Source: Desulfobacca sp. 4484_104
Lineage (GTDB): Bacteria > Desulfobacterota > Desulfobaccia > Desulfobaccales > Desulfobaccaceae
Direction of reading: 5' to 3'
DNA length: 64,000 nucleotides
NCBI GenBank assembly: GCA_002049795.1
Contig: MUKC01000019.1
Span: 1-64,000, forward strand
This document shows positions 1 to 64,000 of this stretch, piece after piece. A program made the position numbers and the translations under genes. The first letter of the stretch is position 1, and each line of letters starts with the position of its first letter. The notes beneath the pieces were generated by a model. That model did not search any database. It was given only the letters and a program-made list of their open reading frames with translations, and had not been told where the DNA came from.

Positions 1-854
1 GGTTTGGAAAACAGCTTTATTAAGGCCCTGGCCATGCCCGATTTCATTTTTCCCACATAGGGAGATAATTGCTGTAAAGAGCTTTCTCTAGCATTAAAGG
101 AACCCCGCCAAAGCCGCGCGTCAAGTTGATCAATCGATTCCTCTTCATTTAGCAAAAATAATTGTCTAGTTTCTTTAACATGAACCTCCCAAACATGATC
201 AGCCTCTTGGGCTTTTTGAACTTGAAACAACTCAAGGATCAGCTTTGGTAGTTTAAGTGTATGTAATGTGTGAATAGGTGGATCAGGGTCAGCAAGTGTA
301 GGAATTCGCCTTGGAAATAAAAAAATATCTGGTGCAGTCCGTAGCCTTCGGCTTGCTTCCTGACCAGGATATTTGGGACATGGCCGGGCTCGGGTGCCGC
401 AAAGTAGATCTTTAAAAAATAATACATCTACAACTTTATTACGTCTGATACCAAGTTCTTATTCAAATGCAACAAACTCATGGCTTAATACATTGATTAA
501 ATTAAGTATTTCAACAGAAAACAGAAAACTAAAAACAGAAAACGGTATGACCAGTTCATTGGTCAGGCGGTTAATAATGGCATGTGCACCATGGGCCGGC
601 TGATTTACGATAGCACCATCTAAATGGCACCACACGGCAAACTCTTTAGCCCATAACGGCCTTTCAGATATATTAATGCTATTACCCTCTCCCCCTTTTA
701 CCTCGATGGCAGTAAAGTAATCTGGATTTCTGGTAATGCAAACCGTGAAATCATAGCGCCTGGTTTTGCTGCTCTGGGTGAAATCAGTGATATAGGAGCG
801 TTGTAATAAATTCTCCAAAACATCGTTCACCAATCCTTCTCTGCCGGTCTGCAC
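1..854 (-). pseudogene. Disrupted restriction-nuclease-like protein, partial
   Basis: Reading the minus strand from a GTG at 854, the frame encodes a PD-(D/E)xK-like core: Asp35, Asp45 and Glu51-Val-Lys53 in the context TAIEVKGGEGNS. The frame then meets a TAA at 459-461. Directly after this stop the same frame stays open to the window edge (ELGIRRNKVVDVLFFKDLL, then a Cys- and Pro-rich stretch, ending ALIKLFSK). So this is one gene split by a single in-frame stop, and its 3' end is outside the window. The stretch just before the stop is AT-rich, with tandem AACAGAAA-type repeats at about 512-543, and may be an insertion. Sequence resembling coding continues upstream to about 875 (VLVIDSAV) without a normal start codon. 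The nuclease assignment rests on the motif only. No methyltransferase partner is seen. Confidence 0.55.
512..543. repeat. Short A-rich tandem repeat
   Basis: Three to four imperfect copies of a unit like AACAGAAA/AACTAAAA lie head to tail. The tract sits inside the broken nuclease-like gene, about 50 bases before its in-frame stop, and is more AT-rich than its surroundings. It may mark an insertion or slippage event. Confidence 0.6.
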
Positions 855-919
855 GGCAGAATCAATGACCAGTACCTTTTTAAAAAATCATCCCTGTATT
901 ATCGCTTATCTGAGCCAAG

Positions 920-1993
920 TCAGGGCTGCGACGGCCCGAGCAAGCGAATGATGTCGTTGTAAAAAACCAGAAACATCAGCAGCAGGATGACCATCAGGCC
1001 GATGGATTGCGCCATTTCCCGATGTTTGAGGGTGACTGGTTTGCCGCGGACGGCCTCCAACAGGAAAAAGACTAGATGACCGCCATCCAGCATGGGGATG
1101 GGTAAGATGTTTAACAGGGCCAGGTTAACGCTGAGCACGGCCATGAAATGAACCAGATTGGCGACCCCCAATTCGGCCTGCTGCCCGGCCACCTGGGCAA
1201 TCATAATCGGACCGCCTAAAGATTCCAGGGGAATCTGGCGGCTGATTAATTTAACCACACTGATGGTGGTGATCTCCAGAATGCGGGCGGTATGGGTTAC
1301 GCCCTCCCAGAGGGCGACTACCGGGTTGACCCGTGCGACCACGCTTTTATCCGACACCGAGATGCCGATCATGACGGCTGAGACCTTTTCCCCGAAGACA
1401 TTAGTAGTCTCCATGCGACGCGGAGTTATGGTGCGGCTAAAGGTTTCCTCACCGCGCTGAATGGTTAATTCAATCGGTTGTTCTCCGGAGTCCCGAATAA
1501 GCTGGGCCAATTCCTCCCACCGGGCTACTGGTTGCTGATCAACCTGTAAAACCCGATCACCGGGTTGCAGACCGGCCTGGGCCGCAGGCGAGCCCGGCTG
1601 AATATTGCCAATTTCCGTAGTAAAATAAGGCATTCCCGAAAAGGTGAAAACCAGGGTAAGAGCGACGATGGAGAATAATAGATTAAACATCGGACCGGCG
1701 GCGACGATGGCCACCCGCGGTCCCAGCGGTCGATGGCTGAAGGATTTCGGAATCAGTTCCGGGGGAATTTCCTCCCGGGGGTTTTCCCCCACCATCTTGA
1801 CGTAACCGCCCAGCGGGATGACCGACAGACGGTAATCAGTTTCACCTACCTGCTTGTGCAATAATTTGGGGGGGAAGCCCAGAGAAAAGACCTCTACCCC
1901 CACGCCGTACCATTTGGCCACCAAAAAATGACCTAGCTCATGGACAAAGATCAAGATGCCGATGACCACGATCGTTGCCAGGATGGTTGACAT
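920..1993 (-). CDS. rseP: RIP metalloprotease RseP (site-2 protease)
   Basis: Inner-membrane zinc protease of the M50 family that cuts membrane-embedded substrates such as anti-sigma factors and cleaved signal-peptide remnants. The zinc motif HELGH is at residues 18-22 in the first membrane segment. The third ligand motif LDGGH is near residue 300, before the last membrane helices. One PDZ domain lies between them, at about residues 110-190 (the E. coli enzyme has two). Length 357 aa is normal for the single-PDZ form. The ATG at 1993 is preceded by a GGAGGGAG ribosome site located inside the end of dxr. It is the last gene of the ileS-lspA-lgt-cdsA-dxr-rseP block, the usual place next to dxr/cdsA. 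Confidence 0.95.
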   Translation of the reverse strand: MSTILATIVVIGILIFVHELGHFLVAKWYGVGVEVFSLGFPPKLLHKQVGETDYRLSVIPLGGYVKMVGENPREEIPPELIPKSFSHRPLGPRVAIVAAGPMFNLLFSIVALTLVFTFSGMPYFTTEIGNIQPGSPAAQAGLQPGDRVLQVDQQPVARWEELAQLIRDSGEQPIELTIQRGEETFSRTITPRRMETTNVFGEKVSAVMIGISVSDKSVVARVNPVVALWEGVTHTARILEITTISVVKLISRQIPLESLGGPIMIAQVAGQQAELGVANLVHFMAVLSVNLALLNILPIPMLDGGHLVFFLLEAVRGKPVTLKHREMAQSIGLMVILLLMFLVFYNDIIRLLGPSQP

Positions 1994-2000
1994 TATGGCT

Positions 2001-3203
2001 CTACTCCCTCCTCACCTCAGGGGTGCAAATTAAGGCGTCGGCCCCTGATGGTGGTGATATTAAATTATGAGCAAACTCTCGGGCCCAGCGATCTACCCTA
2101 AGAACCTGGTCCAGGGAAGTTAAGGCCTGCGCCTGATGGGCCTTTAGGGTCTGGGCGATAATCTGGCAAATCCCCAGGAAGGGCAACTTTTCCGCTAGAA
2201 ACGCGGCGACCGCCACTTCGTTAGCCGCATTTAGCACGGCCGGCGCAGTGCCCCCGGTGCGGGCCGCGGCAAAGGCCAAGCCTAAACTCGGAAACCGCTC
2301 CAGGTCCGGGGGTTCAAAGGTGAGTTGCCCGACTTGAAACAGATCCAGAGGTGGCAAATCTAGCGGCAACCGCCGCGGATAGGCCAGGGCATAAGCAATC
2401 GGCACCCGCATATCCGGAATCCCCAGTTGGGCAATCACCGAGCCGTCGATATACTCCACCAGGGAATGAATGATACTCTGGGGGTGGATGTGGACGGCAA
2501 TCTGCTCCGGGGGCAACTGGAACAACATACTGGCCTCGATCACCTCCAAACCCTTATTCATCATGGTGGCGGAATCAACGGTGATCTTGGGCCCCATACT
2601 CCAATTGGGATGGTTCAGGGCCTGCGCCGGAGTGACGGTGGTCAACTGCTCCCGGGAGTGATGTAAGAACGGCCCCCCCGAGGCGGTCAACCATAGACGG
2701 CGGATATCTTGGGGCCGATGTCCCTGCAAGGATTGAAAAATGGCACTATGCTCGCTGTCAATCGGGATGATCGTTATCCCTTGCCGCCGGGCTGCGGCCA
2801 TGACCAGGGGGCCGGCCATCACCAGGGTCTCTTTGTTGGCCAGGGCCACCGGGATGCCATGCTCCAGGGCCGCCAGGGTCGGTTGCAGGCCGACCGCGCC
2901 CACCATGGCCGAGACCACCAGGTGGTTTTGCGGATCAGTGGCCAGGGCCATGGCTCCCTCGGTACCCACCAGGATTTCCAGGCCATTCTGGTCAGGCAAA
3001 AGTTGGGCCAGGGCCGCGGCGCTATCAGCATCCTGGACTGAGACCCGGGCAGGCCGGAACCGGCTGATCTGCTCTGCTAACAACCGGACATTTTTCCCGG
3101 CCCCCAGACCGAGTACTGCAAATTCTTCCGGGTGTTGGGCCACTACTGCCAAGGCATTGCGGCCGATGGACCCGGTTGACCCCAGGATGGCTAGATTTTT
3201 CAT
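2001..3203 (-). CDS. dxr: 1-deoxy-D-xylulose 5-phosphate reductoisomerase
   Basis: Second enzyme of the MEP (non-mevalonate) isoprenoid pathway. It converts DXP to 2-C-methyl-D-erythritol 4-phosphate with NADPH and a divalent metal. The N-terminal NADPH loop GSTGSIG is at residues 8-14. The metal and substrate motifs are visible as IPIDSEHSAIFQ in the middle and HPNWSMGPKITVDSATMMNK, followed by GLEVIEA. Length 400 aa is typical. It ends 7 bases before rseP and begins about 110 bases downstream of cdsA, so transcription with both is likely. Several overlapping open frames on both strands here are GC-rich shadows. Confidence 0.97.
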   Translation of the reverse strand: MKNLAILGSTGSIGRNALAVVAQHPEEFAVLGLGAGKNVRLLAEQISRFRPARVSVQDADSAAALAQLLPDQNGLEILVGTEGAMALATDPQNHLVVSAMVGAVGLQPTLAALEHGIPVALANKETLVMAGPLVMAAARRQGITIIPIDSEHSAIFQSLQGHRPQDIRRLWLTASGGPFLHHSREQLTTVTPAQALNHPNWSMGPKITVDSATMMNKGLEVIEASMLFQLPPEQIAVHIHPQSIIHSLVEYIDGSVIAQLGIPDMRVPIAYALAYPRRLPLDLPPLDLFQVGQLTFEPPDLERFPSLGLAFAAARTGGTAPAVLNAANEVAVAAFLAEKLPFLGICQIIAQTLKAHQAQALTSLDQVLRVDRWAREFAHNLISPPSGADALICTPEVRRE

Positions 3204-3313
3204 TTTACCTCAGATAGGCTTGAAACCAGTCGGAAATCTGTCCTTCCGATTTTATCAAGCATGATTCTCTTATTTTGCCAGAGCCTCATTATTATAATGT
3301 TTTTCCGGTGCAG

Positions 3314-4138
3314 TTAAAAATAGCAGATGGCGTGCTTCATCAGGAAAAACAGCTTGATATAATAGACTCCCGCCGCGGCAAATAACAGGCTGTCCAGCCG
3401 GTCCAGCAGCCCGCCATGACCCGGCAGTAAGCTGCCGGTGTCTTTGATCTGGGCCCGCCGTTTGAGCATTGAAACAAACAAATCCCCTAATTGCCCGATC
3501 AAGGCCAGGATGAGCGCCAGTCCGAACAAAGTGGGAATATTGATACCATTCAGGAGCCAGCGGCCCACGGCCACCCCGACTACCAGGCTGGCAATCAGCC
3601 CGCCTAGCGAGCCCATCATGGTTTTGCCGGGGCTGACCGCGGGGTAAAGTTTGCGTTGGCCGAACCAGCGGCCCGCATAAAAAGCCCCGGTATCGTCGGC
3701 AAAGATCACTAAGAGCAACCATAACACCCAATATTGGCCACCCGGTAACACCCGTAGCCAGATAAAGTGGCCGAGCAGGAAAGGGACATAAACCAGTCCC
3801 AGACAACTCAGTCCCAATTCCGGCAATAACCCTGGAGAGTATTCAAAATTAAGCAGATAGAACAGGAAATAGACGAACAGACTGAGGATGAGCAGAAATA
3901 TCGGCCAACTCTGGTGAAAGGCGCAAAAACTCCAGGTCAACAGCAACCCCAGCCCCAAACCCAGAACCTGCTGGGGCCATTCGATGTTAGGCAAGGCCAG
4001 GGCCAGATACTCCCAGTGGGCCAGGCCGCTGACCGCCAGCATGAGCAGGGCAAAACTGAGCCGGGACCCTTTCAGGAGAATGAGAAGCAGGATCGGAATG
4101 CCGATCAGCGCGGTAAGCCAACGTTGAAGCTGCAACAT
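3314..4138 (-). CDS. cdsA: Phosphatidate cytidylyltransferase
   Basis: Integral membrane enzyme that makes CDP-diacylglycerol from CTP and phosphatidic acid, the branch point of phospholipid synthesis. The protein (274 aa) has about eight hydrophobic segments and ends with the CdsA signature: SMLKRRAQIKD, then LLPGHGGLLDRLDS, holding the catalytic Asp residues. The start MLQLQRWLTALIGIPIL gives the usual first helix. uppS, which often precedes cdsA, is absent here; lgt lies 30 bases upstream. The long frame at 3270-3806 on the same strand is a shadow in another phase. Confidence 0.95.
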   Translation of the reverse strand: MLQLQRWLTALIGIPILLLILLKGSRLSFALLMLAVSGLAHWEYLALALPNIEWPQQVLGLGLGLLLTWSFCAFHQSWPIFLLILSLFVYFLFYLLNFEYSPGLLPELGLSCLGLVYVPFLLGHFIWLRVLPGGQYWVLWLLLVIFADDTGAFYAGRWFGQRKLYPAVSPGKTMMGSLGGLIASLVVGVAVGRWLLNGINIPTLFGLALILALIGQLGDLFVSMLKRRAQIKDTGSLLPGHGGLLDRLDSLLFAAAGVYYIKLFFLMKHAICYF

Positions 4139-4168
4139 TACCTCCAGCGGGTCGGGCGGGCTTTAAAG

Positions 4169-4963
4169 TCAGGTTCTGGTGTGTAAATAACTTCCTTTCC
4201 CGGAACGCAGCTGCCAGGAACGAAATAATAGCCAGCCACCACAGCCGACGGCCAGCAACAGGGCAATGACCTGGGTCAAGGGCATACCGGCCACGATCAC
4301 CGGACCGCGAAAATCACCGCGGAAAAATTCCACCACAAAGCGGATCAGCCCGGCTAAGGCCAGATAAGCGCAGGTCAACTGGCCAGCAAAACTCTTCCGC
4401 TTCCGCAGCCACAAGATAATGGCAAAATTACCGAAGGCCAGCAGCGATTCGTAAAGCTGCGTGGGATGAATGGGGATGCCCTGGGGAGCCAGAGTCTGCG
4501 GGTCGGTAAAGGTCACACACCAGAAGTAATCGCAGGGGCGGCCATAACAGCAACCGGCCATGAAGCAGCCGATGCGGCCGATCGCCTGCCCCAAGGGCGC
4601 GCCGACCGCCAGGATATCAAAGGTTCCCAAGATCGGCATCTGGTGTCGCCGCATATAAAAAATCGACACCATCACCGCCAGAATCACCCCGCCCTGGAAG
4701 GCCAGGCCGCCTTTCCAGAGCTTAACCATTTCCAGGGGATTATCCAGGAAATACGCGGGTGACATTAAGATATGTAACAATCGAGAACCGACCAGAGCGG
4801 CGACCACTATCCAGAAGCATAAATCATAAATCTGCTCGACCCGAACGCCCAGGCGTTTGGCCTCCCGACCGGCCATGCCGATGCCGCACAGGAAGGCCAG
4901 GGCCAGGCAAAAGCCATAGGTGAAGATCGATACCGGCCCTAGTTTAAACAGTATGGGATGCAT
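4169..4963 (-). CDS. lgt: Prolipoprotein diacylglyceryl transferase
   Basis: Inner-membrane enzyme that moves a diacylglyceryl group from phosphatidylglycerol to the lipobox cysteine of prolipoproteins, the first step of lipoprotein maturation. The Lgt signature is present as GRIGCFMAGCCYG, along with the HPTQLYES and FFRGDFRG motifs and seven membrane segments. The start is set at ATG 4963 (MHPILFKLGPVSIFTYG), the normal family N-terminus. The open frame extends to 5086, but that part lies inside lspA. lgt and lspA overlap by 20 bases, so the two lipoprotein-processing enzymes are translationally linked. Confidence 0.95.
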   Translation of the reverse strand: MHPILFKLGPVSIFTYGFCLALAFLCGIGMAGREAKRLGVRVEQIYDLCFWIVVAALVGSRLLHILMSPAYFLDNPLEMVKLWKGGLAFQGGVILAVMVSIFYMRRHQMPILGTFDILAVGAPLGQAIGRIGCFMAGCCYGRPCDYFWCVTFTDPQTLAPQGIPIHPTQLYESLLAFGNFAIILWLRKRKSFAGQLTCAYLALAGLIRFVVEFFRGDFRGPVIVAGMPLTQVIALLLAVGCGGWLLFRSWQLRSGKGSYLHTRT

Positions 4964-5465
4964 TGCTAGCTTCCTCCGCGCCCCAAATGGCCAAAAACAG
5001 CAGGCCGGCGCCCAGGCAGACCAGACTATCCGCCACATTAAAGGCGGGCCAGTGGTATTGGCCAATATAAAAATCCAAAAAATCAATAATTTCCCCTAAA
5101 CGCAGGCGGTCGATCAGATTGCCTAAAGCGCCCGCCATGATCAGACCGTAGCCGCTGGCGGCTAGCGCCTCAGTGTCGGGCAGCCGATAAAACAGGTAAC
5201 CCAGGACGGCCAACACGATCAGCGTGGTACAGGTTAAAAATATACTGGTGAAGGCCTCCGGCCAGTTGGACAGCAGTCCAAAGGCCGCGCCGCGGTTGTG
5301 CACATGTACCAGATTAAAGAACTGGGGAATAACCACAATGGAGGCATAGCGCGGCAAGATCAGGCTGATTATGGCCTTGCTGAGCTGATCGACTACCACC
5401 CCCAAGGGAACGATCAAGAGCAGGAGGCGATACTTGAGAGAAATCGGCCTCGGGGCAGTGGCCAT
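4944..5465 (-). CDS. lspA: Lipoprotein signal peptidase (signal peptidase II)
   Basis: Aspartic membrane protease that removes the signal peptide after Lgt has modified the lipobox cysteine. The conserved blocks are DQLSKAII, NRGAAFGLLS, GNLIDRLRLGEIIDF and HWPAFNVADS. The two catalytic Asp residues fall in GNLIDR and NVADS. There are four membrane helices and 173 aa, both typical. The start chosen is ATG 5465 (MATAPRPISLKYR), only 2 bases after the ileS stop. The open frame runs back to 5561, but that part lies inside ileS. The ileS-lspA pair is a common arrangement. Confidence 0.95.
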   Translation of the reverse strand: MATAPRPISLKYRLLLLIVPLGVVVDQLSKAIISLILPRYASIVVIPQFFNLVHVHNRGAAFGLLSNWPEAFTSIFLTCTTLIVLAVLGYLFYRLPDTEALAASGYGLIMAGALGNLIDRLRLGEIIDFLDFYIGQYHWPAFNVADSLVCLGAGLLFLAIWGAEEASNASHTV

Positions 5466-5467
5466 AC

Positions 5468-8254
5468 TCAGACCTCCAGCACCTGGCGACAGCGAGCGCA
5501 GAGGGTGGGATGATCGGGGTCCTCGCCGGTAGTCCGGGAATAATACCAACAGCGTTCGCACTTCTGTCCCGAAGCCTTTTCCACTTTCATAGTAAGTCCG
5601 GTGATTTCTTGACTTTCCAGGCCAGACAAAACCTCGGGCCGGACCTCCAGCTCCGAAACCATGGTCAGGGTCAGCAATTCGGGAATGTGAGTCTGAAGCT
5701 GATCGTAGAGGGAACCAGTCGCCCCCAGGGTCACTCGGGCTTCCAGGGAGTTACCGATCAGCTTCACCCGCCGGGCCTCCTCCAGGGCGCGATAAATCTC
5801 TCCTCTGACCTTAAGCAAAATCTCCCATTTGCTCAACAACTCCTCGTCCGGATATCCGGGCTGGGGCTCGGGAAAGGCCGCCAGGTGGACGCTGGGCTCC
5901 CGGTCGCTGCCGGGCAGATAACCCCAAATTTCCTCGGCAGTAAACGACAGGATCGGGGCCATCAGCCGGATGAGACTGGTCAGCAGGTCATACATGGTGC
6001 TCTGAGCACTGCGTCGGGCCGGGGCATCGGCCCGCGACACATAGAGTCGATCTTTTAGAATATCCAAATACAGGGCAGATAATTCTACGGCGCAGAACTT
6101 ATGCAGGCGATGGTAGGCCCGGTGGAATTCGAAGCGATCGTAGGCCTCCCGCACCCGCCGGATGAGCTGCGCCAGCCAGGACAAGGCCAGCCGGTCTAAT
6201 TCTTCCCGCTCGGCCGCAGGCACTAGATACCGGTCGGGGTCAAAATCAAATAAGTTACCCAGCAAAAACCGGGCGGTGTTGCGGATGCGACGGTAGGCCT
6301 CAGTGAGCTGTTTGAGAATCGGATCGGAAAGCCGCACATCATCGCGATAATCCTCGGCCGCCACCCAAAGCCGCAGGATTTCCGCCCCAAAGCGTTGGAT
6401 CACATCCTGGGGCGCAATGACATTGCCCAAGGATTTGGCCATCTTCTTGCCTTCGCCATCTACTGCAAAACCGTGGGTTAACACCCCCCGATACGGGGCC
6501 TGACCGCGGGTCGCCACCGCGGTTAACAGGGCGCTGTGGAACCAACCGCGATGTTGATCCGAGCCTTCCAAGTAAAGGTCAGCCGGAAACCGCAGACCGG
6601 GATTGGTCTCCAACACTGCGGCAAAACTGACCCCGGAATCGAACCAGACATCCAGGATATCGCTCTCTTTGTTAAATTCGGTGCCGCCGCACTGGGGGCA
6701 GCGGCTCCCGGCGGGCAGTAAGTCCGCGGCCTGGCGCTTAAACCAGGCATCGACCCCTTCCCGGGCAACCAAATCGATGATATTATCGATGATTTCCTGA
6801 TCAAGCAGAATCCGGCCGCAATTCTGGCAATAGAAAGCGATGATCGGCACTCCCCAGGCCCGCTGCCGGGAAATACACCAGTCCGGGCGATTTTCGACCA
6901 TGCCATAGATGCGCTCCCGCCCCCAACGCGGCACCCAGGTCACCTGATCAATGGCCTTGAGGGCCTTAGCCCGAAGATCATTATGGTCCATGGAGATGAA
7001 CCACTGCTCGGTGGCCCGGAAGATGACCGGCTGCTTGCAACGCCAGCAATGCGGATAGCTATGGCTGATCTTTTCCATCCCCAAGAGCGCCCCCCGTTTT
7101 TTCAGGAGTTCAATGATATGGGGATTCGCCTCCCAGACCTGCTGACCGGCAAACTCCGCTATTTCGGGAAGAAAGCGGCCGTCATCGTCCACCGGGGAGT
7201 AGGTCTCCAACCCATAGCGCCGACCGCTGTCAAAGTCCTCCTGACCGTGGCCCGGGGCAATATGGACCAGCCCGGTACCGGCTTCGAGGGTTACATAATC
7301 GGCCAGGATCACCTGCGACTGACGATCAATCCAGGGGTGTTGGCAGATCAGCCCTTCCAGGCGGGTGGCCGGAATCCGCACTTTTTCCACGCCGGATAAA
7401 CCCAAGCTCTGGAGCACCAGTTCGGCCAAGTCCACGGCTAAAATCAGGATTTCCTCGCCTACTTGCAGGGCAGCATACTCAAATTGGGGATTCAGGGCAA
7501 TGGCCAGGTTGGCGGGCAGCGTCCAGGGGGTGGTAGTCCAAATTACCAGCGAGATCGGGCGGCCGGCCAGTTCCGGATAATCCGCCGCTAGATCAGATAA
7601 TAAGGCAAACTTTACGAAGATCGACGGGGTTTCGTGGTCGTAATACTCGACTTCGGCTTCGGCCAGAGCGGTATGGCAGATGTTGCACCAATAGATCGGT
7701 TTTTTGCTGCGATAAATCGCCCCAGATAGAGCGATGCGCCCGTATTCCCGTATAATCCTGGCGACATAGTCATTGGTCATGGTCAGGTAGGGATGTTGCC
7801 AATCGCCCAGGACCCCCAGGCGGATAAACTCCCGGCGCTGAATATCCACAAACCGGAGGGCATATTCCCGGCAGCGCTGACGAATCTCGGGCCGCGCCAG
7901 TTGCAGCCCCTTGGCTTTGGTCTGTTTGTCAACCTCATGTTCAATCGGTAGTCCATGGCAGTCCCAGCCCGGCACATAGGGGCAATCAAAGCCGCTCATC
8001 TGGCGCGATTTAATGATGATGTCCTTCAGAATTTTATTCAGCGCATGGCCGACATGAATATGACCATTGGCATAGGGCGGGCCGTCATGGAGAATATAAC
8101 GCGGCCGTCCCTGATTCCGGGCGCGCAGTTGCGCGTAAAGATCAATTTCTGCCCAGCGCCTTAAGATCTCGGGCTCCATCCGGGCCAGATTGGCCTTCAT
8201 GGGGAACTTGGTCTGGGGCAGATTCAACGTAGCTTTGTAATCAATGGCCATCAA
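5468..8254 (-). CDS. ileS: Isoleucyl-tRNA synthetase
   Basis: Class I aminoacyl-tRNA synthetase that charges tRNA-Ile in the cytoplasm. The ATP-binding HIGH motif appears as HVGH at residues 67-70 (PPYANGHIHVGH), and the KMSKS loop as KMAKSLGN near residue 605. The editing domain contains VIWTTTPWTLPANLA. The C-terminus keeps the zinc ribbon CERCWYY ... LCARC, so this is the bacterial zinc-containing form. Length is 928 aa. It heads the block ileS-lspA-lgt-cdsA-dxr-rseP. The 228-base leader upstream shows no T-box that I can recognise. Confidence 0.97.
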   Translation of the reverse strand: MMAIDYKATLNLPQTKFPMKANLARMEPEILRRWAEIDLYAQLRARNQGRPRYILHDGPPYANGHIHVGHALNKILKDIIIKSRQMSGFDCPYVPGWDCHGLPIEHEVDKQTKAKGLQLARPEIRQRCREYALRFVDIQRREFIRLGVLGDWQHPYLTMTNDYVARIIREYGRIALSGAIYRSKKPIYWCNICHTALAEAEVEYYDHETPSIFVKFALLSDLAADYPELAGRPISLVIWTTTPWTLPANLAIALNPQFEYAALQVGEEILILAVDLAELVLQSLGLSGVEKVRIPATRLEGLICQHPWIDRQSQVILADYVTLEAGTGLVHIAPGHGQEDFDSGRRYGLETYSPVDDDGRFLPEIAEFAGQQVWEANPHIIELLKKRGALLGMEKISHSYPHCWRCKQPVIFRATEQWFISMDHNDLRAKALKAIDQVTWVPRWGRERIYGMVENRPDWCISRQRAWGVPIIAFYCQNCGRILLDQEIIDNIIDLVAREGVDAWFKRQAADLLPAGSRCPQCGGTEFNKESDILDVWFDSGVSFAAVLETNPGLRFPADLYLEGSDQHRGWFHSALLTAVATRGQAPYRGVLTHGFAVDGEGKKMAKSLGNVIAPQDVIQRFGAEILRLWVAAEDYRDDVRLSDPILKQLTEAYRRIRNTARFLLGNLFDFDPDRYLVPAAEREELDRLALSWLAQLIRRVREAYDRFEFHRAYHRLHKFCAVELSALYLDILKDRLYVSRADAPARRSAQSTMYDLLTSLIRLMAPILSFTAEEIWGYLPGSDREPSVHLAAFPEPQPGYPDEELLSKWEILLKVRGEIYRALEEARRVKLIGNSLEARVTLGATGSLYDQLQTHIPELLTLTMVSELEVRPEVLSGLESQEITGLTMKVEKASGQKCERCWYYSRTTGEDPDHPTLCARCRQVLEV

Positions 8255-8365
8255 CCGTCTCCGGCCCTGGTAAGTTTACAACTACCAACGGCCAGTTAAA
8301 ATAAGCACATATAGGGGAACTGGTTATTGTTGTAAGATCAAAGTCTTATGGATAACCTGGAATTT

Positions 8366-8408
8366 TGCTCAGTTTACTGCTCACTGATAACTGAACACTT
8401 CCCACTTC
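8366..8408. repeat. Degenerate tandem ACTG-type repeat
   Basis: Intergenic stretch between ileS and mdh made of imperfect short units (CTCAGTTTACTG, CTCACTGATA, ACTGAACACTT). It is low complexity with no coding or RNA signature. It is similar in style to the repeats at 512-543 and 53211-53247. Confidence 0.4.
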
Positions 8409-8482
8409 TGATTATCGGACGGAATCCCGCGAAGCTAATCCCGAGACCTCACCGTTAAAAGGATCATAGCAAGCCGTTAGGC

Positions 8483-9469
<987 letters not shown>

Positions 9470-9527
9470 TCAAATCTTTAAATATTAATGTTTTTAAGTA
9501 GGGGAAGCAACCGAAATTTTGTAAGCC

Positions 9528-9565
9528 GCGGCCCCGGTTGGAATCCGGTACCACTGGAGTTTTAG
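9528..9565. repeat. Intergenic element, copy 1
   Basis: Reads GCGGCCCCGGTTGGAATCC, then GGTACCACTGGAGTTTTAG. It is about 80% alike to 36825-36862. It lies in the divergent spacer between mdh and the efflux operon, on the promoter side of both. Function unknown. Confidence 0.4.
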
Positions 9566-9638
9566 AAGGCGGAGGACTAGATTGCAATGTTGCCGTTAAT
9601 ACCATACAATATTTTCGACTTTAGGGGGAGCAGTCTGG

Positions 9639-10829
9639 ATGATGGGCATCAAGCGTTACCTGAAATACTTGGTTCTAGGCGGCATATTGCTGGTTCTGCT
9701 CGGCGGCGGCTGGTGGTGGCTGGCCGAGCGCAGGCCGCGGGTCCGCTATCAGTTGGAGCCCGTACGGCGTACTGACCTGGAAGTCAAGGTAGTCGCCAAT
9801 GGCACCTTGAACCCAGTAACCACCGTCCTGGTCGGCACGCAGGTCACCGGCATGATCAAGAAAATCTATGCCGACTATAATTCCGAGGTCAAAAAAGGTC
9901 AGGTGATTGCCCAGATCGATCAGGCCTTGTTCAAGGCCCGAGTGGATCAGGCCCAGGGTAATTATCAGGTGGCCCAGGCTAATGTCCTCAAAGCCCAGGC
10001 CAACCTGGAGGACGCTCGCAACGATTATCGGCGTTATCAGACTCTGTGGCAACAGAATCTGGTGGCGCGCGATGATTTCGACAATGCTTATACCCGTTAT
10101 GAAACCAGCCGCGCCGAGTTGCGGGCCGCCCAGGCGCAGGTGGCCCAGGCCGCGGCCAATCTCAAAAGTGCGGAAACCGATCTGCAATATACCACTATCA
10201 TGTCGCCCGTGGACGGAGTAGTGGTGTCCCGCAATGTCGATGTCGGCCAGACCGTGGTGGCCAGTTTCCAGACCCCCACCCTGTTTAATATTGCCCAGGA
10301 TCTGACCAAGATGCAGGTTGATACTTCCGTGGATGAAGCCGATATCGGCAAGGTCAAAGAAGGCCAGACCGCCACTTTTATGGTCGATGCCTATCCGGGG
10401 CGGAGCTTTACCGGCCAGGTCACCCAGGTTCGGCTGTCTCCCCAAACCGTGCAAAACGTCGTCACTTATAATGTCGTGATTGAAACCGAAAACCCTGAAT
10501 TTCTCCTCAAACCCGGCATGACCGCCAGCGTCGATATTCTAGTCACCCGACGGCAACAAGTGCTGGCGGTGCCGAACGCCGCTCTCCGCTTTCGGCCGTC
10601 GGCACCGGCTGACGTCGCTATCCCGGAGGGAAGCCATGTCTGGCGTCTGGACGCTGATCAGCGTCCGGTCCCCGTACCCCTGGTTACTGGTCTCAGCGAT
10701 GGCCAATGGACTGAGGTGCTGGAGGGTGACCTAACTATCGCTGATCAGCTCATTGTCGCCCAGATATCAGGCACGGACGCGGCCGAGCAGGGACGCCGGA
10801 CCCCAGGGGGCCGACGGCGCCCGTTTTAA
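9639..10829 (+). CDS. HlyD/MacA-family periplasmic adaptor
   Basis: Membrane-fusion protein that would bridge an inner-membrane exporter and an outer-membrane channel. One N-terminal membrane anchor (about residues 8-28, rich in Leu and Gly, ending WWWLAE) is followed by the first lipoyl half, a long alpha-helical hairpin rich in Ala and Gln (about residues 95-185), the second lipoyl half (TTIMSPVDGVVVSRNVDVGQ) and beta-barrel domains. The C-terminus is basic (GRRTPGGRRRPF). Length 396 aa is usual for MacA. It is the first gene of a three-gene operon, with the ATPase beginning 10 bases downstream. The substrate cannot be read from the sequence. Confidence 0.88.
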   Translation: MMGIKRYLKYLVLGGILLVLLGGGWWWLAERRPRVRYQLEPVRRTDLEVKVVANGTLNPVTTVLVGTQVTGMIKKIYADYNSEVKKGQVIAQIDQALFKARVDQAQGNYQVAQANVLKAQANLEDARNDYRRYQTLWQQNLVARDDFDNAYTRYETSRAELRAAQAQVAQAAANLKSAETDLQYTTIMSPVDGVVVSRNVDVGQTVVASFQTPTLFNIAQDLTKMQVDTSVDEADIGKVKEGQTATFMVDAYPGRSFTGQVTQVRLSPQTVQNVVTYNVVIETENPEFLLKPGMTASVDILVTRRQQVLAVPNAALRFRPSAPADVAIPEGSHVWRLDADQRPVPVPLVTGLSDGQWTEVLEGDLTIADQLIVAQISGTDAAEQGRRTPGGRRRPF

Positions 10830-10839
10830 GACTCCCATT

Positions 10840-11553
10840 ATGGCCTTAATCCGATTGCACCAGGTTGCCAAAACCTATAGCCGCGGGGTCTATACCGTAG
10901 CGGCCCTGCGGGACATCAATCTCGAGTTAGAAAAAGGAGAATTTTTATCTATCATGGGGCCGTCAGGGTCTGGTAAATCCAGTTTAATGCATATCTTGGG
11001 GTGCCTGGATACCCCCAGCCAGGGGCAATTCTATCTGGAGGGCGTCGATGTGTCCTCCTTAGATCGGGATGCCCTGGCCCAGATCCGCAACGAGAAGATC
11101 GGCTTTGTCTTCCAGCAATTTTATCTGCTGCCGCGGCTCAGCGCCCTGGAAAACGTGGAAATGCCACTCCTTTATACCCGCCTGGCCGCGTCCTTACGAT
11201 CGGTACGGGCTCGGCAAGCCTTGGCGCAAGTTGGACTGGCCGGACGGGAAGAGCACCTACCCTCGGAGCTTTCCGGCGGCGAGCAACAGCGGGTGGCCAT
11301 TGCCCGGGCCTTGATCAATAACCCGGTCCTGCTGCTGGCCGATGAACCGACCGGCAATCTGGACACTGCCACCGGTCTGGAAATCATGGCCCTGTTTCAG
11401 CAATTGAACCAGGAGCAGGAGCTGACCATCATTCTGGTCACCCATGACCCTGATATTGCCGCCTTTTCCAGTCGCCTGCTGATGTTGCGAGATGGCCTGA
11501 TCATCAGCGATCACCCCAACCCGGCGATGCCCGTCAGACCGGCCCGGAGTTGA
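10840..11553 (+). CDS. MacB/LolD-type ABC transporter ATPase
   Basis: ATP-binding subunit of 237 aa. Walker A is GPSGSGKSS, the signature is [14 protein letters not shown], Walker B is [12 protein letters not shown] and the switch His is VTHDPDIA. The spacing and the ADEPTGNLD motif are those of the MacB/LolD/FtsE group, which work with FtsX-fold permeases. The start is set at ATG 10840 ([16 protein letters not shown]); the open frame extends upstream into the adaptor gene. No FtsX/MacB permease follows. The next gene, 1 base later, encodes an MFS transporter. Either the permease is encoded elsewhere or the ATPase has lost its original partner. Confidence 0.9.
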
Positions 11554-11554
11554 A

Positions 11555-12808
11555 ATGCCGCTATATCTGGCCGACACCTTTGTTTCTTTTCGGCATCGCA
11601 ACTACCGCCTGTTCTTCTTCGGCCAGGCCATCTCCCTGGTGGGCACCTGGATGCAAACCGTGGCCCAAGGCTGGCTGGTATTATTATTGACTAACTCGGC
11701 CTTTCTGCTGGGCCTGGTGGGGGCGCTTTCCACCCTGCCCATCCTGCTGTTTTCCTTCTGGGGGGGCGTGGTCGCCGATCATGTCAATCGCCGCACCATG
11801 GTAACCCTGACCAACACCTTCGCCCTGCTGCTGGCCCTGCTGCTCGGCCTGTTGATCTTCCGGGATTGGGTGGCCATCTGGCATATTTTGCTGATCGTCT
11901 TCGGACTGGGGACGGTCATGGCCTTTGATATCCCGGCGCGGCAGTCCTTTATTGTGGAATTAGTCGGCCGGGAAGATCTGCCCAACGCCATCGCCTTGAA
12001 TTCCAGCCTGTTTAATGGCACCCGGGTCCTGGGGCCAGCGGCCGCGGGGTTGATGATTGCCTCAGTGGGCCTGGCCAACTGCTTTTTTATCAATGCCTTA
12101 ACTTATGTAGCCCCCATCTTCGGGCTGATGCTGATGCGCCTGCCGCGCTTCTCTGTGGCCCGACCCCGACCCCGGACCTGGACCGGCATGCTGGAACTGG
12201 TCAGCCATCTGCGCAGCCGCGCCGATCTGATCTGGATGCTGGTGGTCATGGCGATTATCTCGGTGCTGGCCCTGCCCTTCCTGGTGCTGATGCCCATGAT
12301 CGCCCGGGATGTTTTGGGCACCGGGGCCCGGGGCTACGGCTTCCTGATGGCCGCCACCGGCTCGGGGGCCTTTCTGGGGGCCTTGATTTTAGCAAACTGC
12401 CTCCGCCGCTACTCCCCCATGCCCTTTTTCTGGGGCGGCGCCGCTCTACTCTGTCTAGCTTTGATCTTTTTCTCCTTTTGTCGGAATTATACCCTGGCCT
12501 TGGGCTGGCTGTTTCTGGCCGGACTGGGGATGGTTATTAATATTTCGACCACGAACAGCCTGCTGCAACTCAATGTCCCGGACGCTCTGCGGGGGCGGAT
12601 TATGTCCTTGTTCAGCCTGATTCTGATTGGCCTTAATCCAGTAGGCAGTCTGCTGTTCGGCACCCTGGCCGATTACTGGGGCCCGTGCCTGACCGTGGGG
12701 CTGGGCAGCAGCCTGGCCGGGTTATTATGTGTGGTAATCTTTGGTTATCGACCGGAACTCCGAGGCTTGAGTTTTCGGGAAGAAGTGTCCGGCCACCAGA
12801 GTTATTAA
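11555..12808 (+). CDS. MFS transporter (MFS_3 / EntS-like)
   Basis: Twelve-helix major facilitator protein of 417 aa. The N-terminal pattern (FRHRNYRLFFFGQAISLVGT, then MQTVAQGWLVLLLT) and the loop 2-3 motif GVVADHVNRRTMV are typical of the MFS_3 group, which includes the enterobactin exporter EntS and many putative drug or siderophore exporters. Its ATG follows the ATPase stop by one base, so translational coupling is likely. An MFS exporter in an operon with a HlyD adaptor is known in EmrAB systems, but EmrB is a 14-helix protein of another family and no ABC ATPase is involved there. Confidence 0.88.
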   Translation: MPLYLADTFVSFRHRNYRLFFFGQAISLVGTWMQTVAQGWLVLLLTNSAFLLGLVGALSTLPILLFSFWGGVVADHVNRRTMVTLTNTFALLLALLLGLLIFRDWVAIWHILLIVFGLGTVMAFDIPARQSFIVELVGREDLPNAIALNSSLFNGTRVLGPAAAGLMIASVGLANCFFINALTYVAPIFGLMLMRLPRFSVARPRPRTWTGMLELVSHLRSRADLIWMLVVMAIISVLALPFLVLMPMIARDVLGTGARGYGFLMAATGSGAFLGALILANCLRRYSPMPFFWGGAALLCLALIFFSFCRNYTLALGWLFLAGLGMVINISTTNSLLQLNVPDALRGRIMSLFSLILIGLNPVGSLLFGTLADYWGPCLTVGLGSSLAGLLCVVIFGYRPELRGLSFREEVSGHQSY

Positions 12809-12874
12809 AGATAAATCATTTGCTTAGCCCAATAAATGTTTTAACCTGAAGAGCAACCTGAAGGAGAATAACGG

Positions 12875-13366
12875 ATGGTCCCTAAATACGATGATGACGA
12901 CCGGGAACGCCCCAGTTGGCGGGAGATTGATCGCCGTAAGGATAGGTCCCGCCATGTTACCCCGCAAACCCAACGTCGCCGCGGCCGTAAAGCTGAAGCA
13001 GAACGCATCAGACAACAGGCCCTGAAAGCGGCCGAGTCTCTGTTTGCCGGGAAACGGGGGCGGCCGGAATACCAGAAGGCGCTCCGCACTTTAGAAGCAC
13101 AGCGCGGCACCCCCAAATTTCAATCCACGACCAAAAAATTTCTCGCCGAATATGGTTTGCCGGAAGAATGGAGCACCCTGATGCTGCTTTTGGATTACTC
13201 TGACCCGAAGGTGGTTAATGAAGTTTTACAAAGTCTGGCAGCTCAGGTTAAATCCCGCACCAGAGTGGAACAGCAGGGCTTGCAAGGCAAACTCCGGGCC
13301 TTGGCTCTGACCACGCAGGATCTGGAATTAAAACAAACCGCGGAAGCTCTTATCGCTGAAATTTGA
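12875..13366 (+). CDS. Conserved hypothetical basic protein
   Basis: A 163-aa protein I do not recognise by function. The first 45 residues are highly charged and basic (ERPSWREIDRRKDRSRH, then RRRGRK). The rest is predicted alpha-helical and includes FLAEYGLPEEWSTLMLLLDY and LEAQRGTPKFQSTTKKF. The basic, likely disordered N-terminus followed by a helical domain would suit a nucleic-acid or ribosome-associated protein, but this is inference. It has no signal peptide or membrane segment. The start ATG 12875 follows a GAAGGAGAA ribosome site. It converges with the globin gene across a hairpin at 13370-13396. Confidence 0.75.
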   Translation: MVPKYDDDDRERPSWREIDRRKDRSRHVTPQTQRRRGRKAEAERIRQQALKAAESLFAGKRGRPEYQKALRTLEAQRGTPKFQSTTKKFLAEYGLPEEWSTLMLLLDYSDPKVVNEVLQSLAAQVKSRTRVEQQGLQGKLRALALTTQDLELKQTAEALIAEI

Positions 13367-13369
13367 ATT

Positions 13370-13396
13370 TTCCGTCCTGCCTAGCCCTGGACGGAA
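13370..13396. terminator. Hairpin between convergent genes
   Basis: Perfect 8-base arms TTCCGTCC and GGACGGAA with an 11-base loop, located between the ends of the 12875 gene and the protoglobin gene. There is no strong T-run on either side, so termination is likely but not certain. Confidence 0.5.
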
Positions 13397-13437
13397 GGAC
13401 CTGAAATAGCTCAAAATGAAATAGATTTGAATAAAGC

Positions 13438-14342
13438 TTATCTGGGTCGGACTTTATTTTTGCCTTCGCTGCGGGACAGCAGCCAAGAGATAAAGCCTAA
13501 GACTAAGATGCCACCGATATAAAGCGCCTGGACAGTGATATCCTTGTGAGATATGGAAGAGATCAATTCTTCCCGGATTAAGGCCACTAGACCGACCCCG
13601 ACGAATAGATGCAGTTTAAAGGCCCCGCCTCTGAGACGATCAATTTCCGCTTCCAATAATTCAATCACCAACCATAAAACCAACAAAGAACCCAGGGCGC
13701 CGATCAGCCCTTTTTCAAATTGGCCGGAAAATACGCTGACGACGTCGATCACGATCATCACTACCGCACCTAAGGAGAGGCCCAATAAGCCGATCACCAG
13801 GGTCATATTCAGCCCGAAAGTAAAGCGGTGCGCAAAGCGGATTACGGCGTCATCCAATTTAGAGGTTAAAAACACCCGGCGTAATTCTTCTTCATGGTAG
13901 GTACGGGCAATCACATCCAGGTTGAGGTCGAGAATTTTATTCACTGCCCGTAGCGCGTTAGCTTGCAGCTCGGAATCGACCTCATCATCAATGATCAGTC
14001 GCAGGCGTTCCCGGATGAAGTTCATGGCCGCATAGACATAATGGGCCGCTAGACCGATGCGCACATGCGCGTGACCGATGCGCTGTAGGCGTTTATGGTA
14101 ACTTTCGTCAAATGTCCCTTTGAAAAGATTCAAGATCCAGTCGTGATGAGACTGACGCAGCCTGGCCAACCGGACGTCGTCCTCCAGGAAACGCGCGGTG
14201 CCGGGCATGTCTCTTAAAAAATGTAAAAATCATCAGTAATCTGACCAACGGGGGGTTCTACCCGTGGCAACAGGTGTCGGAGAGTTTCTACCTCCGGTTC
14301 CGAAAACCGGTAATGATCCTTGATATCTCTAAACGTAATCAT
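13438..14342 (-). pseudogene. Protoglobin-PsiE membrane fusion, frameshifted
   Basis: The intact part (13438-14208) encodes the later helices of a protoglobin/globin-coupled-sensor domain, including the proximal-His block RIGHAHVRIGLAAHYVYAA. A membrane domain with four hydrophobic helices follows; it resembles PsiE (phosphate-starvation-inducible E), including GSLLVLWLVIELLEAEI and FVGVGLVALIREELI. Upstream, from ATG 14342, another frame encodes the missing globin N-terminus: MITFRDIKDHYRFSEPEVE ... VGQITDDFYIF, ending at a TAA. The two frames meet at a run of six A on the plus strand (14216-14221). One more base there would restore a single reading frame of about 300 aa. So this is either a homopolymer sequencing error or a true frameshift. 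Expected role: heme-based O2/redox sensing coupled to a membrane domain. Confidence 0.7.
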
Positions 14343-14418
14343 CGGCTGAACCTTAATCTCAGCCTAAGAAACGTGATGCTGATTGGCCCAAGGCGATTGG
14401 AAAGGCCAGGTCACGGTC

Positions 14419-14441
14419 GGGACGACCCGTCGGGTCGCCCC
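14419..14441. repeat. Palindromic intergenic repeat, GACCCGTCGGGTC family
   Basis: Reads GGGACGACCCGTCGGGTCGC followed by CCC; the arms pair at 9 of 10 positions around a GT centre. It is related to the palindrome at 28995-29027 by the shared core CGACCCG-CGGG-CGCCCCT. It lies between pbp1A and the protoglobin gene and may act as a terminator hairpin or a REP-like element. Confidence 0.5.
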
Positions 14442-14467
14442 TGCTTAAACTAAGAGCCGAAACAAAC

Positions 14468-16795
14468 CTATTCTTCCAGATCCCGTTTGAAGAAACTCTG
14501 GCTATTGGCCCGAGTCAGGGAACCTCGCCGTTCTTCGAGCCAGTAGTCCAGGTCCTCGCCTTCTTCGTCCACCGCAATCTCGTCATCGTACCCCGGCGAG
14601 TCACTACCATTCCGTGCATAGCGGCCCACCGGCAGGTTCGGAAAGTCCTCCACCGGTTGATTTTTTAAAGCCTCCCGCATAAAATCGATAAAAATCGGGG
14701 CGGCGGCTTGGGAACCGGTTTCTTTGCTGCCCAGCGACTGTTCGTCATCCATCCCGACCCAGACGCCGGCGGTGACCGCCGGGGTAAAGCCGATAAACCA
14801 GGCGTCCCGGCACTGGTTCGTGGTGCCGGTTTTGCCGCCAATCGGCCGCTTTAGGGCCATTACCCGTCGGCCGGTGCCGCGTTGTACGACCCCGACCAGC
14901 AGTTCGGTCATGATCTGGGCGGTGCGGGGACTGATGGCCGGTTGCTTATAAGGCTGATGTTCCTCTAATATACGGCCGTCGCGGTCCTCCACCCGTTCGA
15001 TAAAGATCGGCGTTACCAATTGCCCCTGGTTGGGGAACACGGAATAGGCCCGGGTCAGCTCCAGTAAAGTTACCTCGGAGGACCCCAGGGCGGAAGAATA
15101 GTTAGGATAGATTTTCGACTCAATCCCGAGCTGGTCAGCTACCTTCATGACCTGCGGCAGGCCAATGCTCATCAATAACCGGATGGTGGGGATATTGCGG
15201 GAGCGGGCCAAAGCCGTGGCCAGCGGGGTGGGACCAAAGAATTTGCCGTCGTAGTTCTTCGGGGTCCATAATTCTCCCCGCTTACCGCCCGGGAGCGACA
15301 AGGGCGCGTCCAACAGCATCGAATGGGGGCCATAACCCTTTTCCACCGCGGCGGCATAGATAATCGGTTTAAAAGCCGAGCCGGGCTGGCGCTTGGCCTG
15401 CACGGCGCGGTTAAAAGGACTATCATCAAAATCCTTGCCGCCCATCAGGACCCGGACCTTGCCGGTACGATTTTCCAGGTATACAAGAGCAGCCTGGGCC
15501 AACCGCACCTGGATGACATCCCCGACCTTTAAGCGGTCCAAATACCGGGTGGATTTCTTTTCCAGACAGACGCCGCTTTTCCCGGTTACCACGACGCCAT
15601 ATTCATCTCCAAACCGCACCCTGAGACCTCGATCCCGACACTCGGTCTGCGTCACCACGGCGATCTGCAGTCGCCCCCGTCGCGGTGGGTATTTGGCAAA
15701 CTTCTGCTGTTGCCGGGCCCAGAATGACGCACATTCGGCCGGCTTTAAATGTTTCAAGGGACCGCGATAGCCATGACGTTTAAATAGAGAGTCCAGACCT
15801 GATTTGATGGCCTCTTGAGCCGCCCGGTGCAGATCGACATCAGCCGGGGTATAGACGCGAAATCCGGCCTGATAAAGTGGGTTTCGACCATACTTGTTTT
15901 CTAAATACTGGCGGACGTACTCGGCATAATAACCGGTTTCGTTACCGCGATTGTGATGCCGGGATTTCAGGGTAAGCGGCTGGTTCAGAGCCTGACGGGC
16001 CTCTTCCGGTCGGATAAAGCCGGCCTCCACCATGCGATTCAGGACATAGACCTGACGTTCCTGAGCCCGCAAAGGATTAAGATAGGGCGAATAGCGGCTT
16101 GGGGCCTTGGGCAGCCCGGCTAAGAGCGCGGCTTCGGCCAGGTCTAAGTCCTCTACATGTTTACCGAAATATTCCTGGGCAGCGGCCTCCACGCCGTAGG
16201 CCCCATGGCCCAGATAGATATGATTGAGATAGAGATTGATAATCTGCTCTTTGCTCAAGTAATTGTCGATGCGATAGGCCAGAATCGCTTCCCGGATCTT
16301 CCGGGAATAGCTCTTTTCAGAGGTCAACAGGATACTTTTGACGATCTGTTGGGTAATGGTGCTGCCGCCCTGAACGATTTCGCCGGCTTGCAGGTTGCGG
16401 ATAAAGGCCCGGACGATGCCGAAGAAATCCACCCCCGGATGTTCGAAAAAGCGGGCGTCCTCGGCGGCCACAAAGGCCGCCACCAGATGCCAGGGAAGCC
16501 GACTATAAGGAACTTCGATCCGCCTCTCGGCATAGAATTCCCCTATCACCCGGCCATCTTTGGCATAAACTCGGGTGATCAGATGAGGGCGGAAATCACG
16601 GATGGCAGTATAATCCGGTAAATCCTGGGAAAAGTGGTAATAAACGTAGCCCGCCAGACCAGCCGCGGCCAGCAGGACGACCAGAAACAAGCCGATAAAA
16701 ATTCGGCCCACCAGCCGGGCCCGACGACGGCGGCGTTCATAGGCCATCAGCCGGGTAGTTTGGCTGGTGTATTGGCGTTTTGAAAATAGTCCCAT
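14468..16795 (-). CDS. mrcA: Penicillin-binding protein 1A
   Basis: Bifunctional peptidoglycan synthase anchored in the inner membrane by one N-terminal helix (about residues 30-52). The glycosyltransferase (GT51) motifs are EDARFFEHPGVDFFGIVRA, GGSTITQQIVKS and LYLNHIYLGHGAYGVEAAA. The transpeptidase motifs are SAFK (the SxxK serine, in RQPGSAFKPI), SRN and KTGTT. Length 775 aa fits the 1A class, and an OB-like insert (about residues 335-440) lies between the catalytic domains. The acidic C-terminal tail (DEEGEDLDYW) is variable in the family. The comM stop lies 2 bases upstream of this ATG. Confidence 0.95.
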   Translation of the reverse strand: MGLFSKRQYTSQTTRLMAYERRRRRARLVGRIFIGLFLVVLLAAAGLAGYVYYHFSQDLPDYTAIRDFRPHLITRVYAKDGRVIGEFYAERRIEVPYSRLPWHLVAAFVAAEDARFFEHPGVDFFGIVRAFIRNLQAGEIVQGGSTITQQIVKSILLTSEKSYSRKIREAILAYRIDNYLSKEQIINLYLNHIYLGHGAYGVEAAAQEYFGKHVEDLDLAEAALLAGLPKAPSRYSPYLNPLRAQERQVYVLNRMVEAGFIRPEEARQALNQPLTLKSRHHNRGNETGYYAEYVRQYLENKYGRNPLYQAGFRVYTPADVDLHRAAQEAIKSGLDSLFKRHGYRGPLKHLKPAECASFWARQQQKFAKYPPRRGRLQIAVVTQTECRDRGLRVRFGDEYGVVVTGKSGVCLEKKSTRYLDRLKVGDVIQVRLAQAALVYLENRTGKVRVLMGGKDFDDSPFNRAVQAKRQPGSAFKPIIYAAAVEKGYGPHSMLLDAPLSLPGGKRGELWTPKNYDGKFFGPTPLATALARSRNIPTIRLLMSIGLPQVMKVADQLGIESKIYPNYSSALGSSEVTLLELTRAYSVFPNQGQLVTPIFIERVEDRDGRILEEHQPYKQPAISPRTAQIMTELLVGVVQRGTGRRVMALKRPIGGKTGTTNQCRDAWFIGFTPAVTAGVWVGMDDEQSLGSKETGSQAAAPIFIDFMREALKNQPVEDFPNLPVGRYARNGSDSPGYDDEIAVDEEGEDLDYWLEERRGSLTRANSQSFFKRDLEE

Positions 16796-16797
16796 AA

Positions 16798-18327
16798 TTA
16801 CCCCAATTGGCGATCCAGGCTGCGATATTGAATCGCTTCAGCAACATGTGGTAGGCTCAGGTGCTCCTCGCCCTCCAGGTCGGCGATGGTGCGAGCGATC
16901 TTCAGGATACGATTGTAAGCCCTAGCCGATAGCCCCAGGCGTTCCATGGCGGTCTCCAGCAGCCGCCGGGCCTCACTGCTTAAAACACAGAATTGTTTCA
17001 GATAGCGGCTCGACATCTGGGCGTTGCAGTGGTAGCGGCTGCGGGCAAAGCGCCGGCCCTGAATTTGCCGAGCCGCCATCACCTGTTGCCGCAGAAATTT
17101 GGAACCCTCGCCCTCGGTCGGGTCGGCTAATTCCTGGAACCGGACCGCCGGCACCGCCATTTGGATATCAATGCGGTCCAGCAGCGGCCCAGAGATGCGG
17201 GCCTGATAGGTCTGAATCTGACGCGGCGTGCAGGTGCAGACCCGCTTGGAGTCCCCCAAGAAACCACACGGGCATGGATTCATCGCCGCCACCAACATAA
17301 AGCGGGCCGGGTAACTCAGGGAGGCGCTAGCCCGCGACAGCGTGACCTGACCCTCTTCCAAAGGCTGCCGCAGCACCTCCAACACCTGACGTTTAAATTC
17401 CGGTAGTTCATCCAGAAAAAGGACCCCATTATGGGCCAAACTAACTTCCCCAGGTCGAGGAATCCGGCCGCCGCCGATCAGCCCGGCATCCGAGATGGTA
17501 TGGTGCGGGGGGCGGAAGGGTCGTTTGGTCACCAAGGGCTGATCGGGGGGCAACTGCCCGACGATACTATAAATTTTTGAGGTCTCCAAGGCCTCCTCAA
17601 AGCTTAAGGGCGGCAGGATGGTCGGCAGCCGCTGGGCCAGCATGGTCTTCCCGGCTCCGGGCGGCCCTACCATGATGACATTATGCCCCCCGGCCGCGGC
17701 GATAACTAAGGCCCGCTTGGCCTGCTCCTGCCCCTTAACCTCCCGGAAGTCCACCTCATCCGCCGGCTCCAGGGCTTCCAGGTCCAGTTTAGGGGGCGGC
17801 GCCGGAGTTAACTCCTGGCGGCCCTGCAAGAATTCCACTACCTCCGACAGGGTTTCGATCGGATATACCGCAATATCCTGGACTACCGCGGCTTCGGCGG
17901 CATTCTCCCGCGGGACGATCAATCCTGCGCCACTGTCCTGGCGGAAGGCCAAGGCCATGGACAGTACCCCGCGGGTCGGCTTCAGACGGCCATCCAGCGA
18001 TAGTTCGCCGATGATCAAATACTTATCTACACTCTCGGACGGCACAATGCCCTGGGCGGCCAGCAAACCCACGGCCACCGGCAGATCAAACCCGGTGCCC
18101 TCCTTGCGCACATCCGCCGGGGCCAGATTGATGGTCACCCGGTTGCCGGGAAACTGATAGCCGGAATTTTTAAGGGCGGCCTTAACCCGGTCTTTGCTCT
18201 CTTTGACCGCGGCCTCCGGCAGGCCCACGGTAGTAAAGGCCGGCAGTCCGGGGGCAATATCCACCTCCACTTCGACAATATAGGCATCTACGCCCCGCAA
18301 GGCACCGCTTCTGACCCGGGCTAACAT
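16798..18327 (-). CDS. comM: YifB/ComM family Mg-chelatase-like AAA+ ATPase
   Basis: 509-aa AAA+ protein of the ComM/YifB family, known in competent bacteria as a hexameric branch-migration helicase in natural transformation. The N-terminal Lon-protease-like fold (ChlI type) carries [18 protein letters not shown] and [11 protein letters not shown]. The ATPase core has Walker [11 protein letters not shown] and Walker [11 protein letters not shown] Cys cluster ([10 protein letters not shown] ... CTCTP) precedes the C-terminal Mg-chelatase domain, which contains [18 protein letters not shown]. It lies 2 bases upstream of the PBP1A gene. Nothing else here points to competence, and most bacteria keep this gene. 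Confidence 0.92.
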
Positions 18328-18363
18328 GGTTTAATGATTTGGCCCCAAAATACTGATTTAAAT

Positions 18364-18903
18364 TTACTGCGCCGAGGCCAAGCTCGCCAATTTGTTAAGG
18401 TCCATTTTTGCCGCGGCGTCTTTAAGCACCTGGGTATTTTCCAGCTCCTCGCCTTTTAGATTAACGATAAAACGATTACCCACCATAATGGTCAGATGGG
18501 CTTCTTGGTCATTCTGCTGATATTGCTCGATAGCCTGAAAGCCCTGCACCTCAATATTCTTGGTGGTTCCGTCCGTGGATTCGACCTCCAGTCCTTTCAT
18601 CAGGCCGAAATTGGCGCCCGCCATGGGAGTCATACTGCTATCGACCACATTGATTTCCAAGGATTTTTCCCCTGACTTATATTCCGCCCCAGCCTGGCTC
18701 ATCATCATGCCGGGATGCTTCATGGTCATGCCCTCTGGCTCCTTCACCAATTCCCAGCCGGGAAGCTCGATTTTGACGAATGGCAACAATTCCTTAAAGT
18801 TGACCGGCTGCACCGGGGCTTGGGCTTGAGGCCACCCTGAATCTACCCCCCATACCAGAATAATGATTAAGAACAACAAACTTCTCATTAGCTTGGACTG
18901 CAT
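18364..18903 (-). CDS. Exported hypothetical protein
   Basis: 179-aa protein with an N-terminal signal peptide (basic MQSKLMR, hydrophobic core SLLFLIIILVWGV, likely cleavage after the Ala-rich WPQAQA). The mature part resembles small periplasmic proteins that bind or shuttle lipids or stress signals, but I recognise no catalytic motif. It is rich in Met (GMTMKHPGMMMSQ) and has no cysteine. The AGAGGTGATAT ribosome site supports ATG 18903. Located 36 bases upstream of comM, it may be the first gene of the comM-pbp1A transcript. Confidence 0.75.
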   Translation of the reverse strand: MQSKLMRSLLFLIIILVWGVDSGWPQAQAPVQPVNFKELLPFVKIELPGWELVKEPEGMTMKHPGMMMSQAGAEYKSGEKSLEINVVDSSMTPMAGANFGLMKGLEVESTDGTTKNIEVQGFQAIEQYQQNDQEAHLTIMVGNRFIVNLKGEELENTQVLKDAAAKMDLNKLASLASAQ

Positions 18904-19055
18904 ATATCACCTCTGGTTTTATAAATTTAGGATTAGACTGTCATCTGGTATGATTTAACTACTGGATTATCAGGCATTGCCAACCTAATCATGGCACGCT
19001 GATCCGCCTTCCTACCAGGCGTGGATACTGGCAACCTTTAGCACGTCGCTTTGGC

Positions 19056-19496
19056 TCAGATCGGAAAATATCGGCCATGCTCGATCTTGATGCATTTGTT
19101 CATCACTACCTCTAGACCGGCCTCTTGGGCTTTATGGGCCGAAGCATTCTCCGCCAGTCCCAGTTGCATCCATACTACCTTAGCGCCGATAGCGATAGCC
19201 TCGTCCACAATGCCGGGGATGGCGTCAATTTTGCGAAAAATATCAACGATGTCCACTGCAAAAGGGATGTCTTTAAGGCTGGAGTAACATTTCTGGCCCA
19301 GAATCTGATCACATTTGGGGTTGACCGGCACGATGCGATAGCCGTGGTCCAGCAGGTACTGGGCTACCCGATGGCTATCCTTGTCGGGATCGGTAGAGAG
19401 TCCGACCACGGCGATGGTGTGGTTATTTTTGAGAATGGCCTTGACTTCATCGTCTTCCGGGTTGAATTCCGGGAGTTGACATTCTATGTCGCCCAT
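19056..19496 (-). CDS. CoA-binding domain protein (YccU-like)
   Basis: 146-aa single-domain protein of the CoA_binding_2 family, a Rossmann fold related to the nucleotide-binding domain of succinyl-CoA synthetase. The N-terminal loop is AVVGLSTDPDKDSHRVAQYL, followed by RIVPVNPKC and the C-terminal block KVVWMQLGLAE ... AGLEVVMNKCIKIEH. Biochemical function is unknown for the family. The start is set at ATG 19496 because GGGGAG lies 8 bases upstream; the frame is open to 19520. It is monocistronic, as far as spacing shows. Confidence 0.88.
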   Translation of the reverse strand: MGDIECQLPEFNPEDDEVKAILKNNHTIAVVGLSTDPDKDSHRVAQYLLDHGYRIVPVNPKCDQILGQKCYSSLKDIPFAVDIVDIFRKIDAIPGIVDEAIAIGAKVVWMQLGLAENASAHKAQEAGLEVVMNKCIKIEHGRYFPI

Positions 19497-19605
19497 TGGT
19501 TTTCTCCCCTCAAAACCCAAGGATTTATCTGGGTTGGTGGTTTCCGCCCTCAGACTGCTGGATCGTCTAATCTGAAATTATATATCTTATTGCCAGGATT
19601 AGCAA

Positions 19606-22600
19606 TTAGGAATAAGGTTCTAAGGCCGCAATGAGTCCATCGCTGATGCTATAATAAGCAACCCGAGGGATATCTGGGCGGTATTTTTGTTGGGCCTGTT
19701 GCATGATCGCTTTCAAGTGCGGGTGACAGGAAAACAACAGCACCTGCTGCTCCTGAGCGAATTCCAGCAGGACTTGCGCGGCCCCCAATTGGCGGCTGGG
19801 GTCGAACTTGACCAGCACCTCGTCCAAGATTACAGGCAGTGGTTCGCTGTGGCGGCCAAACTCCCGGGCCAGGCCCAGACGGATGGCCAGATAGACCTGA
19901 TCGGCCAGGCCACTGCTCCAATCCAGGGGTTCCTTGCGATGCAAACTTTTGTCCTCCAGTCGCAGGCTACCCTGATCAGCCGCGCATACCAGCCGATAGC
20001 GGTTCCTGGTCATAATCCCCAGAAATCGGCCCGCTTCCTGAATCACTAAGGGCTGGCGCTCCCGTTCGTAAATGCTCCGGGCCTGGTCTAAGAGATGGTG
20101 ACAGACGACCAGCGTCGCCCACCGTCGGCTGGCATCGGCTAACTGCTCTTGTAAGCTGCGGTGTTGCAGGAGCATATCGCCCAGTTCCTCATTACCGGCC
20201 ATCTCGTCCAGGGCGCGATTCAGGCCCCCCAGTTCCTGTAAGTCCTGAGCCAGGGCCGCCTCAAGTTCTTGCAGGACAGCCTGGATCTGCTCCTTTTCAG
20301 TTTGAAGCTGCAAGGGATCGCTCTGGCTGAGTTCTTTTTCCAGCCTGACCTGGGCTTGCGGGGTTCCGGCAATGGTGGCTAAGGCCAGCTGATTATCCTC
20401 GATTTGCCGCCAAGCAGTGCACCAGTCTTGATAATCATTGGCCAAGCGCCGAAAATCATCTTCATCATGGGCCTGGGCTTGCTGCAGCAAGGCCTGCCGG
20501 GCCATTTCCTGGGCATGCTGCTGCTCCTTTAGGCGGGCCAGTTCCGCTTGTAGTTCAGCTAGTTGACCTTCCAGCTGTTGCTGCTCCTGCTGAACTGCTC
20601 GGGCCGCTTCTAAAGCCCGGCGCAGAGACTCCAAATCCTCCACCCCCACCTCAGTACCTAGCGGTTGGCGGCCGCAAGCCGTAATTACCGCGCTTAGCCG
20701 TTGGCGGGCAGAGTTAATATAGGATACCATCTGGCCCTGGCGTTGCTGATATTCCTTCAAGGCGCGTTCCGCGGCCCGAGCCCTTTCGACCGCCTGTAAA
20801 ACCGCCTCGAAACCCTCGGGGCGCATTGTCATTGCCAAGTCCCGCTGCGCCAACCAGTCCTGCCACTCAGCCTGACGCGCTTCCCAGACCTGAGCAGCAT
20901 TTGCGGCCTCTTGTTCAGCATCCTTGAGTTTATCCCGCGCCCGCTGCCAGTGACCCTGAGCCTCCTGGTATTGTCGTTGCCGTTCCTGCCACTCCCGCCA
21001 GTTGCCCGCCATGCTCTCCAATTCCGCGGCCCGGCGTTCCAGTTGAACTAGATCCGCAAGCCGGTCGATCCCGGCCTTTTGTGCCTCATCAGCTAATTCA
21101 GTGTCAATATTATTGATTTGCGCTTCGAGGTGTTGAATCTCGGTAGCCAGGGCCTCAAGCCGGTGCTTTGTCGTCTCCAGGTCGGCCTGAAGTTGAGCCA
21201 GGTGGCGGCGGTTAAATTTCTGCTGACGCTGGCGGAGAACCAGCAACCAGGCCCCTATTGCGGCTCCGGTGCTGCCCGCTAGCACGGCCGGGAGATAAAA
21301 CCGTTCCACCGCTAACCAGGCAGCCAGGCCCAGCCCGGCCAGCAGCACCGCCAGCAGCAGCCACCAGGGCAAAATGACGGCCGGAGTCTCTAACTGCCGC
21401 AGCAGCGACTCACGACGCGCCGTCGCCTCTTCCTGGACCGCCAGTCGGGCATTTAACTCTGTGGTCGCCAGGTCGCGCTGCCCCCAGAGGGGCCGCAGCC
21501 GTCGCACCGCCTGTTGTTGCTCTTGCACCTGCACCTCGGATAGAAGCGGCTCAGGAAGCTCGTTTAGCCGGGCCTGAGTCTCCTCGGCCAGCTTCTGGGC
21601 CTCGGCCGCGGCTTCGACCCGGCTCTGTTTCAGGGTCTGCTGCTGGTGGTGCTGACGTTCCGCCACGCCAAGATAGCGCCCCAGCTCTTGGACCTGCTGC
21701 CGCACTGCTACCGAGGTATCCAACCGGGCCAAGCGGGTCGAGTCCCAGTCCGGTCCCAACTCCTGCAAGCGGCGCTGAAATTCCGCCTCGGCCTGCTCGG
21801 TAGCAGTCTTAATCAAGGGATAGTCATTGAGGGCCGAGGCCAGTTTTTCCCGTTCGCCCAGCAGCGCCGCAATGTCTTCCTGGTGATCGAGAACCAGCCG
21901 GTCCACCTGAAGATTTTGTAATTCTAACTCTAACCGTGCCGCCTGGTCCTGGCGGGCTTTTAAACTTTGCTTGGTGCTTTCCAGATTATCTTGGAGGTTA
22001 TCAAAGCGTTTTAAGCCATCCGCAGGGAAATGTTCAGCAAACTTTAGAGTTGCGGCTTTTTCCCGGGCCTGATTCAGACCGACCCAGGACGGGCGGGCCT
22101 GCTCCAACTGTTCCAGACGCCTCAGTTCTTGACGCCGCCTCTGAGCCTGAAGCTGGTTTTCCCTGATCTGCCCCTCTAATCGGGCCTTGCGCTCCTGGGC
22201 CTGGGCATAGGCCGGGGCCAGCCCTTGCAGACGGCGCATCTGCGTTTCCGTCTGATGGATCTGGTTGACGAGTTGATTGATGATCTGCTTGCGCCCCCTT
22301 CTCCTGAGAAGGCCGCTCAATTCGTTCTCCAGGGTCTGCCAGGCCGCGGGTAAGGACTCCGCGCCCAGCCCCGCCCCGGCGGCAAACAGCCGTCTCCGCA
22401 CGCCATCTTCCGTCAGGACATTCAAACCCTGCAATTCCGTCAGGCCCACGGCAAAAATATGCTCGAAGGTTTTCCGGTCCAGCCCTCCCAGGAAGTGTTC
22501 GGCCAGTTCCGCGGCTTGGGGGGCGCCGCCCTCGACGCTAATCGTAGCCTGGCGCGGCGTGCGCGCCACCATCAGAGATTGACCGTCTTGCATCAGCAGG

Positions 22601-22821
22601 TGTAAGCGACCGCCATGCTTGCCGCCGCGCAAGGGTTGATAATTGTTGCGCTTTTCCCGAACGCCGGGAAACCCGAACAGCATGGTGCGGATGAATTCCA
22701 TCAGGGTGGTTTTACCGCACTCGTTGTTCCCTAAAAACAGGATCAGGCCGGGGGGAAGGTGGGAAATACCCTGGCTGTGGTAAATGCCAAAACCATCGAT
22801 ATGGAAGCCGCTAATCCGCAT
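19606..22821 (-). CDS. YhaN-family SMC-like ATPase
   Basis: 1071-aa AAA_27 protein related to SbcC/Rad50. The N-terminus has the Walker A GNNECGKT at residues 31-38 and the family start MRISGFHIDGFG. Long coiled coils rich in Gln, Glu, Ala and Leu follow. In the middle are two hydrophobic helices (about residues 484-505 and 510-530). The C-terminal half of the ATPase includes SSGLADQVYLAIRLGLAREF and Walker B LPVILDEVLVKFD. It pairs with the YhaO-like phosphoesterase that ends 3 bases upstream, so the two probably form a DNA-processing complex like SbcCD. The membrane helices suggest it may sit at the membrane. Confidence 0.88.
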   Translation of the reverse strand: MRISGFHIDGFGIYHSQGISHLPPGLILFLGNNECGKTTLMEFIRTMLFGFPGVREKRNNYQPLRGGKHGGRLHLLMQDGQSLMVARTPRQATISVEGGAPQAAELAEHFLGGLDRKTFEHIFAVGLTELQGLNVLTEDGVRRRLFAAGAGLGAESLPAAWQTLENELSGLLRRRGRKQIINQLVNQIHQTETQMRRLQGLAPAYAQAQERKARLEGQIRENQLQAQRRRQELRRLEQLEQARPSWVGLNQAREKAATLKFAEHFPADGLKRFDNLQDNLESTKQSLKARQDQAARLELELQNLQVDRLVLDHQEDIAALLGEREKLASALNDYPLIKTATEQAEAEFQRRLQELGPDWDSTRLARLDTSVAVRQQVQELGRYLGVAERQHHQQQTLKQSRVEAAAEAQKLAEETQARLNELPEPLLSEVQVQEQQQAVRRLRPLWGQRDLATTELNARLAVQEEATARRESLLRQLETPAVILPWWLLLAVLLAGLGLAAWLAVERFYLPAVLAGSTGAAIGAWLLVLRQRQQKFNRRHLAQLQADLETTKHRLEALATEIQHLEAQINNIDTELADEAQKAGIDRLADLVQLERRAAELESMAGNWREWQERQRQYQEAQGHWQRARDKLKDAEQEAANAAQVWEARQAEWQDWLAQRDLAMTMRPEGFEAVLQAVERARAAERALKEYQQRQGQMVSYINSARQRLSAVITACGRQPLGTEVGVEDLESLRRALEAARAVQQEQQQLEGQLAELQAELARLKEQQHAQEMARQALLQQAQAHDEDDFRRLANDYQDWCTAWRQIEDNQLALATIAGTPQAQVRLEKELSQSDPLQLQTEKEQIQAVLQELEAALAQDLQELGGLNRALDEMAGNEELGDMLLQHRSLQEQLADASRRWATLVVCHHLLDQARSIYERERQPLVIQEAGRFLGIMTRNRYRLVCAADQGSLRLEDKSLHRKEPLDWSSGLADQVYLAIRLGLAREFGRHSEPLPVILDEVLVKFDPSRQLGAAQVLLEFAQEQQVLLFSCHPHLKAIMQQAQQKYRPDIPRVAYYSISDGLIAALEPYS

Positions 22822-22824
22822 CAG

Positions 22825-24111
22825 CTATTCTTGATCCCCCAACAATAGATCCAGTCCCAGGGTTTCGGCGTCGTCCAGCAGGACCGACCAGTCGTTCTGA
22901 GCCAGTTGCTTAAGGTGCCGGGCGATCAGGGTATGTTCAGAGCGGGCGGCAAACAATTTATGAAGGCGGGCCGTGGGTTGCTGGTCCTGGCGGAGGGCCT
23001 CGGCGGCGCGCAGAAAATCACCGATAAAATCTTGGACCTGGCGCTTCCGCGCTATATCGACGGGCGGCCGGGTCCGGTTCTGGACCGATTCCACCCAGAC
23101 AAAGTCATCCCGGTTAAGCTCTCCTTCCCGTAAGGGCAGGGCCAGGTCCCGGTCCGGGTCGAGGTGCCGCAACTGGCGGTGAAGTTCGCCGCGACCGATC
23201 AAGGCTAACCGCAAAATGGCGGCCCGACCGTCCGCCGTCTTCCGGGTCTCTTCCACAATCTCAGCCAGCACCTCAAGCAGTTCATCTATGTCCCTCAGGT
23301 CGGCGATATTCACCTCTTGCGTGGACCAGCGCACCACATCGGTGGCCACAAATTTCGTCTGCAGGCGTCGGTTCTCATCTACGCGGACCAGATAACAGCC
23401 GCGGGGGCCAGCTTCCCGCACATTGCGGCCCTGAGTGTTGCCGGGATAGATGACGCACGGCTCGCGGTCGCGGATGACCTTGGGATTATGGATATGGCCC
23501 AAGGCCCAGTAATCCATCCCAGAGTCAATCAGGTCTGTTAGGGTGCAAGGGGCATAATTGTCATGGGTGGGATCACCGCCGACATTGCAGTGCAAGACGC
23601 CGATATGAAAGGACTGGCCCGGTTGACGCTGAAACTGCGAGGCCAGGTTGTAGCGCACCTCCCGGACCGGATAGCTGATGCCGTAGATCTCAGCCAGTGG
23701 TTCAGAGCCTCGTTTGACTATCAGGTGTTCCACCTGCTGGCCGCCAAAGCGGTGCACCCCCTCCGGCATCTTTAGACTTGCCTCCCAACCTGAAAGCGGG
23801 TCGTGATTGCCATGCGCCACAAAGCACTCGATCCCGGCCGCCACGGCGCGGCGCAAGGCCTCCCGAAAACGTAACTGGGCCCTGAGGCTGCGGTCCGCGC
23901 CGTCATAGACATCACCGGCGATAATCACAAAATCAACCTGGGTGTCAATCGCCAGATCTATAACCTGATCAAAGGCTTTAAAAGTAGCGTCCCGCAGGGT
24001 GGCGGCGATCTGGGGTTCCAGGGCATGGAGGCCCTCAAAGGGACTGTCCAGGTGAAGATCGGCGCAGTGAATGAAACTGAAGGGCTGGGATGCGGTCATG
24101 ACGATCTGCAT
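22825..24111 (-). CDS. YhaO-family DNA repair metallophosphoesterase
   Basis: 428-aa calcineurin-like phosphoesterase of the SbcD/Mre11/YhaO group. The metal-binding motifs, in order, are HCADLHLDSPF, IAGDVYDG, HGNHDP, GVLHCNVGGD and LGHIHNPKVI. The C-terminal capping region is variable. It is immediately upstream of the YhaN-like ATPase, the usual gene pair. The start may be ATG 24111 or ATG 24099 (MTASQPFSFIHCADLH); neither has a strong ribosome site. Predicted nuclease acting with its SMC-like partner on DNA ends or hairpins. Confidence 0.9.
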   Translation of the reverse strand: MQIVMTASQPFSFIHCADLHLDSPFEGLHALEPQIAATLRDATFKAFDQVIDLAIDTQVDFVIIAGDVYDGADRSLRAQLRFREALRRAVAAGIECFVAHGNHDPLSGWEASLKMPEGVHRFGGQQVEHLIVKRGSEPLAEIYGISYPVREVRYNLASQFQRQPGQSFHIGVLHCNVGGDPTHDNYAPCTLTDLIDSGMDYWALGHIHNPKVIRDREPCVIYPGNTQGRNVREAGPRGCYLVRVDENRRLQTKFVATDVVRWSTQEVNIADLRDIDELLEVLAEIVEETRKTADGRAAILRLALIGRGELHRQLRHLDPDRDLALPLREGELNRDDFVWVESVQNRTRPPVDIARKRQVQDFIGDFLRAAEALRQDQQPTARLHKLFAARSEHTLIARHLKQLAQNDWSVLLDDAETLGLDLLLGDQE

Positions 24112-24244
24112 TTATAAGGGGGTGCGCCAGACGGCTTGGCTATTTTAACCCCCGTGATCAGAGCCGGAATCACCTCAGTAGCAATGAGCCGCCGGAGTCA
24201 GGTCCTCAACTCCAAAGGATGACAGAGTAATGATCTGAAATTTC

Positions 24245-24685
24245 TTAAATCAGGATCCTAAAGGTCTCCCGGCGCAGGCGACGGAACTCCGCTTCCATTT
24301 CCTGGAGATGTTTGTCACGCATGGCCTGGCGGATGGTATTGATCATGTCATCGAAATTAAAGGGCTTAGGAATAAATCTAGTATTGCTCAGATGGAAGGC
24401 CTCGGCCATTACTTGCCGATGCTGAACCATAAAGATGGCGCGCAGATTGGGCAACCGCTGGAGGCAATTTTCAATCAGTTTGCGGCATTCGGGGAGCTGC
24501 GGGTCGGTGATAAGCAGGTCAAAGGCCTGCTCTTCCAGGGTTCGCCGAGCCTCTTCGACGCTTTCGGCCAACAGCGAATCACAACCCAACAGTTTGATAA
24601 TATTGGCCAAAAACTCCCGGATAGTCCCGTCCTGATCGACGACCAGGATGCGCTTTCGTTCACTTCTAACCCGATCTCCGAACAT
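24245..24685 (-). CDS. Single-domain response regulator
   Basis: 146-aa receiver domain without an output domain. The acidic pocket is VVDQDG near residue 17, the phosphoacceptor Asp is in LLITDPQLPE near residue 60, and the conserved Lys is in IPKPFNFDD near residue 108. The C-terminal helix is charged (EMEAEFRRLRRETFRI). A ribosome site AGGAG precedes ATG 24685. No kinase is adjacent; the two histidine kinases at 32-36 kb are a possible but unproven source of phosphate. Such proteins usually act by protein contact. Confidence 0.88.
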   Translation of the reverse strand: MFGDRVRSERKRILVVDQDGTIREFLANIIKLLGCDSLLAESVEEARRTLEEQAFDLLITDPQLPECRKLIENCLQRLPNLRAIFMVQHRQVMAEAFHLSNTRFIPKPFNFDDMINTIRQAMRDKHLQEMEAEFRRLRRETFRILI

Positions 24686-24799
24686 TTTGCTACCTCTCCT
24701 GCTCTGTTATCAAATGAGAGAGTTAACGATAGAATACCTATTATATTAATCCAACTCACCCTGGTTAGGCAACTATTTACTTACCTCGGGCTTGCAGGT

Positions 24800-25549
24800 T
24801 CAAAGGTCGAAACAAGCCTGGGCTTCGGAAGTATATTGTCCGCATTCATCATAAATGGTCAGAGGGGGTAAAATCTGTAAGGCCTCCCGGCTGTGTTTGC
24901 GAGCTTCGAGCCAGATCAGGCTGGCCGGGGCCGTGGCCCGGGAATGGATAAACCGCAAGGTTTTAGGTTCCAATCCGTGGGTTCGGAGGATGCCACACAA
25001 GGATACCAGACGCCAGGCCGGGTAGATCAAGTAAAGACGTCCGCCATGGGGCAGCAGGTAAGCGGCGGCGTGGGCCACCGTGCCCAGGGAGCCGGCCAGT
25101 TCATGCCGGGCAATGGCCTTTTCGGTGTCGGGATTCAGGCGGCCGGCCTTTAAAGGTCGATAAGGCGGGTTGCTGACCACCACTTCAAAGGCCGCGGTTG
25201 GAAAATGCTGGGCCACGCCTCGCATATCGGCCTGGACAATCTGCACCCGATCTGCCAGCCCATTAAGACGCGCATTTTGTTCTGCCAACCGGGCCAGGGC
25301 CGGTTGCAACTCGACCCCGGTGAAGCTACAATCGCGAAAACGGCAGGCCAGCCATAAGACGACAATGCCGCAGCCCGTGCCCAGATCAATCACCCGTTCG
25401 CCGGAGCGGAGGGTGGCCAACGCCCCCAACAGCACCGCGTCCAGGGAAAAGCGGTAGCCCCGTTTTTGCTGCAATAACCACAGGCGTCCTTGGGCAAACG
25501 GTTCCAGGGTTTCATCCGGCCCCGGGGTCCAATCCGGTGGATGGCTCAG
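24800..25549 (-). CDS. trmN6: tRNA1(Val) A37 N6-methyltransferase-like
   Basis: SAM-dependent methyltransferase of the YfiC/TrmN6 family. The SAM loop is VIDLGTGCGIVVLWLA and the N6-adenine catalytic motif is VVSNPPYRP. The family N-terminus (DETLEPFAQGRLWLLQQKRG, then YRFSLDAVLLG) is encoded upstream of the first standard start, a TTG at 25474. So translation should begin earlier. The best candidate is a CTG at 25549 that overlaps the stop of the DUF1015 gene as CTGA, with AGGAGG about 10 bases before it. From TTG 25474 the product would be 224 aa, from CTG 25549 249 aa. The cluster with DUF1015 suggests coupling. Confidence 0.85.
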   Translation of the reverse strand: MSHPPDWTPGPDETLEPFAQGRLWLLQQKRGYRFSLDAVLLGALATLRSGERVIDLGTGCGIVVLWLACRFRDCSFTGVELQPALARLAEQNARLNGLADRVQIVQADMRGVAQHFPTAAFEVVVSNPPYRPLKAGRLNPDTEKAIARHELAGSLGTVAHAAAYLLPHGGRLYLIYPAWRLVSLCGILRTHGLEPKTLRFIHSRATAPASLIWLEARKHSREALQILPPLTIYDECGQYTSEAQACFDL

Positions 25550-26898
25550 AGTCCTACTTCCTCCTGGGGATTGATCGGGTGGATCACCAGGCCGGCCAGG
25601 ATCTTGGGATAGAAATAGGTGGATTTGCGCGGCATAATCAATCCCGCGGCGGCAACTTCCTGCACCTGGGCAATGCGGGTGGGATTTAACAAAAAGGCCA
25701 GACCCACCCGACCGCAGGCTACCGCCTCCAGGGCTTGGGCCGCGGTGCTGGCATACTTGAAGGTCTCTTCGTCATCCTGTTCCTGGCGGCTAAGACCCAT
25801 GATTTTTTCAAAAATCAGGTAATTCAAGGCCATGACATCCAGTTGGGCCAGGGCCGGAGGGATGTCGGCGGCTAACCGGCCGTTCATGACCCCTGGTTTC
25901 AATTTCAGGAGCCATATTCTGGAACCGGGCGCGGCCAGCCCCAAGGCCGTGCCGGTTTCTCCGGCCTGCGCCAGGGCCGCGGCCAGTTGCGTGCCATTAG
26001 CGGCGAAATCTCCAACCGAGGGGGTAAACTTTTGTAGGTCAAAATATTCCGGCAACTGGGCCAGCAACTGGGACTCATCGAACTGGGCCAGGCGATGGGT
26101 GACCAGCAGTCGATGGGCCGGCAGAATGATCAGGTTGTCATCCAACAGGTTGCTCAGATACATCAGAACGTAATTAAACGGGGCTCGCGGCGAGGCCGTC
26201 GGAAATTGCCGCCGCAGCCAGTCCTGGTAGGCCAACGCGGTTTCATAGCGATGGTGCCCGTCAGCAATATAGATGGACAGCTCGGCCATCTTGTTGACCG
26301 TATCCCCCAAGATCTCCGGGTTCGTCACTCGGTAAAATCGCTGTTTGAAGCCATCGGCATCCTCAAAGGCAAAAAGTGGAGTTGCCGGCCGCCCTTGCCT
26401 TAAGGTATCCAGGACCTGGTTCTTGGGGTCCGGATAGAGAGAGAAGATCGGGGAGAAATGAGCCTGACACTGCTGCATCAACTGGAAGCGATCATTTTTG
26501 GTGGCCGAAAAGGTCTTTTCATGCGGGCGCACAACGCCGCTCTCAAAGGGCTCCAGGCGCACCAGCCCTACCAAGCCGCCGCGGGTCAGACGCCGACCTT
26601 CATAATTAAACGTGGTTTCCCAGTAATAGATCGTCGGCTGGGGCTCCCGGACCAGAATACCGGCCTGTTGCCAGGCGTTAAAATCCCGGCGGGCGCGGGT
26701 ATAACGGTTGTTTTCGGGGGTGTCTGCCGACTTCGTGCGGGGCAGAATGAGCCGTACCATGTTGTAGGGATGTTGGATGTAAAAAGCTGACTGTTGGGCC
26801 GGAGAGATGACATCGTAAGGGGGGGTAACAACCTGAGCAAGATCAGGCACCATGTTTAAGTTATAGTGTAGCCCGCGCAGGGGGGCCAATTCAACCAT
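25546..26898 (-). CDS. DUF1015 family protein
   Basis: 450-aa member of DUF1015 (COG4198), a conserved family of unproven function found in anaerobes and often placed near phosphoglycerate dehydrogenase and serine genes. Key features are the N-terminal block VTPPYDVISPAQQ, the central VGLVRLEPFESGVVRPHEKT and the hallmark IADGHHRYETALAYQDW. No phosphoglycerate dehydrogenase gene is adjacent. The ATG at 26898 begins MVELAPLRGLHYN. It precedes the methyltransferase gene with a probable CTGA overlap and diverges from the DUF1847 gene across a 413-base spacer. Confidence 0.9.
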   Translation of the reverse strand: MVELAPLRGLHYNLNMVPDLAQVVTPPYDVISPAQQSAFYIQHPYNMVRLILPRTKSADTPENNRYTRARRDFNAWQQAGILVREPQPTIYYWETTFNYEGRRLTRGGLVGLVRLEPFESGVVRPHEKTFSATKNDRFQLMQQCQAHFSPIFSLYPDPKNQVLDTLRQGRPATPLFAFEDADGFKQRFYRVTNPEILGDTVNKMAELSIYIADGHHRYETALAYQDWLRRQFPTASPRAPFNYVLMYLSNLLDDNLIILPAHRLLVTHRLAQFDESQLLAQLPEYFDLQKFTPSVGDFAANGTQLAAALAQAGETGTALGLAAPGSRIWLLKLKPGVMNGRLAADIPPALAQLDVMALNYLIFEKIMGLSRQEQDDEETFKYASTAAQALEAVACGRVGLAFLLNPTRIAQVQEVAAAGLIMPRKSTYFYPKILAGLVIHPINPQEEVGL

Positions 26899-27020
26899 GC
26901 GTTTCGATCCTTTGCTAAAATTTCGGGAATTTCTATGAAATTTATCATGATTTAAAAAAGCGTCAACCTATTATTGGGGAAAACCTGGTAAGCTAAGCCT
27001 CAGCCGATTCCGAAGTTATC

Positions 27021-27039
27021 AATCAGATCTAATCTGATT
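27021..27039. promoter_or_regulatory. Perfect inverted repeat, operator candidate
   Basis: AATCAGAT-CTA-ATCTGATT: 8-base perfect arms with a 3-base centre, 123 bases upstream of the DUF1015 ATG and 273 bases upstream of DUF1847. The size and symmetry suit a dimeric regulator. The regulator is unknown. Confidence 0.35.
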
Positions 27040-27271
27040 TTAGAGAAAGCAGAAGAAGGGATCATGCCGGGGAGTTCTTCACACGCCCTGCGATTCCGCC
27101 ATATCGCCTCCCTTAAGTCTTCTAACCCGGACTAGAGGTTTGTGGGGAGCAAAACCGGCACCTAGAAGCAATGCCAGCCCTCGGACGTCCTCAGGGCTTG
27201 GCCTACAGGCCAGGAATGAGGCTAATATCCTTCCGACTCACATATACCTTGAAAGGCGGCTGACTCTTTGC

Positions 27272-27286
27272 TAACCTCAAAGGTTA
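27272..27286. promoter_or_regulatory. Inverted repeat before DUF1847 gene
   Basis: TAACCT-CAA-AGGTTA, perfect 6-base arms, ending 25 bases before the ATG at 27312. A protein bound here would block transcription or early elongation of the DUF1847 gene. It could also be chance, since the arms are short. Confidence 0.3.
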
Positions 27287-27311
27287 AATCTGATGTGCTG
27301 GAGGTCTTAGA

Positions 27312-27998
27312 ATGAGCACTGCGTCGCCTCGATGTGCCACCTGTCCGATTCCCTGGGGGGAACGTGCCTGTCATCATGTCGGGGGCCGAGGGCCGGAAAA
27401 CTGTCCGCTGCTCACCTGCCCGGAGCTGATTCCCGGGGCTTTAGAAGAACTACAAAATGTCGATATCTTAAAAATGGCCCAGCAATCCTCGATTCAAGAA
27501 GCTCAGGGCTACACCGACCGGGACTTGGGTTATGCGCGGGTCCGGCCCTTAAAGCCACGCATTCTGGAGACCCTGGAATTTGCGCGGCGGATGGGTTATC
27601 AGCGCCTGGGTTTGGTGTTCTGTGTCGGCCTGCGTCGTGAGGCGCGCCTCGTTGCGCAATTTTTGGAAAACCAGGGTCTGGAGATAGTCTCGGTGGTCTG
27701 CAAGGTGGGCCGGGTTCCCAAAACCATTCTGGGGTTAACCGAGGCCGATCATATCATTCCGGGAACGGTCGAAACCATGTGCAACCCCATCTTGCAGGCC
27801 AAGATCGTCAATGCCGGCCAGACCCAATTTAACATCGCCCTGGGACTGTGTGTGGGCCATGATTCGTTGTTTTTTAAGTTCGCCCAGGCGCCCACCACCG
27901 TTTTGGCGGTTAAGGACCGGTTATTAGGACATAATCCTTTGGCCGCGGTCTATAATCTGGAAAGCTATTACCGCTACCTCAAGAGTCCTTTACCCTGA
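27312..27998 (+). CDS. DUF1847 family metal-binding protein
   Basis: 228-aa protein of DUF1847 (COG4887), found in anaerobic archaea and bacteria. The N-terminal Cys motif CATCPIPWGERACH, then CPLLTCPE, looks like a metal or Fe-S site. Further Cys residues lie in VFCVGLRREAR, VCKVGR, TMCNPI and the GLCVGHD block near the C-terminus. Function is not established. The ATG 27312 has a strong GGAGG site 7 bases upstream. The gene is alone on the plus strand and faces cooC convergently. Confidence 0.9.
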   Translation: MSTASPRCATCPIPWGERACHHVGGRGPENCPLLTCPELIPGALEELQNVDILKMAQQSSIQEAQGYTDRDLGYARVRPLKPRILETLEFARRMGYQRLGLVFCVGLRREARLVAQFLENQGLEIVSVVCKVGRVPKTILGLTEADHIIPGTVETMCNPILQAKIVNAGQTQFNIALGLCVGHDSLFFKFAQAPTTVLAVKDRLLGHNPLAAVYNLESYYRYLKSPLP

Positions 27999-28045
27999 CG
28001 CCCCAATCGGCGTTTGGATATTATGATCAGCAGCTGAAGACCTTG

Positions 28046-28067
28046 GGGGCGCAATGAATTGCGCCCC
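28046..28067. repeat. Perfect 22-base palindrome
   Basis: Arms GGGGCGCAAT and ATTGCGCCCC around GA, between the convergent DUF1847 and cooC genes. Near-complete symmetry with almost no loop resembles dispersed REP-like palindromes more than a standard terminator. No T-run follows on either strand. Confidence 0.5.
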
Positions 28068-28139
28068 TATCAGTCAAGGTATATAGTTTTGGAAAACCAC
28101 TTCGGGATTAGATCATGATGCTAGGCAGCCCTCAGCCGT

Positions 28140-28889
28140 CTAATCCATTACTTGCTGGAAGATCTGAAGCGCGGCCTGGAGGGCAGTCGAATCCGCCGGC
28201 AAGTTAAAGGTAGGCTTGCCCTGGGCGTCGAATTCGGCAATCAAGGGATCTTCCGGAATAATTCCGGCCAGAGTCAGTCCCTGTTTGTCGATCTCTTCTT
28301 GGGTCCGTGGTGGCAGGCCATTTTTTACTCGATTGACGATTAGATAGGCCTGGCCCACCACGATGTTTAACTGCTTGGTCAGATCATGCAATCGTTTGGC
28401 CGCCTGAATACTCCGCCAGGACGGGTCGGAGACAATCAACAAGATATTGACATTTTTGGTGGTCAGTCGGCTCAGGTGCTCCATCCCGGCTTCGTTGTCC
28501 ATGACGATATAGGGATAATTGTTGGACAGCACCCCCATAAAATGCGCCACCAGGTTATTGGCGGCACAATAGCAGCCCGCGCCTTCCGGTTGTCCCATGG
28601 CAATCAGATCAAACCCATCTGCTTCCTCCAGACATTGGTTGATGCGCATCTCAATCAATTGATCTTTAGTCATACCCACCATATCGGCGCCGCGTTTCAT
28701 TTCCTCCCGGGCCTCGCCGACGGTATGGCTTACCGTCAGCCCTAAGACCTCATTGAAATTGGAATTGGCGTCCGCGTCTACTGCCAGAATGGGCTTTTTG
28801 CCGCGCTCCAGCAAATAGCGCATCACCATTCCCGCGACGGTTGTTTTTCCTGTACCGCCCTTACCAGCCATGGCGATTACAAAAGACAA
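28140..28889 (-). CDS. cooC: CooC-type CO dehydrogenase maturation ATPase
   Basis: 249-aa MinD/ParA-like P-loop ATPase. The deviant Walker A KGGTGKTT is at residues 10-17, followed by AVDADANSNFNEVLG. Cys106-x-Cys108 in EGAGCYCAANN is the metal-binding site used by CooC dimers. CooC inserts nickel into the C-cluster of carbon monoxide dehydrogenase, with ATP hydrolysis. The start is a TTG at 28889, with AGGAGG 8 bases upstream (no ATG nearby fits). No CO dehydrogenase or acetyl-CoA synthase gene is in the window, so its client is encoded elsewhere. It suggests the host uses the Wood-Ljungdahl pathway or acetate oxidation. Confidence 0.92.
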   Translation of the reverse strand: MSFVIAMAGKGGTGKTTVAGMVMRYLLERGKKPILAVDADANSNFNEVLGLTVSHTVGEAREEMKRGADMVGMTKDQLIEMRINQCLEEADGFDLIAMGQPEGAGCYCAANNLVAHFMGVLSNNYPYIVMDNEAGMEHLSRLTTKNVNILLIVSDPSWRSIQAAKRLHDLTKQLNIVVGQAYLIVNRVKNGLPPRTQEEIDKQGLTLAGIIPEDPLIAEFDAQGKPTFNLPADSTALQAALQIFQQVMD

Positions 28890-28994
28890 CGTTTATACCT
28901 CCTCTTGGTAAAAGTTTCGAGTTTGGTGTTTTGTGTTTATGGAATGGATCTGCGGAATTTGGAATGGCTATGTCTGACCTCCCTGGCAATTTTA

Positions 28995-29027
28995 GCGTAG
29001 GCGCGACCCGCCGGGGCGCCCCTACGC
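28995..29027. repeat. Long palindromic intergenic repeat
   Basis: GCGTAGGCGCGACCC and the arm GGGGCGCCCCTACGC pair at 13 of 15 positions. Shares the core CGACCCG-CGGG-CGCCCCT with 14419-14441. It lies between cooC and the OppF gene and could be a terminator for the latter, but the shared core suggests a repeat family. Confidence 0.5.
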
Positions 29028-29092
29028 ACCTTATATTTAAGTTAAGGAATTTTTACCACTTCTGCTGATCTGACCTTTTCCCGGCATTAACA

Positions 29093-30055
29093 TTAACGGA
29101 AGTGGCAGGCAACCCAATGCGTCGGCGCGGTTTCCCGGAAGTCCGGGACGATTTTCCGGCATTTATCCTCGGCATAAGGACAACGGGGATGGAAAGGACA
29201 GCCCGCCGGCAGCTGAATCGGGCTGGGAGGGTCGCCTTTCAAACGGGGCGGCGGCAATCTCCGGCTGGGGTCGGCTACCGGGATGGCGTCCAACAGGGCC
29301 TCGGTGTATGGGTGGAGATGACCGCCACCGAAAACCTCCCGGGGGGCCAATTCCACCAAGCGGCCCAGGTACATAACGGCAATCCGGTTGCTGATATGGC
29401 TGATCACACTTAAGTCATGCGAGATAAACAGGAAGGTCAGGCCGAAACGGTCCTGTAGCTCACTGAGCAGATTTAAGATCTGGGCCTGAATGGAGACGTC
29501 GAGGGCCGAAACCGGCTCATCGGCCACAATTAATTGCGGTTTCAGGGCTAAAGCCCGGGCAATGCCGATGCGCTGCCGCTGCCCGCCACTGAATTCGTGA
29601 GGATAGCGGTCCAGTTGCTCGGTGCTTAAACCTACCTCCTCGACCAACTCCTCCAACCATTGCCGACGCTGGCGTCGATTGCCTAATTTATGAATGATAT
29701 ATGGCTCTTCCAGGATGCGGCGGATAGTCATCCGGGGGTTTAAGGAGGAATAGGGATCCTGGAAGATAATCTGGGCTTTTTGCCGCAGTTGTCGGACTCG
29801 ACGTTTCGGCAAAGTCCAAAGGTTTTCGCCAGCCAACCACACCTCTCCAAGGGTCGGCGGCAGCAGCGCCAGGATCAACCGGCCCAGGGTTGATTTGCCG
29901 CAGCCCGATTCTCCCACCAGCCCCAGGGTCTCCCCGGCCTTGATCTGAAAACTGACCCCATCCACCGCTTTTAGATAGAGGCGGCCGGCCCCCCAAGGAC
30001 TGGAGACATTAAAATATTTACTTAAACTTCGGACCTCTACCAGATTTTCCGCCAT
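29093..30055 (-). CDS. OppF/DppF-type peptide ABC transporter ATPase
   Basis: 320-aa ATPase of the oligopeptide/dipeptide uptake group. Walker A is GESGCGKST, the signature is [15 protein letters not shown], Walker B is [12 protein letters not shown] and the switch is ISHDLSVI. The C-terminal oligopeptide_HPY domain contains [12 protein letters not shown] and [14 protein letters not shown], the Cys-rich end that binds an Fe-S cluster in some members. The start is ATG 30055 ([15 protein letters not shown]), preceded by AGGAA; the frame is open to 30136. The usual OppD, permease and binding-protein genes are absent. An IS110 remnant lies upstream, which suggests the operon was split. Confidence 0.9.
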
Positions 30056-30286
30056 TTCCTGTTTTATATAAAAAAGTTGCTCGTAGATCAACGGCAATGT
30101 GGTCGGTTTCGATTTTGCCTGATCTGAGACCACCAACTTGGCCTTATTAATCCCCGTTCATAAACCCCGCGAGATTTATACCAACGCTCATGTCCTTTGG
30201 GACACAACGAAGAATGAGAATGCCGGCCAAATAAAGGAGCCCCAGCTGACCTCTTTTCAGCTGCCAAAGCAAAAATACCTAGATGG

Positions 30287-30680
30287 ATGATAGTCAGGGC
30301 TCATAAACATGATAAACAAATTGTTTCCGCCTGCCTCCGGTTCCCCGGCGAAGATGGCTTGGATGATTTGGCAATGGCGGAATTTGGCACTTTGACGGAT
30401 CAATTGCTCCGACTGCGGGATTGGCTTCGGGAGCATGGCTGTCCGCTTGTCGCCCTGGCAAGCACTGGGGTTTAGTGGCAACCGGGGCATAATATCTTGG
30501 AAGGTTGCGTCCAGGTGGTTCTGGTCAATGCCCGACACATCCAGAATGTTCCCGGCTGCAAGACTGACGTGGCCGACAGCCAATGGTTGGCCGGACTTTG
30601 GCGCCATGGCCTGCGGCGCGCCAGTTTCATTCCGCCGCTGGAGGTCCGGCGCTGGCGGGGAAATAGCTTTTTGAAAACCA
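30287..30680 (+). pseudogene. IS110-family transposase remnant
   Basis: The first open frame (30287-30475) ends ALASTGV and meets a TAG where the family has Tyr. The same frame then continues as WQPGHNILEG, VVLVNARHIQNVPGCKTDVAD and SQWLAGLWRHG, ending in SFIPPLEVRR. This matches the N-terminal DEDD nuclease half of IS110-type transposases (KTDVKD and STGVYW motifs). The first Asp block is poorly kept and everything after about residue 125 is missing. It abuts the stop of the NtrX-like gene (30706). No inverted repeats were found; IS110 elements usually lack them. Confidence 0.75.
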
Positions 30681-30705
30681 CTTGGTATCAGCCAAACATA
30701 ACTGC

Positions 30706-32094
30706 TTAATTTCCTTCGCTTGCTTCACGTTCCAGGCCTGGGTCCAGGCCGTAGGCCCGCATTTTTTTATAGAGGTGGGAACGCTCCAGGCCGATGGCTT
30801 CGGCGGTAAGGCTGACGCTGCCTTGATATTCGGCCAGTTTGCGCCGGATGAATTCGCGCTCAAACCGGGCCCGAGCCTCCTTCAAGGAGCTGAGCTGAAA
30901 GAAGGGCCAGCCCTCCTCCGGGTCTGATCCGACCTGACGCAGCTCCCGCGGCAGGTGTTCGACATCGATGACCCAGCCGTGGCTGAGGATGGCCAGGCGT
31001 TGGATACAATTTTTCAGTTCCCGCACATTGCCCGGCCAGGGCTGATTCTGGAGGATTTCCACCGCCTCGGGAGTAATGATCTTTTGTTGGCCTTCGGGTT
31101 CGGTGGCCAGGTCCTTTAAAAAATATTCAATCAGCAGCGGAATATCCTGGCGGCGTTCCCGCAGGGGCGGCACCTGGATGGGGATGACATTGATGCGGTA
31201 GTACAGGTCGGCCCGAAAAGTCCCCCGTTCAATCTCCTCTTCAAGATTTTTATTGGTGGCGGCGATCACCCGCACGTCCACCTGGATGGGGCGGCTGCCC
31301 CCCACCCGTTCAAAGCGTTGCTCCTGGAGAATGCGCAACACCTTGGCCTGGGTTTTGAGGCTCATATCGCCGATCTCGTCCAGGAACAGGGTGCCTTCGT
31401 GAGCCTGGTCAAACTTCCCCCGGCGTTTACTGGCGGCGCCGGTAAAGGCCCCCTTTTCGTGGCCGAAGAGTTCGCTCTCAATCAATTCCTCGGGGATGGC
31501 GGCGCAATTGACTTCGACAAAGGCCTTATGGCGGCGTTTACTGTGGCGATGGATGGCCCGGGCGACCAACTCCTTGCCGGTGCCGTTTTCGCCGGTGATC
31601 AGCACCCAGGCATTGGTCGGTGCGACGATCTGGACCTGTTCGCGGAGGGTCTGGATAGCCGGACTTTTGCCGATGATTTCCTGAGCGGGCGTGGCCTTCT
31701 GACGCAGCCGGAGATTTTCCTCGGTAAGTCGGGCCATTTCCAGGGCATTGCGCACCGTCAGGATAATTTTATCGGCGTGCGGGGGTTTTTCAATGAAGTC
31801 ATAGGCCCCCAGGCGGGTGGCCTGCACCGCGTTTTCGACGCTGCCATAGGCGGACAGCATGACCACTGGCAAGAGAGGATAGTTTCCTTTGAGTTGCTTT
31901 AAGATTTCCAGGCCGTCCTGACCGGGCAAGGCAATATCCAGCAGCACCAGGTCCGGTGATTCTTCGGCCACCAGATTGTGCGCGGTTTCCCCCTCCAGGG
32001 CGGTCAGCACCTCGAACCCTTCGTCCTGCAAAATCCCGGAAACGGTGCTCAGGATGTTAGGTTCGTCGTCCACTACCAGGATAGTTTTGGCCAT
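30706..32094 (-). CDS. NtrX/NtrC-family sigma-54 response regulator
   Basis: 462-aa AAA+ transcription activator. The receiver domain has the acidic pair VVDDEPN and the phosphoacceptor Asp53 in LVLLDIALPG. The central domain has GENGTGKELVARAIH, the sigma-54 contact loop GAFTGA, and Walker B TLFLDEIGDM. The C-terminal Fis-type helix-turn-helix is in VSLTAEAIGLERSHLYKKM. ATG 32094 is chosen over the adjacent ATG 32097. It lies 6 bases after the NtrY-like kinase, the classic NtrYX order. Target promoters are not identified here. Confidence 0.93.
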   Translation of the reverse strand: MAKTILVVDDEPNILSTVSGILQDEGFEVLTALEGETAHNLVAEESPDLVLLDIALPGQDGLEILKQLKGNYPLLPVVMLSAYGSVENAVQATRLGAYDFIEKPPHADKIILTVRNALEMARLTEENLRLRQKATPAQEIIGKSPAIQTLREQVQIVAPTNAWVLITGENGTGKELVARAIHRHSKRRHKAFVEVNCAAIPEELIESELFGHEKGAFTGAASKRRGKFDQAHEGTLFLDEIGDMSLKTQAKVLRILQEQRFERVGGSRPIQVDVRVIAATNKNLEEEIERGTFRADLYYRINVIPIQVPPLRERRQDIPLLIEYFLKDLATEPEGQQKIITPEAVEILQNQPWPGNVRELKNCIQRLAILSHGWVIDVEHLPRELRQVGSDPEEGWPFFQLSSLKEARARFEREFIRRKLAEYQGSVSLTAEAIGLERSHLYKKMRAYGLDPGLEREASEGN

Positions 32095-32100
32095 CAACTT

Positions 32101-34338
32101 CTACCGGCTAAGGGGGAGTTCAATAATAAAACGGCTCCCCTGGGGGTAGTTATCCTCCACCCGGATACTGCCCTGATGTTCGGTGATGATGGATTGCACA
32201 ATGGCCAGACCCAGGCCGGTGCCACTCCGTTTGGTGGAAAAATAGGGTTCAAAGACGCGTGGTTTGTCGCGGTCCGAGATCCCGGCACCGTTATCGGCGA
32301 TCACCACCTCTACCCGGTGGTGATCCAAGTCCTGGCGGCTGCTGAGGTGTATAGCCACCGATTCGGAGCGGGAGGCCACCGCATTGTCCAATAGATTCAT
32401 CAACGCCCGCTTAATCTGTTCCCGATCCAGCGGTACTGGGGCTAGTGAGGTGTCGGGGTGAAATTCCAGGCTGATCTGGGATTGCATTTCTTGATAGAGA
32501 ATCATGGTCTCATTAATCAAGGCATTGAGGTCACAGGGGGTCAGGGTAAGCTGGGGGAAGCGGGCAAATTGATAAAATTCATTGACCAAATTTTTCAGTT
32601 CTTCCACCTGGTTGATAATCATCTGGGTGCATTCCCGAAAAATCTGGCCGTCGGCGCCGAACCGATCGGCATAGCGTCGCCACAGACGTTGTGCCGATAA
32701 TTGGATGGGGGTTAGAGGGTTTTTGACCTCATGGGCAATGCGGCGGGCGACCTCGCGCCAGGCGGCCAGGCGTTGGGCCCGCTCCAGTTCAGTTAAATCT
32801 TCGAATACCACCACCACGCCCAGATAATCGCCCTGATCATCCTTCAATACCGTGGGTTTAATCAGCAAAGACAGGGTTCGATCCGGTAAATGCAGATGTA
32901 TTGATTTTTCCAGGCTGCCGCGGCTGGAACCCCGGGCCTGGGCAATGACCTCGGCCACTTTATCAAACGGGTCGGCCGACAATAACTCCCGGCCATTGCG
33001 CCCTAAAACCTCCTCGGCCCGCACTCCCAGCATCATCTGAGCCGAATCGTTGATGGTGGTTATGCGGTTGTCAGCGTCTAACGAAATGACCCCGCCCGCC
33101 ACGTTTTTCAGCACAATCTCCATATATTGCCGCCGCGCTTCCAATTCCTCGTTACTCTGGGACAGTTGTTGATTGGCCGCGGCCAACTGGGCCCGACTGT
33201 GCTGAAGGTCCTGGGTCATTTTGTTAAAGGATTGGACCAGAAAGCCGATCTCATCCCGGCCCTCCAGATCAATGTGAATATTATAGTTCCCGTCGGCCAC
33301 CTTGAGGGTGCCTTCGGCCAGTTGCTGAATCGGCGTAGTGATTTCTTTGGCCATATACAGGGCCAGCCAGATGGCCGACATAATTACCAGCAGAGTGACG
33401 ATCAGCAGGGCGATATAATGGCTGACCCGTACCGGCCGCAACAACAGCTGTAGATCTCGGAGATCTGATACCCCCCGGGCGATTCCGGCGATTTGCGCGG
33501 GCAGGGGCTTGGGAATTAGCTGACTAACTACCAGATAAGCCTTGGGAATTTCGGTCATAGGATTGGACCCCAAGGGTGTTAAACCTTGCAGGACCTCGCC
33601 TTGATCGCTTATCTGCCGGTGGACCTGGGCCGCTTCCTGCCCCGCAGCAGACTGTAAAAGCTCGTTGTCGGTCGGCGGCAACTCCCCTCTGGGGGGCGGA
33701 GGCGATTGGCTTAAGAGGTTGCCCTGTTGATCAAAGATCTCGATGCCGGTAAGATGATACTCGGTCTGAGCCTGAGCCAGGAAGGCGGCCAGCGCCGGGG
33801 CCTGTTCCGGGGCCAATAACCCCTGGTCGTTAATTTCACGCGCCAGGACCCGACTGCAGGCATGCACCTTGCGCTCCATGCCCTGATAATATTCCTGGCT
33901 TAGAGCCAGAGCATTTTTGAGGGATTGCTCTACCCGGCTATCCAGTTGATATTCCACCCGATTGGCAATAAACTGAAAAGCGACAAAGGACATCAGCAAG
34001 GTCGGCAGCAGCGATAGGGTGACAAAGGTGAGCACCAAACGCACCCGCAGCCGCGAGCCGAATATTCTCCGGCGGCGCTCCAAAAACAGTTTGGACAGAT
34101 TGCGGAAAATTAAAAAGATGAGCAACAACAGGAGGATAGTATTGATATTGACCAGGCCGAAGGCCAACATGCTGCCGGTCACCGGCTCGCCGCCGCGGCT
34201 TACCAGTCGGACCTCCACATAGGTAATAATCACAATTAATAAGAAGATGATAAATATGATGACCCGTTCCCGACGCCGACGCTGGTATTCCTTTTCCTGG
34301 GAGGAGGGACCGGCGTTAGGAGGGGTGGGAGTAGGCAT
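32101..34338 (-). CDS. NtrY-like sensor histidine kinase
   Basis: 745-aa membrane kinase. The charged N-terminus is followed by two membrane helices, a third near residue 100, a periplasmic region (about 125-280), a fourth helix, HAMP (ITTPIQQLAEGTLKVADGNY), a PAS domain (about 395-490) and the kinase core. The H box is RIAHEVKNPLTPIQLSAQRL, and the N and G boxes are DNAVASR and DNGAGI ... RSGTGLGLAIVQSI. This is the NtrY layout. ATG 34338 has AGAGG upstream and overlaps the end of the preceding kinase by 23 bases, so the three regulatory genes are one operon. The signal is unknown; nitrogen or redox control is only by family analogy. Confidence 0.92.
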   Translation of the reverse strand: MPTPTPPNAGPSSQEKEYQRRRRERVIIFIIFLLIVIITYVEVRLVSRGGEPVTGSMLAFGLVNINTILLLLLIFLIFRNLSKLFLERRRRIFGSRLRVRLVLTFVTLSLLPTLLMSFVAFQFIANRVEYQLDSRVEQSLKNALALSQEYYQGMERKVHACSRVLAREINDQGLLAPEQAPALAAFLAQAQTEYHLTGIEIFDQQGNLLSQSPPPPRGELPPTDNELLQSAAGQEAAQVHRQISDQGEVLQGLTPLGSNPMTEIPKAYLVVSQLIPKPLPAQIAGIARGVSDLRDLQLLLRPVRVSHYIALLIVTLLVIMSAIWLALYMAKEITTPIQQLAEGTLKVADGNYNIHIDLEGRDEIGFLVQSFNKMTQDLQHSRAQLAAANQQLSQSNEELEARRQYMEIVLKNVAGGVISLDADNRITTINDSAQMMLGVRAEEVLGRNGRELLSADPFDKVAEVIAQARGSSRGSLEKSIHLHLPDRTLSLLIKPTVLKDDQGDYLGVVVVFEDLTELERAQRLAAWREVARRIAHEVKNPLTPIQLSAQRLWRRYADRFGADGQIFRECTQMIINQVEELKNLVNEFYQFARFPQLTLTPCDLNALINETMILYQEMQSQISLEFHPDTSLAPVPLDREQIKRALMNLLDNAVASRSESVAIHLSSRQDLDHHRVEVVIADNGAGISDRDKPRVFEPYFSTKRSGTGLGLAIVQSIITEHQGSIRVEDNYPQGSRFIIELPLSR

Positions 34339-36196
34339 GCTGGGCCTCTGAATGGTCACAAGGCAAAATCACCGTAAAGGTACTCCCCTGGCCGACAGTG
34401 CTCTCCACGCTAATGGTGCCCTGGTGATCTTCAATGATTTTGTTGATCACTGATAAGCCTAAGCCGGTCCCCGCCTTTTTAGTAGTAAAAAATGGATCGA
34501 AGATATCTCTCAAGATTTCCGACTGGATACCTTTGCCATCATCCTGCACTGACAGGTGGAGGTGCTCATCTTGGAACCAGGTGGAAATCAGGACATGGCC
34601 TTGTCCCTCGGTGGCTTCGATGGCGTTTTTGATCAGGTTGATTAATACCTGTTTGATCTGATTGACATCTAATCGAGCCAGCGGCAGGTCGGGCTTCAGA
34701 GAAGTCTTAAGCTCTACCCCGCAGTCCTGGGCCGCCTCTCGCATCAGCTCTTCAACTTCATGGACAATATCATTAAGGCTAACCGGTTGTTTAGCGGGCG
34801 GCTGGGGCCGGGTGAAATCCCGCAAATCGCCTAAAAAGTTCTCCAGTCGGGCTACTTCGTCGCCCATGATTTTGAGTTTTTCGCGATCCTTTTCCTTAAG
34901 CTGGGGAGTATGTTCCAACTGGCGAGCAAAGCCACCGATCACCATCAGGGGATTTTTGATCTCGTGGCTGACATAAGCCGCAGCTTCGCCCACGGCAGCA
35001 AAGCGCTCGGAGCGCAACAGCCGTTCATGACTCTGTCGCAGGGCTTCGGTCTTGAGTTCGACTTCCTTGGCCAGGGCCTTGTTCCAGGTGATGACCGTCC
35101 CGATCAACACCCCGCTGATAACCAAGATCAACAGGAAGAAAAACCCCGACAGGATACCTTCCTGGGTCTGAAAATTCCTGATCAGGCCATAGACCTCTTC
35201 CACCGGAGCAACCACCGCCACGCCCCATAAATTGTGCTGACGATTTTCAACAGCTACCACTCCACGGATCAATCCCCGGTCAAAACGGACGGGGACATAA
35301 GCCACTAACTTTTTGATCCGCCCGAGTCGCTCCCGATGCCAGCCGGACTCATACCAATCCGTCCCCTCTTCACCTTTCAGGAGCCTGGTCTGGATTTTCT
35401 GAAGTCTTTCAAAGGATAATCCCGGACCCCGCTGTTTCCTGACCTGGATGGCATCTTTGCCTAAAAAATCAGTTTCATAATGAGCCAGCAGGGTGCCATC
35501 GGCATCGATGATCCAGGCGTATCCGGTCTGGCCGGACTGCACCCCCTTAGTGGCTTCCCGGCAAATATAATAGGGATCGAAGATCAATTCAATGGTACCG
35601 GCAAATTGTTTGGCTTGGCTCTGGGGACCTTCCGAGGAGCCAGCCTGCGGATAATAAAGAGGCGTTAACATGGCCATTACTTTGCGGCCGGGCCAAGGGG
35701 CATCAGGCCATGAAAAGGTGGTAGTCAGGTATACCTTCCCTTGATGCTGGGGATCTTGAGCCCAATTCTGGTATTTGGAGCTTAGATTACGGGTCTGCAC
35801 CGGTTGGTAAGGCGAGCCTTGACCATAAAAGTATTCTAATTGACCATTAGCGTCGTATTTTCGTACCTCAATGATGCCCAAAGTCTGCAAATGGGTGAAA
35901 TGCTGCCGCAGATAGATCCTCAACACATTCAAAGACTGCAATTCCGTCACATAGAAGTGAGGATAACTGAGCATTTCGGTTTCCAGAACGTCAAAATAGA
36001 ATTCAATGCTGTCAGCGATTTTGCGGCCCAGCATCAGTTGCTGTTGATTAAATTGCTCGGTGACCAGGTTTTCCACCCGCTGTCGGATCCGCTGTCCGAG
36101 AAAGAAAAAGGCAGAGGAGATCACCAGCGCAGTAACGATAATGCTCAGGATAAGAGTGCGGATGTGGATCTGACTTAAGCGGGATAACAGAGTCAT
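34316..36196 (-). CDS. Cache-domain sensor histidine kinase
   Basis: 626-aa kinase. A first membrane helix (about residues 13-33) and a second (about 350-372) flank a long periplasmic double-Cache-like domain with YAWIIDADGTLLAHYETDF. The cytosolic part has the H box YVSHEIKNPLMVIGGFARQL, the N box NLIKNAIEA, and the G boxes DDGKGI and TKKAGTGLGLSVINKI. The second helix is followed directly by the kinase core with a short coiled linker (ELKTEALRQSHERLL). It is upstream of and overlaps the NtrY-like gene. Having two kinases beside a single regulator suggests signal integration, or that this one controls another regulator such as 24245-24685. Confidence 0.92.
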   Translation of the reverse strand: MTLLSRLSQIHIRTLILSIIVTALVISSAFFFLGQRIRQRVENLVTEQFNQQQLMLGRKIADSIEFYFDVLETEMLSYPHFYVTELQSLNVLRIYLRQHFTHLQTLGIIEVRKYDANGQLEYFYGQGSPYQPVQTRNLSSKYQNWAQDPQHQGKVYLTTTFSWPDAPWPGRKVMAMLTPLYYPQAGSSEGPQSQAKQFAGTIELIFDPYYICREATKGVQSGQTGYAWIIDADGTLLAHYETDFLGKDAIQVRKQRGPGLSFERLQKIQTRLLKGEEGTDWYESGWHRERLGRIKKLVAYVPVRFDRGLIRGVVAVENRQHNLWGVAVVAPVEEVYGLIRNFQTQEGILSGFFFLLILVISGVLIGTVITWNKALAKEVELKTEALRQSHERLLRSERFAAVGEAAAYVSHEIKNPLMVIGGFARQLEHTPQLKEKDREKLKIMGDEVARLENFLGDLRDFTRPQPPAKQPVSLNDIVHEVEELMREAAQDCGVELKTSLKPDLPLARLDVNQIKQVLINLIKNAIEATEGQGHVLISTWFQDEHLHLSVQDDGKGIQSEILRDIFDPFFTTKKAGTGLGLSVINKIIEDHQGTISVESTVGQGSTFTVILPCDHSEAQHAYSHPS

Positions 36197-36433
36197 CTTG
36201 ATGGGCCTGTCTTGATCTTGAAAGTATTTTTAACGATATCTTACCATTACCCTTATTTTAGTGCAAGCCGATCGCTGCTTTATCTCAATCCGGGAGCTCA
36301 ATTATTAATTTTCTTTATACTTAAAAACTACCGGTATTTCTTGCTTAGCCTGGCAGAATAATGGTCAGGAGGTAATAATCCAAGCAACCCGAAGCACCTG
36401 GGCTGCTGAAGGTGTTGTTCCTTATTTATTAAA

Positions 36434-36642
36434 GCTCGAAACGTCGGGAAGCGAGGTGCTGTTCCTTTTTCCAAGGAAGGTGCTGAATTATTATTCCCGG
36501 TCTTGGCGGCGCGGCAGGAACGCCGGTCGGTCATCATTGCCTGTGATTGGGAGAGTTACCGGCTCAAAGAAAAGTTACAAGGCAAAGTCATTGCCGCAGG
36601 CCCGGGAGTGCAGTCCAGACCGAAGACCGTCCGACCAAATTA
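36434..36642 (+). pseudogene. IS21-family IstB helper remnant
   Basis: The frame reads GAVPFSKEGAELLFPVLAAR, then QERRSVIIACDWESYRLKEK. This joins two parts of IstB-type ATPases: the GAELLFxVLAxRYERRSxIIT block and the C-terminal ESYRLKEK block. The segment that normally lies between (the SNLPFSEW to LLDRLTHHA part) is missing. The N-terminal ATPase with its Walker motifs is also absent. It is a short decayed trace of an IS21-type insertion; no IstA fragment is seen. Confidence 0.6.
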
Positions 36643-36824
36643 ATGTGAAAGCGTGGCCCCGACACCCCCGGAGTTTAACGCTTTGCAGGCCACCAGAGAG
36701 CCCGGCAAGGAAATGGCCGGGGAACCATTTCCGCCAGCCATGCCGTTTCGGTAACCTATATTTCCTTGACTAAAGGGCCTATTGCAAAATTACTGACTTC
36801 ATTAAGCCCCAGTCTTTAGTCAGA

Positions 36825-36862
36825 GCGGCACCGGTTGGAAACCTGTGGCACCGGAGTTTTTG
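36825..36862. repeat. Intergenic element, copy 2
   Basis: GCGGCACCGGTTGGAAACC followed by TGTGGCACCGGAGTTTTTG; about 80% alike to 9528-9565. It contains the small palindrome AGGTTTCCAACC (minus strand). It lies between the IstB remnant and the YeiH gene. Confidence 0.4.
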
Positions 36863-36984
36863 AGCAATTTGATCATAATTCCGACTTAATGAGACTTCGT
36901 CTGGCGGCTTTATGAGAAAATTATCTTTAGGACATCAGATTGATTAATTTCGGGCAACAACCCCTCACCCGACCTCGGCACTGA

Positions 36985-38346
36985 TTAATACATATACTCC
37001 ATGACCCTCATCCAGTAGCCTTTGAAGACCACGGCGGACAGAAAATAGCCCAGCGGCACATTGATGGCCACCCCGATGGTAAAGGCCCACATCGGCGCCC
37101 AGCCGAACTGGGTCAGTTCTTTAAAGCGGGTCGTATAACCGATGCTGAGAAAGCAGAACAGGAAGGTCCAGGTGCGCAGGGTTTTAATCGGCTTGATCAC
37201 CATCGGACTGATGGAGTTGGAATAAAGCTCGGCCCCGTAAGAGATGCCGATAACGAACATGATCAATGATGCAATAAAAAAGCCGATAACGAATTTCGGA
37301 AACCGCTGCCAGATTTCTCCGACTCCGATGTGGGCCGCGCCGACTGCGCGCTTTTCCCAATAAACTACTGAAATGATAGCCAGAGCCAAGGAGTAGATGC
37401 CAATGAAGATATCCCGGCCAATGACCTTCATCAGGGTGAAGGAGCGAATGGCAGCTTCGTGACCGATAGCCACCGCGGCGGCAAAGCCGGCCGCATCAGC
37501 AAATTCCGAGGTGCCGATCCAGGCCCCCGACACCCCCGGATCCAATGCCAAGGCCCGGCACAGAATGGGCAGGACGTAGATCATCACCAAGGCCCACAGC
37601 GCCACCAAAGAGATCCCTACTGACATATAGTCTTTATGGGCCCGCACCGCTCCACCCACGGCAATGGTCGCTGACACCCCGCAGACCGAGGCCCCGGCCC
37701 CCAGACAGGCCCCGAAATGGGGTTCCAGTTTGAAAAGGCGGGTGGCGGCCAGATAAACGGTCAGGAAGGTGGTTACCGCTACTATGGTGGCCTGTAAGAT
37801 GGCAATCCCGCCCGAGTAGATAATCAGGGTAAACGGCAGGGTGGCACCCAACAGGATGATGCCGGTTTTGATGTAGTATTCTACCCGAAAGGCGACCTCC
37901 ATCCAGCGCGGGAATAATCCCAGGTTGCCTAATATTAACCCGACAGCCAGGGCCACCAAGGGCGCCTCCAGATTGTTTTCCTTAAAAAACTTAGAGTTGG
38001 AGACCACATAGATGATCAGACACATAATATAGAGCAGAGTAAAGCCCCGGACATAATCGATGATATCCACCTTCATGATCCCGCAGCTCATGGTAAAGAT
38101 GACCAGCCAGATAATAAAGTTGATCACATACCAGGGCCACCGGGCCGCGAAGTCGGCGCCTACCTGGCCGAGCGAGGTCCAATTGCTGGGGGGCGAAACC
38201 GCGGCCAACTTGATGCTGGCCCCGCCCCAATAGAACAGTAGAGCAATGGCAATCAGTCCCAGCGCCAGGTAAATAGCCCAGTTATCTTCTTTCAGAAGCC
38301 AGGTTGGAAGTTCTCTGTCCACCCGGCCCGCATTTTCTACCGCCAT
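36985..38346 (-). CDS. YeiH-family putative sulfate exporter
   Basis: 453-aa polytopic membrane protein of the YeiH/PSE family (Cons_hypoth698), annotated as putative sulfate exporters though transport has rarely been proven. The family core starts near residue 130 (PLVALAVGLILGNLGLFP), with GIILLGATLPFTLI, the motif GAGASVCGVSATIAVGGAV and a C-terminal helix bundle. The first 130 residues form an extension with about three membrane helices, making the protein about 100 aa longer than E. coli YeiH. A strong AGGGGAGGG site precedes ATG 38346. Monocistronic. In a sulfate reducer it might move sulfur anions, which is inference. Confidence 0.85.
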   Translation of the reverse strand: MAVENAGRVDRELPTWLLKEDNWAIYLALGLIAIALLFYWGGASIKLAAVSPPSNWTSLGQVGADFAARWPWYVINFIIWLVIFTMSCGIMKVDIIDYVRGFTLLYIMCLIIYVVSNSKFFKENNLEAPLVALAVGLILGNLGLFPRWMEVAFRVEYYIKTGIILLGATLPFTLIIYSGGIAILQATIVAVTTFLTVYLAATRLFKLEPHFGACLGAGASVCGVSATIAVGGAVRAHKDYMSVGISLVALWALVMIYVLPILCRALALDPGVSGAWIGTSEFADAAGFAAAVAIGHEAAIRSFTLMKVIGRDIFIGIYSLALAIISVVYWEKRAVGAAHIGVGEIWQRFPKFVIGFFIASLIMFVIGISYGAELYSNSISPMVIKPIKTLRTWTFLFCFLSIGYTTRFKELTQFGWAPMWAFTIGVAINVPLGYFLSAVVFKGYWMRVMEYMY

Positions 38347-38484
38347 TGACCGACCCTCCCCTAAACCATGCTTGTGGCCAATTTTTAAAGATTCTAGAGA
38401 TCTATCTTTTTTTCCATTCGGTAATATTTAAGACCCAGTAAGAATTTTTGTCAAGTGAATCAGTTTCTTCCCTGAATTTTAACC

Positions 38485-38522
38485 AAAACAGGCCCTGAAG
38501 GTCAGCCTCCAGGGCCTGTTTT
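38485..38522 (-). terminator. Rho-independent terminator of the nuo operon
   Basis: Perfect 13-base arms AAAACAGGCCCTG and CAGGGCCTGTTTT with a 12-base loop. On the minus strand the hairpin is followed by a T-run, 60 bases after the nuoN stop. The symmetric A/T ends make it able to work in both directions. Confidence 0.85.
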
Positions 38523-38584
38523 ATCTCTCCGGAGAGAGGAGAAGGTCGGGGCTCTCTCCTCAGCTCGACATTGTCACCGTTTAA

Positions 38585-40042
38585 TTATAAACCGACAAAG
38601 ATCTTGACACTATTCAGAGCCAACTCATAAATTGGTCCCGGGAAGACCCCGATTGCCAGCACCCCGGCCGCGGTTAACAAGACGGCCGAAGAAATAGCCG
38701 GGGTCATAGTCACTGGCCCCAACTCAGCTTCGGCCGGGCGCATATACATCAAGACGGTAATCCGTAAATAGTAAAAAACCGAGACCAAACTATTCATCAC
38801 GCCGATGATCGCCAACCAGATATAGCCCGCTTCCACCGCGGCGGAAAAGACATAAAATTTCCCGACAAAGCCGGCCGTAGGAGGAATCCCCGCCAGGGCA
38901 AACATAAAGACGCTCATGGCGGCGGCCAAGGCCGGGTACTGAAACCCTAAGCCACAATAGTCATAAATATTAATATAATTGTCTTTTTTCCGAGCTACCA
39001 AGATAACAATGGCAAAGGCCCCTATATTCATCAGGGTATAAGCCACCAGATAATACAGGAAGCTGATGGCACCCAACTGGTTAGCCGCAACCAGCGCTAC
39101 CAACAGGTATCCGGCATGCGCAATAGATGAATAAGCCAACATGCGTTTAATGTTGGTTTGGGCGATAGCTACCACATTCCCCAGGGTCATGGTAGCGACG
39201 GCCAACCCCCACAACAACATGTTCCATTCCATCTTGATTTCGGGGAATACCAGGAAAAATATCCGTACGAATGCAGCAAAGGCGGCAGCTTTGGTGCCCA
39301 CCGACATAAACGCGGTTACTGAGGTAGGCGCCCCTTCATAGACATCCGGGGTCCACATGTGGAAGGGTACCGAAGATACTTTAAATCCGAAGCCGACAAT
39401 CAACAGCCCCATACCAAACAACAGCAGGGGATTTGTGCCTACCCCGGCCTTGATTGCCTGGGCTAAATCATCCAGAAACAGACTTCCGGTCGCCCCATAG
39501 AGCATGGCCATGCCAAATAATAAGAAAGCCGACGAGAAGGCCCCCAGGATCAGGTACTTGAGTGCGGCTTCGTTGGATTTGATGTCTTCGCGGAATAGCC
39601 CGGCTAGGATGTAGATGGCGATGGATAAAATTTCCAAACCCAGGAAAATCAGAATCAGATGACCGCCGGCCGCCATGAGCATCATGCCGATGGTCGCAAA
39701 GATCAGCAGGGTATAATACTCTTCCAGGTTACGGTGATAATCTTCCAGATACTTAATAGAAATCAGGATGGTCAGGGCCGTGGCCAAAAGGAATATTAGG
39801 TAAAAGAAGAAAGCAAAATTATCGACGTAGATCATCCGGGCAAAATCAGTGCCACTTCGGTTCCACAGCATCGTGGTCTGGACCGCGGCAATTACCAGGG
39901 CGATCAGACTGAGGTAGGGAAAGTAACCTTTTTTGCCTTTTGGGGTCAGCGCGTCCATCAACAGGAGCAGCAGCCCGGCCACAGTTAAGGTCAGCAGCGG
40001 CCCAATATTGCTTAAGGTAATGCTGGGAATGCTGATGGTCAT
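38585..40042 (-). CDS. nuoN: NADH-quinone oxidoreductase subunit N
   Basis: 485-aa antiporter-like membrane subunit, one of three proton-pumping modules of complex I. About 14 helices; the conserved block VSSVPFHMWTPDVYEGAPTS marks the Mrp-like core, and the charged Lys residues in KSNEAALKYLILGAFSSA and NIKRMLAYSSIAHAGYLL are those of the pump channels. Last gene of the operon, overlapping nuoM by 4 bases and followed by a strong terminator. Confidence 0.96.
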   Translation of the reverse strand: MTISIPSITLSNIGPLLTLTVAGLLLLLMDALTPKGKKGYFPYLSLIALVIAAVQTTMLWNRSGTDFARMIYVDNFAFFFYLIFLLATALTILISIKYLEDYHRNLEEYYTLLIFATIGMMLMAAGGHLILIFLGLEILSIAIYILAGLFREDIKSNEAALKYLILGAFSSAFLLFGMAMLYGATGSLFLDDLAQAIKAGVGTNPLLLFGMGLLIVGFGFKVSSVPFHMWTPDVYEGAPTSVTAFMSVGTKAAAFAAFVRIFFLVFPEIKMEWNMLLWGLAVATMTLGNVVAIAQTNIKRMLAYSSIAHAGYLLVALVAANQLGAISFLYYLVAYTLMNIGAFAIVILVARKKDNYINIYDYCGLGFQYPALAAAMSVFMFALAGIPPTAGFVGKFYVFSAAVEAGYIWLAIIGVMNSLVSVFYYLRITVLMYMRPAEAELGPVTMTPAISSAVLLTAAGVLAIGVFPGPIYELALNSVKIFVGL

Positions 40043-41574
40043 CTTATATCCCCCTTAATCACATCAACTAATGCCACTTTTGGTGCTTTAGCCCGTTCCA
40101 TACGGGCTATAAAGTTTTCCGTCGACGCCTTGGTTTTATTTAAGAAGGTGTTGGGGTAAATCCCGATCCAAACAATAAATATAAGAAGCGGGACCAGATA
40201 AGCGATTTCCCGCGTGGTCAGATCGGGCAGGTTGCGGTTTTTCTCATTGGTAACCACCCCGAACATCACGCGCTGGAACATCCACAGCATATAGCAGGCC
40301 GCGAAAATCACCCCGGAAGCCCCTAAAATCGCATAAATTTTATTTATCTTAAAAGCTCCCAACAGAATCAGGAATTCCCCCACAAACCCATTAAGCCCGG
40401 GAAGTCCGATGGACGACAAGGCCACGACCATGAAAATCGCTGCGTAGATCGGCATGGGAGTGGAGAGGCCCCCAAACTCCGCGATTAGACGGGTATGACG
40501 CCGTTCGTAGATGATGCCGACAATCAAGAACAAAGCCCCGGTCGACAGCCCGTGATTAATCATCTGAATAATGCCGCCCTGGACTCCGGCCATATTGTAG
40601 GTAAACAGACCCAGCATCACAAAACCCAAATGGCTCACCGAAGAGAAGGCGATCAGCCGTTTGAGATCTATCTGCATCATGCACACCAGGGCCCCGTAAA
40701 TGATCCCGATAATGGCCAAGACACTGAACAGTGGCACAAAATACCAGGCGGCTTCCGGGAATAACGGCATATTAAAGCGGATAAAACCGTAGGTTCCCAT
40801 TTTCAGTAAGACCGCGGCCAGCATTACGCTGCCGACGGTAGGAGCTTCGGTATGGGCATCCGGCAGCCAGGTATGAAACGGGAACATCGGCACTTTGATG
40901 GCAAAGGCCAAGGCAAAGGCCAAAAACATCCAGAACTGCATCTGGAAGGGGATTTGCAGACCATAGATCTTCAGCAGGTCAAAGGTGTAAACCCCGGTAA
41001 CCTTGTGATGATAGAAATACAACACCAGGATGGCCACTAACATCAGCAGGCTGCCGAACATGGTGAACAGAAAGAACTTGACCGCAGCATAAATCCGGCG
41101 CGCCGGCGCGCCCCACACCCCAATCAACAGATACATGGGGATCAGCATGACTTCCCAGAAAATATAGAACAGGAACAGGTCCAGGGCACAGAAGACCCCG
41201 ATCATGCCGGTTTCCAGGAACAGCAGACAGATCATGAATTCCTTGACTTTGTCTTGGATGTCTTTCCAGCAGGCCATGACGCAGATGGGGGTCAAAAAGG
41301 TCGTCAGCAGTACTAATAAGAGCGAAATACCGTCGATGCCGACATGATAACTGATGCCATAACTGGGGAACCAACTTAGTCGCTCCACAAACTGCATGGC
41401 CGCGGTATCCGAATCAAATCTAAACCATAGAGGTAAAGAAAAGATAAATTCGAGCACTGCCACCACCAGGGTGGTCCATTTAATCACCCACTGGTTTTCC
41501 CGACTCAGCATGGTGATCAGCACCACCCCCAGCATGGGGAAGAAGATCAGGATAGATAAAATCGGCAAATTCAT
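40039..41574 (-). CDS. nuoM: NADH-quinone oxidoreductase subunit M
   Basis: 511-aa antiporter-like subunit. The hallmark block IKVPMFPFHTWLPDAHTEAP, then TVGSVMLAAVLLKMG, and the channel block DLKRLIAFSSVSHLGFVMLG are intact, and FWEVMLIPMYLLIG holds the conserved Glu of helix 5. Located 16 bases after nuoL and overlapping nuoN by 4 bases, so it is translated with both. Confidence 0.97.
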   Translation of the reverse strand: MNLPILSILIFFPMLGVVLITMLSRENQWVIKWTTLVVAVLEFIFSLPLWFRFDSDTAAMQFVERLSWFPSYGISYHVGIDGISLLLVLLTTFLTPICVMACWKDIQDKVKEFMICLLFLETGMIGVFCALDLFLFYIFWEVMLIPMYLLIGVWGAPARRIYAAVKFFLFTMFGSLLMLVAILVLYFYHHKVTGVYTFDLLKIYGLQIPFQMQFWMFLAFALAFAIKVPMFPFHTWLPDAHTEAPTVGSVMLAAVLLKMGTYGFIRFNMPLFPEAAWYFVPLFSVLAIIGIIYGALVCMMQIDLKRLIAFSSVSHLGFVMLGLFTYNMAGVQGGIIQMINHGLSTGALFLIVGIIYERRHTRLIAEFGGLSTPMPIYAAIFMVVALSSIGLPGLNGFVGEFLILLGAFKINKIYAILGASGVIFAACYMLWMFQRVMFGVVTNEKNRNLPDLTTREIAYLVPLLIFIVWIGIYPNTFLNKTKASTENFIARMERAKAPKVALVDVIKGDIR

Positions 41575-41590
41575 CAGTCAGCTCCTTCTC

Positions 41591-43498
41591 CTAGCGCCCG
41601 AGATAGTAACCGGCGATAATAAAGACTCCGATCAATATTGCCAGAGCATAGTTTTGCACATAGCCGGTTTCTAGTTTGCGGATATGGTAACTCAGCCATT
41701 CTACAAGCCCGGCGCTGCCATTCACGGCGCCATCCACTACCTTTTCATCCACACCCTTCCACAGGAAATCGGACCCCATTTTGATGGGATTGACCACGGT
41801 AGCGGCATAGAGTTCGTCGACATAATATTTGTGATAAATCAAGTCATAGAGTAACGGTATTTTTTCGGTAACGAGCTGGGGCAATTCCGGCCGCTTAATA
41901 TACATGCGGTAAGCGGTGTTAATGCCCAATAAAGCAATGATGACGCTGACTACCATCATAAATACTTCAAAACTGATGGGATAGTGAATTTCGGGCCGGT
42001 GCACGTGGGCGATGGCCGGGGCCAGGAACTCATGGAAGACATTGGCACCCTCAATGATCGGAATGCCGACAAATCCACCAATGGTCGACAGAACCGCCAA
42101 GGCAATCAGCGGCAGGGTCATCACCGGCGGCGATTCATGCACATGATGCAGGACTTCCGGTTTTACCCGACTTTCCCCATGGAAGGTCATAAAAATCAGC
42201 CGGAACATATAAAACGCAGTCATAAAGGCCGCAGCGGCAGCTATCATCCAGTAGAGAATATGTCCGTCCACCAAGGACTTAAAAAGAATCTCGTCCTTGC
42301 TGAAAAAACCGGCAAAGGGGAAGATTCCGGCAATGGCCAGGGTGGCCATGATAAAGGTCCAATAGGTAATAGGCAGGTGCTTTTTGAGGTCACCCATATG
42401 CCGCATATCTTGTTCACCACTCAGGGCGTGGATAACGCTGCCGGAACCCAAAAAGAGCAGGGCTTTGAAAAAGGCATGGGTCATGAGATGGAAGATCCCA
42501 GCGGCAAAGGCCCCCACCCCGCAGGCCAGAAACATATATCCTAACTGGCTGACGGTGGAGTAAGCCAAAACCCGCTTGATATCATTCTGAGCCAAACCGA
42601 TAGAAGCCGACATGATCGCCGTGGCGGCACCCACAATGGCGACGACCGTCAGAGATACCGGAGCCAGCACATAGAGGGCACTACAACGGGCCACCATGTA
42701 CACGCCGGCGGTAACCATGGTGGCGGCATGGATCAGGGCGCTGACCGGGGTCGGGCCTTCCATAGCGTCCGGCAACCAGACATATAGCGGCAGTTGGGCG
42801 GATTTGCCGGTAGCTCCGACAAACAGCAACAAGGTAATCGCGGTGATCACCAGGCTGCCCACTTCGAAATTGGTGCCGGCGATAGAAAAAACTTCCCGGA
42901 AATTGATGGTATTAAAGGTCCAAAAGATCAGGAAGATTCCCAACAAGAAGCCGAAATCACCGATGCGGTTGACTACGAAGGCTTTTTTGCCGGCATCGCT
43001 GGCCGATTGTTTTTCATACCAGAAGCCAATCAACAGATAAGAACATAAACCCACGCCTTCCCAGCCCACAAACATCAATAAAAAGTTGTTGGCGGAAACC
43101 AGGACCAGCATGGCGAAAACAAATAAGTTTAGAAAGGAAAAATACCGGGGGTAGCCTTCATCATCATGCATATAACCTACAGAATAGATGTGGATGATAA
43201 AGCTAACCCCAGAAACTACCAGCATCATGATCAGAGACAGCGGATCGACTAAAAATGCTGCCAGGGCATTGAAGTTTCCGGAGCTAATCCAATTATAAAC
43301 TACCACTTCAACCGGTTTGGCATCGGCTGGAAGTTTTAGATATTCCAAGAAGATTAAGATGACGATCAAAAAGGAAATGCCGATAACCGAGCAGCCGACC
43401 AGACTGACGAGCCATTTGGGGACCCGCTTCCCCAGCAAGCCATTAAACAAAAATCCCAGGATCGGCACCAAAGGCACCAGCCAGACATACTCTATCAT
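41591..43498 (-). CDS. nuoL: NADH-quinone oxidoreductase subunit L
   Basis: 635-aa distal antiporter subunit with the long lateral helix at the C-terminus. Key blocks are FVGWEGVGLCSYLLIGFW (helix-5 Glu), KSAQLPLYVWLPDAMEGPTP (helix-7 region) and DIKRVLAYSTVSQLGYMFL. The C-terminal region after about residue 520 carries the amphipathic arm and last helix. Length fits typical NuoL (610-650). Ten bases separate it from nuoK. Confidence 0.97.
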   Translation of the reverse strand: MIEYVWLVPLVPILGFLFNGLLGKRVPKWLVSLVGCSVIGISFLIVILIFLEYLKLPADAKPVEVVVYNWISSGNFNALAAFLVDPLSLIMMLVVSGVSFIIHIYSVGYMHDDEGYPRYFSFLNLFVFAMLVLVSANNFLLMFVGWEGVGLCSYLLIGFWYEKQSASDAGKKAFVVNRIGDFGFLLGIFLIFWTFNTINFREVFSIAGTNFEVGSLVITAITLLLFVGATGKSAQLPLYVWLPDAMEGPTPVSALIHAATMVTAGVYMVARCSALYVLAPVSLTVVAIVGAATAIMSASIGLAQNDIKRVLAYSTVSQLGYMFLACGVGAFAAGIFHLMTHAFFKALLFLGSGSVIHALSGEQDMRHMGDLKKHLPITYWTFIMATLAIAGIFPFAGFFSKDEILFKSLVDGHILYWMIAAAAAFMTAFYMFRLIFMTFHGESRVKPEVLHHVHESPPVMTLPLIALAVLSTIGGFVGIPIIEGANVFHEFLAPAIAHVHRPEIHYPISFEVFMMVVSVIIALLGINTAYRMYIKRPELPQLVTEKIPLLYDLIYHKYYVDELYAATVVNPIKMGSDFLWKGVDEKVVDGAVNGSAGLVEWLSYHIRKLETGYVQNYALAILIGVFIIAGYYLGR

Positions 43499-43508
43499 GG
43501 CCTGCTCC

Positions 43509-43814
43509 TTACCACTTCATGAGATTAAGTTCATCAACATTAACGGTGGCTTTATTACGGAAGATGGCGACAATCAGCGCCAATCCGACGGCTACCTCAG
43601 CGGCGGCCACCGTCATGACAAAAAAGACAAACATCTGCCCATCTATGGCCTGGTAGTGATCGGCGAACCCGACCAGGGACAGATTCACGGCGTTGAGCAT
43701 CATTTCAATACACATAAAGATGATGATGGCGTTGCGCCGGATCAGGACCCCGATAACTCCGATGGCAAACAGGGCGCTGCTGAGAGCTATGTAGTATAGC
43801 AAAGGCACTACCAT
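43509..43814 (-). CDS. nuoK: NADH-quinone oxidoreductase subunit K
   Basis: 101-aa three-helix subunit of the membrane arm, homologous to MrpC. The helix-2 block [20 protein letters not shown] holds the essential Glu, with the second conserved Glu in [18 protein letters not shown] 75-base spacer separates it from nuoJ, wider than other gaps in the operon but without clear promoter signals. Confidence 0.96.
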
Positions 43815-43889
43815 TTCTATTTTCCCCCTCAGTTCCAGTGAACTATTTTTACTGGGGTTAAGCCAGGCCTGAGAACCGGCCCGATAAAC

Positions 43890-44393
43890 TCAATCTAGTC
43901 TGGCCCAGGCCAGAATAACCGCCCCGATTAAGGCCACTAATAACAGGACCGATGTAACTTCGAAGGGCAGTAGATAATCGGTAAACAATGAACGGGCCAC
44001 TGCCTCGGCGCTGCCAAATCCGGGTACATTTTCTTTGGCAGGCCCCAGATTGATTCGGGTGCAAGTATAAATCACCAAGAGAGCTGTCACCCCGGCCAGG
44101 GCCGCGCCGCTGAGCTTTTGGGCTAAATGCTGTTTTTCCCCGCCTTCTTCTGGATGCCGTAAATTGAGCAGCATGATCACGAACAGGAAAAGCACCATGA
44201 TCGCCCCGGCGTAAACGATCACCTGAATGGCCGCAATAAACTCGGCATGGGCCAGCAGATAGATCCCTGCCACCGTAAAGAAGTTAAGGATCAGGTATAA
44301 GGCGCTCCGCACCGGGTTAACCTGGATAACCACCAGCACCCCCGAAATCAGGGCCACCGCAGCCAGAATTAAAAATAACACTTCCATTCTCAA
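43890..44393 (-). CDS. nuoJ: NADH-quinone oxidoreductase subunit J
   Basis: 167-aa subunit with five membrane helices at the junction of the Q-module and the pumps. The conserved block AIQVIVYAGAIMVLFLFVIM is present, including the helix-3 region that forms a pi-bulge in complex I. Begins 27 bases after nuoI. The frame 43858-44064 on the same strand is a shadow. Confidence 0.95.
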   Translation of the reverse strand: MRMEVLFLILAAVALISGVLVVIQVNPVRSALYLILNFFTVAGIYLLAHAEFIAAIQVIVYAGAIMVLFLFVIMLLNLRHPEEGGEKQHLAQKLSGAALAGVTALLVIYTCTRINLGPAKENVPGFGSAEAVARSLFTDYLLPFEVTSVLLLVALIGAVILAWARLD

Positions 44394-44420
44394 AACTCCT
44401 TAACCCCGAAACTTGAGGAA

Positions 44421-44825
44421 TTAAGCCTTAGCCCTCAGCTTCTCCAGATCGTAGATCAACACCCGTTTATCATACTGGGCCAACTCATATTTATTGTTCA
44501 GGGCAATGGCCCCCTTGGGACAGGCTTCCTGACAGAAGCCACAGAAGATACAACGGGTCAAGTCAATGACAAACTCCGCCGGATATTTTTCGTGGTTTGG
44601 ACCTTCGGCTGGGGTGATCTTGGTAATCGCCCGAGACGGGCAAACCGTCATGCACAAGGTACAGGCCACACACTTGAGACGACCATCCTCATCCACCTGT
44701 AATTCCGGATGCCCCCTAAATCTTGGATAAACCTGGCGTTTCTCTTCCGGATATTGCAGGGTAATCGGCTTGGAGACACAATGTTTTAAAGTGGTGGCTA
44801 AGCCTTTGATTAAGGGATAAATCAT
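44421..44825 (-). CDS. nuoI: NADH-quinone oxidoreductase subunit I
   Basis: 134-aa ferredoxin-like subunit of the peripheral arm with two [4Fe-4S] clusters (N6a and N6b). The two Cys motifs are CVACTLCMTVCP and CIFCGFCQEACP. It is shorter than the E. coli protein (180 aa) at the ends but the core is complete. It connects the electron path to NuoB. Start ATG 44825 follows nuoH by 10 bases. Confidence 0.96.
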   Translation of the reverse strand: MIYPLIKGLATTLKHCVSKPITLQYPEEKRQVYPRFRGHPELQVDEDGRLKCVACTLCMTVCPSRAITKITPAEGPNHEKYPAEFVIDLTRCIFCGFCQEACPKGAIALNNKYELAQYDKRVLIYDLEKLRAKA

Positions 44826-44835
44826 GGTCTTACCT

Positions 44836-45861
44836 CTAGAGATACATCATGACGACGCCGGTTAAGAGGATATTAAGTAACGCCAGGGGGATAAGGACCT
44901 TCCAGCCAAAGTACATCAGTTGGTCAAAGCGAAAGCGGGGATAGGTCCCACGAACCCAGATAAACAAGAATATTAAGGCAAAAGTTTTGATTAAGAACCA
45001 AACAATGGGGGGCAAAAATGGCCCTTGCCAGCCACCCAGGAACAGGGTTACGGCCAAAGCACTGGCGATAATCATATGGCCGTACTCACCCAGCATCAAC
45101 AGCCCCCATTTCATGGAGCTGTATTCGGTCTGGTAACCCGCCACCAATTCATTTTCACACTCAATCAGATCAAAGGGAGTCCGGGCACATTCGGCAAAAG
45201 CCGCACACAGATAAAGGAGGAAGCCGAGTGGTTGGTAAACAATAAACCACATACTCTTCTGAGCTTCAACAATGGTTACCAGGCTCAGGCTGCCGGCCAC
45301 CATCAGCACTCCGATCACTGACAGCCCCAAGGCTACTTCATAACTGACCATCTGGGCGCAGAGCCGCAGGCCGCCCAACAAGGAGTACTTGTTATTGGAG
45401 GCCCAGCCGCCGATTACCGCGCCATAAACGGCCAATGAAGAGATGGCAAAGATATACAGGAGGCCAATGTTGACATCGGCAACAACCCCGCGGTTGAGCG
45501 CAGCCACGGTTAGATCTACCTGATAGCCATAAATGGTCAGGCTATCGGGGAGGATGCGATCAGCAAAAGGAATCGCCGCCAAGGGTAGAAAGGCGGTGAT
45601 GGCCACAATCATGGGCGCCAGTTCAAAAAGCGTCTTATTGGCATGGGGCGGGGTAAACTCTTCTTTAAACAAGAGCTTGATCATGTCAGCCAGAGGTTGC
45701 AGCAACCCCCAGGGACCCACCCGGTTGGGACCATAGCGTAATTGGATAAACCCCAAGACCTTGCGCTCCATCAACACCACATAGGCAATGGTAGTGAGGA
45801 AAACCACCAGGACCAGGGTAATTTTGACAACCATCAAGCCTACGAGCACCGGCAGGTTCAT
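44836..45861 (-). CDS. nuoH: NADH-quinone oxidoreductase subunit H
   Basis: 341-aa membrane subunit that helps form the quinone-binding cavity. Conserved blocks are LMERKVLGFIQLRYGPNRVG, the acidic loop ECARTPFDLIECENELVAGY and GTYPRFRFDQLMYFGWK. Eight helices are expected. The start lies 3 bases after the nuoG stop. Confidence 0.97.
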   Translation of the reverse strand: MNLPVLVGLMVVKITLVLVVFLTTIAYVVLMERKVLGFIQLRYGPNRVGPWGLLQPLADMIKLLFKEEFTPPHANKTLFELAPMIVAITAFLPLAAIPFADRILPDSLTIYGYQVDLTVAALNRGVVADVNIGLLYIFAISSLAVYGAVIGGWASNNKYSLLGGLRLCAQMVSYEVALGLSVIGVLMVAGSLSLVTIVEAQKSMWFIVYQPLGFLLYLCAAFAECARTPFDLIECENELVAGYQTEYSSMKWGLLMLGEYGHMIIASALAVTLFLGGWQGPFLPPIVWFLIKTFALIFLFIWVRGTYPRFRFDQLMYFGWKVLIPLALLNILLTGVVMMYL

Positions 45862-45864
45862 CTT

Positions 45865-48381
45865 TTAACCCTTCTGAAGCTGTACGCGGCAAAGGTTAGA
45901 ATTGGAAGTCAGGAGATTGGCCGGCGTATCACTGAAGTGATCCGCCAGGAACACCACTCCCCGGGGCAACTCCACCGTCATGGCAATGGGTACGGTGATC
46001 TCCCCCTGATTCGAACTGATCTTGACCGGCTCGCCCTCCTGGACCTTCAGGACTTGAGCATCGGCCGGATTGATTTTTAGCGCCGCCCCCGGCATTATGG
46101 TTTGCGAACCGTGGGCATGAGTCGTATAAGAACCGGAATGGGCCAGGGTCTTGCCCACTATCAAAGTATACTTGCCTTCTCCGGGAATGCTGATCTCAGT
46201 CGGGAAGGGAACAAATTTCCCCTGTAGAGAAACGCTGATCTTCTTATGGGGCCAGCGATGACCCTCCCTTATTCCCGCCCAGATCGGCATCAGTTGGGCC
46301 ATCTCGGCGAAAATGGCGGTAGCACTGCCATATTTCATCGGATATCCCAGGCGCTGGCTCAATTCGGTGATGATCTGCCAATCGGGCCGCGTCCCGTTCG
46401 GTGACAGAGCCGCCTGTAAACAGCCCAAACGGCCATCTGTGCTGGTATAAGTCCCCTCTAATTCTGCGTGGATCGCAACCGGTAATACCACATCCGCTAA
46501 GCGGGCGGTGTCGGTCAGAAAGGCATCTTGGACGACCATAAATCTGACCTTCTGGAGAAGCCTTTCGGTCCGCGCCCGGTTGGGCAAAAGCCGCACCAGG
46601 TCACCCCCTAACACGTATAAGGCTCGCGGGGCCTCCGGCTCGTTGTTTTCCAGCTGGTCGAGCATCTCCCCCAGGGTTACACCCGGCTTTTCCGACACGG
46701 GCTTTCCCCAGAGTTTGGCAAAGGCTCCGCCGTCCTCGGCCAGGGACTGGTAGCCCGGTAAATAATTCGGCATCACCCCGACATCGCAGACGCCGCGGCT
46801 GTTATTCTTTTCGGCGATCGGATAGAGGGCGCTACCTTTGTTACAGGTTTGACCGATCAACAGGAATAGATCGGCTACTGCGGTGGCATTATCCGAGGTC
46901 TTGAGCAGGGTCTTTTTAAAGTCTTCAAACCCTGCCGCCTCCAGATGGGGAGTATAACCGGGTTGCGCTTCCAGCACCGCTTCCATTAAGCCGATCAGCA
47001 GCAACCGTTCACTGCCCGGCTGGTACCGCAACTTAAGATTGGCATAGCGATCAAACTTGGTCTTCCGGGGATTGGCCACCACCAATCGGAAGTTTTCATT
47101 TTTCAGGGCGTCCATAATCCGCCAGCCGTAAGTCGGCATTTCGGGGGTGACATCAGCCCCAATGACCAAAATTACATCGGCGTGGCTAAGATGCTGGGTA
47201 TTGCCTAACACAAAGGGGAAACCGCTACCCTTGGCCTCTTCTTGAACTTCCCAAGGGCTTTGATACACCCCTTTTTTGACAGATTCCAGAGCCACCCCTG
47301 AAACCTGGGCTGTGCCGAACACCGCGGCGATGCCAGCCAGGGCGCGGGCGAAATTATAACGCGCCGGGCTGTCCAGGTTATTATGGCCTAAACCCGCACG
47401 GATAAATTTCTGGAATAAGTAATTGGCTTCATTGGTCGCCCGGGGGGAGCCGATGCCATACAGCGCCTCCGGTCCGGCATTATCAATTACTTCTTTTAAA
47501 CCCCGGGCTGCATAATCCAAGGCCTCGTCCCAGGGAGCTTCGACCAACTGCCCATCTTTCTTGATCAGAGGTTGGTGTAAGCGCTCCGGGGCCTCCACCA
47601 CCCCGAACCCAAAGCGACCCCGACCGCAAAGCAGCAAAGACCCTTGGCTACGCACCCGGTGAATACGACCGTTCTTGGTATGCACCTCATAATTACAGCC
47701 ACCCCCGCAATAGGGGCACACAGTCTTGGTCTTGGTCAACTCCCAGGAACGGGCCGTGTACTTGAATAATTTGTTGATTAAGGCCCCGACCGGGCAGATA
47801 TCGATGCAGGTGCCACAGAATTCACATTCCAGAGGAACATGCCCGCAGCCCAGTTCGGTGAAATAACCCCGATTTTCAAAGTTGATGGCACTGGCTCCAA
47901 CTCGATCCCGACAGACCCGCACACATCGCCCACAGGTAACACAGCGGGTGGCATAGCGTTCGATCAGCCGTGATTCGTAATCAATGTGCGGCGGCACTTT
48001 TACCGCCTCGTAATCAACGACATCAATGCCCAATTCGTGCGTCAAGTCTTGGAGCAGACACTCACCCGCCTTATCACACCAGGGGCAATCCAGGGGATGG
48101 TTAACCAGGATAAATTTCACCAGTTCCCGGCGTAAGTCCTGCAGACGCTCGGACTGGGTAATCACCTCCATACCCTCGGCCACCGGCGTAGTACAGGCCG
48201 GTTGTGGTCGTGGTGGCCCCGGCTTTACCTCTACCACACAGATCCGGCAGGAACCGATTGCTTTGATGGCGGGATGGTAGCAGAGATGCGGGATATGGAT
48301 GCCGTTCTCTAAGGCAGCCTCCAGAATCGTCTTACCTTTTTTCACCTGCAGGGCTTTACCATCGATCGTCAGGTTGATCAT
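45865..48381 (-). CDS. nuoG: NADH-quinone oxidoreductase subunit G
   Basis: 838-aa iron-sulfur subunit. The N-terminal [2Fe-2S] domain is CYHPAIKAIGSCRICVVEV (N1b). The His/Cys site of cluster N5 follows: HPLDCPWCDKAGECLLQD. Then come the ferredoxin-like motifs CVTCGRCVRVCRD and CEFCGTCIDICPVGA, and an extra CPYCGGGCNYEV motif (N7-type) that only some bacteria keep. The rest is a molybdopterin oxidoreductase-like domain without cofactor, and the C-terminus is a molydopterin-binding fold (GEPVKISSNQGEI). It follows nuoD by about 55 bases. Confidence 0.96.
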   Translation of the reverse strand: MINLTIDGKALQVKKGKTILEAALENGIHIPHLCYHPAIKAIGSCRICVVEVKPGPPRPQPACTTPVAEGMEVITQSERLQDLRRELVKFILVNHPLDCPWCDKAGECLLQDLTHELGIDVVDYEAVKVPPHIDYESRLIERYATRCVTCGRCVRVCRDRVGASAINFENRGYFTELGCGHVPLECEFCGTCIDICPVGALINKLFKYTARSWELTKTKTVCPYCGGGCNYEVHTKNGRIHRVRSQGSLLLCGRGRFGFGVVEAPERLHQPLIKKDGQLVEAPWDEALDYAARGLKEVIDNAGPEALYGIGSPRATNEANYLFQKFIRAGLGHNNLDSPARYNFARALAGIAAVFGTAQVSGVALESVKKGVYQSPWEVQEEAKGSGFPFVLGNTQHLSHADVILVIGADVTPEMPTYGWRIMDALKNENFRLVVANPRKTKFDRYANLKLRYQPGSERLLLIGLMEAVLEAQPGYTPHLEAAGFEDFKKTLLKTSDNATAVADLFLLIGQTCNKGSALYPIAEKNNSRGVCDVGVMPNYLPGYQSLAEDGGAFAKLWGKPVSEKPGVTLGEMLDQLENNEPEAPRALYVLGGDLVRLLPNRARTERLLQKVRFMVVQDAFLTDTARLADVVLPVAIHAELEGTYTSTDGRLGCLQAALSPNGTRPDWQIITELSQRLGYPMKYGSATAIFAEMAQLMPIWAGIREGHRWPHKKISVSLQGKFVPFPTEISIPGEGKYTLIVGKTLAHSGSYTTHAHGSQTIMPGAALKINPADAQVLKVQEGEPVKISSNQGEITVPIAMTVELPRGVVFLADHFSDTPANLLTSNSNLCRVQLQKG

Positions 48382-48436
48382 CTTCTATTCCTAACTGTCA
48401 GGCCGCTAGTTAATTTATATTGTTACTATTATCTTC

Positions 48437-49627
48437 TTACCGGTCCACATCGGCCAGGACAATATCCATCGTTCCGATGAGGGCGATTAAATCTGCCAGT
48501 AGCCGGCCCTTGGCCAGCTTGCCCAGGGCCGCCAGATTGGCAAACGACGGGGCCCGAATCTTAACCCGCAGCGGATGCCCGGTACCGTCACTGGCAATAT
48601 AGAACCCTAGTTCACCTTTGGGAGCCTCTATGGCCTGATAAACTTCTCCAACCGGCGGGATGATCCCTTCTTCAATGATTAAGAAATGGTTAATCAAGGC
48701 CTCGATGTTGTTGTAAACCCGCTCCTTGGGAGGCAAGGCCACCCGGGGATCAGCCACATTGATGTCTCCGGCGGGCAGATTTTCCAGGACCTGGCGGACG
48801 ATGCGGTTACTCTGGCGCATTTCTTCCATTCGGACCAGGTACCGATCGTAGGTGTCGCCATTAGACCCCAAGGGAACTACAAAGTCAAAATCTTCGTACC
48901 TGGAATAAGGGTTATCCCGGCGCAAGTCCCAATCCACTCCGGAGCCGCGGGCCATGGGGCCGGACCAGCCCCAATCCAGCACCTCGTCCGGAGTCATCAC
49001 CCCGACTCCTTTGGTGCGGGCAATCCAGATGCGATTGTAAGTTAAGAGATTTTCATAGTCCTCAATCTTCTTGGGAAAAGTCTCTACAAACTCCCACACC
49101 TGGTCAGTAAATCCTTCCGGCAGATCCGCGGCCAAACCACCGATGCGAAAATAACAGGGAAACAGGCGACCGCCCCAAACCATTTCGAAGAGGTCCATGA
49201 GCTTTTCGCGTTCACGAAAGGCGTAGAATAACGGAGTCATGGCGCCCAGATCATGGCCGTGCGTGCCCAACCAGAACAAATGGCTGGAAATCCGGGTCAA
49301 CTCGGCAATCATCACCCGGATATATTGGCAACGTTTCGGCACCTCCACGCCCAGGAGTTTTTCCACCGCGAGCACAAAACCCAGGTTATTGGCCGACCCC
49401 GCCAGATAATCAATCCGGTCAGTTAAGGGCAAACACTGGTGATAAGTGCGGAACTCGCACATCTTTTCAATCCCACGGTGCAAGTAGCCGATATCCGGAT
49501 CGGCTTTGACAATAAGCTCGCCCTCCAGCTCCACCACTACCCGCAACACCCCGTGGGTGCTGGGATGTTGGGGGCCCAAATTCAGGACCATGGTTTCGGT
49601 TTGAGACATAGTTTGCGCGCCGTTCAT
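48437..49627 (-). CDS. nuoD: NADH-quinone oxidoreductase subunit D
   Basis: 396-aa 49-kDa subunit, related to the large subunit of NiFe hydrogenases. The quinone-pocket signature is LNLGPQHPSTHGVLR near the N-terminus, with DIGYLHRGIEKM and the C-terminal APSFANLAALGKL ... IGTMDIVLADVDR. The nickel-binding Cys residues are absent, as expected for NuoD. Start ATG 49627 has AGGAAAG upstream. Separate from nuoC here, not fused as in E. coli. Confidence 0.97.
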   Translation of the reverse strand: MNGAQTMSQTETMVLNLGPQHPSTHGVLRVVVELEGELIVKADPDIGYLHRGIEKMCEFRTYHQCLPLTDRIDYLAGSANNLGFVLAVEKLLGVEVPKRCQYIRVMIAELTRISSHLFWLGTHGHDLGAMTPLFYAFREREKLMDLFEMVWGGRLFPCYFRIGGLAADLPEGFTDQVWEFVETFPKKIEDYENLLTYNRIWIARTKGVGVMTPDEVLDWGWSGPMARGSGVDWDLRRDNPYSRYEDFDFVVPLGSNGDTYDRYLVRMEEMRQSNRIVRQVLENLPAGDINVADPRVALPPKERVYNNIEALINHFLIIEEGIIPPVGEVYQAIEAPKGELGFYIASDGTGHPLRVKIRAPSFANLAALGKLAKGRLLADLIALIGTMDIVLADVDR

Positions 49628-49639
49628 GGTTTTACTTTC

Positions 49640-50098
49640 CTATAAACCCCGTACGGGGATTTCTTTACGTAAAGGGAAATATGCTTCGCATTCCGCCGGC
49701 GTTAAAATCCGCCGTAAATCCGGGTGACCACGGAACTGGATGCCCATCAGATCGTAACATTCCCGCTCATGCCAATTGGCCGCCGACCACACTGGCACCA
49801 CCGAGTGAATGCTGGGGTAGGCATCATCCTCCAAAAAGGCCTTCAAAGCCACCCGATTTTTATATCGGTGCGAATAAAGGTGATAGACCACCGCAAATCG
49901 GGGACTGGCCGGCAGGTAATCCACCGCCGCCACCGATGACAGATAGCGGAAAGAGGTCTCACGGTCGTCCCGCAACAGCGTGCAGATTTCGACTATTTTT
50001 TCCGGTTTAATGATGATCGTGGTGTCCCCGCGGAATTCATAGATTTCCACGATTTCATCCGGGAACTGGGCCTGGACTTTTTCTACCGCCGCGCTCAT
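49640..50098 (-). CDS. nuoC: NADH-quinone oxidoreductase subunit C
   Basis: 152-aa 30-kDa subunit of the peripheral arm. The family signature is [18 protein letters not shown] followed by [11 protein letters not shown]. It overlaps nuoB by 4 bases (start ATG 50098 in an ATGA-type overlap), and nuoD begins 12 bases downstream. No catalytic centre of its own; it holds NuoD and NuoB together. Confidence 0.96.
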
Positions 50099-50610
50099 GC
50101 CGCCTCCTGCCGGGCTTGCACTCTTTCCCGATATTGCTTGGTTAAGAAGGGGTCTTTCAGGATCTGTTCGTGCAATTTCAGGATGCCATAGAGTAATCCC
50201 TCGGGGCGGGGCGGACAGCCCGGCACATAAACATCAACCGGTAGATACAAATCGATTCCCTGGACCACCGCATAGCTATCAAAGATACCCCCCGACGAAG
50301 CACACGCCCCCATGGCAATCACCCATTTCGGTTCGGTCATTTGCTCGTAAATACGCACCACCGCGGGTACCATTTTCTTGGTGACCGTCCCGGCGACGAT
50401 CATCAGATCGGCCTGGCGGGGCGAGGCCCGAAAGGCCTCCATGCCAAACCGGGCAATATCAAAGCGATTGGCCGCGGTGACGATCATTTCAATAGCACAA
50501 CAGGCCAGACCAAAAGTACAGGGCCAGAGCGAATTCTTCCGCCCCCAGTCCACCAACTTCTCCAGGGTAGTTGTCAGGACGTTATTTCCTAAATGCTCTT
50601 CTACTCCCAT
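50095..50610 (-). CDS. nuoB: NADH-quinone oxidoreductase subunit B
   Basis: 171-aa 20-kDa subunit carrying the N2 [4Fe-4S] cluster next to the quinone site. The adjacent Cys pair is in [11 protein letters not shown], with the other ligands in [17 protein letters not shown] and [14 protein letters not shown]. It overlaps nuoA by 10 bases and nuoC by 4. Length is normal. Confidence 0.97.
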
Positions 50611-50957
50611 TCCAAGGCCCCCTTACCCCAAACATAGGCCAATCCCACTACCAGGATGAGGATAAAAACCCCCATTTCGATCAGACCAAATAACCCCAGC
50701 GGTTTAAAGATCACTCCCCAGGGATAGAGGAAGATCGCTTCAATATCGAACACCAGGAAGAACATGGTGATGACATAGAACTTGACCGCATAACGGTGGC
50801 GGGCATCGCTGATCGGCACCATACCGCACTCATAAGGCAGATCCTTAACTGCGGTATGGGTTTTCTTCCCCAGTGCCTCGGAGAGGGCGACAATCAATAC
50901 CGCCAATCCAATCGAAATGATCAGATAAACCAGGATTGGTAAATAACTAATGAGCAT
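50601..50957 (-). CDS. nuoA: NADH-quinone oxidoreductase subunit A
   Basis: 118-aa three-helix subunit. The loop signature [20 protein letters not shown] holds the conserved Cys near the quinone site, and [13 protein letters not shown] is the helix-2 block. Second gene of the operon, 33 bases after nuoEF, and overlapping nuoB by 10 bases. Confidence 0.96.
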
Positions 50958-50990
50958 TTTGGTGCTCCTTTAATCCGCGGATCTTTCTAA

Positions 50991-52835
50991 TTATTTCTTG
51001 ATCTTACAGACCCCGGCCGGGCAGCGGCCCGCAATATGGGCCAGGTATTCGTCACGGAAACGCTCAATGGTAGTTTTGATAAAAAAGATCGGACTCATCG
51101 CCAAGGCGCAGTTGGCGGTATCGGCCATGACCTGGGCGACATGGATCATTTTATCCAGATCCGCTTCCTCGCCCTGCCCCCTGGCAATCTTGCAAATCAG
51201 ATCGTAGAGAATGCGGGTGCCCCGCCGACAGGGGAGACAGAAGCCACAGGACTCATGCTGGAAAAACTTCAGGATACAGCGGACCACATCAATTATGCAG
51301 GTGTTCTCGTCCATGACCAGCATGGTCCCTGAGCCCAAGGCCCCCCCGGCTTTACCCATGGCAGCATATTCCATCGGGGTGTCAAGCTGCTCATCGGTAA
51401 GGAAGCCAAATGAGGTGCCACCGGTCTGACAGGCCTTGAACTTCTTGCCCTCCCGGACCCCCTCGCCATATTTTTCGATCAACTCCCTTAACGTCATGCC
51501 CAGATTGGCTTCCACTACCGCCGGGCGCTGGACGTGGCCGACGACCTGGAAAATCTTGGTCCCCGCCGCGTCTTCGGTGCCTTTTTGCTTATACCATTCC
51601 CCGCCCTGCATGATAATCGACGGCACACTGGATAGAGTCTCGACATTGTTGACGATGGTCGGTTTACCCCAGACGCCCACTACCCCCGGAAAGGGCGGTT
51701 TGACCCGGGGGTTGCCGCGCTTACCTTCGATTGATTCGATCAGCGCGGTTTCTTCGCCGCAGACATAAGCCCCACCGCCGGTCTGGACTTCAATGGTAAA
51801 ATTGAAATCGGTGCCGAAAATACTTTTGCCCAGATAACCCTGCGCCGTGGCCTGATCAATGGCGTTTTGCAGTCTGAGCATGGAAAGATAATATTCACCC
51901 CGGACATAGATGTAGCCATGCGAGGCCCCTACCGCATAACCGGCGATAGCCATGCCCTCCAACACCCGGTGGGGATCGCCTTCCATGATATAGCGATCTT
52001 TAATGGTACCCGGCTCACCTTCATCCGCATTACAAACGATATATTTGGGGGTATTGGGATTGGGCAAGGTAAAGGACCACTTGAGCCCGGCCGGGAAGCC
52101 AGCGCCACCCCGGCCCCTCAGACCGGAGGTCTTGGCCTCATTGACCACCTCTTCCGGGGTCATGGTAGTTACTGCCTTTTTCAGGGCCTCGTAACCGCCG
52201 CGGGCCAGATAGTCCTCGATTTTCATGGGATCGATCTGGTCGACGTTCTGGAACAGGATCAATTCATCGGGACCGGACGGGTAGGCACTCAAAGGATTGG
52301 TGGTGCGGGGCAAGGTCCGGTAATCCACGGTTTTCCCGGCCCGATAATCGGCAATGATCTGTTTCACCCGATCGGCGGTCAGATTGCCGAACACCACCTC
52401 ATTGATCTGCATGGCCGGGGCCACTTCGCATACCCCCAGACAGGCGGTCAGCTCCAGGGTGAACAGGCCGTCTTCGGTAGTTTGCCCCACTTCAATGCCC
52501 AACTCGGCCTTCAAGATGTCCAGGATATTATCGGCCCCACAGATATGACAAGGGGGTGATTCGCACATCCGGATGATATATTGGCCCCGCGGCGAGGTCG
52601 AATACATCGAGTAAAAGCTCAACACCCCATAAAGATAGCCATAGGGGATCTCCAGCTCCTGGGCGACTAACTGTAGGGCTTCCAGCGGCAGCCAGTTATG
52701 ACAGATGTCTTGTACCGCATGCAAGATCGGCAATAGTTTGCCCCGCACCTGACTTAATCGGGCGCAAACCTCTTTAATGCTGTTCACCTGCTCGGGGGTC
52801 AATTCGGCGCTTACCGGCCTTTTCAATTCCACCAT
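50991..52835 (-). CDS. nuoEF: Fused NADH-quinone oxidoreductase subunit E/F
   Basis: One 614-aa protein joins the 24-kDa and 51-kDa subunits that form the NADH-oxidising end of complex I. The NuoE part (about residues 15-165) has the N1a ligands CESPPC and ACLGVC. The NuoF part has the FMN motif GLRGRGGAGFPAGLKW, the NADH motif NADEGEPGTIKDR and the N3 cluster ligands ESCGFCLPCRRGT and TANCALA. The tail ends RCPAGVCKIKK, the start of the C-terminal ferredoxin domain of HndC-type subunits, but the domain itself is missing. ATG 52835 (MVELKRPVSAEL) is chosen over the TTG at 52850. It is the first gene, before nuoA, which is unlike the E. coli order. Confidence 0.95.
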   Translation of the reverse strand: MVELKRPVSAELTPEQVNSIKEVCARLSQVRGKLLPILHAVQDICHNWLPLEALQLVAQELEIPYGYLYGVLSFYSMYSTSPRGQYIIRMCESPPCHICGADNILDILKAELGIEVGQTTEDGLFTLELTACLGVCEVAPAMQINEVVFGNLTADRVKQIIADYRAGKTVDYRTLPRTTNPLSAYPSGPDELILFQNVDQIDPMKIEDYLARGGYEALKKAVTTMTPEEVVNEAKTSGLRGRGGAGFPAGLKWSFTLPNPNTPKYIVCNADEGEPGTIKDRYIMEGDPHRVLEGMAIAGYAVGASHGYIYVRGEYYLSMLRLQNAIDQATAQGYLGKSIFGTDFNFTIEVQTGGGAYVCGEETALIESIEGKRGNPRVKPPFPGVVGVWGKPTIVNNVETLSSVPSIIMQGGEWYKQKGTEDAAGTKIFQVVGHVQRPAVVEANLGMTLRELIEKYGEGVREGKKFKACQTGGTSFGFLTDEQLDTPMEYAAMGKAGGALGSGTMLVMDENTCIIDVVRCILKFFQHESCGFCLPCRRGTRILYDLICKIARGQGEEADLDKMIHVAQVMADTANCALAMSPIFFIKTTIERFRDEYLAHIAGRCPAGVCKIKK

Positions 52836-53246
52836 GTTAGCTAGCCTCAACCGGGAGAATGGTTATCTAATGAAAAAATCCACAATCACACCAACAACTC
52901 GAACATCTATACCCAAGACAGGTAGCTTTTACAATCATCTGGCCTTTTTGTCAAGAATATTTTGTGACCAGAAGTTTTTTTTTAAATTTTCCTTAAAACT
53001 CTAAGAGGTTACGCTGCGAAAGACCAGGCCCCGCCCTTGACCGCGCCAAATTTCGCCCCAAGCCAAACCGTATGGCAGTGATTTAATAAATAAAACAGGA
53101 ACATATTATTTTTTAACTTAATAAATTGCTTCCACCACCTTCCTCCGGAACCCTAAAGACCCTTGCAAATTATTAAATATTTCCTGGCTTAATTAAAACC
53201 TGACCTATTTTAAACCTCAAACCTTGAACTTTGAACCTTGAACTTT
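52836..53246. other. AT-rich spacer holding the nuo promoter
   Basis: 411 bases between nuoEF and the DUF218 gene, both on the minus strand. The half near nuoEF holds a sigma-70-like promoter. The rest is AT-rich with short A- and T-runs, and at 53211-53247 it has a low-complexity repeat. No ORF or RNA gene is supported. Confidence 0.5.
52926..52954 (-). promoter_or_regulatory. Sigma-70-like promoter of the nuo operon
   Basis: On the minus strand a perfect -35 TTGACA (52954-52949) is followed by a 17-base spacer and a TAAAAG -10 (52931-52926). The predicted start lies about 85 bases before the nuoEF ATG. It is the only well-formed promoter I see before this 14-kb operon. Confidence 0.5.
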
Positions 53247-53247
53247 T
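53211..53247. repeat. TTGAAC-type tandem repeat
   Basis: Four degenerate units: CAAACCTTGAAC, TTTGAAC, CTTGAAC, TTTTCAAA. It lies directly at the 3' end of the DUF218 gene (stop at 53247). Similar low-complexity tracts are at 512-543 and 8366-8408. Confidence 0.55.
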
Positions 53248-53801
53248 CAAACCCGTCCCCCGCCGAGCAACCGTTGCCCCAGCAGCTTGACCCAGGCGCC
53301 GCCTTCCCGCAACACCAGCTTGCTCAGCCGGGCGTAGCGCCGCCGCCGCCAGTAATCGGCATAAAGGCCGGAGACCGGCAAGGGGTGGAGGCGCAACGGG
53401 GAATCGGCCACCTGGCGGGCGAACAGATAGGCGGCCCGGTACATATGCAGGCTATCAGTCACCAGCCCGGCCTGGGTAAAGCCCTGGTCTTTCAACAATT
53501 GAACAGTGTTCTTGGCCGACTGCGCGGTGGTGAGGCTGCGTTCTTCATAGAGCAGGCGTTCCGCCAGGCGCAACCGGGTATCGCCATCCCACTGGGATTC
53601 GGCCCAACCCAATCCCCAGGCTGCCAGGGCCCGGGCTTCCGAGGTCGGGGTGCCACGGCGCTGGCCGCCGCTCAGGATCAGGTAGCTTTGGGGATAGTAC
53701 TCGACCGCCAGCCGCAGGGCATGGCTCACCCGGAAGCGCGCCACCCGTCCCGGGTATCCGTCCTTCCCGATCACGCAACCCAGGACAATCAGGGCGTCCA
53801 T
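53247..53801 (-). CDS. DUF218 family protein (ElyC/SanA/YdcF)
   Basis: 184-aa protein with the DUF218 Rossmann-like fold. Key motifs are LIVLGCVIGKDGYPG at the start, YLILSGGQRRGTPTSEA, TTAQSAKNTVQLLKDQG, and VTDSLHMYRAAYLF, with the conserved acidic residue in LLYEERS. The E. coli relatives SanA and ElyC act on envelope integrity; YdcF binds SAM. No signal peptide or membrane anchor is seen, so it may be cytosolic. No close operon partner. Confidence 0.88.
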   Translation of the reverse strand: MDALIVLGCVIGKDGYPGRVARFRVSHALRLAVEYYPQSYLILSGGQRRGTPTSEARALAAWGLGWAESQWDGDTRLRLAERLLYEERSLTTAQSAKNTVQLLKDQGFTQAGLVTDSLHMYRAAYLFARQVADSPLRLHPLPVSGLYADYWRRRRYARLSKLVLREGGAWVKLLGQRLLGGGRV

Positions 53802-53963
53802 TTCGCGGCTAATCTCTTTTTTACTTTCGATATAATGACCCGAACCAGCTTTCCCAGAATGTTAAGAATAATTTTTTAGGAACTTCGGCTCCTTAGAAAT
53901 TACTCGGTCATGACCAGACCCAGGCTTAGCTTTTAAATCTTGGTCTTATATCTGCCAGGCTGA

Positions 53964-54722
53964 TCAACGCGGCTGGCGGCGGCGCTGACGCCGTTCCCGC
54001 CGCGCCTGTTCTTTCCACTCCGGCCCTTTTTTCCGCCGTGGCTCTTTGCTGCGGTTTAGCGGTTTACCTTGAATATCCAACAGCACTGAGCCGGGAATGG
54101 CCGTCGAATGTCCGAGTTCTTCGGAGACGGAGGGCTTGGAAGCCGGTTTCTTTGGTTCTTCTTTCGGACAGGGTGGAATCTGTAAGAAATTCGGCGGAAT
54201 CGCCGTGGTTAGAAACAACTCTTCGCCATAGCGATAAAATTGCGTGCCGGCCGCGGCCGCGGCCGGGGCCTGGACCGTGACCAGCACTGCCTGGGGATCG
54301 CGGCGGTGACCGATGCGCTGGGCCATCTCGACATTTCGGGCCAGGATTAGCTGACCGTCAGGCGGCGGTCTCAGCCCTTGTTGGGCGACCACCGGATGGG
54401 ACTTGCGGGTAATGGCCCGATACAGCAGGGCGGGTGGCCATTCGCTTTCCGTGGCGCGGCAGAGCGCGGCATTAGCAGGCAGGCTCCTGATTAGATTCTC
54501 GGCAATTTCAAAACGGCGCGGCGTCAGGAGGTAAACCGCGTCCTGCAGATGCGAACGCCGGACAAATCCCCAGCCCGGCTCTTCGCTCAAGGCCCGGAGC
54601 AGCTCTTTAATGGACAGCCAGCCGTGGGCGTCCAACACCAGGCCAAACTCGTCCGGGCGATGGCTGAGGATGTAGGTCAGCATCCTTGCCAGCGATTCTA
54701 ACCGTTGTTGCGGCTTGTTCAT
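53964..54722 (-). CDS. Degenerate KptA/Tpt1-like RNA 2'-phosphotransferase
   Basis: 252-aa protein. The first about 180 residues follow the KptA/Tpt1 fold: MLTYILSHRPDEFGLVLDAH, GWLSIKELLRAL, PRRFEIAENLIR, then FYRYGEELFLTTAIPP. Known enzymes use an RH pair in L-R-H-x-P; here it is SHRP, so the Arg is replaced. The LYHGT block reads LLYRAITR and the VHLS strand reads LILARN. So the usual catalytic residues are mostly missing, and activity on tRNA splice junctions or NAD is doubtful. A 70-residue tail is very basic (EPRRKKG, RRERRQRRR) and suggests RNA binding. ATG 54722 is preferred to GTG 54728. Confidence 0.8.
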   Translation of the reverse strand: MNKPQQRLESLARMLTYILSHRPDEFGLVLDAHGWLSIKELLRALSEEPGWGFVRRSHLQDAVYLLTPRRFEIAENLIRSLPANAALCRATESEWPPALLYRAITRKSHPVVAQQGLRPPPDGQLILARNVEMAQRIGHRRDPQAVLVTVQAPAAAAAGTQFYRYGEELFLTTAIPPNFLQIPPCPKEEPKKPASKPSVSEELGHSTAIPGSVLLDIQGKPLNRSKEPRRKKGPEWKEQARRERRQRRRQPR

Positions 54723-54836
54723 GATCACCCCAGATTCGATTAGGGAATCATTGGCGGCACCGGCATCTTGCCGTTGCTCTGGAACCGGCCGAAAGCCTGT
54801 TCCACTCAGATTGTCGTTATTATAATAGATTTCCCC

Positions 54837-56942
54837 TTAAAATTTAAAGTTTAAATTAACCCGGACGTTGCGGCCCGGCTGTTCGTTGAGCCAGGTGACC
54901 TGGGAGAGATGGTCATGATAGCTTTTATCGGTCAGATTAGCCACCATCAGGCTCAGACGCAGGTTTTGGCGATAGATGGCGCCGGCCGACCAGGTAAAGG
55001 TGGTATAGCCCCCGCTAGGCACCTCCCAGGGCGCGACTTTACCCTGGCGGGCCGCGGTCAGCCCGGCCATTTCGGTCCACAGTTCCCAGTCCGGTTGAAT
55101 TTTTCGCTCATAACGCAGGCCATAGTTGCTTCTTAAAGGCGGTATATCCGGCAGATCAGTGGACGCGGTCTGGTCCTTGCCGCGCACGTAATTGAGATTG
55201 GCAAACAGGGCAACACCACCTCCCAGGGCAAACTCCCCCTCGGTTTCGATACCATAGAGCAAGGCGCGGCCGACATTTTCCCATTTGGCGATTTCCAGGC
55301 CGCTGGCCGGATCAAAAATACCGGTGCGCTGCTTGATGATATAATCAGAAATTTCATTGCGGAACAGACTCAAGGTGCCCTGAAAACGGGGAAATTTGGC
55401 CTTTAAACCCAGATCCAGGTTGAAGCTGGTTTCAGCCTTCAGATCGGGATTGCCAATATCCACGGTCTCCTGATGCGGGCCAAAGAAGAATCGTTCAAGC
55501 AACGTCGGGGCCCGAAAGGCCCGGCCAACATTGGCCACCAGGTTGAGATTGGGAGTCAAACGATATAAGAATCCGAGGTTGCCGCTCACCGCGTGATCAT
55601 CCTCGGTAGTGGCCCGGACCGGATGCGAGTCCAACTCCCCACAGGCCGACCGGATCCAGTCAAACCGGACTCCGGGGGTCAGAGACAGGCGGTCGGTCAG
55701 ACTGATTTCGTCCTGGGCGTATAACCCCACGCCGGTGCGGTCGGCATCGGGGATCACTCCCGGCAGGGGGCGGGGCAGCCAACCGCCGGGAGTAATCAAC
55801 CACCGCTCCCGGGTCGAGGTGGCGTCTTCGCGAAAACATTGCAGGCCGGTGGTGAACCGGTGCCGGTCGCCCCAGGTTAAGTTGGCCTGGGTCTGCAAGT
55901 TCCAGGTATTGATATTTAGAAAGATCTCTTGATCCACCGTCGGCGGATCCGGATTGAGGAGGTGCATATGGCGTTGATGGCGCTGAAACGCCGCGTCAAT
56001 CTTGATCTCCGGGCAAAACTCGGCAATCTCATAACGGCGATAAGTCCCCTGGACCATGACCTGAACTTCGCCTTGAAAATAACTCTCTTGGGCGGTGCGG
56101 TTCGGTACCCCGATATCGGCTTGAGTACCCCAGGCCGACAAGGCCAGTTCGCTCTGCGGCCAGGCAATATTGCCGCCGCCACTCAGGGTAAAACCGCGGT
56201 AAAAGCTGTGCGGCAGGTTGCCGGTAGGAGTTCGGATATCACCCGTATTGCGATAGACGCTGTTAAAAAACAGATTGACGTTATTGTATCCGGCTTGCAG
56301 ATGAGCGGTGTGCTCCAGGCCGTCATTGGCGTTGTTGACCCCGCTGCCCAGCGACACCTGCGAGCGCCAACCGCGCCCTTCTTCAACCTTGGCCTGGCGC
56401 GTGATGAGATTGATCACTCCTCCCAGGGCGTCAGAGCCGTAAAGCACCGAGCCGGGGCCGCGCACGACTTCGATACGCTCGATCTGCTCCGGATCGATGG
56501 ACAGGCGATGATTGCCCCCGCCCCGCTGCTCCGACAGCCGGATGCCGTCCACCAGGACCAGCACCCGGTCATCAAAAAGACCGCGGATCATGGGCCGGAC
56601 AATGCCAGGGCCGGTGCTTGAGGCATCGACTCCGGCCTGCCGCTTAAAAAGATCGCCCAGGGAAATCGGCTGTTCCCGTTCGATCTGCTGGCGGGGGATG
56701 ACATTCACCGGCAGCGAGGTGTCAAAGGCCGGGGTATCGGTGCGGGTCGCCGTAACCACCACCGCGTCCAGTTGCACCGTTTCGGCCTTTTCCGGTTCCG
56801 AGACGGATACGGCTGATTGCTCAACTTGATGGCTATCCAGGCTGATGATTTCGGATTCGGCATAGCCCGGGAGGGGCCCGCACCATAGGCCGATGATCAT
56901 CAGGACCACTATGACCTTATGCTGCTTAAGGGTGGAGAACAT
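54837..56942 (-). CDS. TonB-dependent outer-membrane receptor (likely zinc)
   Basis: 701-aa receptor with a signal peptide (MFSTLKQHKVIVVLMII, cleavage after GYA), a TonB-box-like stretch (DAVVVTATR), the plug domain (QPISLGDLFKRQAGVDAS ... YGSDALGGVINLITR) and a 22-strand barrel ending with the C-terminal Phe (VRVNLNFKF). A His-rich loop (FQRHQRHMHLL) near residue 320 suggests metal binding, as in the ZnuD zinc receptor. It is the last gene downstream of znuACB on the same strand and likely brings zinc (or a zincophore) across the outer membrane. The substrate is inferred from context. Confidence 0.88.
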   Translation of the reverse strand: MFSTLKQHKVIVVLMIIGLWCGPLPGYAESEIISLDSHQVEQSAVSVSEPEKAETVQLDAVVVTATRTDTPAFDTSLPVNVIPRQQIEREQPISLGDLFKRQAGVDASSTGPGIVRPMIRGLFDDRVLVLVDGIRLSEQRGGGNHRLSIDPEQIERIEVVRGPGSVLYGSDALGGVINLITRQAKVEEGRGWRSQVSLGSGVNNANDGLEHTAHLQAGYNNVNLFFNSVYRNTGDIRTPTGNLPHSFYRGFTLSGGGNIAWPQSELALSAWGTQADIGVPNRTAQESYFQGEVQVMVQGTYRRYEIAEFCPEIKIDAAFQRHQRHMHLLNPDPPTVDQEIFLNINTWNLQTQANLTWGDRHRFTTGLQCFREDATSTRERWLITPGGWLPRPLPGVIPDADRTGVGLYAQDEISLTDRLSLTPGVRFDWIRSACGELDSHPVRATTEDDHAVSGNLGFLYRLTPNLNLVANVGRAFRAPTLLERFFFGPHQETVDIGNPDLKAETSFNLDLGLKAKFPRFQGTLSLFRNEISDYIIKQRTGIFDPASGLEIAKWENVGRALLYGIETEGEFALGGGVALFANLNYVRGKDQTASTDLPDIPPLRSNYGLRYERKIQPDWELWTEMAGLTAARQGKVAPWEVPSGGYTTFTWSAGAIYRQNLRLSLMVANLTDKSYHDHLSQVTWLNEQPGRNVRVNLNFKF

Positions 56943-57098
56943 TACCCTCCTCCTCTAAGGCTTGGGCTGATCAAAGAAATGGTGATTCAGATGCCTCAGA
57001 TTTCGTGAAGGCGGATAGACCCAGAAAACCTCAGCCAGGTCTGGCGGGGTCCGCACATGTAAAAATTTTTTGGGGTTTTGGGAATTAGGCTAGAGTCC

Positions 57099-57163
57099 AT
57101 CCAGAAACTCCTTGTTCCCCTCCCCCCAACCACCTCCCACCAGGGGAGGGGAAGTTTCTGGAT
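57099..57163. repeat. Imperfect inverted-repeat element (MITE-like)
   Basis: Arms ATCCAGAAAC ... CCCCTCCCC and GGGGAGGGG ... GTTTCTGGAT pair over 19 bases with an asymmetric internal loop and a 17-base apical loop. It lies between the Cys-rich gene and the TonB receptor. TAGGCTA-like words flank it (about 57085 and 57171). Possibly a miniature transposable element or an attenuator that lowers receptor expression. Confidence 0.5.
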
Positions 57164-57174
57164 GAAAAACTAGG

Positions 57175-57630
57175 CTAAGCCAGGGAAGCGCCAGGCGGGG
57201 CCCGAGGGGCCGGGCAGACAAAGTACGGGGAGACAATTATGGTTGAATAAAACGGAACAATCTGGTCAATGACGATCCATTGCGGTGTTAAACACAGGGG
57301 TGGACCAAAGTCTTGGCCAAGAAAATGTTGGAAAAATCTACAGGCCAGACACTTACGGGAATGCGGAAGGAGCTGAAGGTCTGGGTTTAGGTAGGATGAG
57401 ACGGCAAATTTGTGCCTCGCGTCGGAAGGACAATTTAATATTCTTTGGCCCTGGTGAAGGTTGCTCGGCTTCGCATCCTGGCAGGTGCCACAATGATTTC
57501 CGGCTCGCTGACAGGTGTGTAAAGTGTGGAAGACGGCGCCGACCAACGGTAAATACAGGGCCAACAGCAGCCCTAATATCGGGCTTTTTAGTTTAGGACG
57601 GCGGTTAGGTGGGGTTTTGGGGGAGGCCAT
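57175..57630 (-). CDS. Cys-rich small membrane protein in zinc operon
   Basis: 151-aa protein of unknown function. A basic start (ASPKTPPNRRPKLKS) is followed by one membrane segment or signal anchor (PILGLLLALYLPLVGAVF), then a Cys/His cluster HTLHTCQRAGNHCGTCQDA and a second cluster HSRKCLACRFFQHF. The layout suggests a periplasmic metal-binding or metal-delivery domain. It lies 7 bases after znuB and upstream of the TonB receptor, so it is likely co-transcribed with the zinc system. It resembles small DUF2946-like proteins in size and layout only. Codon use seems less typical than in neighbours, so coding confidence is moderate. Confidence 0.65.
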   Translation of the reverse strand: MASPKTPPNRRPKLKSPILGLLLALYLPLVGAVFHTLHTCQRAGNHCGTCQDAKPSNLHQGQRILNCPSDARHKFAVSSYLNPDLQLLPHSRKCLACRFFQHFLGQDFGPPLCLTPQWIVIDQIVPFYSTIIVSPYFVCPAPRAPPGASLA

Positions 57631-57637
57631 TGGTAAC

Positions 57638-58453
57638 TTAGCCTAGCGGACGCGGCCTTGACCGGCGCACCAGCGTCGAAATCATAAATAATAGCGACAG
57701 CAACAATACCACCGTTGCCCCGGAGGGCCAATCCACCTGATAGGAGAAATACAGCCCCCCTAGAGTCGAACCCAGGGCGCTAGCCATGGCGACCACCATC
57801 ATGGTGCGCACCTTTTGGGTCAGTTGGCGGGCGATGGCCCCGGGGATAACCATCAGGGCCGACACCAGGATGATCCCCACCAGGTAGATGGAGACAATGA
57901 TGACCAGCGCCATGATGACCAGAAACAAGCAGCGCAGCGCCTCTACCGGCACGCCGCTGACCCAGGCCATTTCTTCGTCAAAGCTCAAGAACACCAGTTC
58001 TTTGAAGATGACCGCCATGGTGGCCAGGACGGCCAGGGTAATGATCAGTATCTGGATTAATTGCACCTGACCGATGGCCAGGATGTTGCCGAACAACACC
58101 CCAAAGACCTCGACATTGTAAGTCGGTGAAAAGTGTAAAAAGATCACTCCCAGGGCCATGGCCGCGGCAAAAAAGATGCCGATGGCCGCGTCTTCCTCCA
58201 GACGGCCCTGGCTGCGGACCCATTCAATGAGCAGCGCCACCAGGACCGCAAAACCTACCCCGGTCCACAGGGGATCGACTCCCAACAGGAAACCCAGCGC
58301 CACGCCGCCGAAGGCCGAGTGTGAGATGCCCACGCCAATAAAGGCCATGCGGCGCAGAATGACAAATACCGACAGCAGTCCGCCGATCAGGCTGAGCAGG
58401 GCTCCGGCCAGCAAGGCGCGCTGGAAAAAGTCGAGATGCCAAAGGTCAATCAT
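57638..58453 (-). CDS. znuB: Zinc ABC transporter permease
   Basis: 271-aa ABC-3 family permease with about eight membrane helices. Typical blocks are GVGISHSAFGGVALGFLLGV, ILVSALMVIPGAIARQLT and YFSYQVDWPSGATVVLL. The start is ATG 58453 (MIDLWHLDFFQRALLAG), which overlaps the znuC stop by 8 bases; the frame is open upstream to 58594 but that part lies inside znuC. Works with ZnuC and ZnuA to import zinc (manganese cannot be excluded). Confidence 0.93.
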   Translation of the reverse strand: MIDLWHLDFFQRALLAGALLSLIGGLLSVFVILRRMAFIGVGISHSAFGGVALGFLLGVDPLWTGVGFAVLVALLIEWVRSQGRLEEDAAIGIFFAAAMALGVIFLHFSPTYNVEVFGVLFGNILAIGQVQLIQILIITLAVLATMAVIFKELVFLSFDEEMAWVSGVPVEALRCLFLVIMALVIIVSIYLVGIILVSALMVIPGAIARQLTQKVRTMMVVAMASALGSTLGGLYFSYQVDWPSGATVVLLLSLLFMISTLVRRSRPRPLG

Positions 58454-59225
58454 CGTGCACTCGGACCACGCGATGCGGGATTTTGCCGTGAAAGAGAAAC
58501 TCGACACTGCAACCGAAGGTGTTCTCCAAGGCAATACGACCGATCGGCGGGGGCTGGTGCACGTGAATGCGTCTGTTGATACAGATGATGTCATCGACGT
58601 GGCTGGCTACCGCAGCGAGGTCATGCGACACCATGATCACCGTAAGGTTCAGTTCGAGTTTGACGCTATTGATCAGATCGTACAATTCATCTTGAGAACA
58701 GACATCCAAAGAAACGCTAGGCTCATCCAACAAGAGGAGATGTGGTTCGGCCGACAAGGCTCGGGCAATGAACACCCGCTGTTGTTCGCCGCCGGAAAGC
58801 TCCCCGATCGGTCGGTCGGCCAGATGGGCAATCCCCACCCGCTCCAAATTTTGGCGGGCAATTTCCTTATCTCTGGCCCCGGGCCTTTTAATCAACCCGA
58901 TATGGCCATACCGTCCCATCAGCACCACCTCCAGCGCTGACACCGGGAAGTGGGGATTGCCCAGGGGCCTCTGCGGCAAGTAACCCACCAGATGTCTCAT
59001 CCGCCTCAGCCTGTGCGGGGTTTCGCCAAAGACCAGCACTTCGCCGCGGCTAGGTTTCACCAGCCCTAAGATAACCTTTAATAAAGAGCTTTTCCCCGCG
59101 CCGTTAGGGCCTAATACCCCCACGAAGCGGCCGGCTTGGATCTCTAAGTTAATATTTTCCAAGATCAGCTGATGGTTAAATTTAAGATAAAGATTCCGGA
59201 TGCGGATCGCCACGTTTCCCATCAC
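58446..59225 (-). CDS. znuC: Zinc ABC transporter ATPase
   Basis: 259-aa ATPase. Walker A is GPNGAGKSS, the signature is [15 protein letters not shown], Walker B is LLLDEPSVSLD and the switch is VSHDLAAVA. The C-terminal tail ends in RVHDD. It overlaps znuA by 4 bases (ATGA) and znuB by 8, so the three subunits are translationally coupled. Start ATG 59225, with a second Met next to it. Confidence 0.93.
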   Translation of the reverse strand: MMGNVAIRIRNLYLKFNHQLILENINLEIQAGRFVGVLGPNGAGKSSLLKVILGLVKPSRGEVLVFGETPHRLRRMRHLVGYLPQRPLGNPHFPVSALEVVLMGRYGHIGLIKRPGARDKEIARQNLERVGIAHLADRPIGELSGGEQQRVFIARALSAEPHLLLLDEPSVSLDVCSQDELYDLINSVKLELNLTVIMVSHDLAAVASHVDDIICINRRIHVHQPPPIGRIALENTFGCSVEFLFHGKIPHRVVRVHDD

Positions 59226-60196
59226 CTTAGAGCCTGTGCCATGATGGAGAGGTTATAGCGCATTAATGCAAGGTAATCGGTCCCGTAGGGTGGCCGGCCA
59301 CCGAGCGGATCCAAGAGCAGCATCTGGACCCCGGCTTCGCGGGCAATCACCTGGGCGAGCCGGGGACTTAATTGGGCTTCGGCAAAAATCGCTCGCATCT
59401 TATAGCGGTGGATAGCGTCAATAATATTCCGGATCTGACGCGGACTGGGTTCCCGGCCCGGGGCCGTTTCAATGATCCCTACTTCCTGAAGATTATAACG
59501 CTGCGCAAAATATGTGAAGGCGGGATGGAAACAGACATATTGGCGATGGCTAAAACTCGCCACCGTATTCTTTATGTCTTTATGCAATTCTTCCAACCGG
59601 TGGAGGTAATTAATCAGATTAGCTTCATAATACTGGCGATGGCTAGGATCAGTGGTGATCAGGGCCTGCGCGATATCCTGGCAGATGCTTTTAGCCAGCA
59701 CCGGATCCAACCAGACATGGGGGTTGCCCTGTTCATGCGGGTGGGAATCACCTTGACTGAGTAAAGCAATGGCCTGCACGGCTTCAACGACTACTAAATT
59801 TCCAGGGGCGCGGCTGTCCAGAAGACGCTTGACCCATGGATCTAACCCGGCCCCGACATAAACCAAGACCTGGGCCTGCTTAACCGTACCAATCACTGAG
59901 GGCGGTGGCTCAAAGATATGGGGACTGGCGCCGGGGGGGACCAATACTTCAACCTGAACCCGTTCTCGCCCCAGATTTTGACAGAAATCCCCCAGGGGGA
60001 TGATACTGGCGACGACGATAATTTTTCCTGGCGCTTGTACCCCCCAAGCCCTGGGGGGAATAAGAACCACCAATGTCAGCAAGAGCAGGATCAACCCCCA
60101 AAAACCTTTGGCCTGGCGAGAGATGGAATGTTTTTGGTTTAAGAGACATATTAATGTGCCGGGCTTTGCAGATCTAGTTTTTTTACCCCACATCAT
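59222..60196 (-). CDS. znuA: Zinc/manganese-binding periplasmic protein
   Basis: 324-aa cluster A-I binding protein. The N-terminus is a long cytosolic stretch (about 32 residues), then a hydrophobic signal (GLILLLLTLVVLIPPRAWG) with probable cleavage near residue 52; a later Met start is not available. The metal ligands are expected in SPHIFEPP (His), NPHVWLDP (His), CFHPAFTYFA (His) and LLDPLGG (Asp). The usual His-rich acidic loop of ZnuA is nearly absent (DSHPHEQGN only), so it may also bind manganese or another metal. It overlaps znuC by 4 bases. Confidence 0.9.
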   Translation of the reverse strand: MMWGKKTRSAKPGTLICLLNQKHSISRQAKGFWGLILLLLTLVVLIPPRAWGVQAPGKIIVVASIIPLGDFCQNLGRERVQVEVLVPPGASPHIFEPPPSVIGTVKQAQVLVYVGAGLDPWVKRLLDSRAPGNLVVVEAVQAIALLSQGDSHPHEQGNPHVWLDPVLAKSICQDIAQALITTDPSHRQYYEANLINYLHRLEELHKDIKNTVASFSHRQYVCFHPAFTYFAQRYNLQEVGIIETAPGREPSPRQIRNIIDAIHRYKMRAIFAEAQLSPRLAQVIAREAGVQMLLLDPLGGRPPYGTDYLALMRYNLSIMAQALR

Positions 60197-60211
60197 AATA
60201 TTACCGTATGG

Positions 60212-60581
60212 TTATACTTTTTCTGGGGTTAGGGCCTGGCATTTCGGGCAGATGCCTTCCACGCGGATTTCCACCCGCAGCGCACCCGGGCCCAAAACCT
60301 CTTGCAGTTCCGCACATAAATGATCGAGGGAAATCGACTCCAGGCACTGCACCTCACCGCAACGACAGCACTGGAAATGCGGATGCGGGGGGTGGTGCTC
60401 ACACGCCAGTTCATAAAAGGTCGATCTGCCCTCAGGGTTGATTTTGCGGATAATTCCCAAATTGCAAAAATCACCTAAAATGCGATAGAGCCCCCAAGAT
60501 CTCCAGGACCCGCAGGCGCAAGGTTGTGGGCCGGAGCTGATGACGGTCCAGTAACTGTCGGAAATTACACCATTGACTCAT
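60212..60581 (-). pseudogene. Zur/Fur-family repressor with internal deletion
   Basis: From ATG 60581 the frame encodes a Fur-type N-terminus (LLDRHQLRPTTLRLRVLEIL, then GALSHF) and stops at TGA. In another frame, from about 60490, the protein continues as YRILGDFCNLGIIRKINPEG, then ELACEHHPPHPHFQCCRCGE and CPKC near the end, which is the Fur dimerisation domain with its metal-binding His and both CxxC motifs. About 30 residues between, covering the DNA recognition helix (the L-x-x-x-T-V-Y-R region), are missing. So a deletion broke the frame and removed DNA-binding capacity. It lies 16 bases upstream of znuA, the position of its regulator zur. A shorter product from TTG 60460 would lack the DNA-binding domain. 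Confidence 0.75.
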
Positions 60582-60825
60582 TTTTCAACTCAGTTGCAAA
60601 ATAACTTAAAATGTCGGGGGAGTCAATGCGGTTAATAATATCTATGTAATTTCAATTAATTGCTTATTTTGTTGGCCCGCGGTCACGAAATGGAAACCTC
60701 AGAGAAGGGGGATGGCGTCAGGACCCAAAAAAAATATAAAAGTGGAGGAGTGTAGGGCAATTAAGTTAAGGTAGAAACACGGCTTGGGGGTTAGACGTAT
60801 TCAATTGCCTGACTTCAAGACTACT
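60582..60825. other. AT-rich spacer, promoter of zur-znu cluster
   Basis: 244 bases between the zur remnant and acpS. The part near zur is AT-rich (about 60590-60670) and should hold the zinc-operon promoter. I see no clear Zur box; the words ATAACTTAAAAT and TTAATAATATC are only weakly similar to one. No ORF is supported. Confidence 0.4.
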
Positions 60826-61206
60826 TCAAATCTCCAGCACGACAACCGCTACCCCGTATTCGCCCTCATCGCTCAGGGAGATAAACATCCCCCGGATCCC
60901 GACCTGCTGGCACAGCTCCGCCGCCCGACCCCGAATGACGAGATCCGGACGGCCGGAAGGCGCGGGCACCACCTCGACATCGCGCCAGCGGATGCCGTTG
61001 CGGCGCAGTCCCACCCCCAAGGCCTTGGAAAAGGCCTCTTTGGCGGCAAAACGCAGCGCCAGATTATTTTCCGGTCTGGTCCGCGCCTGGCAATAGGCGA
61101 TCTCTTGGGGGGTAAAGACCCGGTTCAAGAAGCGATCCCCGAATCGGCTGACCGTTGCTGCCAGCCGCGCAATTTTGACCAGATCGACGCCGATGCCGTA
61201 GATCAT
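60826..61206 (-). CDS. acpS: Holo-[acyl-carrier-protein] synthase
   Basis: 126-aa 4'-phosphopantetheinyl transferase that activates acyl carrier protein for fatty-acid synthesis. The metal-binding motif GIGVDLVKIARL (Asp8) is at the N-terminus and the catalytic block RFAAKEAFSKALG (Glu) is in the middle. The C-terminal strand is FISLSDEGEYGVAVVVLE. It ends about 100 bases downstream of lon and may be a separate unit. Confidence 0.95.
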   Translation of the reverse strand: MIYGIGVDLVKIARLAATVSRFGDRFLNRVFTPQEIAYCQARTRPENNLALRFAAKEAFSKALGVGLRRNGIRWRDVEVVPAPSGRPDLVIRGRAAELCQQVGIRGMFISLSDEGEYGVAVVVLEI

Positions 61207-61307
61207 TTAGTTTCGAGTTTTTAGTTATAGTTTACGATGCTTAGGCATAAGTTAACTAAGCCGTTGATTTGTTGATGGAACTACCCCCGCCAAACCCGAA
61301 ATTCCGA

Positions 61308-63620
61308 CTAGTGCTCTAATTGCGCAGCCGGATCGCTGAAGGCTATCTCCAACACTTGATCCATGCGCTCCACCAGGTGAAACTTGAGTTGTTCTCGGAC
61401 CTTGGCTGGAATTTCTTCCAGATCTTTCTTATTCTGGGCCGGCAGGATAATCTCCTCGAGGCCGGCGCGATGCGCGGCCAGCACCTTATCCTTGATACCG
61501 CCCACCGGCATGACATGACCCCGCAAGGTAATTTCCCCGGTCATGGCCAGCCCTTTTTTCACCGGCCGATTGGACAACAAAGACACCAGCGCGGTCAGCA
61601 TCGCCACCCCGGCGGAAGGGCCGTCTTTGGGAATGGCCCCGGCCGGGACATGGATATGGATATCGGTTTTGTCGAAGAAATCCTCGGGTACGCCCAAATA
61701 AGGACCCCGGGCCCGGATATAGCTCAGCGCCGCGTCAGCCGATTCCTTCATGACCTCCCCTAACTGGCCGGTGAGTTTAAGACGGCTGTTACCCGGCATG
61801 CGCAGGGCTTCAATGAACAGGATTTCGCCGCCGGTAGGGGTCCAGGCCAGACCGGTAGCCACTCCCGGTTCCGGGTGCTCCAGGGCCGGCTCCCGATAGA
61901 AACGGGAAGGACCGAGATAGGCCGGAACTTCGGCTTCCGTAATGCGCTTCTCGGTACACCGGCCTTCGGCGATCTCCCGAGCTACCCCGCGGCAGAGCGC
62001 GGCGATCTCGCGTTCCAGGTTCCGGAGCCCGGCCTCCCGAGTATATTCGCTGATCACGCGTCGCATGGCCTCGGAGGTTATCTCCAGTTGCTCGGCTTGC
62101 AGGCCGTGGGCCGCCAGTTGCCGGGGTAATAGATAATTACAGGCGATCGTCAGTTTCTCCTCTTCGGTGTAGCCCGGCAATTCCAGGACTTCCATGCGGT
62201 CCCGCAGCGGCGGCGGAATGGTATCCAGCATGTTGGCAGTGGTGAGAAACATCACCTTAGACAGATCAAAACCCACTTCCAGATAATGATCGGAAAAGGA
62301 AAAATTCTGCTCCGGATCAAGAACCTCAAGCAAGGCCGAGGACGGGTCGCCCCGGAAGTCGGCGCCGATCTTATCAATTTCATCCAGGATAAACACCGGG
62401 TTGTTGCTGCCGGCGCGACGTATACTCTGGATGATGCGCCCGGGCAAGGCCCCGACATAGGTCCGCCGGTGGCCGCGGATCTCGGCTTCGTCCCGGACGC
62501 CGCCCAGAGACAGGCGGACAAATTTGCGGCCCAAGGCCCGGGCAATCGATTTCCCCAGCGAGGTCTTGCCAGTGCCTGGCGGACCCACAAAACACAGAAT
62601 CGGTCCCTTCATGTCGGGTTTGAGCTTGCGCACCGCCAGATATTCCAGGATGCGTTTCTTGACCTTCTCCAGGTTATAGTGATCCTCATCCAGGATGCGG
62701 CGGGCCTGCTCCAGATCCAGGTTGTCTTCCGTGGTGACGCTCCAGGGCAGCTCGATCATCCATTCCAAGTAGGTGCGGATCACCTGATGATCCGGGGAAG
62801 TGGGCGGAATGCGGCTCAAGCGCTTCAGCTCGCGCTCGGCTTCCTTGAAGGCCGTTTCCGGGAGCCCGCTATCCTCTAATCGGGTCCGCATCTCGTCGAT
62901 TTCTCGGGTGCGATCGTCAACCTCGCCCAGCTCTTTCTGCAGGGCCTTGATCTGCTCGCGCAGGTAGTAATCCCGCTGCGCTTTGTCCATCTCCCCTTTG
63001 ACCTGGGTCTGGATTTTTTTGCCTAACTCCAGAATTTCCAACTCCCGATTAACAAGAGCTAGGACCTTGTGCAGGCGTTCTTTCACGTCGATGGTTTCCA
63101 GCAGTTCCTGCTTATCTTTTTTGGAGATATTCATACTGCCACCTGCGACATCGGCCAGGACCCGCGGGTCATCGATTTCCCGCACCATGGCCCCCAATTC
63201 CGTAGGCAGATAGGGGGATAACTCTAGCATCTTTAAAAACAAGCCCTTGAGATTGGAGACCAAGGCGTCAATTTCCATATCGGGCTCAAATTCCTCAGCA
63301 ATCGGCGTTACCCGGGCCTGCAGATAGGGTTCTTGGCTGACGATCTCCTCCACCCGGAAGCGATACAATCCCTGGATCAGCAGGCGCACCACCTCGTCCT
63401 GGGTTTTACCCATCTTTAAGATCACTGCGGCGGTGCCGACCTGGTAGAGATTATCCCGCCTAGGGGCCTCCAGGGCAGCTTGTTGGCTGGTCAGAATGCC
63501 GATGATCTTATCTTTTAATAAGGTATCATCCACCAAATGCTGGGCGGACTCCTCGGCCAAGGATAGTGGGACCACTATCCGTGGGAAAAGCACCAAATCG
63601 TTCATGGGCAGAATGGGCAA
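61308..63620 (-). CDS. lon: ATP-dependent protease La
   Basis: 770-aa Lon protease that degrades misfolded and regulatory proteins in the cytoplasm. The N-terminal substrate domain (about residues 1-200) is followed by coiled-coil, Walker A GPPGTGKT at residues 346-353, Walker B NPVFILDEIDKIG, and the protease domain with Ser669 (PKDGPSAGV) and Lys712 (GGIKDK). The start is a TTG at 63620 (MPILPMNDLVLFPRI); a later ATG at 63605 would give a slightly shorter protein, and the usual family start is a few residues longer. A GGGGAGG site sits about 18 bases upstream, so the real start is uncertain. Lies 27 bases downstream of hsp20. Confidence 0.96.
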   Translation of the reverse strand: MPILPMNDLVLFPRIVVPLSLAEESAQHLVDDTLLKDKIIGILTSQQAALEAPRRDNLYQVGTAAVILKMGKTQDEVVRLLIQGLYRFRVEEIVSQEPYLQARVTPIAEEFEPDMEIDALVSNLKGLFLKMLELSPYLPTELGAMVREIDDPRVLADVAGGSMNISKKDKQELLETIDVKERLHKVLALVNRELEILELGKKIQTQVKGEMDKAQRDYYLREQIKALQKELGEVDDRTREIDEMRTRLEDSGLPETAFKEAERELKRLSRIPPTSPDHQVIRTYLEWMIELPWSVTTEDNLDLEQARRILDEDHYNLEKVKKRILEYLAVRKLKPDMKGPILCFVGPPGTGKTSLGKSIARALGRKFVRLSLGGVRDEAEIRGHRRTYVGALPGRIIQSIRRAGSNNPVFILDEIDKIGADFRGDPSSALLEVLDPEQNFSFSDHYLEVGFDLSKVMFLTTANMLDTIPPPLRDRMEVLELPGYTEEEKLTIACNYLLPRQLAAHGLQAEQLEITSEAMRRVISEYTREAGLRNLEREIAALCRGVAREIAEGRCTEKRITEAEVPAYLGPSRFYREPALEHPEPGVATGLAWTPTGGEILFIEALRMPGNSRLKLTGQLGEVMKESADAALSYIRARGPYLGVPEDFFDKTDIHIHVPAGAIPKDGPSAGVAMLTALVSLLSNRPVKKGLAMTGEITLRGHVMPVGGIKDKVLAAHRAGLEEIILPAQNKKDLEEIPAKVREQLKFHLVERMDQVLEIAFSDPAAQLEH

Positions 63621-63647
63621 TAACCGGACCGCGCCGCGCCTCCCCTG

Positions 63648-64000
63648 CTATTCTTCTTTGACCGTAATGGTCTTAGCCGGGGTCGGCGGCCGGAAGGGTA
63701 GACGCACTTCCAGAATGCCATTGTTATATTCGGCGCGGATCTGGCTTTCCTCAATCAATCTGGGAACCTGAAAGGTGCGAGCAAATAGCCCGTAATCGAT
63801 TTCGAGTTGTAAAAACCGCTGCACCGGATCATTGGTGTAAAACCGTCGCCGCCCGCTGATGTTTAACTGCTGCTGGTTCAGAGTGAGGGATAACTCCTCC
63901 TTAACCACCCCGGCCAGTTCCATGCGTATTACCATTTCCCCAGGGGTCTCATAGACATCGACCGCGGGTCGAAATCTGGGCAGCGGGACTGCGGCCGCCG
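63648..64000 (-). CDS. Hsp20 small heat-shock protein, partial
   Basis: C-terminal 117 residues of an alpha-crystallin domain protein that continues past the right edge of the window. The frame reads in from 64000 as AVPLPRFRPAVDVYETPGEM, followed by MELAGVVKEELSLTLNQQQL. The hallmark strand is ARTFQVPRLIEES and the A-x-x-x-N-G-(I/V)-L motif is AEYNNGILEVRLP. It is next to lon, so a heat-shock or protein-quality operon is likely. The real start is outside the window; ATG 63935 is internal. Confidence 0.92.
   Translation of the reverse strand, partial: AAAVPLPRFRPAVDVYETPGEMVIRMELAGVVKEELSLTLNQQQLNISGRRRFYTNDPVQRFLQLEIDYGLFARTFQVPRLIEESQIRAEYNNGILEVRLPFRPPTPAKTITVKEE

Follow-up and report, generated by a model that had tools for sequence, protein, structure and literature searches.

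The window analysed here, a stretch of DNA of 64,000 nucleotides, carries on its minus strand (14342-13438) a gene in which a globin appears to be followed by a small membrane domain, and the questions it raises are whether the two parts are truly fused, what kind of protein they make and whether this copy can still make it. A Pfam scan found Protoglobin (PF11563) and then PsiE (PF06146), both well above their cut-offs and in the place and order that the earlier note on this DNA had proposed. The open reading frame at 14208-13438 (minus strand, 256 aa) scored 77.5 bits for Protoglobin (E value of 1.5e-21, cut-off of 25) and 60.7 bits for PsiE (2e-16, cut-off of 23.9), the latter match covering profile positions 6 to 121 of 122, and an intact congener protein gave 115.5 and 63.0 bits, respectively. 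The four hydrophobic helices expected after the globin were borne out by both membrane-helix prediction and a structural model. The NCBIfam PsiE equivalog cut-off was missed by a wide margin (18.7 versus 145 bits), and to judge by these profiles, the PsiE part is a member of the PF06146 domain family and not an orthologue of Escherichia coli PsiE.

With an intact congener as the query, the closest solved structure was 2w31, the globin domain of the Geobacter sulfurreducens globin-coupled sensor (GsGCS), with an E value of 6.6e-43, and the same entry was also the best match by fold when the predicted structure was searched (TMt of 0.91). The globins of the intact congeners are ∼46% identical to that of GsGCS, and the window motifs RLRQSHHDW and RIGHAHVRIG align with KLKQTHQDW and KIGHAHVRVG of GsGCS, so that the HisE11 and HisF8 positions of 2w31 equal those of the window gene. 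RIGHAHVRIGL had been read as the proximal-His motif from the letters alone, and this reading is upheld by its alignment with IGHAHVRVG around His93 of 2w31. In the family tree, GsGCS162 groups next to the Geobacter rows and inside the fused family. The C-terminal part of the G. sulfurreducens protein has been described as a membrane signal domain whose function is unknown. We compared GsGCS by its globin domain alone, and in its close relatives (60 to 67% globin identity) this domain is followed by PsiE; the nearest match among 48 genomes of its likely family was 67% identical, the full G. sulfurreducens gene not being among them. From these comparisons the gene is best classified as a member of the GsGCS family, a predicted membrane-anchored globin sensor, found here in another, Desulfobacca-like order than that of Geobacter GsGCS and with a break in its frame. 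Our literature search returned no paper linking a protoglobin or globin with PsiE.

The fusion has the traits of a globin-coupled sensor, namely, a protoglobin/HemAT-type sensor globin at the N terminus, the proximal HisF8 and a C-terminal domain in the same protein. It shares the sensor-globin fold and proximal His with AfGcHK, HemAT and DosC/BpeGReg, whereas the outputs of those proteins are a kinase, chemotaxis or a diguanylate cyclase and that of the fusion is a PsiE membrane domain. PsiE itself (phosphate-starvation-inducible E of E. coli) has a four-helix membrane domain like that of the fusion, but stand-alone PsiE proteins lack the globin. With the protoglobin of Methanosarcina acetivorans the fusion has in common the Pfam Protoglobin family and, by prediction, a dimeric globin; the M. 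acetivorans protein, however, is single-domain, lacks a membrane domain and is a much weaker match (E value of 0.044 or worse). A profile built from the members of the order likewise matched other globin-coupled sensor globins next and the M. acetivorans protoglobin weakly.

The earlier note had considered the combination uncommon, and this does not hold: it is spread widely through the phylum and belongs to the GsGCS family, for which a globin structure has been solved and the bis-histidyl chemistry published. The fusion was found in 19 of the 29 genomes of the order, and when the phylum was searched with the GsGCS globin, 52 of 395 genomes matched, the open frames being ∼300 aa or longer in almost every case; in one Geobacter-like family, 34 of 48 genomes matched. 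A named collection of 80 loci, all of ∼300 aa, extends from Desulfobacca-like bacteria to Geobacter, Geomonas, Oryzomonas, Trichlorobacter and Pelobacter. Homologues with the two domains always in separate genes would, according to the earlier note, have spoken against the fusion, but all 27 diverse members that we scanned with Pfam keep both in one protein, and of the 20 protoglobin places in nearby genomes, 18 are fused frames, one is the broken copy of the window and one is a single-domain protoglobin. The last, of ∼200 aa, shares its genome with a copy of the fusion.

In one respect the window copy departs from what had been assumed, a single continuous protein. The gene spans 905 bp, which is not a multiple of three, compared to 906 bp in the congener L002, whose intact protein of 301 aa is 93% identical to that of the window; both congeners have intact frames of ∼300 aa. 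One C present in the congener gene is absent from the window (TTTTTACATTTTTT in the window and TTTTTACCATTTTTT in the congener), and because of this the first 42 codons (14342-14217) lie in a different frame from the rest and end at a TAA, two codons after the deletion (Table 1). A full protein from this copy therefore requires a change of frame. A −1 slip on the run of six T residues that follows the deletion (both within 14214-14232) would restore the frame, and we considered a programmed frameshift for this reason; we rejected it because the intact congener has the same run and the change is the absent C before it, so that the coincidence of run and deletion is likely to be fortuitous.

Table 1. 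Features of the window gene and its surroundings, and loci of the family sharing a trait or a gene neighbour
Feature	Position or loci	Strand	Remarks
One-base (C) deletion site relative to L002	14223..14224	-	Window TTTTTACATTTTTTAAGAGAC, L002 TTTTTACCATTTTTTAAGAGAC; just before the T6 run
N-terminal 42 globin codons, including the presumed Tyr B10	14217..14342	-	MITFRDIKDHYRFSEPEVETLRHLLPRVEPPVGQITDDFYIF, then TAA; aligns with the start of intact congener L002
256-aa ORF: remaining globin and PsiE membrane domain	13438..14208	-	ORF list and Pfam
Protoglobin domain in the main frame	13885..14229	-	Profile positions 40-156; HisE11 in RLRQSHHDW, HisF8 in RIGHAHVRIG
PsiE domain (PF06146)	13465..13800	-	Membrane helices predicted: four; D at the end of TM1, E in TM2 and R in TM3 are conserved
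163-aa gene	12875-13366	+	
Efflux-like row	9639-12808		
Single-domain protoglobin in a nearby genome	G007:C7:54239-54748		
E7-only rows	L076, L133, L137-L139, L142, L143, L145-L149		Columns 62 and 66 of the family alignment
hypD-linked rows	L055, L057, L058, L060, L062, L063, L065, L068, L070, L071, L074, L075, L077-L089, L091-L099, L122, L123, L125, L135		E.g., fusion of L096 at 6001-6897
hemH-linked rows	L047, L050, L052-L054, L059, L066, L069, L120, L121, L150, L151, L154, L155, L159, L160		
ndk-linked rows	L167-L170, L174-L176, L182, L184, L185		

The frame break could mean that the window copy is a decaying pseudogene without function, and the deletion with its nearby stop would fit this. 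Such a state would concern this genome only and is compatible with a heme-sensor function of the family. We nevertheless regard it as doubtful, given that the lesion is single, with no other in the gene, and that the assembly is a draft in 181 contigs, in which a sequence error is possible. The codon differences between the window and L002 also speak against decay: 46 are synonymous and 25 nonsynonymous, mostly at third positions and on both sides of the lesion, a pattern indicative of purifying selection between the two copies on either side of the break. Since the synonymous-rich differences lie on both sides, the break is recent or an error of assembly; in other words, the window copy is broken by one base, through either an assembly error or a recent mutation.

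The residues expected to bind heme are well conserved across the family alignment of 104 rows. HisF8 is present in every row, the window included, and a Tyr occupies the presumed B10 position in 98 rows. HisE11 is found in 84 rows, with ∼19% of the members lacking it. In GsGCS, HisE11 and HisF8 provide bis-histidyl hexacoordination (Pesce 2009, as cited in passages of PMC4476040 and PMC9237108). The distal His lies at column 66 (E11) alone in 83 rows, at column 62 alone in 12, at both in 1 and at neither in 8, and thus the two positions are nearly mutually exclusive; the label E7 that we give to column 62 follows from its spacing, one helical turn back from E11. The 12 E7-only rows form one clade in the tree (support of 100/93), in which the distal His has apparently moved by one helical turn from E11 to E7. 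Such an apparent shift inside one family amounts to a natural experiment on heme coordination.

The membrane part has its own set of invariant residues in the family alignment (R173, G177, L178, L186, G218, L221, W224, E228, L229, G239, F247, R257, G283 and L288 in L002 numbering), and an alignment read by eye shows an Asp at the end of TM1, a Glu in TM2 and an Arg in TM3 to be common to the fusion and to the stand-alone PsiE proteins of the phylum. In the predicted structure, a single helix (residues 124 to 205) runs from the H helix of the globin into TM1. Lys and Arg residues in L002 number 3 before TM1, 3 in loop 2 and 4 at the C terminus and 1 each in loops 1 and 3; a topology with both termini and loop 2 in the cytoplasm is favoured. 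Modelled alone, the membrane part reached moderate scores (pLDDT of 76.7 and pTM of 0.53). A search of this model against the PDB gave no fold match better than an E value of 0.67, and a search by sequence found no solved relatives of the PsiE part.

Because the fusion is real, is kept in all of the homologues scanned and has conserved heme ligands, the natural reading is the heme-controlled membrane protein suggested earlier, although the uncommonness claimed for it was not upheld and neither was its value as a clue to PsiE function, given that gene context varies by lineage and that no solved structure was matched by the model of the PsiE domain. The gene product is probably a heme sensor anchored in the membrane and belonging to the GsGCS family of globin-coupled sensors, in which a cytoplasmic b-heme globin would sense O2, NO, CO or redox state and be coupled to a membrane output. 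We propose that the globin lies in the cytoplasm, that its G and H helices form the dimer interface and that its ferric heme, assuming that this member binds heme, is held by the His residues at E11 and F8. The E11 ligand would then be released when O2, NO or CO binds or when the heme changes its redox state, the resulting movement could travel along the continuous H helix and linker into TM1 of the PsiE bundle, and the bundle may in turn pack differently or alter how it contacts a partner. While the GsGCS globin was solved years ago, the role of its membrane part has stayed unexplained; that this part can be named PsiE in all of the close GsGCS relatives tested joins two orphan questions and places a heme sensor whose ligand chemistry is known on a membrane domain also present in E. 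coli and many other bacteria.

What is new lies mostly in the relatives of the window gene, one group of which has the fusion inside a hydrogenase-maturation operon. In one clade of Desulfuromonadales/Geobacterales, 36 of 39 rows keep the order hypB-hypF-hypC-hypD-fusion-HAD, with neighbours confirmed by Pfam and at protein identities as low as 57%, and the fusion starts 5 to 88 bp after the end of hypD. Other lineages have other neighbours: a histidine kinase lies convergently downstream in 13 rows of the Desulfobaccales clade, ferrochelatase (hemH) does so in several Geobacteraceae, and in the E7-His clade, ndk is mostly found 6 to 89 bp upstream and rlmN downstream, within a conserved run of further genes. 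One universal partner can be rejected on the grounds that these contexts (histidine kinase/RidA, hemH, hyp and ndk-rlmN) are lineage specific. Because gene context is constant inside a lineage but differs between lineages, it assigns no single function to the family, and since no neighbour is constant throughout, it indicates no signalling partner. Genomes of lineages in which the fusion is not linked to hyp genes mostly have hypD, with the fusion gene located elsewhere; in the window's genome, hypD likewise lies elsewhere (G000:C112). We also asked whether the fusion takes the place of hypE in the hyp operons and rejected this, given that hypE was found elsewhere in all 6 genomes checked, a set drawn from hyp-linked and unlinked groups alike.

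The main rival to a sensor is a membrane-bound heme enzyme or electron carrier, whose bis-His heme would exchange electrons with quinone or remove NO or reactive oxygen near the membrane. Bis-His hexacoordination suits redox chemistry as well as it does sensing, according to the literature on GsGCS162, the output domain does not correspond to any recognised signalling module, and cofactor genes (ferrochelatase or hyp) adjoin the fusion in some lineages. The 104-row alignment, however, contains no conserved His in the membrane part and so no signature of a second heme or of a quinone site of this kind, no reductase partner is constant among the neighbourhoods, and the nearest solved relatives are sensor globins, and we therefore consider this function unlikely. 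For the hypD-linked clade, the fusion might instead serve the maturation of [NiFe] hydrogenase, as a part of it or as its regulator: maturation would be gated through it by O2 or redox state, or it would handle CO or electrons on behalf of HypCD. The conserved operon order and short spacing described above would agree with such a role, and both the source of CO under anoxia and the electron donor of HypD are still open questions (PMC12134894). Yet the linkage is confined to one clade, while other lineages, that of the window among them, mostly have hypD but carry the gene elsewhere, operon position alone is no proof of function, and with HypE encoded elsewhere in all 6 genomes checked the gene does not replace it; we accordingly hold this role to be quite improbable. 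If it were true, the PsiE domain would act as a module in the membrane under the control of a heme sensor. The hyp linkage in this clade makes available a concrete assay of physiology, namely, hydrogenase maturation in the presence and absence of O2.

In the window, the gene sits between a class A penicillin-binding protein gene on the same strand and a 163-aa gene on the opposite strand, beside an efflux-like cluster, and the congener L021 has the same gene order as judged by gene length. The 163-aa gene has no Pfam or NCBIfam match, and a gene of equal length adjoins the fusion in L021. The cluster consists of genes for an HlyD-type membrane-fusion protein, a 266-aa ABC ATPase and an MFS_3 transporter in a row, with no ABC permease gene between them, and a similar order is found in L021.
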